Shown piece by piece: positions 1 through 42,985 of a stretch of 42,985 bases of DNA. The notes beneath the pieces were generated by a model that was given only the letters and a program-made list of their open reading frames with translations, did no database searches and was not told where the DNA came from. Position 1 is the first letter of the stretch; the number at the start of each line of letters is the position of its first letter. The stretch is from Heterotrichella gracilis (lineage: Eukaryota; Sar; Xanthophyceae; Tribonematales; Xanthonemataceae): positions 1-42,985 of the forward strand of contig JAULBX010026841.1 in assembly GCA_032358255.1 (NCBI GenBank), read 5' to 3'. Position numbers and translations under genes: made by a program.

Positions 1-94
1 AAACGTGAACAAATACTTCTTTTCCGGAACCTTCTACTTTGATGAATCCGAAACCTTTTGTTTGGTTGAAAAACTTAACTGTACCTTTTTCCAT
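1..94 (-). CDS. Cold-shock domain protein (N-terminal 31 residues; rest beyond left edge)
   Basis: The minus strand from the ATG at 94 reads [20 protein letters not shown] and continues with EVFVHV before the window ends. This is the start of a CspA-type cold-shock domain, a small OB-fold nucleic-acid-binding protein (usually 65-70 residues) that melts RNA structure. Both RNA-binding motifs are visible: RNP1 (KGFGFI, residues 13-18) and RNP2 (VFVHV, residues 27-31). The gene is cut by the window edge, so its length and any C-terminal extension are unknown. A consensus promoter about 235 bp upstream implies a long untranslated leader, as is common for cold-regulated csp genes. The family call is firm; cold induction is inferred. 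Confidence 0.9.
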
Positions 95-472
95 TTTATT
101 TAATTTTTATTTTTCCCTTTTTAATTTCTATTGAAACACTTCTGAGAAAAAGGGGATGACTCAGTTGTGTTTAGCTTATAAACGCTAATATTCTTCAACC
201 AAAACGCAGTCATCTTTCCGTTTTGTTACTGTTAATTAAATTAAGTAAAATGAAATTAAACGAATAACAATTAGGCGGGGATAATAGTGGTGTTCAGGTG
301 TTAAATAAATTCGTTTAAAAGGTTAACACAAATTTAATTATAATAATTAAAAATCCAAATTTTTGAAAATTAACATTTAGGCATAATTCAAGATGTCGGA
401 ATTGATAAAAAAATGAGCGTCTGTCTTAATTATTCCATTTTATTTTTTAGATTCGTTGCCTAGATATATCTT
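95..472. other. Intergenic region with the long csp 5' leader
   Basis: This 378-bp gap between divergent genes holds the csp promoter at 329-359 and, left of it, the presumed csp leader (95 to about 322). The half toward the lipoprotein genes is very AT-rich, and I could not find a convincing promoter pair for them. No ORF or RNA gene was recognised. Confidence 0.5.
329..359 (-). promoter_or_regulatory. Bacteroidota-type promoter for the cold-shock gene
   Basis: On the minus strand TTTG (359-356) is followed after exactly 19 nt by TAAATTTG (336-329), a full match to the Bacteroidota -33/-7 consensus TTTG-N19-TAnnTTTG. Transcription would start near 322-325, giving a leader of about 230 nt before the csp ATG at 94. 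No other gene lies downstream on this strand. Confidence 0.65.
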
Positions 473-1054
473 ATGCCCAAAAAACACACCTACTTACTGC
501 TTATCTTTTGCGTTATTTTTCTAATTTCTTGCAAAAAAGGGGAGGATGACCCTGCCGTTTCGTTTCGGAGCAGGAAAGCACGGGTTGCCGGTGAATGGCA
601 CATGAGCTCGGGCAAAGCCTCCTACACCGAAAACGCCACGTATTCCTATAATGAGAGTTATACATTTGATGGATCAAATGTTAAAATGATTGTGGCCGGT
701 GGTATCTATACCGGAAAATATAACCTTAAGCTCACCATGGAAAAGGATGGAACCTTCTCCGTTTCTGAAGATCTGGCAGGATCGAAATTCACAGCCAATG
801 GTGTCTGGAATTTTAGCACCGGTGTGGGTGAAGAAAAGAAAAAGGAAAGCCTGATTTTTGATGTGAATGAAGTGGCACAAGGCTATACTCACAGTGGTAA
901 TTTATTTCAACGGCAAAGCTCACATTTTACTTATAAAATCAAAGAACTCAGAAATGATAAAATGGTGATTCATTCAGCAGGAAAAATTTATTCCAATGCT
1001 TCTGGCCAATACGCTACTTTATCTACAGAGTATATTTTTGAACCCATAAACTAA
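473..1054 (+). CDS. Probable surface lipoprotein, copy 1 of a tandem pair
   Basis: This 193-residue protein begins with a lipoprotein signal peptide ending in the lipobox LISC (Cys20). The mature N-terminus is CKKGEDDPAVSF; a Lys followed by acidic residues just after the lipidated Cys resembles the lipoprotein export signal that sends Bacteroidota lipoproteins to the cell surface. The body is beta-rich with no catalytic motif I recognise and may be lipocalin-like. It is paralogous to the next gene: after the Cys both carry KKGEDDPAVSFR, then RKAR and a G-(E/D)-W-H motif, and both have a similar (A/S)-G-x-G-(E/D)-x-KKKE block mid-protein. Only 4 bp separate the two, so they are probably co-transcribed. 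The function is unknown. Confidence 0.75.
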   Translation: MPKKHTYLLLIFCVIFLISCKKGEDDPAVSFRSRKARVAGEWHMSSGKASYTENATYSYNESYTFDGSNVKMIVAGGIYTGKYNLKLTMEKDGTFSVSEDLAGSKFTANGVWNFSTGVGEEKKKESLIFDVNEVAQGYTHSGNLFQRQSSHFTYKIKELRNDKMVIHSAGKIYSNASGQYATLSTEYIFEPIN

Positions 1055-1058
1055 TTAT

Positions 1059-1652
1059 ATGAAAAAGATTTTTGTATTACTTCAGATTACTTGTATCACT
1101 TCTCTTCTTATGCCATCTTGTAAAAAAGGTGAGGATGATCCTGCTGTTTCATTTCGTACCCGCAAAGCCAGAGCTACAGGAGATTGGCATTTAACAAGGG
1201 GAAATGTAAAGTTGGAAGAAAAGGTAGCTGGTGTTGTTAGCTCTGTGATAACGTATGATCTGAGAGAGAATTCATTTTCCTTTTCTAAAAAGGGAAACGG
1301 TGATACAACCTATTCCGGTGACTATAAAATGACGCTGTCCTTAACAAAAGAAGGGGAGATGCGATATAGTCAGGCCTTCAGTTCAGATATTTATCAAGGT
1401 TCGGGTAGCTGGGATTTTGCTGCCGGAATAGGGGACTCAAAAAAGAAAGAAGTTCTAGGCTTTAAAGTAACAAGCAGCTCATCTGAGTCCTATTACATCG
1501 ATCTTTTTAATAAATCTTCCACTTATTTTACCTACAAAATAAGAGAATTGAGAGATAAACAACTCGTGTTAGAATGCGAAAAAGAATTGATTGATAAAAG
1601 CAAAGATGGAACGAGTTATTATGCCAGTTCTATTTACACATTTGCACAGTAG
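1059..1652 (+). CDS. Probable surface lipoprotein, copy 2 of a tandem pair
   Basis: This 197-residue lipoprotein has a signal peptide ending in MPSC (Cys21) and then the same KKGEDDPAVSF tract as its upstream neighbour. The two are clearly related over their whole length, but the middle (about residues 50-110) has diverged strongly, so the duplication is not recent. The stop is 3 bp from the 3' end of the convergent glycosyltransferase gene. The function is unknown; surface exposure is inferred from the acidic tail after the lipidated Cys. Confidence 0.75.
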   Translation: MKKIFVLLQITCITSLLMPSCKKGEDDPAVSFRTRKARATGDWHLTRGNVKLEEKVAGVVSSVITYDLRENSFSFSKKGNGDTTYSGDYKMTLSLTKEGEMRYSQAFSSDIYQGSGSWDFAAGIGDSKKKEVLGFKVTSSSSESYYIDLFNKSSTYFTYKIRELRDKQLVLECEKELIDKSKDGTSYYASSIYTFAQ

Positions 1653-1655
1653 ACA

Positions 1656-2369
1656 TTACAATTTGAATACACCGTATTTTAAAATACAGTAAATGGCCCT
1701 GAATCCATCTTTCCAGCCAATCTTTTTTCCTTCTTCGTAAGTACGGCCGTAATACGAAATTCCCACTTCATATATTCTTATTTTCGGTATACGTGAAATT
1801 TTAGCTGTGACCTCCGGCTCAAAACCAAAGCGTTTTTCGTTAAGCCGAATGCTTTTAATTATATCAGACTTAAATAACTTATAACAGGTTTCCATATCCG
1901 TTAAGTTGAGGTTGGTAGACATGTTGCAAAGTGTGGTTAATACTTTGTTTCCTAACGAATGCCAGAAAAATAAAATGCGGTGCGGATTACTCCCAATAAA
2001 GCGTGAACCATACACCACATCACCCATCCCGTTTAAGATCGGCTTTAACATTAAATTATATTCCATCGGATCGTATTCCAGATCCGCATCCTGTATAATG
2101 ATCCAGTCACCGGAAGCTTCTTTTATTCCGGTATGCAAAGCGGCGCCTTTACCTTTGTTAACCTGGTGTTTATGGTATTTGATAGAAAGTTCAGGATTAT
2201 TTTTTTGATAAGTCAAAATGGCATTTTCTGTTTCATCCTTAGAACAATCATTCACGATGATCACTTCCTTTTCTATATTTTCGACCAATACAACCTCTTT
2301 TATTTTATTCAAGATCAAATGAATGGTTCTAGCTTCATTATAGGCCGGTATGACAATTGACAGTTTCAT
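1656..2369 (-). CDS. Family 2 glycosyltransferase (DPM1/polyprenyl-phosphate type)
   Basis: This 237-residue GT-A fold enzyme opens with [14 protein letters not shown], followed by [10 protein letters not shown] and the metal-binding DxD-type motif QDADLEYDP (Asp94/Asp96). That order and spacing fit the branch that transfers a sugar from a nucleotide donor to a polyprenyl phosphate (DPM1-like). There is no C-terminal membrane pair, so it resembles the short soluble form. It is divergently arranged with a GT4 enzyme 42-72 bp away, suggesting a glycan or lipid-sugar role. The acceptor cannot be told from sequence. Confidence 0.85.
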
Positions 2370-2441
2370 AGATAATCTCAGACGGTAAATATAAATTAAT
2401 TATTTTGCTTTATGTCATCAAAAAAATTAGTTTTACATGAG

Positions 2442-3752
2442 ATGAAAAAAGTACTTATTCTTACCTATTATTGGCCACCAAGCGGCGGTGCAGGTGTTCA
2501 ACGTTGGTTGAAATTTGTCAAATTTATGCGACTCTATAATTGGGAACCAATTGTATATACCGCAGAAAATGGTGAAATGCCCGTGGTAGATAATAGTCTG
2601 CTAAAAGATGTTCCCGACTCTGTTCAAGTATTAAAAACGCCCATTTGGGAGCCATATCATTTTTACAAACGCTTTATAGGAAGAAAAAAAGACGATAAAA
2701 TTAATGCCTCCTTTTTAAACGAAAACAAAAAGGCCGGACTAAGCGAAAAAATAAGTATTTGGATCAGGGGAAATTTTTTTGTGCCCGATGCCCGAAAATT
2801 CTGGATCAAACCCAGTATTTCGTATCTAACGGATTTTATCATTAAAAATAAAATAAATTACATCATCAGCAGCGGTCCACCACACAGCATGCATTTAATT
2901 GCCTTGGGCTTAAAACAAAAATTTCCGGAGCTTAAATGGATGGCTGATTTCAGAGATCCCTGGACAAACATCGATTTTTATAATAAACTGATGCTGAGTT
3001 CATGGGCAGATAAATTGCATCACAAGCAAGAATTAAGTGTGTTGATGAAGGCCGATAAAGTGGTGAGTATTGGAAGTGAAATGAATTCTGAATTCAGGGA
3101 TATGTATTTGAGAGCAGGTGGAACCGAAGATCAAAAGTTTCACGTGATCACCAATGGTTTTGATGAAGAAGATCTTGTGCAATTGGAGGTGGCGAAAGAT
3201 AAAAAATTCAGCATGGCGCATATCGGCACGCTGGTAAAGGACAGAAATCCGGCCATCCTTTGGAAGGTGTTGAGTGAATTAGTAAAGGAGAATGTTGACT
3301 TCAGAAAACAACTGGAGATTAAACTGGTTGGTAAGGTGGATCTTTATGTCAAAGAACAGTTGAAAGAATATGGACTGAACTCATTTGTGAAGAAGATCGA
3401 ATACATGCCGCACAACGAAGTTATCATGGAGCAACAGAGATCAAAGGTTTTGCTCTTACTGGTAAACAATACAAAAAATGCCAAAGGAATTTTAACCGGC
3501 AAGTTTTTTGAATACATGGCATCCGGCACACCAATATTGGCCATTGGTCCTGTGGATGGCGATTTGGCCGCAATCATCCATGAAACCAATACCGGTTTAA
3601 TAAGTGGATTTGAAGACTCCGCCGCACTCAAACAACATATTTTAGCTTATTTTTCCGGGGCGGGAATTAACCGAAATGAAGCCAGAGTTCAAAAGTATAG
3701 TCGGAAGGAACTTACCAGAAAACTTGCTGATCTGCTTAATTCAATGGATTAG
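2442..3752 (+). CDS. Family 4-like glycosyltransferase
   Basis: The 436-residue protein begins MKKVLILTYYWPPSGGAGVQ, the Gly-rich N-terminal strand-loop of GT-B glycosyltransferases. The C-terminal half has the Rossmann lobe with HIGTLVKDRNP and a KFFEYMASGTPILAIGP block, the usual E-x7-E-like donor site region. An in-frame ATG at 2412 would add ten residues, but I prefer 2442 because it puts the first beta strand directly at the N-terminus. It would transfer a sugar from a nucleotide donor during polysaccharide or glycolipid synthesis. Its stop lies 4 bp from the convergent aminotransferase gene. The substrate is unknown. Confidence 0.85.
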   Translation: MKKVLILTYYWPPSGGAGVQRWLKFVKFMRLYNWEPIVYTAENGEMPVVDNSLLKDVPDSVQVLKTPIWEPYHFYKRFIGRKKDDKINASFLNENKKAGLSEKISIWIRGNFFVPDARKFWIKPSISYLTDFIIKNKINYIISSGPPHSMHLIALGLKQKFPELKWMADFRDPWTNIDFYNKLMLSSWADKLHHKQELSVLMKADKVVSIGSEMNSEFRDMYLRAGGTEDQKFHVITNGFDEEDLVQLEVAKDKKFSMAHIGTLVKDRNPAILWKVLSELVKENVDFRKQLEIKLVGKVDLYVKEQLKEYGLNSFVKKIEYMPHNEVIMEQQRSKVLLLLVNNTKNAKGILTGKFFEYMASGTPILAIGPVDGDLAAIIHETNTGLISGFEDSAALKQHILAYFSGAGINRNEARVQKYSRKELTRKLADLLNSMD

Positions 3753-3756
3753 AGTT

Positions 3757-4605
3757 TTAGGACCGAACAATTTGATTTAGTTTATCGGTTAAAAACAAGG
3801 ACATTTTATTGGTGTAGAACTTATCTCTAAATTGTCCCACCCATCTGATGCCTTGTATACTGTTCGTTAAAAACACTTCGTCTCCATTCATTAAAGTGTA
3901 TAAGGTTACGGCACTTTCAAAGGTGAGGATCTTATTTTCGGTAGCAAGGTGCATAATTTGTTTACGCATCACTCCAGCCACACATCCTTCACTTAATGGA
4001 GGCGTGTATAAGGTGCCGTTTTTTACAATAAAAATATTGGAGTTAACACTCTCGCAAATGGTTCCATTTTCGTTAATGAGTAAACAATCATCTAATTTCA
4101 TGCTTTGTTTAGAAAGTCCTGCCAGCACATAAATAAGAGCATTTCCACTTTTAATATTGGCCAGTTTATTGATTGGTTTTTTGATATCAGCATAAATATC
4201 CACCCAAAAGCCTTTCTGATTTAATTCATATTCGCCTGAAATTTCTTCACTCTCAATTAAGAAAGAAATGTCGTTCGTTTCAGGGGTATAGTAGCCGCCT
4301 TCGTTCCTGAAAACAGTTAATCGCACACGTGCATTTGGTGCGTGAACATTGTGTTTTAATAAATGAATAATAAATTCCTGTAAATTTTGAGATGTAAATT
4401 CAGCGGGAAGGTTCATGCGTAAAACGGTCATCCCTAATTTTAATCGGGTAAGATGATCCGGTAAAAACATCACCTTATTATTACAAATTCGAATGCTCTC
4501 AAACAGAGCGTCGCCGTAACGAAAGGCACGATTTGCGAAGGAAACATGAGGTTCGTAAATACTAATTAAATGACCATTTAATATGCAGTATTTGTCTTTT
4601 GCCAT
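3757..4605 (-). CDS. Class IV PLP-dependent aminotransferase
   Basis: This 282-residue fold type IV PLP enzyme has FRYGDALFESIRI near residues 28-40, the PLP lysine in NIKSGNAL (Lys152), a conserved Glu in CESVNSNIF (Glu185) and the cofactor-loop GCVAGVMRK further on. The family includes branched-chain aminotransferase (IlvE), D-amino-acid aminotransferase and 4-amino-4-deoxychorismate lyase (PabC). The short length and single-gene setting do not decide among them; PabC or an IlvE-like role is equally plausible. No folate or amino-acid genes adjoin it. Confidence 0.8.
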   Translation of the reverse strand: MAKDKYCILNGHLISIYEPHVSFANRAFRYGDALFESIRICNNKVMFLPDHLTRLKLGMTVLRMNLPAEFTSQNLQEFIIHLLKHNVHAPNARVRLTVFRNEGGYYTPETNDISFLIESEEISGEYELNQKGFWVDIYADIKKPINKLANIKSGNALIYVLAGLSKQSMKLDDCLLINENGTICESVNSNIFIVKNGTLYTPPLSEGCVAGVMRKQIMHLATENKILTFESAVTLYTLMNGDEVFLTNSIQGIRWVGQFRDKFYTNKMSLFLTDKLNQIVRS

Positions 4606-4767
4606 TCGCTTTGGTGCTTTTGGTTTAACAAATGTGGGTATAAAGCGCTTGTAATTATCTCATTATCAATTTATTTAATAACAATCGAAAGTTAATGTCT
4701 GTTTTTTTTGACTCTTTTCCCAATGAATTGAGTGACAAATTGCCGTTAATAACTATTTTGCACGCTA

Positions 4768-4798
4768 TTTGATATAAAAGACGTAACAATTACATTTG
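4768..4798 (+). promoter_or_regulatory. Consensus promoter of clpP
   Basis: TTTG (4768-4771), a 19-nt spacer, then TACATTTG (4791-4798): an exact match to TTTG-N19-TAnnTTTG. The clpP ATG follows at 4821, so the leader is only about 15 nt. Confidence 0.75.
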
Positions 4799-4820
4799 AA
4801 ATAACTAAAACAAAATAAAT

Positions 4821-5492
4821 ATGTTCGATAATAATGAATTTAGAAAATACGCAACCAGACATGCGGGTATAAGCAGTTTAACATACGACAGATATTCTGC
4901 ACGCATACATTCCTCTCTTACACCCTATATCATTGAAGAGCGTTCGTTGAACGTGGCTCAAATGGACGTTTTTTCGCGTTTGATGATGGACCGCATTATC
5001 TTTTTGGGTACAGGAATTGACGACCAGGTGGCTAATATTGTTCAGGCGCAACTTTTATTTTTAGAAAGTGTGGATGCCAAAAAAGATATTCAGATCTATG
5101 TTAATTCTCCGGGAGGAAGTGTTTACGCCGGATTAGGTATTTATGATACCATGCAGATCATTAAGCCCGATGTGGCAACCATTTGTACCGGTATGGCCGC
5201 TAGTATGGGTGCCGTATTACAATGTGCCGGAGCTAAAGGAAAACGCACTGCTTTAAAACATGCGCGAATTATGATTCACCAACCTTTGGGAGGTGCAGAA
5301 GGACAAGCGAGTGATATTGAGATCACCGCCCGCGAGATCCAGAAATTAAAGAAAGAATTGTACGACATTATAGCCTTTCACAGCGGACAAACCTATGAAA
5401 AGGTATGGGCAGACAGTGACCGTGATTATTGGATGATTGCAGAAGAAGCCAAAGAATACGGCATGATTGATGAAGTGTTGACCAGAAAATAA
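4821..5492 (+). CDS. clpP: ATP-dependent Clp protease proteolytic subunit
   Basis: The 223-residue protein is a full ClpP, the tetradecameric serine peptidase that degrades substrates fed by ClpX or ClpA/C in the cytoplasm. The triad is Ser128 (GMAASMGA), His153 (MIHQPLGG) and Asp202 (SDRDYWM); the spacings of 25 and 49 residues equal those of E. coli ClpP. The oligomerisation motif NSPGGSV is at 95-101. In many bacteria clpP sits between tig and clpX, but here it stands alone, with its own consensus promoter and an intrinsic terminator just downstream. Confidence 0.97.
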
Positions 5493-5504
5493 ATTTGATA
5501 ATAA

Positions 5505-5540
5505 AGCAGGTTACATGCTTGGGTGTAACCTGCTATTTTT
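5505..5540 (+). terminator. Rho-independent terminator after clpP
   Basis: An 11-bp perfect stem, AGCAGGTTACA (5505-5515) with TGTAACCTGCT (5524-5534), encloses an 8-nt loop and is followed by ATTTTTT. Confidence 0.9.
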
Positions 5541-5602
5541 TCTGTGAACAGCTTGATATTAACACATTTTATCAGTAATAAGCCTAAATTAAAGGCTTAA
5601 AT

Positions 5603-5633
5603 TTTGTGTTTAGATAATGAATAAATATATTTG
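5603..5633 (+). promoter_or_regulatory. Consensus promoter of the 5662 gene
   Basis: TTTG (5603-5606), 19 nt, then TATATTTG (5626-5633). The ATG at 5662 follows an A-rich leader of about 20 nt with no strong Shine-Dalgarno sequence, which is typical of Bacteroidota. Confidence 0.72.
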
Positions 5634-5661
5634 ATAATAGATAAATAAAAACAAAACAAAC

Positions 5662-6261
5662 ATGAAACAATTTTTTTCTTTTCTCTTTATGGCCGCAGCA
5701 TTAACAGTTGCAGCTCAGCCTAAAAAGGCGCCAAAAATGGCACCTGTTTTGGCCGCAGGGTATTATGTTGGATCAAAAAATGATACGGTTAGAGGAGAAG
5801 TGCAAACAAACCCGGATGATGAAACTGCCTTTTATACAGGTTTTAATTTTAAACCTGCCAAAGGCGGAAAAGTAATGCCGGTAGATTCTAAAAAAGCAAA
5901 AGCCTATGGATTTGACGGTAAACATTTTGTTCTTATTCCAAATGGAGATGTCAATATTTATGCAGAAAGATTAGCGGAAGGCAGAATTAATTTTTTTGAA
6001 TACCGATATAATGGTAAAATTGATGGTTATCCCGGAATTGTTTCAGAATATTTTGCTCAGGATACCCGCGCTGAAGGCGAAGATGTGAAATTAAAAGAGA
6101 TCGCAAAGATCTCTACAAAATTTTACAAGAGAGACTTAAAGCCTTATATGAAAGATCAACCAATGATCTGGTCTGATTTTGATAAATTTAATTTCAATAA
6201 ACAAACTGTCTTGAATGGTATTATTGAATTCAATAAATACTATGTAATTACGGCCAATTAA
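5662..6261 (+). CDS. Secreted protein of unknown function
   Basis: The 199-residue product has an N-terminal signal peptide (MKQFFSFLFMAAALTVAAQ) with a likely cleavage just before Gln19 or Pro20. The mature part opens with a Lys/Pro-rich stretch, then GYYVGSKNDTVRGEVQTN and a beta-rich domain. The motif G-Y-x-V-x3-x-DTVRGEV resembles a Bacteroidota-specific secreted family with no assigned role. No lipobox, membrane anchor or T9SS signal is visible, so it is probably periplasmic. It has its own promoter and terminator. Confidence 0.75.
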   Translation: MKQFFSFLFMAAALTVAAQPKKAPKMAPVLAAGYYVGSKNDTVRGEVQTNPDDETAFYTGFNFKPAKGGKVMPVDSKKAKAYGFDGKHFVLIPNGDVNIYAERLAEGRINFFEYRYNGKIDGYPGIVSEYFAQDTRAEGEDVKLKEIAKISTKFYKRDLKPYMKDQPMIWSDFDKFNFNKQTVLNGIIEFNKYYVITAN

Positions 6262-6275
6262 AAAAAGCCACTATT

Positions 6276-6312
6276 AAAAAAGCCGTTTAAGTAATTCTTA
6301 AACGGCTTTTTT
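6276..6312. terminator. Bidirectional intrinsic terminator
   Basis: A perfect 16-bp stem runs from AAAAAAGCCGTTTAAG (6276-6291) to CTTAAACGGCTTTTTT (6297-6312) with a 5-nt loop. A-tract and T-tract flanks let it serve both convergent genes, 5662 (+) and tcdA (-). Confidence 0.93.
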
Positions 6313-6325
6313 ATTAATTACCAAT

Positions 6326-7078
6326 TTACTTGGTCTTTGATTTTCCCGTTTTTATTTCTTTCCATTCTACCAGATCGCGAATGACCACCGAGGCACAAGT
6401 TAAACCAAAGGCGGCAGGCAGGTAGGAAATAGTACCATAGGCCGATTTTTTATACTTACTTCCATCTGTTTTCATGATGGAGAATTTTGCGGGAATTTCG
6501 GTACTGTAAACCGATTTAATTCCTTTGTAAATATTCATGTATCGCAAACGTTTGCGAACGTATTGGGCCATGGGACAAACGTCGGTTTGAGAAATGTCAA
6601 CCACTTTTATTTTGGTCGGATCCATTTTACCACCTGCGCCCATGCTTGAAATAATGCGTTGATTGTTATAATAAGCCGTTTGCAATAAATAGAGTTTTGG
6701 AGAAATGCTGTCGATGGCATCAATGACATAAGAAAATTTTTGTGCCATGAATAGTTTCATGTCATCGGGATTTTTAAACTGATCGATCACATCTAATTCA
6801 ATATCCGGATTGATCAGCTTTAAACGTTCCCCCATCAACGCTGCTTTATTTAAACCGTGAGTAGAACTCAAGGCCTGTAATTGTCTGTTTCGGTTCGTAG
6901 GATCAACCGTGTCGCCATCAATAATGGTCATTTTGCCCACACCGCTTCTGCCAATGGCTTCTGCAGCATAAGAACCAACGCCACCTAAGCCAACGATCAA
7001 AACATGTGCTTTAGTTAATTTATCCAGCCCTTTTTCGCCTACCAGAAGCGCTGTTCGTTCCATCCAGCTTGTGTCCAT
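6326..7078 (-). CDS. tcdA: tRNA threonylcarbamoyladenosine dehydratase (TcdA/CsdL)
   Basis: This 250-residue ThiF/E1-like protein has the nucleotide-binding loop VGLGGVGSYAAEAIGRSGVG near residues 29-48, the IDGDTVDPTNRNRQ segment (54-67) that places ATP, and VIDAIDSI. These mark the TcdA family, which cyclises t6A37 to ct6A37 in ANN-decoding tRNAs using ATP. The length is normal (E. coli 268). It lies 17 bp downstream of the TatD-like gene in the same direction, so the two are probably one transcript. Confidence 0.9.
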   Translation of the reverse strand: MDTSWMERTALLVGEKGLDKLTKAHVLIVGLGGVGSYAAEAIGRSGVGKMTIIDGDTVDPTNRNRQLQALSSTHGLNKAALMGERLKLINPDIELDVIDQFKNPDDMKLFMAQKFSYVIDAIDSISPKLYLLQTAYYNNQRIISSMGAGGKMDPTKIKVVDISQTDVCPMAQYVRKRLRYMNIYKGIKSVYSTEIPAKFSIMKTDGSKYKKSAYGTISYLPAAFGLTCASVVIRDLVEWKEIKTGKSKTK

Positions 7079-7095
7079 GATCGTGTGTGGTTTTA

Positions 7096-7752
7096 TTAAA
7101 GTTTATCCGTGTTAAAATTGAATACTTTTTCAAAATTACTCTGTAATTGTGCTTTTATAATTTCCTCATCAATGCCTAATAATTCAGAAGCTTTGTGGTA
7201 AATGTACTTTATTGAAATATCAGCATCATCTGTTTCCAGAAAAAAATGTTTCCGGCCAACATTTTTAATAGCCTTTGCTGCATTTGATTCATATCCCAAT
7301 AAGGCCTTTCCAAAAGAAAAGTAAATTCCCTCATTAGCAAGCACGCGAGCAATATTCTCATTGTTATTAAAGCCATGCACAATCACCGGTACCTCATTAT
7401 CGTTTAAATTCAAACAATTTAATAATTCATTAAATGCTTTTACACAATGAATGATAAGAGGCTTCTTTAATTGATTGGCGATTTTGATCTGTTCAATAAA
7501 CACTTCTTGTTGTAAATTAAAATCGACAGTACTTAATTTATCAAGTCCACATTCACCAATGGCCAAACAGCGCTTTTCATGTGCCATGATCTTGAGCTGA
7601 TGCAATTGATCTTCATAGCTTTCCTTCTCAATAAACCAGGGGTGTAATCCGTATGAATAATGATTTGGTTTTTCAGCTTGACCCAGACCTAAATTCACCA
7701 CTTCGATCTTGGCATCGTAGAGTTGAGAGTGGGTATGTGTGTTAATAAACAC
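7096..7752 (-). CDS. TatD-family metal-dependent hydrolase
   Basis: The 218-residue TIM-barrel protein carries the TatD metal ligands in order: NTHTHSQ (His6, His8), IGECGLDK (Glu), LIIHCVKA (His), VIVHGF (His) and LETDDAD (Asp). Family members are 3'-5' DNA/RNA exonucleases or related hydrolases. It is shorter than E. coli TatD (260) but keeps every ligand. The first codon is GTG. It is transcribed divergently from the FAD oxidase gene 68 bp away and heads the tatD-tcdA pair. Confidence 0.88.
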   Translation of the reverse strand: MFINTHTHSQLYDAKIEVVNLGLGQAEKPNHYSYGLHPWFIEKESYEDQLHQLKIMAHEKRCLAIGECGLDKLSTVDFNLQQEVFIEQIKIANQLKKPLIIHCVKAFNELLNCLNLNDNEVPVIVHGFNNNENIARVLANEGIYFSFGKALLGYESNAAKAIKNVGRKHFFLETDDADISIKYIYHKASELLGIDEEIIKAQLQSNFEKVFNFNTDKL

Positions 7753-7788
7753 GATTAAATTGTTGTTATTAGGACTATTTTACGGCTT

Positions 7789-7796
7789 CAAACTTA
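7789..7796 (-). promoter_or_regulatory. -7 element for the TatD-like/tcdA transcript
   Basis: The minus strand reads TAAGTTTG here, matching TAnnTTTG, 37 bp before the GTG start. I see no well-spaced TTG -33 box, so the call is weak. Confidence 0.35.
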
Positions 7797-7820
7797 GTAA
7801 ATTAGCAAGCACCATTTACC

Positions 7821-9233
7821 ATGACAAAAAATAATTATAACAAACTAAGGTCAATAAACTTTAAGGAATTAGAAGCCATTGTTGGAACGGAATTTTGCAG
7901 TTCGGACAGTGAACAATTGGAAAAGTATGGACAAGATGAGACAGAGGACTTTGTTTATCATGCAGAGATCGTTTTGAAGCCTCAAACGGTTGAGCAGGTG
8001 AGTGCTATATCGAAGTATTGCCATACGAATATTATTCCATTAACCACCCGTGGAGCAGGGACCGGATTAAGTGGAGGGGCCTTACCAATTAGGGGCGGCG
8101 TGTTGTTGAGTATGGAGAAATTTAATAAGATCCTAAATATTGATGAACGCAATTTGCAAGCAACGGTTGAACCGGGAGTGATCAATTATATTTTTCAGGA
8201 AGAAGTTAAAAAAAGAGGCTTGTTTTATCCTCCTGATCCGGCCAGTTGGGGTAGTTGCAGTCTGGGTGGTAATATTGCCCATAGCAGTGGTGGACCTAAA
8301 GCTGTTAAATACGGCACCACCCGCGACTATGTGTTGAATTTACAAGTGGTTTTACCTAGCGGGGACATTATTTGGACCGGGGCCAATACCCTAAAATATT
8401 CTACCGGTTATAATCTGACGCATTTGATGATTGGCAGCGAAGGTACTTTAGGAATAGTGACCAAGATCGTTTTTAAATTAATTCCATTACCGAAACACGA
8501 TCTGTTAATGCTTGTGCCTTTTAAGAGTGCTGAAGACGCCTGTAAAGCCGTAGGTGAAGTTTTCAGAGCAGGAATTATTCCAAGTGCTATGGAATTTATG
8601 GAACGTGATGCCATTGATTGGAGTATTAAGTACTCAGGGGAGGTTAACTTTGAGATCAAACCCGAATGGCAGGCCTTGTTATTAATAGAAGTGGATGGAA
8701 ATAATATGGACGTATTGATGAGTGATTGCGAGCAAATGAGCGTGATCATGCAAGAAAATAACTGTGATGAGATTTTATTCGCCGATAGCTCTGAACAAAA
8801 AAATGCGCTATGGAAGATCAGACGAAAAGTAGGTGAAGCCGTAAAAAGTAATAGTGTTTATAAAGAAGAGGATACTGTTGTTCCAAGAGCGGAGCTACCG
8901 GCATTACTGAGAGGTGTAAAAGCGATCGGAAAAAAATATGGCTTCACTTCGGTTTGTTATGGCCATGCCGGTGATGGTAATCTTCATGTGAATATTATTA
9001 AAGGTGATCTGAGTGATGAGGTTTGGGAGAAGGATTTGCCGAGTGGAATTACCGAGATCTTTGAATTGTGCAAGGCACTGGGAGGCACTATAAGCGGCGA
9101 ACATGGTATTGGTCTCGTTCAAAAAAATTACTTACCCATTGTTTTTAGTGAACATCATCTCGACTTGATGCGGGGAATTAAAAAGGTATTCGATCCTAAT
9201 TATATTTTAAATCCGGGGAAGATCTTTGATTGA
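7821..9233 (+). CDS. FAD-linked oxidase (glycolate oxidase GlcD / D-lactate dehydrogenase type)
   Basis: This 470-residue flavoprotein has the VAO/PCMH FAD-binding loop TTRGAGTGLSGGALP (residues 75-89), a second FAD segment LGGNIAHSSGGPKAVKYG, and the C-terminal signatures CYGHAGDGNLHVNI and GEHGIG of GlcD-like 2-hydroxyacid dehydrogenases. It would oxidise a D-2-hydroxy acid such as D-lactate or glycolate and pass electrons to the respiratory chain. There are no GlcE/GlcF or Fe-S partners nearby and no fused Fe-S domain, so a stand-alone D-lactate dehydrogenase is most likely. The exact substrate is uncertain. Confidence 0.87.
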   Translation: MTKNNYNKLRSINFKELEAIVGTEFCSSDSEQLEKYGQDETEDFVYHAEIVLKPQTVEQVSAISKYCHTNIIPLTTRGAGTGLSGGALPIRGGVLLSMEKFNKILNIDERNLQATVEPGVINYIFQEEVKKRGLFYPPDPASWGSCSLGGNIAHSSGGPKAVKYGTTRDYVLNLQVVLPSGDIIWTGANTLKYSTGYNLTHLMIGSEGTLGIVTKIVFKLIPLPKHDLLMLVPFKSAEDACKAVGEVFRAGIIPSAMEFMERDAIDWSIKYSGEVNFEIKPEWQALLLIEVDGNNMDVLMSDCEQMSVIMQENNCDEILFADSSEQKNALWKIRRKVGEAVKSNSVYKEEDTVVPRAELPALLRGVKAIGKKYGFTSVCYGHAGDGNLHVNIIKGDLSDEVWEKDLPSGITEIFELCKALGGTISGEHGIGLVQKNYLPIVFSEHHLDLMRGIKKVFDPNYILNPGKIFD

Positions 9234-9240
9234 AGAAAAA

Positions 9241-9504
9241 GTTTCAGGTTTGAGGTTTCTCGTTTCGCGATTTTTGTGTTGCGCGCAAAGTCCCAAAGAA
9301 CGCAAAGTTTCTTGGTTCTCGACTCTTTAATCATGATTCTTCTGTTGCACGCAGAGACGCCAAGTGCGCCAAGTTTCTTGATTCTCGACTCTTTAATCAT
9401 GATTCTTCTGTTGCACGCAGAGACACCAAGTGCGCAAAGTTTCTTGATTCTCGACTCTTGTATTTTGGTTCTCGGCTATTATATCTTGAATCTTTGTTCT
9501 TATT
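9241..9504. repeat. 66-bp tandem repeat, about 3.5 copies
   Basis: Units begin with GTTTC at 9241, 9307, 9373 and 9439, an exact 66-bp period. Copies 2 and 3 are almost identical, copy 1 is diverged and similar mainly in its last 29 bp, and copy 4 decays after about 20 bp. Each unit ends in a GTTGCACGCAGAGACGCCAA-like stretch. Because 66 is a multiple of three, both strands stay open and give spurious ORFs. The array fills the gap between convergent genes. Confidence 0.9.
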
Positions 9505-9515
9505 CGAATCAAATC

Positions 9516-10589
9516 TCAATCCATCACCTTATCCTTCGTATACTTTCTCCATTTTTCCAACACCGCTTGCATGTCATCCGGAATCTCGCTATCGAAAAAT
9601 AATTTTTCTCCGGTAATGGGATGTGTAATGCCAAGTGTCTTGGCGTGTAATGCTTGTCGTGGTAAAAGCGTAAAACAATTTTGAATAAATTGTTTGTATT
9701 TGGCCGAGTTGATTCCTTTTAAAATAACATCTCCTCCATATTCATTATCGTTAAATAAAGGATGACCGATGCTTTTAAAGTGTACTCGGATCTGATGTGT
9801 TCTGCCGGTTTCTAATTTACATTCCACCAAGGTTATGAATCCAAATCGCTCCAGCACTTTATAATGTGTAACTGCATGCTTGCCATGCTCACTGCCTTCC
9901 GGAAATGCGTACATTTTTTTTCTGTCTTTTAAATCACGTCCAACATTGGCAACAATGGTACCCGAATCTTCTTTCAGATCGCCCCAGCAAATAGCCACAT
10001 ATTTGCGATCCATGGTACGGTCGTAAAAATCTTTGGCCAATCGGGTCATCGCTAATTCTGTTTTAGCGATGATAATAATTCCGGACGTATTTTTATCAAT
10101 ACGGTGCACTAAACCCGGACGTTCGAGATACAGATCGTTATTTAATTTTGTTTTAGTGGTTGGCAGATTTTTGAAATGATAGATGAGGGCATTCACCAAA
10201 GTTCCTGTGTAATTGCCATAAGCAGGATGCACCACCATGCCTGGCTTTTTGTTTACCAAAGCAATGTAATCATCTTCAAAGGTAATGTCGAGTGGAATGT
10301 TTTCAGGTAAAATTTCGGTGCTCCGAGGTGGAACAGTTAATACGATCGAAATTTCATCTAAGGGTTTTATCTTGTAATTTGATTTAACTGCTTTCCCATT
10401 CACCAAAACAAAACCGGCATCACAAGCATTTTGAATTTTTGTGCGGGTGGTATTGGCTACGCGAATCATGATAAATTTATCAATTCGCATACTTACCTGG
10501 CCTTTTTCTACCTTTATGTTATGGTGTTCAAATAGGGCTTGTTCATCGTCAGCATTTAGATCTTCCTGTTCTTCTTCAAATTCTATCAT
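9516..10589 (-). CDS. rluD: RluA/RluD-family 23S rRNA pseudouridine synthase
   Basis: The 357-residue enzyme has an N-terminal S4 RNA-binding domain (about residues 33-85, MRIDKFIM...DAGFVLVNGK) and a RluA-type catalytic domain with the signature GLVHRIDKNTSG. Asp165 in HRID is the catalytic nucleophile. It isomerises uridines in 23S rRNA; RluD-like specificity (helix 69) is inferred from the S4 domain and length. It is last in a minus-strand group with PASTA and T9SS genes and starts 9 bp after the T9SS gene stop. Confidence 0.9.
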   Translation of the reverse strand: MIEFEEEQEDLNADDEQALFEHHNIKVEKGQVSMRIDKFIMIRVANTTRTKIQNACDAGFVLVNGKAVKSNYKIKPLDEISIVLTVPPRSTEILPENIPLDITFEDDYIALVNKKPGMVVHPAYGNYTGTLVNALIYHFKNLPTTKTKLNNDLYLERPGLVHRIDKNTSGIIIIAKTELAMTRLAKDFYDRTMDRKYVAICWGDLKEDSGTIVANVGRDLKDRKKMYAFPEGSEHGKHAVTHYKVLERFGFITLVECKLETGRTHQIRVHFKSIGHPLFNDNEYGGDVILKGINSAKYKQFIQNCFTLLPRQALHAKTLGITHPITGEKLFFDSEIPDDMQAVLEKWRKYTKDKVMD

Positions 10590-10598
10590 CCCTTTTTT

Positions 10599-12587
10599 TT
10601 AATGCTGTATAATTATTTTTTGTTGGTATAGGTATTGCCCTTTAATGTTTTGAATGATTAACACGTATACACCTGCACTCCATTGATTGGCGAATACCTC
10701 TTGTTCAGTGCTATCGATGGTTCCTGTTTGAATGATCTGACCAAGTGAATTCATAAAACGGTACGTGTTTTTTTCTGTTGTTTTTGAAACGATCACTAAA
10801 CGATCAGTTGCAGGGTTGGGATAAACAAAAAAGGAATGCTGATGGTCAGGCATCCATTCATTGATGCCAACAGGCGCCGGCACCACATCACCAAATACTG
10901 GCCGCATCATTAATGAACCTTTAAAAGTTGATTGTTCCCAGCCTAAACCTGAGTCGAAATAAAGACTCGTGCGGTGGTCATAGTTTTTATCAAATCCCAC
11001 ACTGATACCTGCAGCGACTTTCTGACGAATGCCAATAAAATAAGTTCCCGCAGCTAATCCTAAAGGCTTGGTTAATTTATATTCCGGAATTTCTTTAAAT
11101 CCGTCATTGTAATAAATAGGTTTTCTGTTTGGAATGGAATCTTTCAGGATCGGATTTGCCTCAGGAAATCCGGAAGCTCCGGCAGGCCATACGTTAATTG
11201 AAAAAAAGTAATTAGAGGTAGGTCCAGAGATCACCGAAACATTTCCAACCGGTGCAAAATAAATTCTCAATGCTCTTAAAGTATCCGGTTTATTCAGCGT
11301 GATCTTTAGTGCCATTTTGCCACCGGCTCCATTCACATAATAGCCTGCTTCAGCACTGCCATCATCAAAGGCATAATAATTTCTAAATGAAATGTTTTGT
11401 GTCACCGTATCATTATCGATAATAAAATCAGTAGATGGCAGACCTCCGGTGTTTAGAAAGACATAGTGTTTGATCTTATAGTCAGTACTATCGCTTGGCA
11501 TAAGCGCAAAGGTGTCTTTCACCACAGGAAACGCATGTGCAGAAATATTACTGTAACCATAGTCGGGTGGACTGAAGGTATTGGGCTTATAGGGATTAAG
11601 ATTATCTAATCCACCATTGTATTCGCTAAACACGGGGTTGTTTGATTTATCATACACACGGTATTTATATCCCATATTGAGCTGTGCAGCGCCATTATTG
11701 CGAATGCGAACAGAAAGTTTAGAAGCCATTTCATTCACCTCGTATTGTTGATGTGGCATAGCAGAATAATTCTTTAAAAAAGAAGTTGGAAGTTCAGCGA
11801 TGGTGATGTCATTTCTAACAGTATCGGCCAATGAATCACCTCGTGCCTGATCCAGAAAAATATAATCTACATGCCAATTATCAAAGTTGCCGGTGATAGA
11901 TGCTCTGTTCCTGAAACGAAATTTAAATCCATCATGAAAATAAGCTGTGTCTTTAACACGAATAAAGGCCCTTTTAAAGACCGTGTCATTCGTATTGGAA
12001 TTGGTATTTCCTTTTGCCGACCAAACGGTTGACTTCCAGACATTAACCAGAGGTTTATAAAAATCCACGATCAAACTGTCACCAACTTCAGGCGAATCAC
12101 CGTTTCCGCGAGCCTGGTAATAAAAGGACAAGGCTACATTAGAGAAAGGATCTAAGGTTTGTGAAGTGGCACTGGTATACAAATTGATGGCCGCAGAGGT
12201 AAGTGTATCTGCAGGATAAGAAAGGGTTAGGTTGGTCAACTCTGGTCCGTAAGGAAAACCGTGTTTATTTAATCCGTCAAAAGTGGCAACACCTATGCTT
12301 GGCGGCGCAATTGGAAATCCACAATTCACATACACCATCGAATCTGTCCATTTTTTTTGATCAGGATATTGGCTGGTGCTGGCATAATAAAAATCCTCAT
12401 TAAAAGGAAGCAAGAGTCCTGTTGCCTGCGTTTTTTGTTGGGAAACGGAGCTATTTGTCTCGAGCTTTTTGCTTTGAAGATCGGGATAAAAATAATTAAT
12501 GTTTGAACGAAGGGGAGCTAAATACTCTTGCGAAAAAAAGGAAGAGCCGTAAAAAACAACTAAAAAGGTTAAGGCGATTCGGCTCAT
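10599..12587 (-). CDS. T9SS type A sorting-domain secreted protein
   Basis: A 662-residue secreted protein. I choose the ATG at 12587, which gives the signal peptide MSRIALTFLVVFYGSSFFSQ and avoids the 23-bp overlap with the PASTA gene that the ATG at 12614 would cause. The C-terminus (from about HSFFVYPNPATDRLVI to YLYQQKIIIQ) is a type A sorting domain with the YPNPA motif and G-x-Y-V-L pattern. The middle is beta-rich with jelly-roll-like segments and no catalytic motif I recognise. It would be exported through the type IX system and attached to the surface or released. It is a single gene inserted between a PASTA gene and rluD. Confidence 0.85.
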   Translation of the reverse strand: MSRIALTFLVVFYGSSFFSQEYLAPLRSNINYFYPDLQSKKLETNSSVSQQKTQATGLLLPFNEDFYYASTSQYPDQKKWTDSMVYVNCGFPIAPPSIGVATFDGLNKHGFPYGPELTNLTLSYPADTLTSAAINLYTSATSQTLDPFSNVALSFYYQARGNGDSPEVGDSLIVDFYKPLVNVWKSTVWSAKGNTNSNTNDTVFKRAFIRVKDTAYFHDGFKFRFRNRASITGNFDNWHVDYIFLDQARGDSLADTVRNDITIAELPTSFLKNYSAMPHQQYEVNEMASKLSVRIRNNGAAQLNMGYKYRVYDKSNNPVFSEYNGGLDNLNPYKPNTFSPPDYGYSNISAHAFPVVKDTFALMPSDSTDYKIKHYVFLNTGGLPSTDFIIDNDTVTQNISFRNYYAFDDGSAEAGYYVNGAGGKMALKITLNKPDTLRALRIYFAPVGNVSVISGPTSNYFFSINVWPAGASGFPEANPILKDSIPNRKPIYYNDGFKEIPEYKLTKPLGLAAGTYFIGIRQKVAAGISVGFDKNYDHRTSLYFDSGLGWEQSTFKGSLMMRPVFGDVVPAPVGINEWMPDHQHSFFVYPNPATDRLVIVSKTTEKNTYRFMNSLGQIIQTGTIDSTEQEVFANQWSAGVYVLIIQNIKGQYLYQQKIIIQH

Positions 12588-12591
12588 GTAT

Positions 12592-13200
12592 TTATTCTTC
12601 AATGATTGGTTCATCTGTTAAAGTAGAATCGTTGTCTTCAGGATGGTAAAATTCATCTTTTTTGCCGATGATCAAATTGACCACACTTCCTTTTTTAACC
12701 GCTGTTCCCGCTGCCACTTCTTTTCCACCCACAAACTGCGCAATCACACAACCATTGCAGTCTGCTTGTTTTTCACTCACCTGACCTATTTTTAAGCCAT
12801 AACTTCGTAAGATCAAACGGGCTTGTCTTTCACTTCTGTCTACCAGTTTTGGCATGGTAATTTGAGGCGCAACCATTCCTGTAACGTAAAGGTATACCGT
12901 TCTATTGTGTTTAACAGCAGTATTTGATTCCGGATCCTGCCGTAATACGGTTCCTGATTTTTCTTTCGGATCGTAAATACTGTCAATGATCTGATAATTG
13001 ACGTATTTGCCTTCAATAAATTCTTCTAGGCCGGAGATGTTTTGACCTTTAAAATCGGGTACAAGCACAAAATTGCCATGATCGGTGTACGAAGAAAGCC
13101 ATCGAAGCGTGATGAACAAGATGATAAAAATGGCAGAAAGAATGATTCCTAATTGAATGAAAAATTGTTTTGTTTTTAAAAAACCGAAAAAAGTCTGCAT
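12592..13200 (-). CDS. Membrane-anchored PASTA-domain protein
   Basis: The 202-residue protein has one N-terminal transmembrane helix (about residues 13-35) followed by two PASTA repeats: VPDFKGQNISGLEEFI...VLRQDPESNTAVKHN (about 43-105) and MPKLVDRSERQARLIL...QFVGGKEVAAGTAVKKG (about 117-180). PASTA domains bind peptidoglycan fragments or beta-lactam-like ligands in the periplasm. There is no kinase or transpeptidase domain. A PASTA gene near rluD is common in Bacteroidota and hints at a cell-wall link. The C-terminal tail is acidic. Confidence 0.88.
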   Translation of the reverse strand: MQTFFGFLKTKQFFIQLGIILSAIFIILFITLRWLSSYTDHGNFVLVPDFKGQNISGLEEFIEGKYVNYQIIDSIYDPKEKSGTVLRQDPESNTAVKHNRTVYLYVTGMVAPQITMPKLVDRSERQARLILRSYGLKIGQVSEKQADCNGCVIAQFVGGKEVAAGTAVKKGSVVNLIIGKKDEFYHPEDNDSTLTDEPIIEE

Positions 13201-13234
13201 AAACCTGAGCTTGCTGATTAATTAAACTAAGGAA

Positions 13235-13660
13235 CTAGGCGTGTTCCGTTTGTGGTTCGTGAATAACGATCTTAAAGAGAACGATTACCATGGCGCCAAT
13301 GACCTGTTCGGTCATTTGCCACACACAGTCTATCATTAAATGCTGCATGCTAAGGTTACGGGTGAGAGAAATATTCACAATGGTGGCCATCATAAAGAGA
13401 GAGAAGCCTGCAATTAAACCACAAATAACGCCCCGGGTGAAAAAATTAGTCACTTTTTTCATTAAATGACTTTCGTATAAAAAATAAATACCGGCGCCAA
13501 AAAGGAGATAGGTAAGTGCCGCAAAAGCCACAAACCAGGCCAATGGAAATTGAATGCGCTTAAAATCGTTTAAGAACAAGCCATGCCACACGTAAAACAG
13601 CGTAAACATTACGATGGCTGAGAAAATCCAGGACAATAAAAACCTTAAGGTAATTTTCAT
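13235..13660 (-). CDS. Four-helix integral membrane protein, unknown
   Basis: The 141-residue product is almost entirely hydrophobic, with four predicted transmembrane helices at about residues 7-28, 41-62, 76-98 and 116-134, and short charged loops. No family motif is recognised. It heads the minus-strand group running to rluD, 34 bp from the PASTA gene. Confidence 0.65.
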   Translation of the reverse strand: MKITLRFLLSWIFSAIVMFTLFYVWHGLFLNDFKRIQFPLAWFVAFAALTYLLFGAGIYFLYESHLMKKVTNFFTRGVICGLIAGFSLFMMATIVNISLTRNLSMQHLMIDCVWQMTEQVIGAMVIVLFKIVIHEPQTEHA

Positions 13661-13674
13661 TTTTATTCTTAGAC

Positions 13675-13682
13675 AAATGTAC
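13675..13682 (-). promoter_or_regulatory. -7 element of the membrane protein/PASTA/rluD transcript
   Basis: The minus strand reads TACATTTG, a perfect -7 box, 14 bp before the ATG at 13660. There is no clear TTG at the usual spacing. Confidence 0.45.
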
Positions 13683-13803
13683 TAAAAAAAAGGAATTTTT
13701 TTTGGGAAAATAACGGAATATCAATCAAATTGTAAACGACTTTTTTGTTCTCAATTGCTTATTTATACGCCTTAAAATAGCCTTTTAAATCACTTAAATG
13801 ATT

Positions 13804-13811
13804 TATATTTG
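13804..13811 (+). promoter_or_regulatory. -7 element of the three-gene envelope operon
   Basis: TATATTTG ends only 6 bp before the ATG at 13818, so transcription would start at or within a few bases of the start codon and the mRNA would be nearly leaderless. The -33 position holds only TTTT at 17-nt spacing. Confidence 0.45.
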
Positions 13812-13817
13812 TAAAAC

Positions 13818-15410
13818 ATGGTATTTTTTAAACGATTTAGTATTCTTCTGGCCCTTTTTCTGTTATTTACCAGTTGTCGAAAACCTTCTGATGCCAATTG
13901 GGATATCGACGCCACCTTGCCAATTGTTAATAGTGTTTTAAATATTAAGGATTATCTGGGTGATACACTTTTTTCTACCGATCAAACCGGACTTCTTCAT
14001 TTTGTTTATAATAATGAAGTGGCTTCACTCAAGCTTGATTCTTTGCTGAACATGCCTGACACCTCCATCTTTACCTCTTTTACGAGTACGGTACCGGTGA
14101 ACATACCTCTGCAACCCGGCCAGGCTTTGGCTTTATTTCCACCCACTGAAATAGAATTCAATATCAGCAATGGCATTGAAATAAAAAACGCCATTATACG
14201 CCAGGGAGTCATGAATGTAAAGTTTAGCAATTTTATAAAAGAACCCATGGATCTGATTTGTGAAATTCCGAGCGCTACAAAAGACGGTAAAAAATTACTC
14301 ATAAAGGAAACCATTCCCACCGGTACTAACACCGTTATTAGAACATATGACCTGAAGGGATATACTTTAAATATGCGGGGATTGGATGGTTTGAAATATA
14401 ATACCATTGTTCAGACCTATACCTTAGGATTAAACCCGGGCGCTAACTCAGTGACCGTGTCATATGGTGACGGAGCGAGAGTAGAGGTGAGTTATTCGGA
14501 GATCGTGCCTGATTATATTGAAGGCTACTTTGGACAACAAACGGTGGACCTTGCCTTAGACACTGCTCGCTTTGGATTTAGTGAAAATTTTCAGGCCGAT
14601 AATTTTTTACTAAGTGATGCCACGATGAATTTTGACATTGTGAATGAATTTGGGGCTGAGTTTTCAGCAAGTCTTTACAATATAAAATCTATTAATTCAG
14701 CTAAATCAACAGTGGTGCCATTGCAAACCGATCAATTAAGCACCATCAACATTAATAGAGCTACTAAATCGGGGACGACTGTTTATCCAACATCTAAAAA
14801 AATATTCTTCAACAAAACGAATAGCAATATCATTGATTTCATTTCTAATCTTCCTGATAAAATCAGTTATGAAGGAACAGTAAAAGTGAATCCTTTAGGA
14901 AATATTTCGGGTCACAACGATTTTGCCTTTTATAATACCGGCATACGCATTGTGGCAGATATTGATATCCCCTTAAGATATACGGCCAGTAATTTTTACC
15001 TCCAAACCACTAACACGGTCGATTTTTCGTCGACGGAACAATTAGATAAGGTCAATTATGGATACTTTGTGATTGCTGCCACCAACGGTTTTCCATTTGA
15101 TATTCGCTTACAAGCCTATATGTATGATGAAACCAACCAAATCATTGATTCTTTGTTTGTGCCCGGATCAAATGTGATAGAACGGGGTAGTCTCAATGCC
15201 GCCAATGAAGTTATTGCCAGTACACAAAAAAATATTTCTGTTCCCATCGATCGCACAAAAATTGAACATCTCAAACTATGTAAAAAGATCAAATTGTCTT
15301 CTCAATTAAAAATGCCGCCAAATCCACCGGAGATAAAATTATTAGAAAAGTATGATCTGAAAGTGAATATCATTGCTGAATTAAATTATAATGTTGGATT
15401 AAATAATTAA
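13818..15410 (+). CDS. Large lipoprotein, first gene of an envelope operon
   Basis: The 530-residue protein has a lipoprotein signal with lipobox FTSC (Cys20) followed by RKPSDANWDIDATLPIVNSV. The rest is beta-rich with several Ile/Thr/Asn-rich strands and no catalytic motif I recognise. The TAA stop shares its last base with the ATG of the next gene (TAATGA), so translation is probably coupled. The role is unknown; the partners suggest an outer-membrane assembly. Confidence 0.72.
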   Translation: MVFFKRFSILLALFLLFTSCRKPSDANWDIDATLPIVNSVLNIKDYLGDTLFSTDQTGLLHFVYNNEVASLKLDSLLNMPDTSIFTSFTSTVPVNIPLQPGQALALFPPTEIEFNISNGIEIKNAIIRQGVMNVKFSNFIKEPMDLICEIPSATKDGKKLLIKETIPTGTNTVIRTYDLKGYTLNMRGLDGLKYNTIVQTYTLGLNPGANSVTVSYGDGARVEVSYSEIVPDYIEGYFGQQTVDLALDTARFGFSENFQADNFLLSDATMNFDIVNEFGAEFSASLYNIKSINSAKSTVVPLQTDQLSTININRATKSGTTVYPTSKKIFFNKTNSNIIDFISNLPDKISYEGTVKVNPLGNISGHNDFAFYNTGIRIVADIDIPLRYTASNFYLQTTNTVDFSSTEQLDKVNYGYFVIAATNGFPFDIRLQAYMYDETNQIIDSLFVPGSNVIERGSLNAANEVIASTQKNISVPIDRTKIEHLKLCKKIKLSSQLKMPPNPPEIKLLEKYDLKVNIIAELNYNVGLNN

Positions 15411-16657
15411 TGAAAGCGAAAGGCCTAAACATATTCACTTTGATTTTGCTCTTTGTTGCGAATGTAAGCGCGCAGTTCAACTCCGATTTTTTAAATTATT
15501 CTCATACCGGTCGTTGTGTAGCGGTAAGCGCTGATTACGAAGCCGGGAGCAATGGCATGAGTAAAGACCTGGTGAATAGATTGGTTTGGGGCGGATATAT
15601 TAGCAATGATGTGAAAGCGCAGTCGGCCAAGCACTTAAAAGCCATGAATAATTTTGGTTTAATGATGAATTACGGCGTGAATGTATTTTTTAAAGGCACA
15701 AGTCAATTCGATTTTTTAATTGGATTTAAAAATCAGGAAGTAGCTAATTCAGCGTATACCAGAGATTTTTACAACCTGGTCTTTTATGGAAATCAATCGT
15801 ATAAAGGGGGGACGGCTAATTTAGGAAACACGAGCGTGAATGCCTTAAAATTTCAGGAAGGAAAATTTGGGGTAATGATGCACAATGTGGATTCGGTAGG
15901 TAAGATCGGTGTTTCTATTTCGGTTTTAAAAGGACAGCAGTTGTTTTATTTTAAAACCAATGAAAACTCTTCGCTGTATACTTCTGCCGATGGAAGTCAG
16001 CTTGTGCTTAATTCAAATTTTAACATGGCCGTGAGCGATACCGCCAACACTGGCATTGGGGCCTTTAATGGCTTGGGGGCAAGTGCAGACATTTTTTTTG
16101 AGACTACCTATAAAAGTAAGTGGAATCAAAAATGCATGTTAACGGTTAATGTCAATAATTTAGGATTTATTCACTGGTGGCAAAACAGTGTGCAATACAG
16201 CAGCGATTCTACGTTTGAGTACAATGGTTACACCGTTCGAAATATTAGTGATCTGAGAGATTCAACTATTAACAGAATAAGCAGAGACAGTTTGTTGGTG
16301 GATGTGACCAATGCCAGAAGTGATAATTTTAATGTGAACATTCCAACCAATTTGGTGATGATCAACAAGGTCTTTTTTTCTGAAAAGTACCGATTATCAG
16401 CCGGTTTCAGACATGTGTTTAATGCCAATTACCGACCATATGTGTATTTTGAACCGGAAATAAAACATAAAAATATATGTTATACTTTGCATGTTGGTTA
16501 TGGCGGATATGTCAAATTAAATGTTGGATTTTCATTGATATGGAATACACCATCATGGTTTGTAAGAGCGGGAAGCAATAGTTTGCAGGCCTTTGTGGCA
16601 CCAAATGCCAGTTTTTCACAAGGATTCTTTTTCAGTGTAGCTAAAAAAATAAAGTAA
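15410..16657 (+). CDS. DUF5723-like outer-membrane protein
   Basis: The 415-residue protein has a cleavable signal peptide (MKAKGLNIFTLILLFVANVSAQ). After it come the motifs NLVFYGNQSYKGGTANLGN and FQEGKFGVMM, seen in the Bacteroidota DUF5723 family of predicted beta-barrels. The strand-rich C-terminus ends in a Phe-rich strand. It overlaps the upstream lipoprotein gene by one base, and only 1 bp separates it from the next gene. Family membership is from pattern recognition; the barrel role is inferred. Confidence 0.65.
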   Translation: MKAKGLNIFTLILLFVANVSAQFNSDFLNYSHTGRCVAVSADYEAGSNGMSKDLVNRLVWGGYISNDVKAQSAKHLKAMNNFGLMMNYGVNVFFKGTSQFDFLIGFKNQEVANSAYTRDFYNLVFYGNQSYKGGTANLGNTSVNALKFQEGKFGVMMHNVDSVGKIGVSISVLKGQQLFYFKTNENSSLYTSADGSQLVLNSNFNMAVSDTANTGIGAFNGLGASADIFFETTYKSKWNQKCMLTVNVNNLGFIHWWQNSVQYSSDSTFEYNGYTVRNISDLRDSTINRISRDSLLVDVTNARSDNFNVNIPTNLVMINKVFFSEKYRLSAGFRHVFNANYRPYVYFEPEIKHKNICYTLHVGYGGYVKLNVGFSLIWNTPSWFVRAGSNSLQAFVAPNASFSQGFFFSVAKKIK

Positions 16658-16658
16658 G

Positions 16659-18113
16659 ATGAAGGCAGTATTCTTTAAATTATTATTCTTTGCAGCCATT
16701 TTAGTCAATGCACAGGCTCCACAACGTTTTTATACCCGTTTTGGTGGAGATGGCGATGACATAGCTTATTCGGGCAAACAAACATTCGATAAACAATACA
16801 TCGTTGCCGGAAGTTCTTCCAGTTATGGGGTAGCCGGAAACACCGATGTTTATTTGGTGAAAGTGGATAGTATGGGTTTTCCTTCCTGGCAAAAATTTAT
16901 TGGCGGCACCGGTAATGATATTGGAAGATCGGTGATACAATTAGCAGATACCGGTTTTGTGATAGCAGGCTACACTAATTCGTTTGGAGCTGGGGGATAT
17001 GATGTATATGTAATACGCACAGATAAGAACGGAAACGTGATCTGGCAAAAAACATTTGGTGGCACTGATTGGGAATTTGCCTATGATGTGGTGCTTGCCT
17101 CTGATGGAAATCTTTTTGTGGTTGGTAACACCCAAAGTTTTGGCAATGGAAAGATGGATGCCTATTTATTAAAGATAGATCTTTCAGGAAATTTACTTAT
17201 GCAAAAAACATATGGCGGTGATGAGAACGAAGAATTAAAATCGATCATTAAAACCAATGATAATAATTTAGCCACCGTGGGTTATACTGAGAGTAGAGGC
17301 GATGTGGATGGAGATGGTTATTTTGCAAAACTGGATTTAAACGGCGACACACTCTTTACGAGAACCTTTGGAGGGCCTTTTAAAGACTATGCATCAGATA
17401 TTGTGCAGAAAGATGTTGCGGAAAATTTTGATTATTACATTGGAGGAGCAAAAACATTCTCGACAATATCTTCTAAAACTCATGCATACCTTTATCGTAT
17501 GACAGTTAACGCTGATTTTATTCTTGACCAGGATTATTATCGGAATGGGGATGATGAGGATTTTAGATCAGTGACAAATTCCTATCAAGTGCCTTGGTTA
17601 ACTGGATTTGTTAGATCACCAGAGTTTTCTTCTTATAAATTGCAGGGAGAAATTTTTGTTATTCAGCCTCAAGGATATGGATACAAGATAAATGATCAAG
17701 GAGGATATGAAGATGAATATTTCTTCTCAATTGAAGGAACAAAAGACGGAGGATACTTAAATGTTGGTTATACCACCAGTTTTAATAGTTTAGGAAAAGA
17801 TGTTTTTTTGGTAAAGCATGACAGCACCTGTTTTTACTATACAAGTGTAGTAAGTGTTCCCAAAATTTTTAAAAATAATGCCCCAAGCGTTTATTATTTA
17901 GGTAACAAAACGATTAGCGTTCAATTTTCAGAACAGGAAAAGCCCGGAATTATTACAATTTTTAATTTAACAGGCGAAATGGTAAGAAAGGTTGAAAGAA
18001 AATCCGAAAAATTAATTGAATTTGATTTATCATTATTGCCAAATGCAGTATATATGATAAAATTCACAAATCAGGATGAAACTATTTGCAGAAAAATTCT
18101 TTTAAGCGACTAA
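16659..18113 (+). CDS. Secreted repeat protein with probable T9SS C-terminal domain
   Basis: This 484-residue protein has a signal peptide (MKAVFFKLLFFAAILVNAQ). About six repeats of roughly 50 residues follow, each carrying a version of G-(Y/N)-T-x-S-F-G-x-G-x-x-D-x-Y-L-x-K-x-D-x2-G-x4-W-Q-K-x-(F/Y)-G-G. They resemble the delta-60/propeller-like repeats of Bacteroidota secreted proteins. The last 80 residues (IITIFNLTGEMVRKV...LPNAVYMIKF) look like a sorting domain, though the usual YPNP start is missing. It is third in the operon with the lipoprotein and DUF5723-like genes, so the barrel or lipoprotein may serve it. Confidence 0.78.
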   Translation: MKAVFFKLLFFAAILVNAQAPQRFYTRFGGDGDDIAYSGKQTFDKQYIVAGSSSSYGVAGNTDVYLVKVDSMGFPSWQKFIGGTGNDIGRSVIQLADTGFVIAGYTNSFGAGGYDVYVIRTDKNGNVIWQKTFGGTDWEFAYDVVLASDGNLFVVGNTQSFGNGKMDAYLLKIDLSGNLLMQKTYGGDENEELKSIIKTNDNNLATVGYTESRGDVDGDGYFAKLDLNGDTLFTRTFGGPFKDYASDIVQKDVAENFDYYIGGAKTFSTISSKTHAYLYRMTVNADFILDQDYYRNGDDEDFRSVTNSYQVPWLTGFVRSPEFSSYKLQGEIFVIQPQGYGYKINDQGGYEDEYFFSIEGTKDGGYLNVGYTTSFNSLGKDVFLVKHDSTCFYYTSVVSVPKIFKNNAPSVYYLGNKTISVQFSEQEKPGIITIFNLTGEMVRKVERKSEKLIEFDLSLLPNAVYMIKFTNQDETICRKILLSD

Positions 18114-18141
18114 CATAATTTGTTAATCTTAATTTAAAAAA

Positions 18142-19686
18142 TCACTTTTGAATTTTAATAATCGATGTGTCTTTTAAGACATACTCTGGTAATTTAGAAT
18201 CATCTAGTGCAATCAAAGTATATTTCTCTTTTTTGGCTTTGTTGATTTCTATTTCTGAAAGAATAAAACTACAAGCAGAGTAACCAGTGTAGAAAGTTGC
18301 TGAAATGTTACTCTTAACTGAGGTTTGACAATTGAATATCAAAATTTTTTGTGTACCAAAATTACGATTAATCATTAAAAATAATTCTTTTTCTTTAGTT
18401 TTAATCAAACGAGATTCTGCCCTTTCTTTATCGCTATGATGTTTGTAGATTTTTTTGAAGTTAAAAAGAAGCAATATTAGAAGGACTAGAACCACACTTT
18501 CTAAAGATTTTTTTGACAAGTTGTTTTTTAATTTAATTGTAGATTTTTTTAGAAAATGGTCGAATGTATAGGCAAGTCCTAATAATAGAAATGGAAAGAC
18601 GACAAAAACATAACCATACATTTTAGTTTCAACTAATGTAAAAAATAAATAGGTCGTAATCAGAGTTGAAGAATAAATCCATATAATTATGGGCTTTTTT
18701 AAATGCACTAACATGAAAATTAAGGAAGCTAATATGATGGGAGGAATTAACTCCCCTTCTCCGAATTGTTCAAATAAGGCGGTGTAGTAAAACAAATAAT
18801 TTCCACCATGTCCTTCTAAAGCCTCAGTTATGTGTCTGGAATTAAAACTCATGGCGGTTAGATATTCAGAAGTATAATTGAAATAAGCAAAAATTTGCCA
18901 CGGCAAAAAGACAATTAAACATATCAGAATTGAAATAAATAGATTTAAAATTTCTTTAAGAATAGCAGATTTTTTTGTGCAAAAGACAATCAGTAAAAAC
19001 CAAACCAAAAACACTAATAATCCGGTTAACCATTTGGATAATATTGCAGCGCCAGCTAACAATCCAATTAATATGATATAGTATTGTTTTTTGGAATATA
19101 TATATTCTGAGAGTGCCCAAATGCTGGAGAATGAGTAAAAGAAAAAGGCAAAATCATTGTGATCAGTCGGATAAAACCCACTCAAATATTCTAATGGAAA
19201 GTAAGCGCATGAAAAAAAGAGTGCAGCATAATACCCAACTCTCTCACTTGAAGATAATTTACCAATGCGATAAATAAAAAGTATTATAATACTGTGCATA
19301 ATTAAGGAAGGGATTCTAACACTTATTTCGTTAATGCCGAATAATTTTAAACTAACTGCTATTTGCCAAAGAAAAAGTGGTTGTTTGTGCATCCATATGT
19401 AGGAATTCGTCCAGTTACTATTATTGTAATTCAGTAATTTTTCCTTTATAAGAATTGGTTTAAAAGGGTCTTCCAACATGTTTTTGGCTACCAAAGCATG
19501 AAACTGCTCATCCCAAATATTAAGAAAAGGATCTAGATGAATTATGAATACGCCTACAAAGAAAGAACCTGTAACAAGTAAAAATAAACTTATGTTGATC
19601 TTATTTAATTGAAAGAAAATTAGAGAAGAAAGGATTAATAAAAATCCAAGAATGAAATACTTGTCTAAAAAGAAATTAAACTCCAC
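18142..19686 (-). CDS. Family 39-type membrane glycosyltransferase (PMT/ArnT-like)
   Basis: The 514-residue protein has about 11-12 transmembrane helices. The first periplasmic loop has NIWDEQFHALVAKNML (Asp59-Glu60), the catalytic acidic pair of GT-C enzymes that use polyprenyl-phosphate sugars. HKQPLFLWQIAVSLKLFG and a SVRIPSL segment are also typical. It would transfer a sugar from a lipid carrier in the periplasm to protein or lipid. It stands alone between convergent and divergent genes. The acceptor is unknown. Confidence 0.82.
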   Translation of the reverse strand: MEFNFFLDKYFILGFLLILSSLIFFQLNKINISLFLLVTGSFFVGVFIIHLDPFLNIWDEQFHALVAKNMLEDPFKPILIKEKLLNYNNSNWTNSYIWMHKQPLFLWQIAVSLKLFGINEISVRIPSLIMHSIIILFIYRIGKLSSSERVGYYAALFFSCAYFPLEYLSGFYPTDHNDFAFFFYSFSSIWALSEYIYSKKQYYIILIGLLAGAAILSKWLTGLLVFLVWFLLIVFCTKKSAILKEILNLFISILICLIVFLPWQIFAYFNYTSEYLTAMSFNSRHITEALEGHGGNYLFYYTALFEQFGEGELIPPIILASLIFMLVHLKKPIIIWIYSSTLITTYLFFTLVETKMYGYVFVVFPFLLLGLAYTFDHFLKKSTIKLKNNLSKKSLESVVLVLLILLLFNFKKIYKHHSDKERAESRLIKTKEKELFLMINRNFGTQKILIFNCQTSVKSNISATFYTGYSACSFILSEIEINKAKKEKYTLIALDDSKLPEYVLKDTSIIKIQK

Positions 19687-19960
19687 AACTTATATTTATA
19701 AGGATTCTAAGATAAATGACCATCCTATTAAGTAAATAATTTGCTAAAGATAAAAAGAAATTTAGTCTTATGATTAACCCTAAAAGGTTCAAATAAGGAG
19801 TTATGTAGAATGCATGAAGGTTGGCACTGCATTTTATTATTAGGACTTCTGTAGGAATTAGTTTATAGAATTGAACCACAAAATTCTTATAAGCCTGTGA
19901 ATTTCTTATTAGTTATATATTTAGATAATATGTTATATTTATTCCTTTAAAATCAGTTGT

Positions 19961-22225
19961 ATGAAATACGGTAAATTACTCGTTTTACTCTTTATAATTA
20001 GTTACAGTGCATCCGCCCAACTCATGAGCGTAAAAAAATGGCGTCTCAGCGAACGCGATTCACTCGACAAAGCCATGGAGTTTTTTGAAGAAAAACAATA
20101 TTTAAAGGCCTTACCGCTGTTTGGAGGGATCTTACAAAATCATCCTAAAGAAGAGTTTTTAAAATACAGCTACGCGAAATGCGCCTTATACCGTCCCGAT
20201 AAACACGAAGATGCTTACAAGTATTTTAACGAGGTTTATGCCAAAAATAAAAAACTGGCCGGTATTCAATACGACATGGCCTTAGCGGCACACTATAATT
20301 ATAAGTTTGATGAAGCTGCCGACTATGTAAACCAGTTTGCCGGTTCTAAAGGAATTGATGCGGAGGGAAAAAAAAATGCCGAGATCTTAAAACGCAATAT
20401 CGCTTATGCAAAGATCTATGTGGCCAATCCGACCAATGCTGTCATCAAAAACCTTGGTCCTTCCATCAACTCCGAATACGATGAATATGCTCCGGTAATA
20501 ACGGCCGACGAGTCTCGTCTCATTTTTACCTATGCCGGAATTAATAGTCTGGGCGGCCGTCAAAACGACTCACTTAAAAAAGATATTTATGGTGATTATT
20601 TAGAAGATATTTATTTGTCTGACAAACATAACGACGAATTTGAAGTGGCCAAGGCCATGGACAGCATAAATACAAATGCCCCTGAAGCCGCTATTTCACT
20701 GAGCAATGATGGCGATCAGTTGTTTGTTTATCAGGATATAGATGATGGTCATGGAGACATCTACCTGAGCACTTTAAGCGGCGATAAATATGGACGCTTA
20801 CAAAAATTAAAAGGAGAAGTTAATTCCTATTCCTGGGATGGACATTGTTCCTTATCTCCCGATGGCAATCTCTTATATTTCAGTAGTGAACGTATGGGTG
20901 GTTTTGGTGGAAGAGATATTTACCGCGCCACGCTTCAGGCAGATTCAAGCTGGGGAAATATTGTTAATCTGGGCGATTCTGTAAACACAGCTTTAGACGA
21001 TGATGCCCCATTTATTCACTCCGATGGACTGACCCTGTTTTTTAGTTCAAAAGGCCGCAGCAGCATGGGAGGTTATGATATTTTTAAAAGTGTGATGCGT
21101 TCTGAAGATAGTACCTTCAAATTCAGTGAGAACCTCGGACATCCAATCAATTCACCTACGGATGATATTTATTTTGTAAGCGCTGCCAATGGTACAACAG
21201 CTTATTACAGCAGTGCAAAAAAAGAAGGCAGGGGCTTAAAGGATATTTATTCGGTTCAAACCAATTTTAGCGGAGCGAAGCCATCTGTTTATTTGGTAAA
21301 AGGTGTCACCAAGTTTCAGGATAGTCCTGTTGCTGCCAACATTAAAATTGAGATCAATTCAAAAAACAACAAATTATTTAAAACAATTCAATCCAACTCT
21401 AGTAAAGGAACTTACTTGGTGTGTTTGCCGGCCGGAGGAAGTTACCAATTCACCTATCAGTATTTGGATAAGCCTAGCCAGACCATGGTAGTTGATGCGG
21501 TTGATCTGTCGGGGTATTCTGAAAAGATACATGATGTTAATTTTGAAGTGGCGGCAGATGTATTAGCCTCGGCAAATAGTGCCAGTTTGAATACAAAATC
21601 AAACGGGGGAAAAGAGGTCAATCCTTCCATCGTTGGATTTAAATCTGGCATTCCTGCACCTGCGCCAAGCACTGTGACCCCTGAGCCGGCAGTTGCCAAA
21701 ACCGAAGTAAAAGAAGAACCTGTTGTTGCTCCAGCTGTTGTGGCAGCAGTACCTGTGGCAGTTGATACAAATAATGTAAGTTCCAAAAATACAAAAACCG
21801 GCGCAGCCTGGGATTTTACGGCCAATCCGGTTACTTCAACTCCTTTGCCTCCAATGCCAAAAGCAGTGGTAGTGGAAGGTTTTGTGGCGGTGAATGGTCC
21901 GCAGGCAAAATCCATCAAATACGCCGAAAAATATGGTAATTCAAGTGCCGATGACATGGAATTCAGAGTTCAGATAGCGGCCGTTAAAAATGACAACAAT
22001 GCTTATATTCCAAACAAAAGTAAATTAGGGAAAGTAGAAAAACTCGATTTACAGGATGGATTTACCCGTATTACGGTTGGCGGTAAGTTTAAAACCCTTA
22101 ACGAGGCTTTAGAACATAATAAAAAAGTGGTGAAAGCCGGACAAAAGGAAGGATTTATTATCGCTTTATATCAGGGTAAGCGTGTGATGTTTGAAGAGTT
22201 GGAGAGATTGGGATTGTTGAAGTAG
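19961..22225 (+). CDS. TPR/PD40 beta-propeller protein with C-terminal SPOR-like domain
   Basis: The 754-residue protein has a signal peptide (to SASAQ, about residue 19), TPR-like helices (about 30-150) and a PD40/WD40-like propeller (about 165-420) with repeats such as LSPDGNLLYFSSERMGGFGGRDIY. A short beta domain follows, then a Pro/Ala/Val-rich linker (about 565-640) and a final domain beginning FRVQIAAVKNDN that looks SPOR-like. The TPR-PD40 order matches envelope proteins such as PorE of the type IX system, but no OmpA domain follows, so I do not assign that role. It is probably periplasmic or outer-membrane associated. Confidence 0.78.
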   Translation: MKYGKLLVLLFIISYSASAQLMSVKKWRLSERDSLDKAMEFFEEKQYLKALPLFGGILQNHPKEEFLKYSYAKCALYRPDKHEDAYKYFNEVYAKNKKLAGIQYDMALAAHYNYKFDEAADYVNQFAGSKGIDAEGKKNAEILKRNIAYAKIYVANPTNAVIKNLGPSINSEYDEYAPVITADESRLIFTYAGINSLGGRQNDSLKKDIYGDYLEDIYLSDKHNDEFEVAKAMDSINTNAPEAAISLSNDGDQLFVYQDIDDGHGDIYLSTLSGDKYGRLQKLKGEVNSYSWDGHCSLSPDGNLLYFSSERMGGFGGRDIYRATLQADSSWGNIVNLGDSVNTALDDDAPFIHSDGLTLFFSSKGRSSMGGYDIFKSVMRSEDSTFKFSENLGHPINSPTDDIYFVSAANGTTAYYSSAKKEGRGLKDIYSVQTNFSGAKPSVYLVKGVTKFQDSPVAANIKIEINSKNNKLFKTIQSNSSKGTYLVCLPAGGSYQFTYQYLDKPSQTMVVDAVDLSGYSEKIHDVNFEVAADVLASANSASLNTKSNGGKEVNPSIVGFKSGIPAPAPSTVTPEPAVAKTEVKEEPVVAPAVVAAVPVAVDTNNVSSKNTKTGAAWDFTANPVTSTPLPPMPKAVVVEGFVAVNGPQAKSIKYAEKYGNSSADDMEFRVQIAAVKNDNNAYIPNKSKLGKVEKLDLQDGFTRITVGGKFKTLNEALEHNKKVVKAGQKEGFIIALYQGKRVMFEELERLGLLK

Positions 22226-22242
22226 AAGAATATCTCGCACTA

Positions 22243-22380
22243 ATTTACAATTGATTTATTTACAATTTACAATTGACGATTTACAATTGCTTGATTTTTG
22301 AATCAAACCAATCCTAAACTTTCTAGAAAACACAGTAATTGTGGTAAAAGGGCTCTAATTCCAATTGTAAATTGTCAATT
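22243..22380. repeat. Short repeat cluster with inverted copy upstream of pyrG
   Basis: ATTTACAATTG occurs three times in direct orientation (22243-22253, 22265-22275, 22279-22289) and once inverted (22362-22372). AATTGACGATTTACAATTG (22271-22289) pairs with 22362-22380 at 18 of 19 positions across a 72-nt loop. The sequence occupies the gap between the PD40 gene and the pyrG promoter. Confidence 0.75.
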
Positions 22381-22466
22381 TTTTTCAATTGTCTATTGAA
22401 AGTCGATTTATCTCCTTTTTTGGCGAATTTTATTAAACTAAACCCATTTCCCTCCACTTTTTTCAG

Positions 22467-22474
22467 TACTTTTG
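22467..22474 (+). promoter_or_regulatory. -7 element of pyrG
   Basis: TACTTTTG matches TAnnTTTG, 33 bp before the ATG at 22508. It overlaps the TTG at 22472 that would extend the frame, so 22508 is the better start. No -33 box is clear. Confidence 0.5.
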
Positions 22475-22507
22475 TCTACAGTTTTTAAGAATTTTATTCA
22501 AAACTGT

Positions 22508-24109
22508 ATGTCATTTAATACCAAATATATCTTCGTTACCGGTGGGGTAACATCTTCTCTCGGAAAAGGAATCATTGCAGCATCACTGGCCAAATTATTA
22601 CAGGCAAGAGGTTTTACCGTTACCATTCAAAAATTAGATCCCTATATCAACATTGATCCGGGAACACTGAATCCTTATGAACATGGAGAGTGTTATGTAA
22701 CGGATGACGGAGCTGAAACAGATCTTGATTTAGGTCACTATGAACGTTTTTTAAATGTGAGAACTTCACAAGCAAATAATGTCACAACCGGTCGCATTTA
22801 TCAATCTGTTATTGAAAAAGAGCGTAAAGGGGAGTTTTTAGGCAAAACAGTTCAGGTTATTCCTCATATTACCGATGAAATTAAAAACAGGATCAAATTA
22901 CTGGGTAAAACAGGCCAATATCAATTCATTATTACTGAAATTGGTGGCACTGTAGGTGACATTGAGTCCCTACCTTATATTGAAGCAGTTCGTCAGTTAA
23001 AGTGGGAATTAGGCAATGATTGTACTGTTATTCATTTAACCCTTCTGCCATATTTAGCCACATCAGGCGAACTAAAAACGAAACCAACCCAGCACTCGGT
23101 GAAATTATTACTAGAGTATGGAGTTCAGCCCGATGTTTTAGTGTGCCGTTCAGAGCATCCTATAAACAAAGACATTCGTAAAAAGATCGCCTTATTTTGT
23201 AACGTTTCTCCTGAATCGGTGATTGAAGCCTTAGATGCATCTACCATTTATGAAGTTCCCTTATTAATGGAGCAGGAAAAGCTGGATGAAATTGTTTTAA
23301 AGAAATTGAATGTCACTCAAGCAACGGAGATTCATTTAGAAAAGTGGAAACAGTTTCTACATAAATTCCATAATCCTCAAAAGGAAGTCACCATTGGTTT
23401 GGTTGGAAAATATGTTGAGCTCAAAGAATCCTATAAATCCATTGCCGAAGCCATTATTCATGCAGGTGCTGTAAATGATTGTAAAGTAAAAGTAGAATGG
23501 ATTCACAGTGAAGAACTGAGCGAAGAAAACATTGCCGAAAAGTTTAAGAATCTTAAAGCGGTTTTAGTTGCCCCTGGTTTTGGAAACAGAGGCATTGAAG
23601 GTAAAATTGCCGCCATTAAATATGCCAGAGAAAACAAAATTCCATTTTTAGGTATTTGTTTAGGTATGCAATGTGCAGTGATCGAGTTTGCCCGTAATGT
23701 ATTGGGACTAAAAGATGCGCATAGCAGGGAAATGAATCCGGCAACAAATAGTCCGGTTATTGACTTATTGGAAGCACAGAAAAACATTTCGCACATGGGA
23801 GGAACCATGCGTTTAGGCTCTTATCCTTGTAAATTAGAAGAAGGAACACTAGCGTATAAAATATACGGTAAGGCGGATATTAATGAGCGTCACCGTCACC
23901 GTTACGAGTTCAATAATGAGTATACCAAATTATATACGGATGCCGGAATGGTGTTATCGGGGGTTAATCCGGATGCCGGTTTAATTGAGATCATTGAATT
24001 ACCGAAACATCCATTTTTTATTGGGGTTCAATTTCACCCGGAATACAAAAGTACGGTTGAAAATCCACATCCACTTTTTGTGAGCTTTATTAAAGCGGCT
24101 TTGGCTTAA
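22508..24109 (+). CDS. pyrG: CTP synthase
   Basis: The 533-residue enzyme makes CTP from UTP with ATP and glutamine. The N-terminal synthetase domain opens with [17 protein letters not shown] (P-loop) and continues with [20 protein letters not shown]. The C-terminal class I glutaminase domain has the nucleophile Cys in LGICLGMQC and His/Glu in [10 protein letters not shown]. The start is set at 22508 because the extra 12 codons upstream overlap the promoter and are absent from the family. It is followed after 5 bp by rimM. Confidence 0.97.
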
Positions 24110-24114
24110 ACGCA

Positions 24115-24621
24115 ATGGAATTAGTTTCTGCCGGATATTTTAGTAAAACCCATGGGGTGAAAGGTCATTTATTGTTTAGAGCTGATCTTGATTTTGATGA
24201 AACAAAATTAAAGGCCTTGTTTATTGAGAGCGCAACCGGAAAAGCACCGCATTTTATTGAAGAGCTTAAAATAAGTGCGAATCAATATGTTGTGTTGTTA
24301 GAGGACGTTAAATCTGTAGAAGACGCTAAAAAGCTCATTGGTAAATCGGTTTACATTGATTCGGCTTTGGTTATTGAAGAAGAAGGAGGTTTGGATTGGG
24401 AAGGCTATGAGTTGATTGATGCCCGTTTTGGTTCTTTAGGCAACATTTTAGAAGTCACAGATAACGGTTCACAGGAATTATTTGTATTGAGTTATAAGGG
24501 AAGAGAGGTTTTATTACCCTTTGTAGAGGATTTTGTGGAGAGAGTGGACGAAGAGGCGAAAAAACTTTTTTTTAATGCTCCGGAGGGCCTGATAGAAGTG
24601 TATTTGGAGGAGAGCGAATAA
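24115..24621 (+). CDS. rimM: 16S rRNA maturation factor RimM
   Basis: The 168-residue protein has the RimM N-terminal beta-barrel (AGYFSKTHGVKGHLLFRADLD, residues 6-26) and a C-terminal PRC-barrel (LIDARFGSLGNILEV...EVLLPFVEDFVERVDEEAKK). RimM binds S19 in the 30S head and aids 16S processing. It usually follows rpsP and precedes trmD; here it follows pyrG by 5 bp, so it is probably co-transcribed with pyrG. Confidence 0.93.
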   Translation: MELVSAGYFSKTHGVKGHLLFRADLDFDETKLKALFIESATGKAPHFIEELKISANQYVVLLEDVKSVEDAKKLIGKSVYIDSALVIEEEGGLDWEGYELIDARFGSLGNILEVTDNGSQELFVLSYKGREVLLPFVEDFVERVDEEAKKLFFNAPEGLIEVYLEESE

Positions 24622-24656
24622 AGTTAAAAAAAGGTGGGATAGTAAATAAAAATTTA

Positions 24657-24676
24657 TTAAATTTGCCATCCGAATT
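24657..24676 (+). repeat. Candidate left attachment-site repeat
   Basis: TTAAATTTGCCATCCGAATT matches 36070-36089 at 18 of 20 positions, in direct orientation. The two copies bracket tRNA-Ser, the integrase, the cassette array and the RteC/ATPase genes. This copy also contains the tRNA -7 box, so the match could be partly fortuitous. Confidence 0.35.
24658..24665 (+). promoter_or_regulatory. -7 element of tRNA-Ser
   Basis: TAAATTTG lies 35 bp before the tRNA. No TTG is found at the normal -33 distance. Confidence 0.5.
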
Positions 24677-24700
24677 CAGAGAATACTCTTTTTAACTAAT

Positions 24701-24793
24701 GGTTAGGTGGATGAGTGGCTGAAATCACCGGTTTGCTAAACCGACGTACGGTGTTAAGCCGTACCGGGGGTTCGAATCCCCCCCTGACCGCCA
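24701..24793 (+). tRNA. tRNA-Ser (anticodon GCU)
   Basis: Acceptor GGTTAGG pairs with CCTGACC and is followed by discriminator G (24790) and an encoded CCA (24791-24793). The anticodon loop is TTGCTAA with GCT at 24735-24737 (codons AGC/AGU). A long class II variable arm (GTACGG paired with CCGTAC) and GGTTCGAATCC in the T arm confirm serine. An intrinsic terminator follows, and an integrase gene begins 245 bp downstream. Confidence 0.97.
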
Positions 24794-24813
24794 GAAGTAA
24801 AACAAAACAATTC

Positions 24814-24852
24814 AAAAGCCCGTAAATCGTATGATTTACGGGCTTTTTGTTT
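24814..24852 (+). terminator. Intrinsic terminator after tRNA-Ser
   Basis: A perfect 15-bp stem, AAAAGCCCGTAAATC (24814-24828) with GATTTACGGGCTTTT (24833-24847), has a 4-nt loop and a T-rich tail. Confidence 0.92.
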
Positions 24853-24899
24853 TTTGGCACCATCCAATTCTTGCATAAAATCGCATAGCCTAGGTGGTA

Positions 24900-24943
24900 A
24901 ATTCGGTGACCTCGATTTTCCACCTGCCATTTGCCACCGAATT
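24900..24943. repeat. Inverted repeat between tRNA-Ser and integrase
   Basis: AATTCGGTG (24900-24908) pairs with CACCGAATT (24935-24943) around a 26-nt loop. A nested GGTGG/CCACC pair lies in the same segment. The position next to an integrase suggests protein-binding or att-region structure; the role is unknown. Confidence 0.55.
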
Positions 24944-24985
24944 CATGAAGGCCAATGGTATCAAGCAGTTCAGAATATGAACATC

Positions 24986-25016
24986 TTGTTTGGCATTTAA
25001 TGTAACACTACTTTTA
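24986..25016 (+). promoter_or_regulatory. Probable integrase promoter
   Basis: TTG (24986-24988), 20 nt, then TACTTTTA (25009-25016, one mismatch to the -7 consensus). The start codon follows at 25039. Confidence 0.45.
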
Positions 25017-25038
25017 ACAAATTAATAGGTGTCAATTT

Positions 25039-26283
25039 ATGCAAACCAATTTATCCATACTTTTTTTCATAAAAAGAACAAAAGCTAACCCAAATGGACT
25101 TGTTCCTGTTTATATGCGCGTAACAATTAACGGTCAGCGTATTGAAATGGCAACCGGAAAAACAATAGATCCTGAGAAATGGATCGCAAAAGCTTGTAAA
25201 GTAAAATCGGGCTCGGAAGAGGCTCGCGTCGTAAATCATCACCTTGATCAACTTCGAAAGAAGGTTTTCGACTACCAATCAGAATTAATGCACTTAGGCC
25301 AACCAGTCAATTTTGATAATCTGAGAAACAAACTCTTAGGCAAAGAAACCAAGAAACATTCGCTGGTTTCCATTTTTGAAGAGCATAACAAACAAATGAA
25401 GGCGTTATTAGGCAAAGAATTTGCTCCCGGTACCTTAAAGCGATATGAAACCACTTTAAAGCATCTAAAGGAATTTATGAAACTAAAGTACAATGTTTCA
25501 GATATCGACATTCGCAATATTAACCTCGGGTATATTACTTCTTTTGAATTTTATCTTAGAACCGAAAGAAATTGTGGAAATAATGTATCCGTAAAGTATA
25601 TAAAGAATTTAGGTAAGATTATTCACAATTGCATTGCGAATGGCTGGATTGATAAAAATCCCCTGGCCAATTTCAAATCCAAAACCCGAGAAGTTGAAAG
25701 GGTATTTCTGAATGAAGAGGAGTTGCAAGCTATTATTGACAGAACTTTTTCAGCATTTAGACTTGATCAGGTACGTGATATTTTTGTTTTTAGTTGCTTT
25801 ACCGGTTTGGCATATGCTGACGTAAAAAAACTTGATAACTCCATGTTGGTAAAAGGTATTGATGGGGACGACTGGATCTATACGACCCGTCAAAAAACAG
25901 AATCTCAATCCAACATCCCCTTACTCCCGACTGCAAAGGCAATTCTTGAAAAATACAAGAATGATCCACAGTGTAATAACAAAGGGCTACTCCTGCCTGT
26001 CCTTAGTAATCAAAAACTAAACGCGTACTTGAAAGAAATTGCCGATCTATGCGGCATTCAAAAAGAACTCACCTTCCACACCGCCCGGCATACTTTTGCA
26101 ACTACAGTAACTTTAAGCAATGGTGTGCCAATAGAAACTGTGAGCAAGATGCTTGGTCATAAGGATCTTAAGATTACTCAGCATTATGCTAAAATTGTTG
26201 ATCGCAAGGTGAGTGATGATATGAGGGTTTTGAAACAGAAGTTTGCTTTGAAAAGTGTGGAGAAGGATTCGATGGTTAGTTAA
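25039..26283 (+). CDS. Tyrosine recombinase (CTnDOT-type integrase)
   Basis: The 414-residue integrase has an arm-type DNA-binding domain (about 1-95), a SAM-like core-binding domain (about 105-210) and a catalytic domain (about 215-405). Catalytic residues are Lys286 (TRQKTES), His347 and Arg350 (FHTARHTF), His374 (MLGHKDLK) and Tyr383 (QHYAK). The position of the first catalytic Arg is Ala258 in TGLAYADV, a substitution known from IntDOT-like integrases of Bacteroidota conjugative transposons. It lies just past tRNA-Ser and points into the element, ending 42 bp before the first attC-like half-site. It lacks integron-integrase features, so it is not an obvious cassette recombinase. Confidence 0.93.
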   Translation: MQTNLSILFFIKRTKANPNGLVPVYMRVTINGQRIEMATGKTIDPEKWIAKACKVKSGSEEARVVNHHLDQLRKKVFDYQSELMHLGQPVNFDNLRNKLLGKETKKHSLVSIFEEHNKQMKALLGKEFAPGTLKRYETTLKHLKEFMKLKYNVSDIDIRNINLGYITSFEFYLRTERNCGNNVSVKYIKNLGKIIHNCIANGWIDKNPLANFKSKTREVERVFLNEEELQAIIDRTFSAFRLDQVRDIFVFSCFTGLAYADVKKLDNSMLVKGIDGDDWIYTTRQKTESQSNIPLLPTAKAILEKYKNDPQCNNKGLLLPVLSNQKLNAYLKEIADLCGIQKELTFHTARHTFATTVTLSNGVPIETVSKMLGHKDLKITQHYAKIVDRKVSDDMRVLKQKFALKSVEKDSMVS

Positions 26284-26324
26284 ATGGGGTTCTGAGATTG
26301 GATTGACTTGTGCAGTAACTTTCT

Positions 26325-26331
26325 GTTAGAT
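26325..26331 (-). repeat. attC-like half-site at the end of the cassette array
   Basis: On the plus strand GTTAGAT followed by GC (on the minus strand GC then ATCTAAC, matching RYYYAAC) lies 9 bp beyond the stop of the last minus-strand cassette gene. It sits where the R'' box of an attC site would be, but the rest of the hairpin is not recognisable, so the last site seems truncated or worn. Confidence 0.4.
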
Positions 26332-26339
26332 GCAGAATT

Positions 26340-27011
26340 TTAATTATTAAATACTACGTCTGGCCAGAATCTGTCTTTTAGGGTTTCAAAGATCTGAGTC
26401 AAAGACCAAACAGGAATTTCAGATGATATAGGGTCTTTTGTGTCCTGATGAAATGTCGTCATAACAAAAGAACCAGTAATAAATCTTTCGTCTGAGAAAC
26501 TTATTAGATTAATTGCTGAAGCTTGCAAAGTCATAATGTTGTCAGACTTATAAGGGTCCGTTAATGCAAAATGTGCAGCTACTTTATTTCGCCACTTTAT
26601 TACTTCTTGCATTTCAGTTAGTTCCTTCATATAATTGTCACAAAATGTTTTTATTGCCTGAGTATTAGTGTTAATCTCCATAAGATTAATTTTTCCAGTT
26701 TCAACGCCAACAATATAACCTGTCAATCGGGCGTAATTACAGACTGAAGTCGCAAACCAATGATAGAATGAAGGAAGATGATGTTGAAAATCTTTTGGAA
26801 TATAATCACTGTCACCAAACATAAATACATTTCTTCCTTTAAAATTCGCAGCAATACTAAGTTCCATCGGTCGAACAGTATTATACAAATAAATAAGTCC
26901 AATTTTTAGGTGCTGAAGGGTATTAATTTCATTCTGAAACTTAGTATAGTCTACCGAGACGTTTGCTACTTTGTCGACTACTAATTTTTCGGTCATTGTA
27001 AATTTTGCCAT
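26340..27011 (-). CDS. Cassette gene 5: protein with HEPN-like motif, unknown
   Basis: I place the start at the ATG at 27011 (223 residues). The longer frame to 27077 runs through the attC-like site and is unlikely to be coding there. The ATG overlaps the site end (GTTAATG), so the gene begins at the cassette junction. The protein is soluble and alpha-helical; WRNKVAAHFALTDP near residues 141-154 holds an Rx5H pattern as in HEPN domains. A conserved-looking WSLTQIFETLKDRFW lies near the C-terminus. HEPN proteins are often RNases, but with a single motif this is only a hint. It is last of the five minus-strand cassette genes. Confidence 0.6.
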   Translation of the reverse strand: MAKFTMTEKLVVDKVANVSVDYTKFQNEINTLQHLKIGLIYLYNTVRPMELSIAANFKGRNVFMFGDSDYIPKDFQHHLPSFYHWFATSVCNYARLTGYIVGVETGKINLMEINTNTQAIKTFCDNYMKELTEMQEVIKWRNKVAAHFALTDPYKSDNIMTLQASAINLISFSDERFITGSFVMTTFHQDTKDPISSEIPVWSLTQIFETLKDRFWPDVVFNN

Positions 27012-27103
27012 TAACGTATCGCGAATTTGCACCGTTTTTTGCTTGTCCAAGTTATGAATTTGAGCGCTAACCAACAAAAAATGGAGCGAATTTGCTGTTA
27101 GGT
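27009..27103 (-). repeat. attC-like site A (diverged, 95 bp)
   Basis: On the minus strand the site runs from ACCTAAC (27103-27097, matching RYYYAAC) to GTTAATG (27015-27009). It keeps the T6/A6 inner stem and the CTAACC segment of sites B-D but is longer and has two GCGAATTTGC boxes (27021-27030 and 27085-27094 region) that can pair with each other. It lies immediately 3' of the CPBP cassette gene. Confidence 0.55.
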
Positions 27104-27138
27104 GCTAGTGCCACACAAAGTTTTGTGTCGTCAATTTG

Positions 27139-27729
27139 TCAAAACGGTAACCAATATGGTGAACTATTATAAAGAGCGTGAAGTCCAAATGCATAAATAA
27201 AACCATAATTAATTCGCATATATCCAGCTGTCAAACCGAGAATAAGTTGTGGTAAAGTAATAACAGGCGCCAATAAAATGTTATAGGAAGAAGGTCTATA
27301 ATTATTTAGATGAATGAATGCAAAGAGTATGCAGAAGACATAAAATATCAATCGGAAATGTTTTGTCCAAAATGAGTTGATTCGTTTACTTATTTTTTCT
27401 TTGCTTATAATTAGATAAAATAAAAAAGCGCCAATAATAGCAAATGATATTCGTGAAACAGGAAAGGAACTCATTTCATACATTGGACTGTCGAAGAAAG
27501 TCTTGCTAATGAATTTATAAGAAAAAAGCGCGAAACTAATCGATAAGAACAAAGAAGAGAATTTTAGTGGGAGTCTGAATGTAGATTCCTCAACTAATGG
27601 AATGAGAAATACCGAAAATAAAAAGAAATATACTGGTCCAAGTTTTTGTTGCCATTCAAATAGTTTGGTTGTAGGCATGGGTTTAACGAAGTAAACGTTA
27701 AAATAAAAAAATAACAGAGAAAAAGTCAA
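27139..27729 (-). CDS. Cassette gene 4: CPBP-family intramembrane metalloprotease, start damaged or atypical
   Basis: The 196-residue, multi-TM protein has all three Abi/CPBP motifs: VEESTFR (Glu47, Glu48, Arg52), FAFIH (Phe136-His140) and GLHALYN (His184, Asn188). The family includes CAAX-type proteases and bacteriocin-immunity proteins. The first codon here is TTG at 27729, inside a transmembrane helix whose coding frame continues upstream to about 27795 without ATG, GTG or TTG. A 36-codon ORF in another frame (27869-27759) leads into it, so a frameshift near 27760 is likely. Alternatively translation begins at TTG or at the ATG at 27678. The gene is bracketed by attC-like sites A and B. 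Confidence 0.7.
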   Translation of the reverse strand: MTFSLLFFYFNVYFVKPMPTTKLFEWQQKLGPVYFFLFSVFLIPLVEESTFRLPLKFSSLFLSISFALFSYKFISKTFFDSPMYEMSSFPVSRISFAIIGAFLFYLIISKEKISKRINSFWTKHFRLIFYVFCILFAFIHLNNYRPSSYNILLAPVITLPQLILGLTAGYMRINYGFIYAFGLHALYNSSPYWLPF

Positions 27730-27758
27730 TGTTATAATAAGAACAACTAAAAGATCGG

Positions 27759-27869
27759 TCAGTTTGTGAATTGTCGTCTTGTTGTCTGTCCGATTGGTTT
27801 AACAATGAAGCGTCCGATGTCACTCAGTTTTGTGAGATAATATTTAGGATTGATTAGTCTTAATGGCAT
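27759..27869 (-). pseudogene. Possible frameshifted N-terminus of the CPBP cassette gene
   Basis: From the ATG at 27869 a 36-codon frame reads MPLRLINPKYYLTKLSDIGR and ends in TGA at 27759. The CPBP frame overlaps it and continues without a start codon, so a one-base slip near the end of this ORF would join a soluble N-terminus to the first membrane helix. It could also be a separate short leader peptide. Its upstream boundary is attC-like site B. Confidence 0.4.
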
Positions 27870-27913
27870 GCCTGTCTGTTTGTCTGGCGTATTGCACCTT
27901 ACGTAAGTTTTGC

Positions 27914-27994
27914 GGCTAACCGCTGTTTTTTGCTTTGTCAAGTTACACATTTGAGTGCTAACCCGCAAAAAATGGAGCGAATTTACTGTTAGGT
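27914..27994 (-). repeat. attC-like site B (81 bp)
   Basis: On the minus strand the site runs from ACCTAAC (RYYYAAC, exact) to GTTAGCC (GTTRRRY, one mismatch). Read on the plus strand, CTAAC (27916-27920) pairs with GTTAG (27988-27992), GTTTTTTGC (27925-27933) pairs with GCAAAAAAT (27965-27973), and an inner hairpin GTTACAC/GTG-C-TAAC (27942-27962) has a single bulged C. Nested stems with an extrahelical base are the hallmark of attC. It lies 38 bp 3' of cassette gene 3. Confidence 0.65.
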
Positions 27995-28031
27995 GCTTTA
28001 CGCCACACACAGTTGATCATTCCTTCGTCCG

Positions 28032-29252
28032 CTAATTTGTCTTGACAAACTTTTTTGTCACAATACCAAACTGAGTTTTTAAATGAATTTCAAAAAGACC
28101 GGACTCAAGTTCTGATGTCTCGATAATGATTGAATTATTTTTTTGAATGACTTGACCGTTTTGAATATTTTGTCCAAGGCAATTACTAATACTAAAAGAA
28201 CTGATGTCCGCATCATTAAAACCGGAAACGGATAAATTGCCTGATGTTGGGTTAGGAAATAAATTAATGTTATCTGAGAGATTTTGCAATTTGTCGAAGG
28301 CAACATAATTCGTACTAATAGTTACAACAACGGTGTCCCATTTTAAAGGGCTACAATCTAGTTCCTGTCTGACCATATAGGTCGATGTGGTTGTTGGTTT
28401 AACCCAAATGCCGGAGATAGTGTCAAGAGATGTTGTCATGTTTGGAAGTTTATACCAAATACAACCGGGGTCAATTGCAAAGTCAGGCTGTCTGCCAATG
28501 AATAAACTATCACCTAAATATATCGTGGTGTCTTTGCCGGCATAAGCTGGAAGGTTGAATTCTACACAACTTACGTCGTCTATATTGGCATCTGTTCCGT
28601 TATAATAATTTGGATTTGGCATAAAAGTGTTTGTTAAATTGGCACTTTTAAAATTACCGAGCACTAAGTATTTTTCATTGCCCGTAGCAACAAATGTCCC
28701 TGTAACTGATACCCAATTTAAAGTGTCAGAAATAATATTATTGGTAGGATTTTGTATTTGCGGTGTTAAAAAAGTTAATGGAAGGCCGTGGCAACTAATT
28801 GTGTCTAGGGAAGAATCGGCAAAATGTGCTCCGTAGGAATCTATTGCAACATAATTATTGCCATTATTAACAAAAAACTTAACACAATATGTTTTATTAG
28901 CCTGCAATGGAGCTTTCAATCTATTTCTTGGATACATCCAAAGGAAAAAGGTTGGATGCCAAAAATTTCCAACGGCAAAATTATTACCTGTCCTTGGGTA
29001 CTGAAAACCCTGCACATATGGAGCATTCGATAGCGGAGGGATTATACTCGCTAATAAGAGATTATTGCATGAATAATTAGCTGAATCAATAGGTTGCCAA
29101 TATTTAGTTGCATTAAAAGCTCCGAAGGTTAAATTAGAAAGTAAAACTTCAAAACTGCCATCGTTAACGTAATTGCCGATTTTCTGTCCTCGAATATTCA
29201 AGAACGAAAGTCCGAAGAAAAGATAAAAGAATATTATTTTAATTGTCTTCAT
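28032..29252 (-). CDS. Cassette gene 3: T9SS-sorted surface protein, variable-domain paralog 1
   Basis: The start is set at the ATG at 29252 (406 residues) because MKTIKIIFFYLFFGLSF aligns with the starts of its two paralogs; the upstream ATG at 29279 adds ten non-homologous residues. After the signal peptide comes a GNYVNDGSFE motif, a GYQYPR-like GFQYPRTG segment and a D-D-V box (about 25-230), together resembling the jelly-roll ligand-binding domains of Bacteroidota surface proteins. The last 170 residues (from LPAYAGKDTTIYLGDSLFIG) end in a type A sorting domain (NLFPNPTSGNLSVSGF). This C-terminal half is nearly identical to the paralogs; the N-terminal domain is not. Confidence 0.85.
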   Translation of the reverse strand: MKTIKIIFFYLFFGLSFLNIRGQKIGNYVNDGSFEVLLSNLTFGAFNATKYWQPIDSANYSCNNLLLASIIPPLSNAPYVQGFQYPRTGNNFAVGNFWHPTFFLWMYPRNRLKAPLQANKTYCVKFFVNNGNNYVAIDSYGAHFADSSLDTISCHGLPLTFLTPQIQNPTNNIISDTLNWVSVTGTFVATGNEKYLVLGNFKSANLTNTFMPNPNYYNGTDANIDDVSCVEFNLPAYAGKDTTIYLGDSLFIGRQPDFAIDPGCIWYKLPNMTTSLDTISGIWVKPTTTSTYMVRQELDCSPLKWDTVVVTISTNYVAFDKLQNLSDNINLFPNPTSGNLSVSGFNDADISSFSISNCLGQNIQNGQVIQKNNSIIIETSELESGLFEIHLKTQFGIVTKKFVKTN

Positions 29253-29298
29253 TTGGGTTGTCTTCCGTCCAGCTGGCACATTAATTATTAAGTTTTGC

Positions 29299-29379
29299 GG
29301 CTAACTGCCGTTTTTTGCTTTGTCAAGTTACACATTTGAGTGCTAACCCGCAAAAAATGACACGAATTAGCTGTTACAG
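29299..29379 (-). repeat. attC-like site C (81 bp, mutated R'' box)
   Basis: This site has the same length, T6/A6 stem and inner bulged hairpin as site B. The plus-strand right end is GTTACAG instead of GTTAGGT, so the R''-like box is worn. It lies between cassette genes 2 and 3, 38 bp 3' of gene 2. Confidence 0.62.
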
Positions 29380-29416
29380 GTAGGGCGCCACACGCAGTTG
29401 ATCATTCCTTCGTCCG

Positions 29417-30646
29417 CTAATTTGTCTTGACAAACTTTTTTGTAACGACACCAAACTGAGTTTTTAAATGAATTTGATAAAGTCCAGACTCAAGCTCTGA
29501 TGTCTCGACGTTTATTAAATTATTTTTTTGAATGACTTTACCGTTTTGAATATTTTGTCCAAGGCAATTACTAATACTAAAAGAACTGATGTCCGCATCA
29601 TTAAAACCGGAAACGGATAAATTGCCTGATGACGGGTTAGGAAATAAATTAATGTTGTTCGATAGATTTTGTAATTTGTCAAGACCAACATAATTAGTAC
29701 TGACGGTTACAACAACGGTGTCCCATTTTAAAGGACTACAATCTAATACTTGTCTGACCACATAGGTCGATGTCGCAGTTGGCTTTACCCAAATGCCAGA
29801 GATAGTGTCAAGAGATGTTGTCATGTTTGGAAGTTTATACCAAATACAACCGGGGTCAATTGCAAAGTCCAACTGTCTGCCAATAAATAAACTGTCACCT
29901 AAATATATTGTCGTGTCTCTACCAGCATAAGCAGGCAAGTTCACTTCTATAACACTCACATCGTCCATACAAACATCTGTACCACCGACAGCGGTTGTTG
30001 CAGAATTTATTATAACAGTACCAGTCCCAATTTCACTTTTAAAATTACCTAATACCAAATACTTTTCATTACCTGTAGCAACAAAAGTCCCAGTTATAGG
30101 AATCCAATTTAGGGTATCAGTAATTATTCCTGATTGGTTACTAACTTGAGGAGTAAGATATGTTAGCGGCATTGAGGCATTCTTAATAGTATCTATTGAA
30201 GAGTCACCAAAATAAATGCCATATGAATCTATCCCAATCCCATTAACATTCGCATTAACTACGTAATATTTTGCACAATAGACTTTATTCTCAGTTAAGT
30301 TTTGTTTTAACTTAGTTTTAGTATAAGCTCTGTAATAAACGCCCCCACATTGACTTTGAGTACAATAATAAGTGCCTAAATTAAAATTACAACCAGTTCT
30401 TGGATATTGATACCCTTGCAAATAAGGAGCATTCGCTATGGGAGGGATTGTTGTTACTAAATGGCCAGAATATCCAATTGAATCAATTGGATACCAGCCC
30501 TTAATAACATTTACATAAGAAGAAACCGAATTAGTGTTTAAACTTTCGAAACTACCATTGCTTACATAATTTCCAATTGCCTGTCCGCAAACCAAGAACG
30601 AAAGTCCGAAGAAAAGAGAAAGGAATATTATTTTAGTCGTCTTCAT
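29417..30646 (-). CDS. Cassette gene 2: T9SS-sorted surface protein, variable-domain paralog 2
   Basis: The 409-residue paralog starts MKTTKIIFLSLFFGLSFLVC, then GNYVSNGSFESLN and GYQYPRTGCNFN, a Cys-containing variable domain, the box DDVSVIEVNLPAYAGRDTTI, and the shared C-terminal half with a type A sorting domain (NLFPNPSSGNLSVSGF). The variable domain differs from paralogs 1 and 3 in sequence and in Cys positions (GTYYCTQSQCGGVYYRAY). The constant part differs by only a few residues. Secretion by the type IX system and ligand binding are inferred. Confidence 0.87.
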   Translation of the reverse strand: MKTTKIIFLSLFFGLSFLVCGQAIGNYVSNGSFESLNTNSVSSYVNVIKGWYPIDSIGYSGHLVTTIPPIANAPYLQGYQYPRTGCNFNLGTYYCTQSQCGGVYYRAYTKTKLKQNLTENKVYCAKYYVVNANVNGIGIDSYGIYFGDSSIDTIKNASMPLTYLTPQVSNQSGIITDTLNWIPITGTFVATGNEKYLVLGNFKSEIGTGTVIINSATTAVGGTDVCMDDVSVIEVNLPAYAGRDTTIYLGDSLFIGRQLDFAIDPGCIWYKLPNMTTSLDTISGIWVKPTATSTYVVRQVLDCSPLKWDTVVVTVSTNYVGLDKLQNLSNNINLFPNPSSGNLSVSGFNDADISSFSISNCLGQNIQNGKVIQKNNLINVETSELESGLYQIHLKTQFGVVTKKFVKTN

Positions 30647-30693
30647 TTAATTTGTGTGACGTCCAGCTGGCACATTAAATTATAACGTTTTGC

Positions 30694-30774
30694 GGCTAAC
30701 TGCCGTTTTTTGCTTTGTCAAGTTACACATTTGAGTGCTAACCCGCAAAAAATGGAGCGAATTTACTGTTTGGT
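30694..30774 (-). repeat. attC-like site D (81 bp)
   Basis: CTAAC (30696-30700) and GTTTGGT (30768-30774) bound the same nested stems as sites B and C. The inner stem is extended here (CCGTTTTTTGC with GCAAAAAATGG, one G-T wobble). One base of the outer box is mutated (GTTTG for GTTAG). It lies 37 bp 3' of cassette gene 1. Confidence 0.62.
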
Positions 30775-30811
30775 ACTTTACGCCATTCACAGTTGATCAG
30801 TCCATTGTCCG

Positions 30812-32020
30812 CTAATTTGTCTTGACGAACTTTTTTGTCACAATACCGTACTGAGTTTTTAAATGAATTTGATAAAGTCCGCACGCAAGCTCTGATGTCT
30901 CGACGTTTATTAAATTATTTTTTTGAATGATTTTACCGGATTGAATATTTTGTCCGTGGCAATTGCTAATGCTAAAAGAACTGATGTCCGAAGAACTGAA
31001 GCCGGAAATGGATAAATTGCCAGATGTCGGGTTAGGAAATAAACTAATGTTGTCCGAGAGATTTTGCAATTTGTCGAGGCCAACAAAATTAGTACTGACA
31101 GTTACAACAACGGTGTCCCATTTTAGAGGACTACAATCTAATTCTTGTCTGACCACGTATGTCGATGTCGTTGATGGCTTAACCCAAATGCCAGAGATAG
31201 TGTCAAGAGAAGTTGTCATGTTAGGAAGTTTGTACCAAACGCAACCAGTGTCAGTTGCAAAGTCAGGCTGTCTGCCGATGAATAAACTGTCACCTAAATA
31301 AATTGTAGTGTCATTGCCAGCATAAGCTGGAAGATTAACTTCAATCACACTAACATCATCAAAATAATATTCGCTCGCAACCCAAATTGTCGCAAGAACG
31401 GAATCAACTATTGTCACATTGGTACTTGTTTCACTTTTGAAATTACCAATTACTAAATACTTTTCGTTACCAGTCGCAGTAAACGTACCTGAAATTAATG
31501 TCCAATTTAAGGTGTCGGTAATAAATATATTAGATGGACTCAAGATTTGTGGTGACAAATAAGGAATTGCAATATTGCATTGACTAATTGTGTCAATAGT
31601 GTTATCACCTAAGTAGATTCCAATATTATCTATCGCATGTGAAGAATGCTGATCTAGTGCGACATACATTTTAACACAATAGATTTTTCCAACTTTTAAA
31701 GTCTGCTTCAATCTATTTTTTGGATATCCTCTCCTTATAACAGGACAGCCATTACTACAATTTAATAATGTAATGGCATAGTTAGTTCCTGATTTTGGTA
31801 ATTGATATCCATAGTTATTCAATGGAGTACTAAATAATTCTAAGAAAAAGTATGATATACTGTCAGGAGAGCTCCAATATTTTGGAAAGGGACCGTTAAC
31901 GGTTGTGTAAGTTTCTTCTAAACTTCCATTACTAACATAATTCCCAATTTCCTGTCCAAAAGAATTCAAGAACGAAAGTCCGAAGAAAAGATAAAAGAAT
32001 ATTGTTTTAATTGCCTTCAT
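30812..32020 (-). CDS. Cassette gene 1: T9SS-sorted surface protein, variable-domain paralog 3
   Basis: The 402-residue paralog starts MKAIKTIFFYLFFGLSFLNS, followed by GNYVSNGSLEETYTT, a variable domain with GYQLPKSGTNYA and CVKMYVALDQ, FDDVSVIEVNLPAYAGNDTT, and the shared C-terminal half ending in a type A sorting domain. It is the array gene farthest from the integrase and would be first in the cassette order. Its upstream flank lacks the full attC-like hairpin seen before the other genes but has GTTAGAC (matching GTTRRRY) 8-14 bp before the ATG. Confidence 0.86.
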   Translation of the reverse strand: MKAIKTIFFYLFFGLSFLNSFGQEIGNYVSNGSLEETYTTVNGPFPKYWSSPDSISYFFLELFSTPLNNYGYQLPKSGTNYAITLLNCSNGCPVIRRGYPKNRLKQTLKVGKIYCVKMYVALDQHSSHAIDNIGIYLGDNTIDTISQCNIAIPYLSPQILSPSNIFITDTLNWTLISGTFTATGNEKYLVIGNFKSETSTNVTIVDSVLATIWVASEYYFDDVSVIEVNLPAYAGNDTTIYLGDSLFIGRQPDFATDTGCVWYKLPNMTTSLDTISGIWVKPSTTSTYVVRQELDCSPLKWDTVVVTVSTNFVGLDKLQNLSDNISLFPNPTSGNLSISGFSSSDISSFSISNCHGQNIQSGKIIQKNNLINVETSELACGLYQIHLKTQYGIVTKKFVKTN

Positions 32021-32027
32021 TTGAGTT

Positions 32028-32034
32028 GTCTAAC
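32028..32034 (-). repeat. Possible core site at the 5' end of the cassette array
   Basis: The minus strand reads GTTAGAC, an exact GTTRRRY match, just upstream of the first cassette gene. A recombined attI or the R' end of a lost attC would sit here, but no flanking hairpin is evident. Confidence 0.3.
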
Positions 32035-32407
32035 GTCCGCTGACGCATTACTACTAACTACCTTATACCCGTTATAATCCATCAGTTTTCTCACCCAAAG
32101 GTATGTCAATACCGAAACCGATAACGGTTTTTTAAATATATAACCATTTTCATAAACAATCAACTTTTAAACTAATATTATTAATGCCTTTGTTACTTAT
32201 GATGAAATTTATGTTTACTGATATCTAAATTTATTGTAATGACTTTATAATAATTCGACCGTCAAACACTTATCCCCAAAATCTCAACACTTATTTATCA
32301 TTCGATTCATCTGTTCTCTAAGCTGTATTATTAAGCCTTTAAGCTATCCTTATTTAACATCTTCCTGTTAATTAATTATTAAGTGATCAAAATCCTACTT
32401 TAGTAAG
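32035..32407. other. Gene-free stretch between cassette array and tetR
   Basis: This AT-rich 373-bp gap holds no ORF of note. It includes ATACCCGTTATAATCC at 32068-32083 and a TATCCCCAAAATCTCAACAC segment near 32272. By position it would be where an attI site and a promoter for the minus-strand array should be, but I found neither an IntI gene nor a convincing promoter. Confidence 0.4.
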
Positions 32408-32431
32408 TATACATACATTTGTGTTTGTATA
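32408..32431 (+). promoter_or_regulatory. Palindromic operator over the tetR promoter
   Basis: TATACA (32408-32413), 12 nt, then TGTATA (32426-32431) form a perfect 6-bp inverted repeat. The -7 box TACATTTG (32414-32421) lies inside it. A TetR-family repressor bound here would block its own promoter. The ATG is at 32449. Confidence 0.55.
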
Positions 32432-32448
32432 ACGCCTCTTACCCACTT

Positions 32449-33054
32449 ATGCGAAGAACTAAAGAAGACTCCTTAATTACTAAGGAAAACCTCATGGATA
32501 CCGCCCTTGATATCTTTAATCACAAGGGCTACTCAAACACTACCCTCGATGATATTGCTACTGGTGCAAATCTAACCAGAGGTGCTTTCTATTTTCATTT
32601 TAAAGACAAGGAAGACCTATTTCAACAATTATTATCGCGTGAGATGGGTTTTATCTCTAGTTTAATTGTGGAGAGTTTCGTTTCTTCTGGTGACGAAAAG
32701 CAACAATTGACTGATCTGATGATGAATCTGGTAGATAATTTCTATGAGAACAAACGTTTTCGGAATGTCATCCAATTAACCTGGTTCAGAACTGAAGTTA
32801 CTGATGACGCTAAAGTATTAGTCGACAAAACTAACCTCAACGAGTTTTTCATCGAAGAAGTTATAAAGCTCATCAAATCAGCCCAAAAAAAGGGTTTAAT
32901 AAGCAAGTCGCACGACCCTTTGCTAACCGCCATCCAATTTGCTATTCAAATTAACGGAACTTACCGTTTGTACTTTGTTACATCCAAATATTTGAAACGC
33001 AAAGTACATCTTCAAAATATTTTGAAGAAAGATCTGGAGCGATTGTTTCTCTAG
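32449..33054 (+). CDS. TetR/AcrR-family transcriptional regulator
   Basis: The 201-residue protein has the TetR N-terminal helix-turn-helix: ITKENLMDTALDIFNHKGYSNTTLDDIATGANLTRGAFYFHFKDKEDLF (listed here by its motif; residues about 10-58). The C-terminal domain is of the AcrR type and binds an unknown ligand. The TTG at 32419 that would extend the frame lies inside the -7 element, so 32449 is chosen. It has its own promoter with an overlapping palindrome, so autoregulation is likely. Its targets could include rteC (82 bp downstream) or the cassette array. Confidence 0.87.
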   Translation: MRRTKEDSLITKENLMDTALDIFNHKGYSNTTLDDIATGANLTRGAFYFHFKDKEDLFQQLLSREMGFISSLIVESFVSSGDEKQQLTDLMMNLVDNFYENKRFRNVIQLTWFRTEVTDDAKVLVDKTNLNEFFIEEVIKLIKSAQKKGLISKSHDPLLTAIQFAIQINGTYRLYFVTSKYLKRKVHLQNILKKDLERLFL

Positions 33055-33102
33055 TTGCAACAAAATCTCCAAAAAATTTCAGTATTAACCTTATGAGTGA
33101 TT

Positions 33103-33120
33103 AGACTTTTAATTAAGTCT
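33103..33120 (+). promoter_or_regulatory. Palindrome upstream of rteC
   Basis: AGACTT (33103-33108), a 6-nt spacer TTAATT, then AAGTCT (33115-33120) ends 15 bp before the rteC ATG. It is a candidate operator; its protein is unknown. Confidence 0.4.
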
Positions 33121-33135
33121 GGACTTTAAATTTTT

Positions 33136-33966
33136 ATGTTAAATCGTATTGATAAATTATATCAGGATCTTGAATTCCAATTAAACTCAATTGCGCATCA
33201 GGAACCTATTATTTTAAAAAGAATGGAGCGTTCAATCATTTTATGTGAAAGTGCTTTAGAAGAATTAAAACTACTTTTCACCTCTCGAAAGATAAAATCC
33301 ATTGAGGAAGAAATTGCTTTCTTTAAATCAGCTAAGCCCCGCTTTTCGGCCCTGCTAATTTTCCATGTAAAAATGCTGTCCATCGAAAAAGAAAAATCGC
33401 CGGGGAATAAATTGGCTCAATTAAAGCTTTTAGAAAAAGAACAGCATGCAATAGATCTCTATTTTGAAAAAAATAAAGATTTCTATGCGTATTATCATTC
33501 AGGTTCAGTATCTATGGATGACAAGTATTTTGTTCGTAATAAGGTTGATGCTCACATGGTCATTGATGAATATTATTTTCACATGGATCGTTCCTTCAGT
33601 ACCTTTCACGATATCAAAATTGCCAGAATTATTGCTAATAAAAGAATCAGTGAAATGATCAACGAAGAACGTTTACGATTGGAATCGAAACCTTCTACTG
33701 CTGATAACTCTGAAAGTCCAATAGTCTGGACAGACAACAAGGTTGCTCTTATTGAATTGTTGTATGCGTTAAATTCAGCTGGTACGTTTAATCGGGGCAC
33801 TTTAGAATTAAAGGAATTAGCTAAAGCCTTTTCGAAAAACTTCAATGTGGAGCTTGGTGATTTTTATCGCACCTGGTCTGAGATCAAGATACGTAAAGAA
33901 CCTACCAAATTCCTTGATACTCTTAAATTGATTCTTGAAAACAGAATAAGGTCAGATATGGAATAA
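33136..33966 (+). CDS. rteC: RteC-domain regulator of element excision
   Basis: The 276-residue protein matches the RteC family of Bacteroidota integrative elements. Recognised segments are the N-terminal helical EEEIAFFKSAKPRF, then MDDKYFVRNKVDAHMVIDEYYFHMD and SFSTFHDIKIARIIANKRI, and a C-terminal winged-helix-like part (KVALIELLYALNSAGTFNRG). In CTnDOT, RteC is a DNA-binding protein that activates excision genes. The genes that normally accompany it, an excisionase-like HTH and further mobilisation genes, follow partly here. It supports the view that this region is an integrative element. Confidence 0.88.
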   Translation: MLNRIDKLYQDLEFQLNSIAHQEPIILKRMERSIILCESALEELKLLFTSRKIKSIEEEIAFFKSAKPRFSALLIFHVKMLSIEKEKSPGNKLAQLKLLEKEQHAIDLYFEKNKDFYAYYHSGSVSMDDKYFVRNKVDAHMVIDEYYFHMDRSFSTFHDIKIARIIANKRISEMINEERLRLESKPSTADNSESPIVWTDNKVALIELLYALNSAGTFNRGTLELKELAKAFSKNFNVELGDFYRTWSEIKIRKEPTKFLDTLKLILENRIRSDME

Positions 33967-34142
33967 AACTTTCAATTAAATACCCCATTTCAAACGAACT
34001 CGGTCTTAGTAACAAACTGGCTCAAATGAAGCCAATGGATATTAATTCAGTCTTATATTGCCGTTTCTAAACTCTGTTCAACTTCTGAATAAATACTTTT
34101 TCATTCCTGCAGTTTTGTTGCCGAATCAATTCATTTTAAACC

Positions 34143-34424
34143 ATGGCAGTAGAAATTGTAACAAAAGACGATCTCCATTCATTCAGACAAGAGCTGATCA
34201 AAGAGATCAAATTATTAGTCAATCCAAATCTTCAAATGAAGAAATGGTTAAAGTCTCCGGAGGTGAGAGAAATGTTAAACATCTCTCCAGGCACCCTTCA
34301 AAATTTAAGAATAAATGGTACGCTTCGTTTCACGCGGGTAGGAAGTATCATTTATTATGATTTGGAGGACATTCAAAAAGTATTGGAGAAAAACAAAGTC
34401 GATAATTCATTGGGGGGGCTATGA
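34143..34424 (+). CDS. Excisionase-like helix-turn-helix protein
   Basis: The 93-residue protein has a MerR/Xis-like winged HTH (about residues 37-85): WLKSPEVREMLNISPGTLQN, then RINGTLRFTRVGSIIYYDLED. Such small proteins steer excision in Bacteroidota conjugative transposons, or regulate. It overlaps the next gene by 4 bp (ATGA), so the two are translationally coupled. Confidence 0.8.
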   Translation: MAVEIVTKDDLHSFRQELIKEIKLLVNPNLQMKKWLKSPEVREMLNISPGTLQNLRINGTLRFTRVGSIIYYDLEDIQKVLEKNKVDNSLGGL

Positions 34425-35389
34425 ATTACATCAAACACCTCGCAGGCTTTTTTGAAAAGATCAGTCAAGATGACCGGCTCAATCCCACGCATGTGAGTTT
34501 ATATGTCTCATTATTTCAGTTCTGGAATGCCAGCCGCTTTCATAACCCCATAAGCATATCGCGCAATGAAGCTATGAAAGTCTCTAAAATTTGTTCCAAG
34601 GCAACTTACCATAAGTGCATAAGAGAGCTGAACGATTTTGGTTACCTCAGTTATCAACCTTCATACAATCCCTTTAAAGGAAGTTTGGTTTACTTATTCA
34701 ATTTTCAGTCAGGTGTTAATAACAATGAACACCTGACTAAATCTGAAACAAGCACTGAACTAGCATTGAACAGCAGTCGTACTAAAAACAGAACAAGCTC
34801 TGAACAAGCTCTGAACAAGCAGCGAACTAGTACTGAACAAGCTCTGGTATCATATATAAACAATACAAACAGTATAAACAATACAAACAGTATAAACAAG
34901 AGAGAGGCAAAAAAAACAAATTCAAAAAAAACACTCTCGCAAAAAAAAATAGATGTTGATGAAAAATTTGAAAAAACCGAACAAGAAAAAAAAGTTGAGG
35001 GCTTGCCCGAAATCCCGAGCTGCCACACTGAGCTTGTCGAAGGGACAGCCTCGGGAAAAAAAGAAAAAAGTTCCGGGCAAAAAGAAAAACCAAATCCCCC
35101 CTCTCCCTTGGAGAGGGGAAGGAGTGAGGCGCGATTCCAACGGCCGCTTCTGCTCGAAGTCCAAAATTACTTCCAACAAAACAGTTGGCCGGCACTTGAA
35201 GCTGAAAAGTTTTACAATCACTATCAAAGCAACGGTTGGCTAGTCGCCGGGAAAACTCCCATGGCCGACTGGCAAGCCTCTGCTGAGAAGTGGATGCTAA
35301 ACGCAGAAAAATTTACAAACAAAAAACAATCCGCAGGACTGCGTTCACTGAGCGCAGCCGAAGGGAAAAACTACAGTGAACCCCTCTAG
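34421..35389 (+). CDS. Replication-initiator-like element protein with repeat insertions
   Basis: The 322-residue protein begins with a winged-helix-like domain (about 1-100, RLNPTHVSLYVSLFQFWNAS...SKATYHKCIRELNDFGYLSY), typical of DNA-binding proteins before a DnaC-like ATPase in Bacteroidota elements. The middle (about 105-230) is low complexity: SEQAL-type repeats, a tandem NNTNSI, Lys-rich runs and two in-frame inserts that resemble intergenic hairpin repeats (35014-35055 and 35096-35130). The last 70 residues (FYNHYQSNGWLVAGKTPMAD) are conserved again. It may be a loader or initiator; I do not assign a firm role. A third repeat, 35343-35364, falls within the last codons. Confidence 0.65.
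   Translation: MNYIKHLAGFFEKISQDDRLNPTHVSLYVSLFQFWNASRFHNPISISRNEAMKVSKICSKATYHKCIRELNDFGYLSYQPSYNPFKGSLVYLFNFQSGVNNNEHLTKSETSTELALNSSRTKNRTSSEQALNKQRTSTEQALVSYINNTNSINNTNSINKREAKKTNSKKTLSQKKIDVDEKFEKTEQEKKVEGLPEIPSCHTELVEGTASGKKEKSSGQKEKPNPPSPLERGRSEARFQRPLLLEVQNYFQQNSWPALEAEKFYNHYQSNGWLVAGKTPMADWQASAEKWMLNAEKFTNKKQSAGLRSLSAAEGKNYSEPL
34858..34893 (+). repeat. 18-bp tandem repeat (two copies) in the initiator-like gene
   Basis: AAACAATACAAACAGTAT occurs twice in a row and encodes an Asn/Thr/Ser/Ile tandem. Because 18 is a multiple of three, copy-number change would keep the frame. Confidence 0.75.
35014..35130. repeat. Hairpin dispersed-repeat-like inserts inside coding sequence
   Basis: CCCGAG (35014-35019) pairs with CTCGGG (35050-35055) around ACTGAGCTTGTCGAAG. 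A second hairpin CCCCTCTCC (35098-35106) pairs with GGAGAGGGG (35110-35118). Both look like short intergenic repeats common in Bacteroidota but here lie in frame within a gene. Confidence 0.6.
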
Positions 35390-35392
35390 TTT

Positions 35393-35438
35393 CCCCCTCT
35401 TCGAGGGGGTGCCCACAGGGCGGGGGAGCCTAACCACT
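35393..35438. repeat. Hairpin repeat between initiator-like gene and ATPase gene
   Basis: CCCCCTC (35393-35399) pairs with GAGGGGG (35403-35409), followed by a GC-rich GCCCACAGGGCGGGGGAGCC segment. Its base composition is unlike the surrounding AT-rich DNA. Confidence 0.6.
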
Positions 35439-36044
35439 ATGATCAACTACACCCACGCCATCCAATGGCTCGAAAAACGAGGTTCTGAAATGTTCACTCC
35501 GGATTTTAAAATTTTAGAAAGCGAAACAGAAATCGTCAAAAAATTACTTTGCTATTTTTTGAAGGATACCTCAGCGGCAAATTATTATGCTTTAAACTTA
35601 AATAAAGGCATTCTGTTGAGTGGACCGATAGGTTGTGGTAAAACTACCCTCATGAATCTTTTGCGCTTCTATGAACAGCCTTTAAATCGTTTTTATATAA
35701 AATCATGCCGTGACATCAGTTTTGAATTTATTCAAAACGGGTATGAGGTGGTTCATAAATACAGTAAATTATCGTTTAATGGTTTAGAACCAAGAGTTTA
35801 CTGTTTCGATGATCTGGGTACTGAAAATAATTTGAAATATTTCGGCAACGAATGCAATGTGATGGCAGAAATTTTACTTAGTCGTTACGATCTCTTTGCC
35901 TCAAAAAAAATGATAACACACCTTACTACAAACCTTTCTGCAAGTGAAATCGAATCATTTTATGGCAATCGAGTGCGTTCACGCATGCGCGAACAATTTA
36001 ATTTGATTGCTTTTGATAGCAAAGCACCTGATAAACGGAAATGA
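35439..36044 (+). CDS. DnaC/IstB-like P-loop ATPase of the element
   Basis: The start is set at the ATG at 35439 (201 residues); the longer frame from 35376 would translate the GC-rich hairpin repeat. The protein has Walker A GPIGCGKT (residues 62-69), Walker B-like VYCFDDLG and a sensor segment THLTTNLSASEIESFYGNRVRSRM. The order resembles DnaC-type helicase loaders and AAA+ proteins, here probably for element replication with the preceding gene. It ends 25 bp before the candidate right attachment repeat. The target helicase is unknown. Confidence 0.78.
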   Translation: MINYTHAIQWLEKRGSEMFTPDFKILESETEIVKKLLCYFLKDTSAANYYALNLNKGILLSGPIGCGKTTLMNLLRFYEQPLNRFYIKSCRDISFEFIQNGYEVVHKYSKLSFNGLEPRVYCFDDLGTENNLKYFGNECNVMAEILLSRYDLFASKKMITHLTTNLSASEIESFYGNRVRSRMREQFNLIAFDSKAPDKRK

Positions 36045-36069
36045 AAAATTTAGAACTTAAATAAATCGA

Positions 36070-36089
36070 TTAAATTGGTCATCCGAATT
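36070..36089 (+). repeat. Candidate right attachment-site repeat
   Basis: TTAAATTGGTCATCCGAATT matches 24657-24676 at 18 of 20 positions. It falls 25 bp after the ATPase gene, where the coding content of the element ends. Confidence 0.35.
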
Positions 36090-36115
36090 GAAGGTGTATC
36101 ACATTTTTGAAATGT

Positions 36116-36208
36116 ATGAAGTTACGTAACAAACAAGTTTTAACAGAGTTTGGTTTTACAGAATTAAATGATTTTGGAAATTCAGATATGACAATGATTC
36201 CAGATTGA
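36116..36208 (+). CDS. Short ORF, possibly a gene remnant
   Basis: A 30-codon frame (MKLRNKQVLTEFGFTELN, then DFGNSDM) has a protein-like look but no clear ribosome signal and no recognised family. It lies past the element end and may be the decayed end of a longer gene. Confidence 0.25.
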   Translation: MKLRNKQVLTEFGFTELNDFGNSDMTMIPD

Positions 36209-36468
36209 TTGTGATATGCTTGTTTGTCGGTCTTTATTTGTTGGAAAATGTTTCAATTAAAAGTAACTGACATTGACTAAATGCAGGATGATGGAAGTAT
36301 AAAGTACCTTGTTTATGTTTTTAGATGTCCAATGAACGAGTTGAAAGAGTTGAATACTCATTAATGTTATGAAGCCATGTATATTCTCTGATAGGTTGAG
36401 CGGCAGTGTATGATGTTTAAATGTCTGAAAGAAAAAATGAAGCAAATGATCGACTGCGAATCCTGTTA
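36209..36468. other. Gene-poor stretch beyond the element
   Basis: Nothing convincing is coded here. A 62-codon minus-strand frame (36445-36257) has no start context or domain. The DNA may be decayed sequence left by an insertion or deletion next to the ArsC remnant. Confidence 0.4.
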
Positions 36469-36558
36469 TTAAAACTCAAACTTTTTTTCTTTCAGTTTTA
36501 ATGAATCGATGATGCGTGCACAGGTACTGCAATTGGCGAGGTGATATACTTTTTTCAT
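36469..36558 (-). pseudogene. Truncated ArsC/Spx-family gene
   Basis: Minus strand from the ATG at 36558: MKKVYHLANCSTCARIIDSL, then KLKEKKFEF and TAA at 36469. The CxxC-type N-terminus (CSTC) and the KKVYHL start are those of Bacteroidota arsenate-reductase-like thioredoxin-fold proteins, normally about 115 residues. Only 29 codons remain, and no later part of the family is visible to the left, so the gene was cut off rather than merely frameshifted. Confidence 0.6.
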
Positions 36559-36644
36559 GTTTTTTTAAATAATGTGTAGTTCTAACAAGTGGAAAACAAA
36601 TTTGTTTAAGTTGATCGTTTTAGAAAATGAATTAGTTAATAAAT

Positions 36645-36893
36645 CTAAGGTTCAACAACAGTATCATTTTTATAATACAAGGTATCAGTGAATTCACGAC
36701 CAGAACTCGTGATTTTATAGCTGTACCAGATCCCCTGCTTGAGGCTATTCATGTCCGTAATATTTGCGGTATCTTTTCCAAAGAGTTCAAAAGAACCGCC
36801 AACACTTGTTTTGTTTTCACTCTTATCTGAATTCAGGTTTTCACATGAAAACAGAATAAATAAAATGCAAACGCTAAATAATAAATTTTTCAT
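36645..36893 (-). CDS. Small lipoprotein, unknown
   Basis: The 82-residue product has a lipoprotein signal with lipobox LFSC (Cys17) followed by ENLNSDKSENKTSVGG. The mature part is about 66 residues with TLYYKNDTVVEP at the end. It has no recognised domain. It is divergent from the two-component operon. Confidence 0.62.
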   Translation of the reverse strand: MKNLLFSVCILFILFSCENLNSDKSENKTSVGGSFELFGKDTANITDMNSLKQGIWYSYKITSSGREFTDTLYYKNDTVVEP

Positions 36894-37001
36894 GGTATTA
36901 GTTTTAGGTTGAATAAAACACTCTTAGATAAATTTTTATGAATGATTTTAAAATTAGGACATATTAAATAACATATCAAACTAAGAATTAAAACACAAAT
37001 T

Positions 37002-37023
37002 AACCAAGTAGTACTACCTGGTT
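37002..37023. promoter_or_regulatory. Palindromic operator, copy 1
   Basis: The core CAAGTAGTACTACCTG (37005-37020) has one mismatch to perfect symmetry; the flanks AAC/GTT extend it to 22 bp with one mismatched pair. A further half-site GCCTACCTGATT lies at 37032-37043. It has no loop, so it looks like a dimer-binding site. It lies 225 bp upstream of the two-component operon, and copy 2 precedes the giant gene. Confidence 0.6.
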
Positions 37024-37106
37024 TTATTAAAACTGCCTACCTGATTTTCATTTTTAATGAAAAACTCTGTAAATACTAGCTTTAACAAGAACATGCCGGT
37101 TCTTAT

Positions 37107-37137
37107 TTTGTCTGCGTATTAATAAATAATATCTTAG
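37107..37137 (+). promoter_or_regulatory. Promoter of the two-component operon
   Basis: TTTG (37107-37110), 19 nt, then TATCTTAG (37130-37137, one mismatch to TAnnTTTG). The leader to 37227 would be about 83 nt. Operator copy 1 lies about 95 bp upstream. Confidence 0.55.
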
Positions 37138-37226
37138 CGACACTTGCTTTGAAAAAATACTCAGTACAAATGAATAAATTAGAAAACAGAAGATATAAAG
37201 ACAAATCATACGGCGACTAAAAAGAA

Positions 37227-37862
37227 ATGAGTTTAAAGGAAATATATTTAGTATGTGCCAAGATCTCTACACTGAGTGCACTTATCCCAATGGCACTAAG
37301 TATATGGAAGTACAAGGCTTTTAATACTCAAATGAAAATAGTTTTGTGCTATGTGACCTTAAGTTTTTTAACCGACCTCATTAGTTTTGCCTTGTATCTG
37401 AATCACATGCAAACAACGCTTGTACATATGATCTATTCGATGTTGCAAGGGGTACTTATCATCTATATGTATGCCTTGCAATTAAAACTAAAAAATTTCA
37501 CACATTATTTACTGCAAGCGCTGTTGATCATTCTTTTTTTACTGCCCTTCCTATTTCCTTCATTTCCTACAAGCATTGCCGGATCTGTTCAAGCGGCTAT
37601 TATTTGCACTTTAGGATTTGTATTTTTTTACAGGGTTTTTATTGAACTAAAAATCAGTGTATTAAGCGATCACACTTTTTTTTGGATCAACACTGCCTTT
37701 TTGTTTTATTTTAGTTCCACCTTTATGCTTGAACTTTTTGATAACTTCATTCGAACGAGTGGTGGGGTGATTGGTATGTATATTTATTTTGTTTTTATTG
37801 CGAGTAACATCATTCATTATTTATTAATTTCAATTGGCTTATGGAAGATCCAAAAAATATAG
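37227..37862 (+). CDS. Seven-helix-like membrane protein, probable sensor partner
   Basis: The 211-residue protein is nearly all hydrophobic, with about 6-7 transmembrane helices (roughly residues 10-28, 36-56, 64-84, 92-111, 117-137, 149-168 and 180-205). No family motif is recognised. It overlaps the histidine kinase gene by 22 bp, so the two are coupled and probably work together, the membrane protein as a signal-sensing part. Confidence 0.7.
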   Translation: MSLKEIYLVCAKISTLSALIPMALSIWKYKAFNTQMKIVLCYVTLSFLTDLISFALYLNHMQTTLVHMIYSMLQGVLIIYMYALQLKLKNFTHYLLQALLIILFLLPFLFPSFPTSIAGSVQAAIICTLGFVFFYRVFIELKISVLSDHTFFWINTAFLFYFSSTFMLELFDNFIRTSGGVIGMYIYFVFIASNIIHYLLISIGLWKIQKI

Positions 37863-38653
37863 CCATATTAATTATAGTAGGCTGCTTTGCTTTTTGCTCC
37901 TTGGTGGCTGTATTTGTTATATTTATTGTCCGTTACCAAAAACGCATTTATGAAAACGAAAATAAATTAGAATCCTTAAAACTGCAACAACAACTGGCTG
38001 TATTTAATGCTTCTGCTGCTGCTGAGGAAAAAGAAAAGGAACGCATTGCCCGAAATCTTCACGATGAAATTAATCCCCTTTTAACGGTGCTTAAACAAAA
38101 TATTCAAAAGCACCGTTTGTATATAATGAAGAACAAATTCGACATTGAAAGCTTTAACAATGATTTTGAACTGATTGATAAAGCTATGGAAGGTATTCGC
38201 CATTGTTCAGACGATCTGGTGCCAAGTTTTTTGGTAAATTATGGTTTAATTACCTCCTTAAAAGATTACATCAGAAGTTTGAATGATGCCGAACTTGTTT
38301 CTGCTTCTTTTTTGAATGACAGCAATTACACCAGCGATGTGCCTTTTTCAAAACATCAACAATTAAACATTTACCGGGCTTGTCTAGAAATACTTAACAA
38401 TACCATTAAACATGCTGCCTGTAAATCTTTGTCTTTGCATATCAGAAGACATGAAAACACCTTTCTGGTGGAGTTTAAGCATGATGGAAAAGGTCTGGAC
38501 AATGCTGATCTAGAAAAATTTGCTTCTAATATAGAAGGCACTGGTTTAAAATCTCTAAAAGCGAGAACATTGTTATTAGGTGCAACTATAAATTTTGAAA
38601 AAGCTAGCCAATCCTCTACTGTTGTTCTTAAAATTCCATTTAAAAATGAATAG
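37841..38653 (+). CDS. Sensor histidine kinase (HisKA_3/HATPase_c)
   Basis: The 270-residue kinase has one N-terminal transmembrane helix (about 8-30), a coiled-coil-like linker and the H-box ERIARNLHDEINPL with phospho-acceptor His74. The N-box EILNNTIKHAA and G-box GKGLDNADLEKF plus GTGLKSLKAR make the ATPase domain. This is the NarX/DesK branch that works with LuxR-type regulators. No sensor domain is present besides the helix, which fits a partner sensor in the previous gene. Confidence 0.93.
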   Translation: MEDPKNIAILIIVGCFAFCSLVAVFVIFIVRYQKRIYENENKLESLKLQQQLAVFNASAAAEEKEKERIARNLHDEINPLLTVLKQNIQKHRLYIMKNKFDIESFNNDFELIDKAMEGIRHCSDDLVPSFLVNYGLITSLKDYIRSLNDAELVSASFLNDSNYTSDVPFSKHQQLNIYRACLEILNNTIKHAACKSLSLHIRRHENTFLVEFKHDGKGLDNADLEKFASNIEGTGLKSLKARTLLLGATINFEKASQSSTVVLKIPFKNE

Positions 38654-39308
38654 ACCGATTCAAATAGGTATAGCCGAAGATCATCTGCTCACCAGGCAGG
38701 GTTATATTGCCTTATTAAAAGAGTTTGAAGGAATGCATGTGCTCTTTGATGTCGCAAATGGCCGTGAATTATTAGATGCTTTAAAAAAGGAGCTACCGGA
38801 TATTATTTTATTAGACATTGAAATGCCCTTACAGAATGGAAAAGAAGCCTTTGAAAAAATAAAATTAAAATATCCTGCACTCAAAGTCATTATTTTAAGC
38901 TCTTATTTTAATGATTCCTATATAATTGATTTTATTAAAAAAGGAGCGAATGCTTTTCTAAGTAAAAATAGCACGATAGAAAAAGTGGTGGAAGCTTTGC
39001 AAAGCGTACACGAACAGGGTTATTATTACGATAGCGGTGTAGCACTTATCTTAGCAAAAACTATTTCCGGAAATTCTCTGCCTCCCGGTGAAGATATTTT
39101 AGTAACGACAGATCTCACCGGCAGAGAAATTGAGATCATCCGGCTTATTTGTTTAAACAAATCAAACAAAGAGATCGCCGACTATTTAAACATCAGTATC
39201 CGGACAGTGGAAGGTCACCGTTTGAATCTCATGAAAAAAACAAATTGTAAAACGGCCCTTGATCTTACACGGTTTGCGTTACAAAATAATTTGGTCTTAA
39301 TTTCTTAG
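38646..39308 (+). CDS. LuxR/NarL-family response regulator
   Basis: The 220-residue protein has a receiver domain (residues 5-122) with Glu11/Asp12, phospho-acceptor Asp57 in PDIILLDIEMP and Lys107 in LSKNS. A LuxR-type HTH follows (about 155-212): DLTGREIEIIRLICLNKSNK, then EIADYLNISIRTVEGHR. The start is set at 38646 because the longer frame begins in the kinase gene; the two genes overlap by 8 bp. Palindromes upstream of this operon and of the giant gene are its likely targets. Confidence 0.93.
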   Translation: MNRPIQIGIAEDHLLTRQGYIALLKEFEGMHVLFDVANGRELLDALKKELPDIILLDIEMPLQNGKEAFEKIKLKYPALKVIILSSYFNDSYIIDFIKKGANAFLSKNSTIEKVVEALQSVHEQGYYYDSGVALILAKTISGNSLPPGEDILVTTDLTGREIEIIRLICLNKSNKEIADYLNISIRTVEGHRLNLMKKTNCKTALDLTRFALQNNLVLIS

Positions 39309-39320
39309 TTTAAAATAAAA

Positions 39321-39340
39321 ACCAGGTAGTACTACCTGTA
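39321..39340. promoter_or_regulatory. Palindromic operator, copy 2
   Basis: The core CAGGTAGTACTACCTG (39323-39338) is a perfect 16-bp palindrome. It differs from copy 1 by a single base (CAAG versus CAGG). It lies just after the response regulator stop and about 200 bp before the giant surface-protein gene. It has no loop and no T-run, so it is not a terminator. Confidence 0.65.
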
Positions 39341-39479
39341 TACTCTTGTTTCTAATTACCAACTCTTTAAACGATACGATTGCCTTAATTATAAGCCCAT
39401 AGCCGCATTCAGCGCTAATAAGAATGCTGTTGTAGAAGATTTACACTAAATAAACATATAGAGTTTAATATTTTAACAC

Positions 39480-39510
39480 TTGTAAAACGTGCCCATTTTA
39501 TGTACCTTTA
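39480..39510 (+). promoter_or_regulatory. Probable promoter of the giant surface protein
   Basis: TTG (39480-39482), 20 nt, then TACCTTTA (39503-39510, one mismatch to TAnnTTTG). Transcription would start near 39517, about 20 nt before the CTG at 39537. Confidence 0.5.
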
Positions 39511-39536
39511 GTAGTTAAGCTATTGATTCTAACCTA

Positions 39537-42500
39537 CTGAAAAACTATTTCAAATATTTTTCCATTGTCTTATTTTTTATAAGTCAAATTTCATTTTCCC
39601 AAAACGAAGCAAACTACTGGTATTTCGGAAGCAATGCAGGTCTTGATTTTAATGCAAATCCTCCAACAGTATTAACTAACACAACAATTAATACCTTAGG
39701 CAGCAGTGCAAGCGTTTCAGACGCTACAGGCAATCTTTTGTTTTATACAGATGGGGCTACAGTATGGAATCAGAGCCATGCGGTGATGGCTAATGGAACA
39801 GGTCTTGCAAGCATTATAACAAGTAGCGCCACTATTGTTAATCAAAGTTGTGTAATTATTAAGCAACCCGGTAGTTCAAATATTTATTACATTTTTAGCC
39901 TTGGGGTCTCCTATTCAATCGTTGATATGAGTTTAGCAGCAGGTATGGGCTCCGTTACAGTTAAGAATGTAGTTTATAACTTTACCAATACTTATAATCA
40001 GAGTCCTGTTACTGCTATAAAACATTGTAATGGCACTGAATATTGGATTCTTAGTACCGATGGTTATCATTATCCAAACTTAAGTCAATTCAACGCTTAT
40101 TTACTTAGCACTTCAGGGCTTAGCACAAGCCCGATAATATCAAATGTAGGAACCACAATTGACTTGAATGGTAGCATTAAGGCATCTCCTAATGGAAAAA
40201 AAATTGCAATTGCCAGTACAAATCTGTCCGGTGCCTCTAGTACTATTTCACAATTTGCCATATATGATTTTGATAATAATACAGGTGCAGTTTCCAATCC
40301 CCTTACCTTGTTAAACTGCCAGAATTTAACATCATATTTTGGTTCATGGAACTATAGTGTTCCTAAATTTGTGGAATTCTCCCCTGATGGCAGTAAATTA
40401 TATGGCATTGTTTTTCCATATTTTTATGGCACCGGGATTAACCCTATTTTCCAATGGGATCTTTGTGCCAGCTCTAATGCGGCTATCATCGCCTCTCAGA
40501 CTTCAATTGCTATTCAATCAGGGACTAATAACCTTATTGTCCAGGACAGTTATTCTTCAATGCAACTTGCGCCTAATGGTAAAATATACATTTCACGGAT
40601 AAACACTCCAACATTGGCAGTTATCAATAATCCTAATAATGCAGGTACTGCCTGTAATTTTACAAATTCAGGGCTTGTTTTATCATCGGGTACTTGTGGT
40701 TATAGTTTACCTAATTTTGCTAACAATTATTTTTTGCAATTGCCTCAAACAGTTCCTTTTACTTACACTGCAAATAATATCTTTGGTTGTCAAACAGTGT
40801 CTTATACTGCCCCACCTTCGGTGCAGGTATTTACAAATGCAGCCTGCTCTGGTACGGGTTTCTCTTTAACCTCGCTTTCCTGGAATTTTGGAGATCCTTC
40901 TTCCGGTGGCGCAAATACATCCACTAATATTAATCCTTCACATGTTTATTCTTCTTTTGGCACTTATACAACGCAACTTATTTTAAATTATAATTGCAAT
41001 GGATTGAGTGATACACTAGAGCAAGTAATAAATATTAATCAATTATGTGTTTCAATCAATAGTCAATCTATAACCTGTGCAAGCTTAGGTTCTGCAACCG
41101 TAATTCCTTTAAGCGGTTCTGGGCCTTTTACCTATACCTGGTTACCAACATTACAGACTGGATCTGTGGCTATTGGTTTAAGTCCTGGAGTTTATACTGT
41201 TGTAGTGCATGACGCCGGTAGTAATGTTACTTCAATGACCACAACGGCATTCACTTCTTTAATTCCACTTACAGGCAACATTGTAAACAGTGACAGTGTT
41301 TCATGTTTTGGAGCTTCCACAGGCACAGGCGCAGTGACTAATATTGCAGGTGGTTCTTCCTTACAGCACTTTTCATGGTTCAATGGGAGCACAACATTTT
41401 CCAATGCCACTACTAATTCACTCAGCGCAGGTTTGTGGTCTGTTACAGTAACAGATGCTTTAACCGCTTGTTCTTTTTCGAATGTAATTTTTATAACACA
41501 GCCACCAGCTTTTAATCTAAGTCTTTCTTCAAATACACCCACCAATTGCGCAGGAGCAAACATTATTTTAACGGGCACTAATTCCGGAGGAACTCCTTTT
41601 TCAAGTGGCCCGCCGTATACCTATACCTGGAGCGCAGGACCAGCCATTGATACACAAACCGTCACGCAATCAACTAGCGGCACTTTTGTTTATACTTTGA
41701 ACAGTGCGGATGCTAACAATTGTTTAAGCAGCAACACTATTGCTGTAGATTTTATAGCTAATCCGCTTTTGTCTGTGAGTAATGTGTCCATCTGTCCTTT
41801 AGCCATAGGCACTTTAACAGTGAGTGGCGCCACCAATTATACCTGGTCTTCTCCAAGTACAACGGCACTAAGCACGGGAAATAGTTTTACAGACGCTCCA
41901 CTTTCTACACAACAATACACGATTGTGGGTGAGGCTTTAGGATGTAGTTCTCAAACTATGGCAAGCATTGCTTTGTATAATTTACCAAATCCCATTTCAA
42001 ACAATAACAGTCCGCGTTGTAATGGAGATCTGTTAAGTCTGAGTGGTTTTGGCGGGGTATCGTATGTTTGGTCCGGACCAAATTCTTTTACTTCTGCTTT
42101 GCAAACTAATTCAATCAATCCGGTTTCATTGGCCAATGCCGGCGTTTATAATCTCACTGTTACTGCTGCAACAGGCTGTACTGCTTCTATTTCTAAAACA
42201 GTAGTGGTAAATCCTACGCCAACACTCAGCGCTATGGGTAGTACTGTTTGTACCACGCAGACTTTAAATTTATCAGCAAGCTCTTTTACTGGTTCCACTT
42301 ATCTGTGGAGTGGTCCGCCAAATTTTACTTCATCACTTCAAAACCCTTTTATTATTAATCCTCTTACAACAAATACCGGCACTTACACTGTAAAAGTGAC
42401 TTCTGCGTTAGGTTGCACTAATATCGCCATTGCTACTGCTAGTGTGGCTCTTCCACCGTCTTTAACCGCACAACTTAGTAGCAATACACTTTGCTCTCAG

Positions 42501-42985
42501 GCTTTTAATGGCTCCCCTAACACCATTACTTTAACGGCCGGTGGCGCAAACACATACACACTGGTAACTGTTCCCGATATGTTTAATGCAAATCCCGGAG
42601 GACCGATTTCACCTTTAACAGCCATTCCACCAAACACAGGAATTGCTTCTGCCACTTTATCGGGTTCAAATGGGGTTTGTACAGTCACAACAGGACTTAC
42701 TTTTTCCATCCTACCAAATCCAAGTATCACGGTGAGTTCGCCAACACCTGTTATTTGTGCCGGAGACACCTATACTTACACGAACAATGGCGCAAGTTCT
42801 TATACCTGGAGCAGCAGTACGCCGGGCTTTACAACTTATAACAATGGCGGTGTGGCGGTTTCTAATCCAAGTATTAATTCTGTCTTCTCTGTTTTTGGTG
42901 GAAGTTTGGGTTGTAATTCTGCCAGTAAAACAAGTACTATTACAGTAAACCCTTTGCCGGTGTTTTCTGTTTCCCCAGGCACGCC
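39537..42985 (+). CDS. Giant T9SS-type propeller/PKD/SprB-repeat surface protein (partial, CTG start)
   Basis: An open frame of 1149 codons runs from 39519 past the right edge with no stop. It has no ATG, GTG or TTG near the start; CTG at 39537 begins a signal peptide, LKNYFKYFSIVLFFISQI then SFSQ. Next come NEANYWYFGSNAGLDFN and ASVSDATGNLLFYTDG, the N-terminal domain of Bacteroidota gliding/T9SS surface proteins (about residues 20-400). A PKD domain follows (LSWNFGDPSSGG, HVYSSFGTYTTQ, about 435-480). Then SprB-like and Ig-like repeats begin, each of the form C-x-G...Y-T-W...G-x-Y-x-V-x-V-x-D/T...GC. The C-terminal sorting domain would lie beyond the window. It is probably an adhesin or gliding-related protein. 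Confidence 0.82.
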   Translation, partial: MKNYFKYFSIVLFFISQISFSQNEANYWYFGSNAGLDFNANPPTVLTNTTINTLGSSASVSDATGNLLFYTDGATVWNQSHAVMANGTGLASIITSSATIVNQSCVIIKQPGSSNIYYIFSLGVSYSIVDMSLAAGMGSVTVKNVVYNFTNTYNQSPVTAIKHCNGTEYWILSTDGYHYPNLSQFNAYLLSTSGLSTSPIISNVGTTIDLNGSIKASPNGKKIAIASTNLSGASSTISQFAIYDFDNNTGAVSNPLTLLNCQNLTSYFGSWNYSVPKFVEFSPDGSKLYGIVFPYFYGTGINPIFQWDLCASSNAAIIASQTSIAIQSGTNNLIVQDSYSSMQLAPNGKIYISRINTPTLAVINNPNNAGTACNFTNSGLVLSSGTCGYSLPNFANNYFLQLPQTVPFTYTANNIFGCQTVSYTAPPSVQVFTNAACSGTGFSLTSLSWNFGDPSSGGANTSTNINPSHVYSSFGTYTTQLILNYNCNGLSDTLEQVININQLCVSINSQSITCASLGSATVIPLSGSGPFTYTWLPTLQTGSVAIGLSPGVYTVVVHDAGSNVTSMTTTAFTSLIPLTGNIVNSDSVSCFGASTGTGAVTNIAGGSSLQHFSWFNGSTTFSNATTNSLSAGLWSVTVTDALTACSFSNVIFITQPPAFNLSLSSNTPTNCAGANIILTGTNSGGTPFSSGPPYTYTWSAGPAIDTQTVTQSTSGTFVYTLNSADANNCLSSNTIAVDFIANPLLSVSNVSICPLAIGTLTVSGATNYTWSSPSTTALSTGNSFTDAPLSTQQYTIVGEALGCSSQTMASIALYNLPNPISNNNSPRCNGDLLSLSGFGGVSYVWSGPNSFTSALQTNSINPVSLANAGVYNLTVTAATGCTASISKTVVVNPTPTLSAMGSTVCTTQTLNLSASSFTGSTYLWSGPPNFTSSLQNPFIINPLTTNTGTYTVKVTSALGCTNIAIATASVALPPSLTAQLSSNTLCSQAFNGSPNTITLTAGGANTYTLVTVPDMFNANPGGPISPLTAIPPNTGIASATLSGSNGVCTVTTGLTFSILPNPSITVSSPTPVICAGDTYTYTNNGASSYTWSSSTPGFTTYNNGGVAVSNPSINSVFSVFGGSLGCNSASKTSTITVNPLPVFSVSPGT

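Follow-up and report, generated by a model that had tools for sequence, protein, structure and literature searches.

A gene cassette array that is very probably a decayed member of a Bacteroidota integron class whose dedicated recombinase lacks the IntI additional domain

We analysed a 43-kb contig (C433; 42,985 nucleotides, referred to as a whole as the window) that carries five genes separated by attC-type sites on its minus strand. Very probably, the array is what remains of an integron from a Bacteroidota class with a dedicated recombinase that lacks the additional domain of IntI. A complete integron with the same site family was found on contig C222 of the same assembly (G000), and comprises a 374-aa tyrosine recombinase, attI and cassettes. 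The features of the window array, listed from its head, are as follows.

32150–32200, minus strand: putative C-terminal end of the integrase, decayed (ISNKGINNISLKVDCL and a stop, against VSNKSIQKVVSPFDTL and a stop in C222), from frame reading and a DNA profile of integrase end plus attI
32047–32149, minus strand: putative attI remnant, ending GGGTATAAGGTA/GTTAGTAG, recombination GTT at 32058–32056, from nhmmer with 73 attI regions
30812–32020, minus strand: cassette 1 gene, 402 aa, type IX secretion sorting domain
30680–30774, minus strand: attC-type site D with its R'' AAC starting at 30770 and its R' GTT at 30686, two arm types, outer stem unformed
29417–30646, minus strand: cassette 2 gene, 409 aa, paralogue of cassette 1
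29285–29379, minus strand: attC-type site C with its R'' AAC starting at 29375 and a degraded R' (TTAATAAT) at 29291
28032–29279, minus strand: cassette 3 gene, at most 415 aa, paralogous to cassettes 1 and 2
27896–27994, minus strand: attC-type site B with its R'' AAC starting at 27990 and a degraded R' (GTAAGGTGC) at 27902 (shifted)
27139–27729, minus strand: cassette 4 gene, 196 aa, weak Rce1/CPBP-like match below the Pfam cut-off
27009–27103, minus strand: attC-type site A with its R'' AAC starting at 27099 and its R' GTT at 27015
26340–27077, minus strand: cassette 5 gene, 245 aa, without clear family
26320–26333, minus strand: truncated fifth R'' box (GCATCTAACAG) behind the last gene, near 26327, where the array ends

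Four related 95-nt copies were present on the minus strand (A, 27012–27106; B, 27903–27997; C, 29288–29382; D, 30683–30777), with B, C and D being 77%, 69% and 78% identical to A, and a minus-strand gene lies 5' of each, in agreement with the first-pass annotation, which had described four related hairpin sites, each 3' of a gene. A DNA search of the assembly returned 11 matches to this family, four in the window and seven on other contigs (best E value outside the window, 1.2e-26), and the site family is therefore not a product of chance. Gene and site have been tandemly duplicated (three 300-nt copies of 90% identity, at spacings of 1385 and 1395), which explains the equal lengths of B, C and D and means that these three are not independent sites. 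The sites are about 90 nt long, not 81 bp, with R' box starts set by comparison with intact relatives. The 3' ends had been placed at GTTAGCC, a motif that is internal in B–D. R' begins further 3' (D, 30686; C, 29291; B, 27902; A, 27015), so that CTAAC/GTTAG as originally written is not the recombination stem.

The inner hairpin with a single bulge that had been proposed was seen in the predicted folds of B–D, whose stability is about equal on both strands. Site A is the only window site in which the full bottom-strand fold is predicted to be kept (−13.7 vs −7.5 kcal/mol), and it is also here that the cassette start matches its own R'' at seven of nine positions; over the five cassettes these matches were 2, 3, 2, 7 and 2 of 9, the end match being retained in one of the five. 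Three of the four complete window sites look defective. At the truncated fifth R'' box, the distance from stop codon to AAC (13–14 nt) agrees with the median of 16 nt in relatives. Neither this box nor the integrase tail and attI remnant had been recorded in the first-pass annotation. An Rfam search matched tRNA only.

The array is flanked by an element integrase beside a tRNA-Ser and by TetR/RteC genes. The sole integrase on the contig is this arm-binding element integrase (25039–26283), which was excluded as the enzyme of the array: it has arm-binding and SAM_5 domains and adjoins tRNA-Ser. A second copy of the tRNA-Ser end was sought in the window, and nothing beyond 14-nt matches was found. 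No intact integrase of either kind, IntI or the new family, lies near the array. A search for IntI elsewhere in the genome, as had been suggested, gave no match over the cut-off of the IntI model in G000, and a canonical IntI was rejected for this assembly; the candidate on C331 is XerD (338 bits against a cut-off of 329.6). The earlier description of the array as CALIN-like, a term used in the available part of PMC9024848 for attC clusters without an integron integrase, holds for the missing integrase. The array is not a plain CALIN, however, as an integrase tail and an attI remnant appear to head it, and it is not of the IntI kind.

The structure expected of an intact array was taken from relatives. 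In C222, attI lies at 93916 and is followed by six cassettes, all of which were positive for the end match (6–8 of 9 nt, against 2–5 in the same-site control); all four cassettes of C43 were likewise positive (6–8 of 9). We fetched 80 loci by similarity to the C222-type recombinase, and searched them with a site finder that was designed after inspection of three loci and that misses sites of C111 (L014) detected by BLAST; by eye, one of three C111 intervals showed the end match. Downstream of the recombinase, 130 attC-like sites were found in 328,561 bp (3.96 per 10 kb), compared with nine in 695,352 bp upstream (0.13 per 10 kb) and eight in the reversed downstream sequence. Cassette starts matched the end box of their own attC at 6.8 of 9 nt, whereas the two ends of one site matched each other at 3.6. 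Matches of at least 6 of 9 were seen in 71 of 81 neighbouring pairs, 10 of 81 same-site comparisons and 305 of 4784 random pairs, the pairs being drawn from related sites and hence not independent. Such a match of a start to its own R'' is the signature of G/TT recombination. Among 20 regions from a lower branch of the recombinase tree, eight had at least one neighbouring pair matching 6/6, six had one to three sites and no 6/6 pair, and six had no site (two of these regions being shorter than 1 kb).

Evidence for movement came from two comparisons. Flavobacterium denitrificans and a Bacteroidia MAG share a 1443-bp cassette (94.3% identity) from GTT to GTT, and two Chryseobacterium plasmids with a common backbone diverge exactly at the attI GTT. 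When 103 of the 130 site-ended intervals were retained for an ORF count (end match 5/6, size up to 3500), the longest ORF ran in array sense in 91 and antisense in four, and no ORF of 40 aa was present in eight; 75 of the 91 array-sense ORFs were submitted to Pfam and PADLOC. The bottom strand of attC was predicted to be the stabler one in 100 of 130 sites, by a mean of 2.32 kcal/mol (shuffles, −0.29), and at position 10 an A stands opposite a C in 64 of 78 pairs, which is a G.T wobble on the bottom strand. An attI pattern was found in 73 of 80 loci, at a median of 103 nt behind the integrase stop (random windows, 107 of 3524), and a TAnnTTTG motif accompanied attI in 42 of these 73 (random windows, 90 of 3518). 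At the level of sequence and predicted fold, these comparisons establish the linkage of integrase, attI and array, cassette starts that follow the cassette's own R'', a cassette shared from GTT to GTT, the plasmid split at the attI GTT and a stabler attC bottom strand.

A profile of the integrase end and attI matched the head of the window array at 32199–32047 (nhmmer, 17.6 bits, E 1.8e-4); attI alone, without the integrase end, scored 12.5 bits (E 0.0079, 73 attI regions). The 17.6-bit score carries a large composition bias. The ending of the window attI is the same as in loci L102 and L093. One could suppose that ordinary recombination brought a fragment of a cassette array into the tRNA-Ser element, that this fragment never had an integrase of its own, and that the attI match is due to chance. 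Such a history would suit the position of the array between the integrase of that element and the TetR/RteC genes, the modest and composition-biased 17.6 bits, and the invisibility of the integrase remnant to protein searches (tblastn with intact integrase proteins detected nothing above chance level at the array head). Against it, the match falls exactly at the array head, in the right orientation and with the last integrase codons before it, and the best control scores were only 7.5 bits in 40 shuffled windows and 8.4 bits in 640 kb of real but unrelated sequence. We consider a carried fragment very unlikely; in all likelihood the window holds the relic of an integron, headed by a decayed integrase tail and attI.

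The recombinase of the intact relatives is distinct from IntI. The stretch corresponding to the additional domain spans 64 residues in 20 family rows and 63–64 in 12 lower-branch rows, compared with 105 in eight IntI rows, and alignment of the C222 recombinase with 2a3v skipped about 42 residues, the IntI additional domain being missing. A fold comparison covered residues 95–356 of a modest model (pLDDT 70.6, pTM 0.38). It scored 210 bits on the IntI model, below the cut-off of 265. Its best NCBIfam match was NF040815, 'site-specific tyrosine recombinase/integron integrase' (220.9 bits, cut-off 220), a name that is also found on public records, and its best PDB sequence matches were 5hxy (174.1 bits) and 4a8e (171.6 bits). 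In the tree, the family adjoins IntI; together with the lower branch these form a group (98/94) that leaves out both XerA rows, which sit on long branches. An N-terminal HARP (PF07443) match was seen in four of 24 full proteins and two of 10 N-terminal segments, always below the Pfam cut-off of 25; the best score, 22.7 bits (E 7.3e-5), belonged to a lower-branch member. A scan of viral contigs returned 80 relatives of 39–51% identity, none aligning before residue 82.

Intact relatives are frequent in Flavobacterium-like bacteria. Taking 'family' and 'phylum' as groupings of the search tool, 120 of the 199 genomes in the family to which Flavobacterium limicola belongs encode a member of the new recombinase family at E <=1e-70, a count of genes and not of arrays. 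The phylum is not free of IntI, since 84 of 296 genomes of the phylum sample carry a canonical one; at least three site-like hairpins flanked IntI in four of the seven such genomes whose flanks were fetched. It could be argued that the cassettes are moved by XerC/XerD or by a canonical IntI encoded elsewhere while the linked recombinase does another job, as IntI is present in those 84 genomes, one of the first ten genomes has both enzymes, and the available part of PMC8138268 calls the additional domain essential to the working of integrons. However, neither G000 nor F. limicola (G001), which have arrays or integrase, has an IntI over the cut-off or at 1e-60, and 73 of 80 loci have attI at a fixed distance behind the recombinase gene, downstream of which the sites lie. 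We consider cassette movement by another enzyme very unlikely. That the sites are terminator or REP-like repeats, the cassettes arising by gene duplication and repeat insertion, is barely credible: window sites B–D are indeed products of tandem duplication and the sites are hairpins behind genes, but the start of a cassette agrees with the R'' of that cassette, while the two ends of a single site do not agree with each other, and the gene-plus-site units with GTT borders, together with the plasmid divergence at the attI GTT, contradict the stand-alone repeats (REP/MITE) that the first-pass annotation had named as the alternative.

Under the decayed-integron reading, the dedicated enzyme would be a tyrosine recombinase related to Xer and IntI, with a HARP-like N-terminal domain and no IntI additional domain, whose gene adjoins attI, a GTT site about 103 nt behind the stop codon. 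Cassettes would be inserted and removed at the GTT between attI and the attC at the cassette 3' end. We infer that the cutting is done by this recombinase, probably with the folded bottom strand of attC as its substrate; the HARP-like domain may aid binding of folded DNA, and TAnnTTTG may act as promoter of the cassettes. The window integrase would have been lost save for its last codons and attI degraded. One cassette with its site was tripled by tandem duplication, B–D are predicted no longer to fold fully, and the array is cut off near 26327. The window array is probably immobile.

We lean towards the view that these loci represent a second, widespread integron class in Bacteroidota, overlooked because its integrase lacks the domain that defines IntI; the enzyme may keep a pre-domain state and may recognise folded attC through the fused HARP-like domain. 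In surveys, the additional domain or the intI patch has served to pick out integron integrases (available part of PMC2426708), and for Bacteroidetes proper IntegronFinder 2.0 names a single complete integron, that of Salinibacter (available part of PMC9024848). The accessible text of PMC8565304 does not treat integrons in Bacteroidetes. As far as we found, this class is undescribed in the literature (parts of PMC9668308 and PMC8618304 included; preprints lay outside the search and few subscription papers within it). Should these integrons be active, a phylum that is dominant in water and soil has a large gene-capture system that went unnoticed, the claim that attC recombination needs the additional domain can be put to a direct test, and the origin of IntI can be studied with this family as a sister lineage.

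Among known systems, the integron-like tyrosine recombinase subgroup of PMC8138268 comes without described Bacteroidota arrays in the available part of that paper. XerA-like NF040815 supplies the best NCBIfam and PDB matches, but this broad model is matched by the XerD of G000 as well (221.7 bits). Like CALIN, the window has several attC-type sites and misses an intact integron integrase; unlike CALIN, its array appears to be headed by an attI remnant and an integrase tail. With IntI integrons the class shares an integrase gene, attI, a putative promoter motif, single-gene cassettes in one orientation, and attC with RYYYAAC/GTTRRRY-like ends, a predicted bottom-strand fold and a GTT recombination point. 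It differs from them in a recombinase that falls below the IntI cut-off, lacks the additional domain (64 vs 105 residues) and bears a putative HARP-like N-terminal domain, in the shared orientation of integrase and array (C222 and the 80 loci), and in an attI with short palindromes.

Four related repeats, each lying 3' of a minus-strand gene, are present in the window (sites A to D), as the first-pass annotation described. Sites B, C and D are embedded in larger 300-nt repeats (90% identity, spacing 1385 and 1395). These also take in the end of each of three paralogous genes, whose products have type IX secretion sorting domains. B to D are thus one unit duplicated in tandem, and only A and the B-D group count as independent sites. 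We searched the DNA of the assembly (68.5 Mb in 903 contigs, the window being the entire contig C433) with site A and obtained 11 matches, seven of them outside the window, on contigs C222, C435, C43, C518 and C111. The C222 array lies directly behind a gene for a 374-aa tyrosine recombinase, in the same orientation; apart from a XerD, the assembly yielded no other gene of this family. One C222 site, at 90610-90522, belongs to the window type, with 90% identity to A across 90 nt. Read onward from the recombinase, the array comprises:

C222, GTT at 93916: attI, the integrase-side recombination site
C222, sites at 93366, 92685, 92026, 91354, 90610 and 89096: ends of successive cassettes

On C518 (L012:901-998), upstream of its sites and on their strand, there is also a weak match to attI of 8.6 bits (E 0.1), compared with up to 7.5 bits in shuffled windows.

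Genome contigs were scanned with one profile of 24 aligned proteins of the recombinase family, and the best 80 of at least 567 confirmed stretches were kept. Seventy-eight of these loci were titled Bacteroidota, the remaining two being an Azoarcus MAG and an Ignavibacteria MAG. A site finder written after reading three loci (AAC[AC] to GTT[AG], complementary arms) detected 130 sites downstream of the integrases (328,561 bp), 9 upstream of them (695,352 bp) and 8 when the downstream sequence was reversed. In line with what is known of attC, the bottom strand was predicted to be the more stable one in 100 of the 130 sites, by a mean of 2.32 kcal/mol (shuffles, -0.29). An end-match and size filter retained 103 of the 130 site-ended intervals. 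These cassettes had a median length of 878 bp and a median of 16 nt from stop codon to R'' (with R', one of the two end boxes of attC), and their longest ORF followed the direction of the array in 91 and opposed it in 4, with no ORF in 8. A contig end lay no more than 2 kb beyond the integrase on its downstream side in 39 of the 80 loci and equally close on its upstream side in 4, a surplus expected of a repeat array. The motif ATA..GTT[AG] was present behind the integrase stop in 73 of the 80 loci (median 103 nt, range 70-117) and in 107 of 3524 random 80-nt windows. At the stop itself, 42 of the 73 carried TAnnTTTG, a motif of the -7 type found in Bacteroidota promoters (90 of 3518 random 50-nt windows), and in 37 of the 42 it was located 78-86 nt before the GTT. 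The attI sequences are variable with palindromes kept, giving a fold z < -2 in 42 of 73 as compared to 5 of 73 random stretches. The signal is equal on both strands, which suggests that the binding sites in attI are double-stranded.

The bases behind the GTT that opens an integron cassette derive from one circle with the cassette's attC, and hence they match the R'' of that attC rather than the far end of the site next to which they now stand. Matches over 9 nt to the own R'' were 7, 7, 8, 8, 6 and 6 on C222 (same site 5, 3, 4, 2, 2 and 2) and 6, 8, 8 and 8 on C43 (same site 4, 3, 2 and 2). On C111, where the site finder failed, a match was judged by eye in one of three intervals. Across 81 neighbouring pairs from the 80 loci, the mean of 9 was 6.80 for the own cassette, 3.57 for the same site and 3.18 for random pairs, with 6 or more matches in 71/81, 10/81 and 305/4784, respectively. 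Position 10 matched in only 3%; there A faced C in 64 of 78 pairs, a G.T wobble when read on the bottom strand.

The first-pass annotation had read the window array as an integron-like cassette array lacking an integrase (CALIN-like). This was right in kind, but the head of the array carries remnants of both integrase and attI:

32200-32150, minus strand: integrase tail
32058-32056, minus strand: GTT of the attI remnant, after the integrase tail

A profile of integrase end plus attI gave 17.6 bits here (E 1.8e-4, with large composition bias). The other matches at this level were the C222 attI, counted twice in two overlapping loci; the best of 40 shuffled windows reached 7.5 bits and the best match in 640 kb upstream of other integrases 8.4 bits. 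End matches in the window, of 9, were 2 for D, 3 for C, 2 for B, 7 for A and 2 for the truncated cassette. Site A has kept its predicted bottom-strand preference (-13.7 vs -7.5 kcal/mol); in B to D the 5' and 3' arms are of different types, and both strands fold nearly alike. The array breaks off near 26327, adjoining an element integrase beside tRNA-Ser. The window array is therefore a relic and probably no longer mobile.

Behind the tRNA-Ser gene (24701-24793, plus strand) comes a tyrosine integrase of the arm-binding, SAM_5 type (25039-26283, plus strand), and TetR and RteC genes lie past the array at 32419-33966. Together these probably mark an end of an integrative element, for which a search of the window gave no second att site. 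Among the contigs looked at, bacterial ones reach 874 kb, and the assembly may be mixed or that of a eukaryote with bacterial companions.

A stretch of 1443 bp at 94.3% is common to loci from Flavobacterium denitrificans (L042) and Bacteroidia MAG.246 (L090). It begins GTTAGTGGC, directly behind attI in the former and behind other sequence in the latter, and stops at the GTTATG of its attC, with unlike flanks. The first 139 bp of this cassette, whose gene product has MerT and heavy-metal-associated domains, are present at 99.3% in a third genome (L027), followed by the contig end. Loci L035 and L098 have a gene in common, 1296 bp at 79.6%, box to box without the attC body. Here matching boxes flank one gene and the attC bodies are unrelated, as though one body could be swapped for another; arms of two types are also present in window sites B to D. 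Most of the 60 pairs listed (170 in all) share sites, not genes. Two complete Chryseobacterium plasmids have a backbone in common, in two pieces (86.4 and 89.7%), up to base 10124, the GTT of attI, beyond which they carry different genes. The array of one of the two plasmids (L281:10124-17853) contains four copies of a site that share their start and inverted flank, one copy forming a unit of about 170 bp with no room for a gene.

The N-terminal 70 residues of the recombinase are modelled as a small alpha/beta domain (pLDDT 77-87 per block), with HARP matches below cut-off (best 22.7 bits, cut-off 25). HARP occurs in the annealing helicase SMARCAL1, and a HARP-like domain here might bind folded attC. 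Plasmid recombinases from Acinetobacter, Klebsiella and Aeromonas, one annotated TnpF, align with the C222 protein at 48-50% identity, starting at about residue 126-138.

Family members at E 1e-70 or better were found in 120 of 199 genomes of the taxonomic family of F. limicola and in 87 of 296 genomes of its phylum sample; both are counts of gene presence, lower-scoring members included, and not of arrays. Among 20 regions of the lower branch (a group beside the family in the tree), eight contained one or more neighbouring pairs whose ends matched at 6 of 6 positions, and no site was seen in six.

The C222-type recombinase was tested for the additional domain of the canonical integron integrase (IntI) and lacks it. 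From GKKDR to HxLRH there are 64 residues in the family (20 rows), 63-64 in the lower branch (12), 65-71 in Xer and 105 in IntI (8), and alignment to VchIntIA skips about 42 residues. The C222 protein scored 210 bits with the IntI model (cut-off 265) and 220.9 with NF040815 (cut-off 220). In a tree of 58 rows, covering the family, the lower branch, IntI, Xer and XerA, IntI formed one clade (100/100) and the family another (97/91), and these and the lower branch stood apart from Xer and XerA (98/94), with long branches and no firm order among the three. A published hint comes from a passage of PMC8138268, which says that conservation of the insertion is incomplete in its integron-like subgroup.

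In each of the sequence tests, the Bacteroidota arrays work like integrons, with the C222-type recombinase as the putative enzyme of their sites. The annotated array leads to a larger matter, that of Bacteroidota integrons whose recombinase falls outside the IntI definition. Since this recombinase lacks the defining additional domain, these are not IntI integrons; canonical IntI above cut-off was found in 84 of the 296 genomes of the same phylum sample, and both kinds therefore occur in the phylum.
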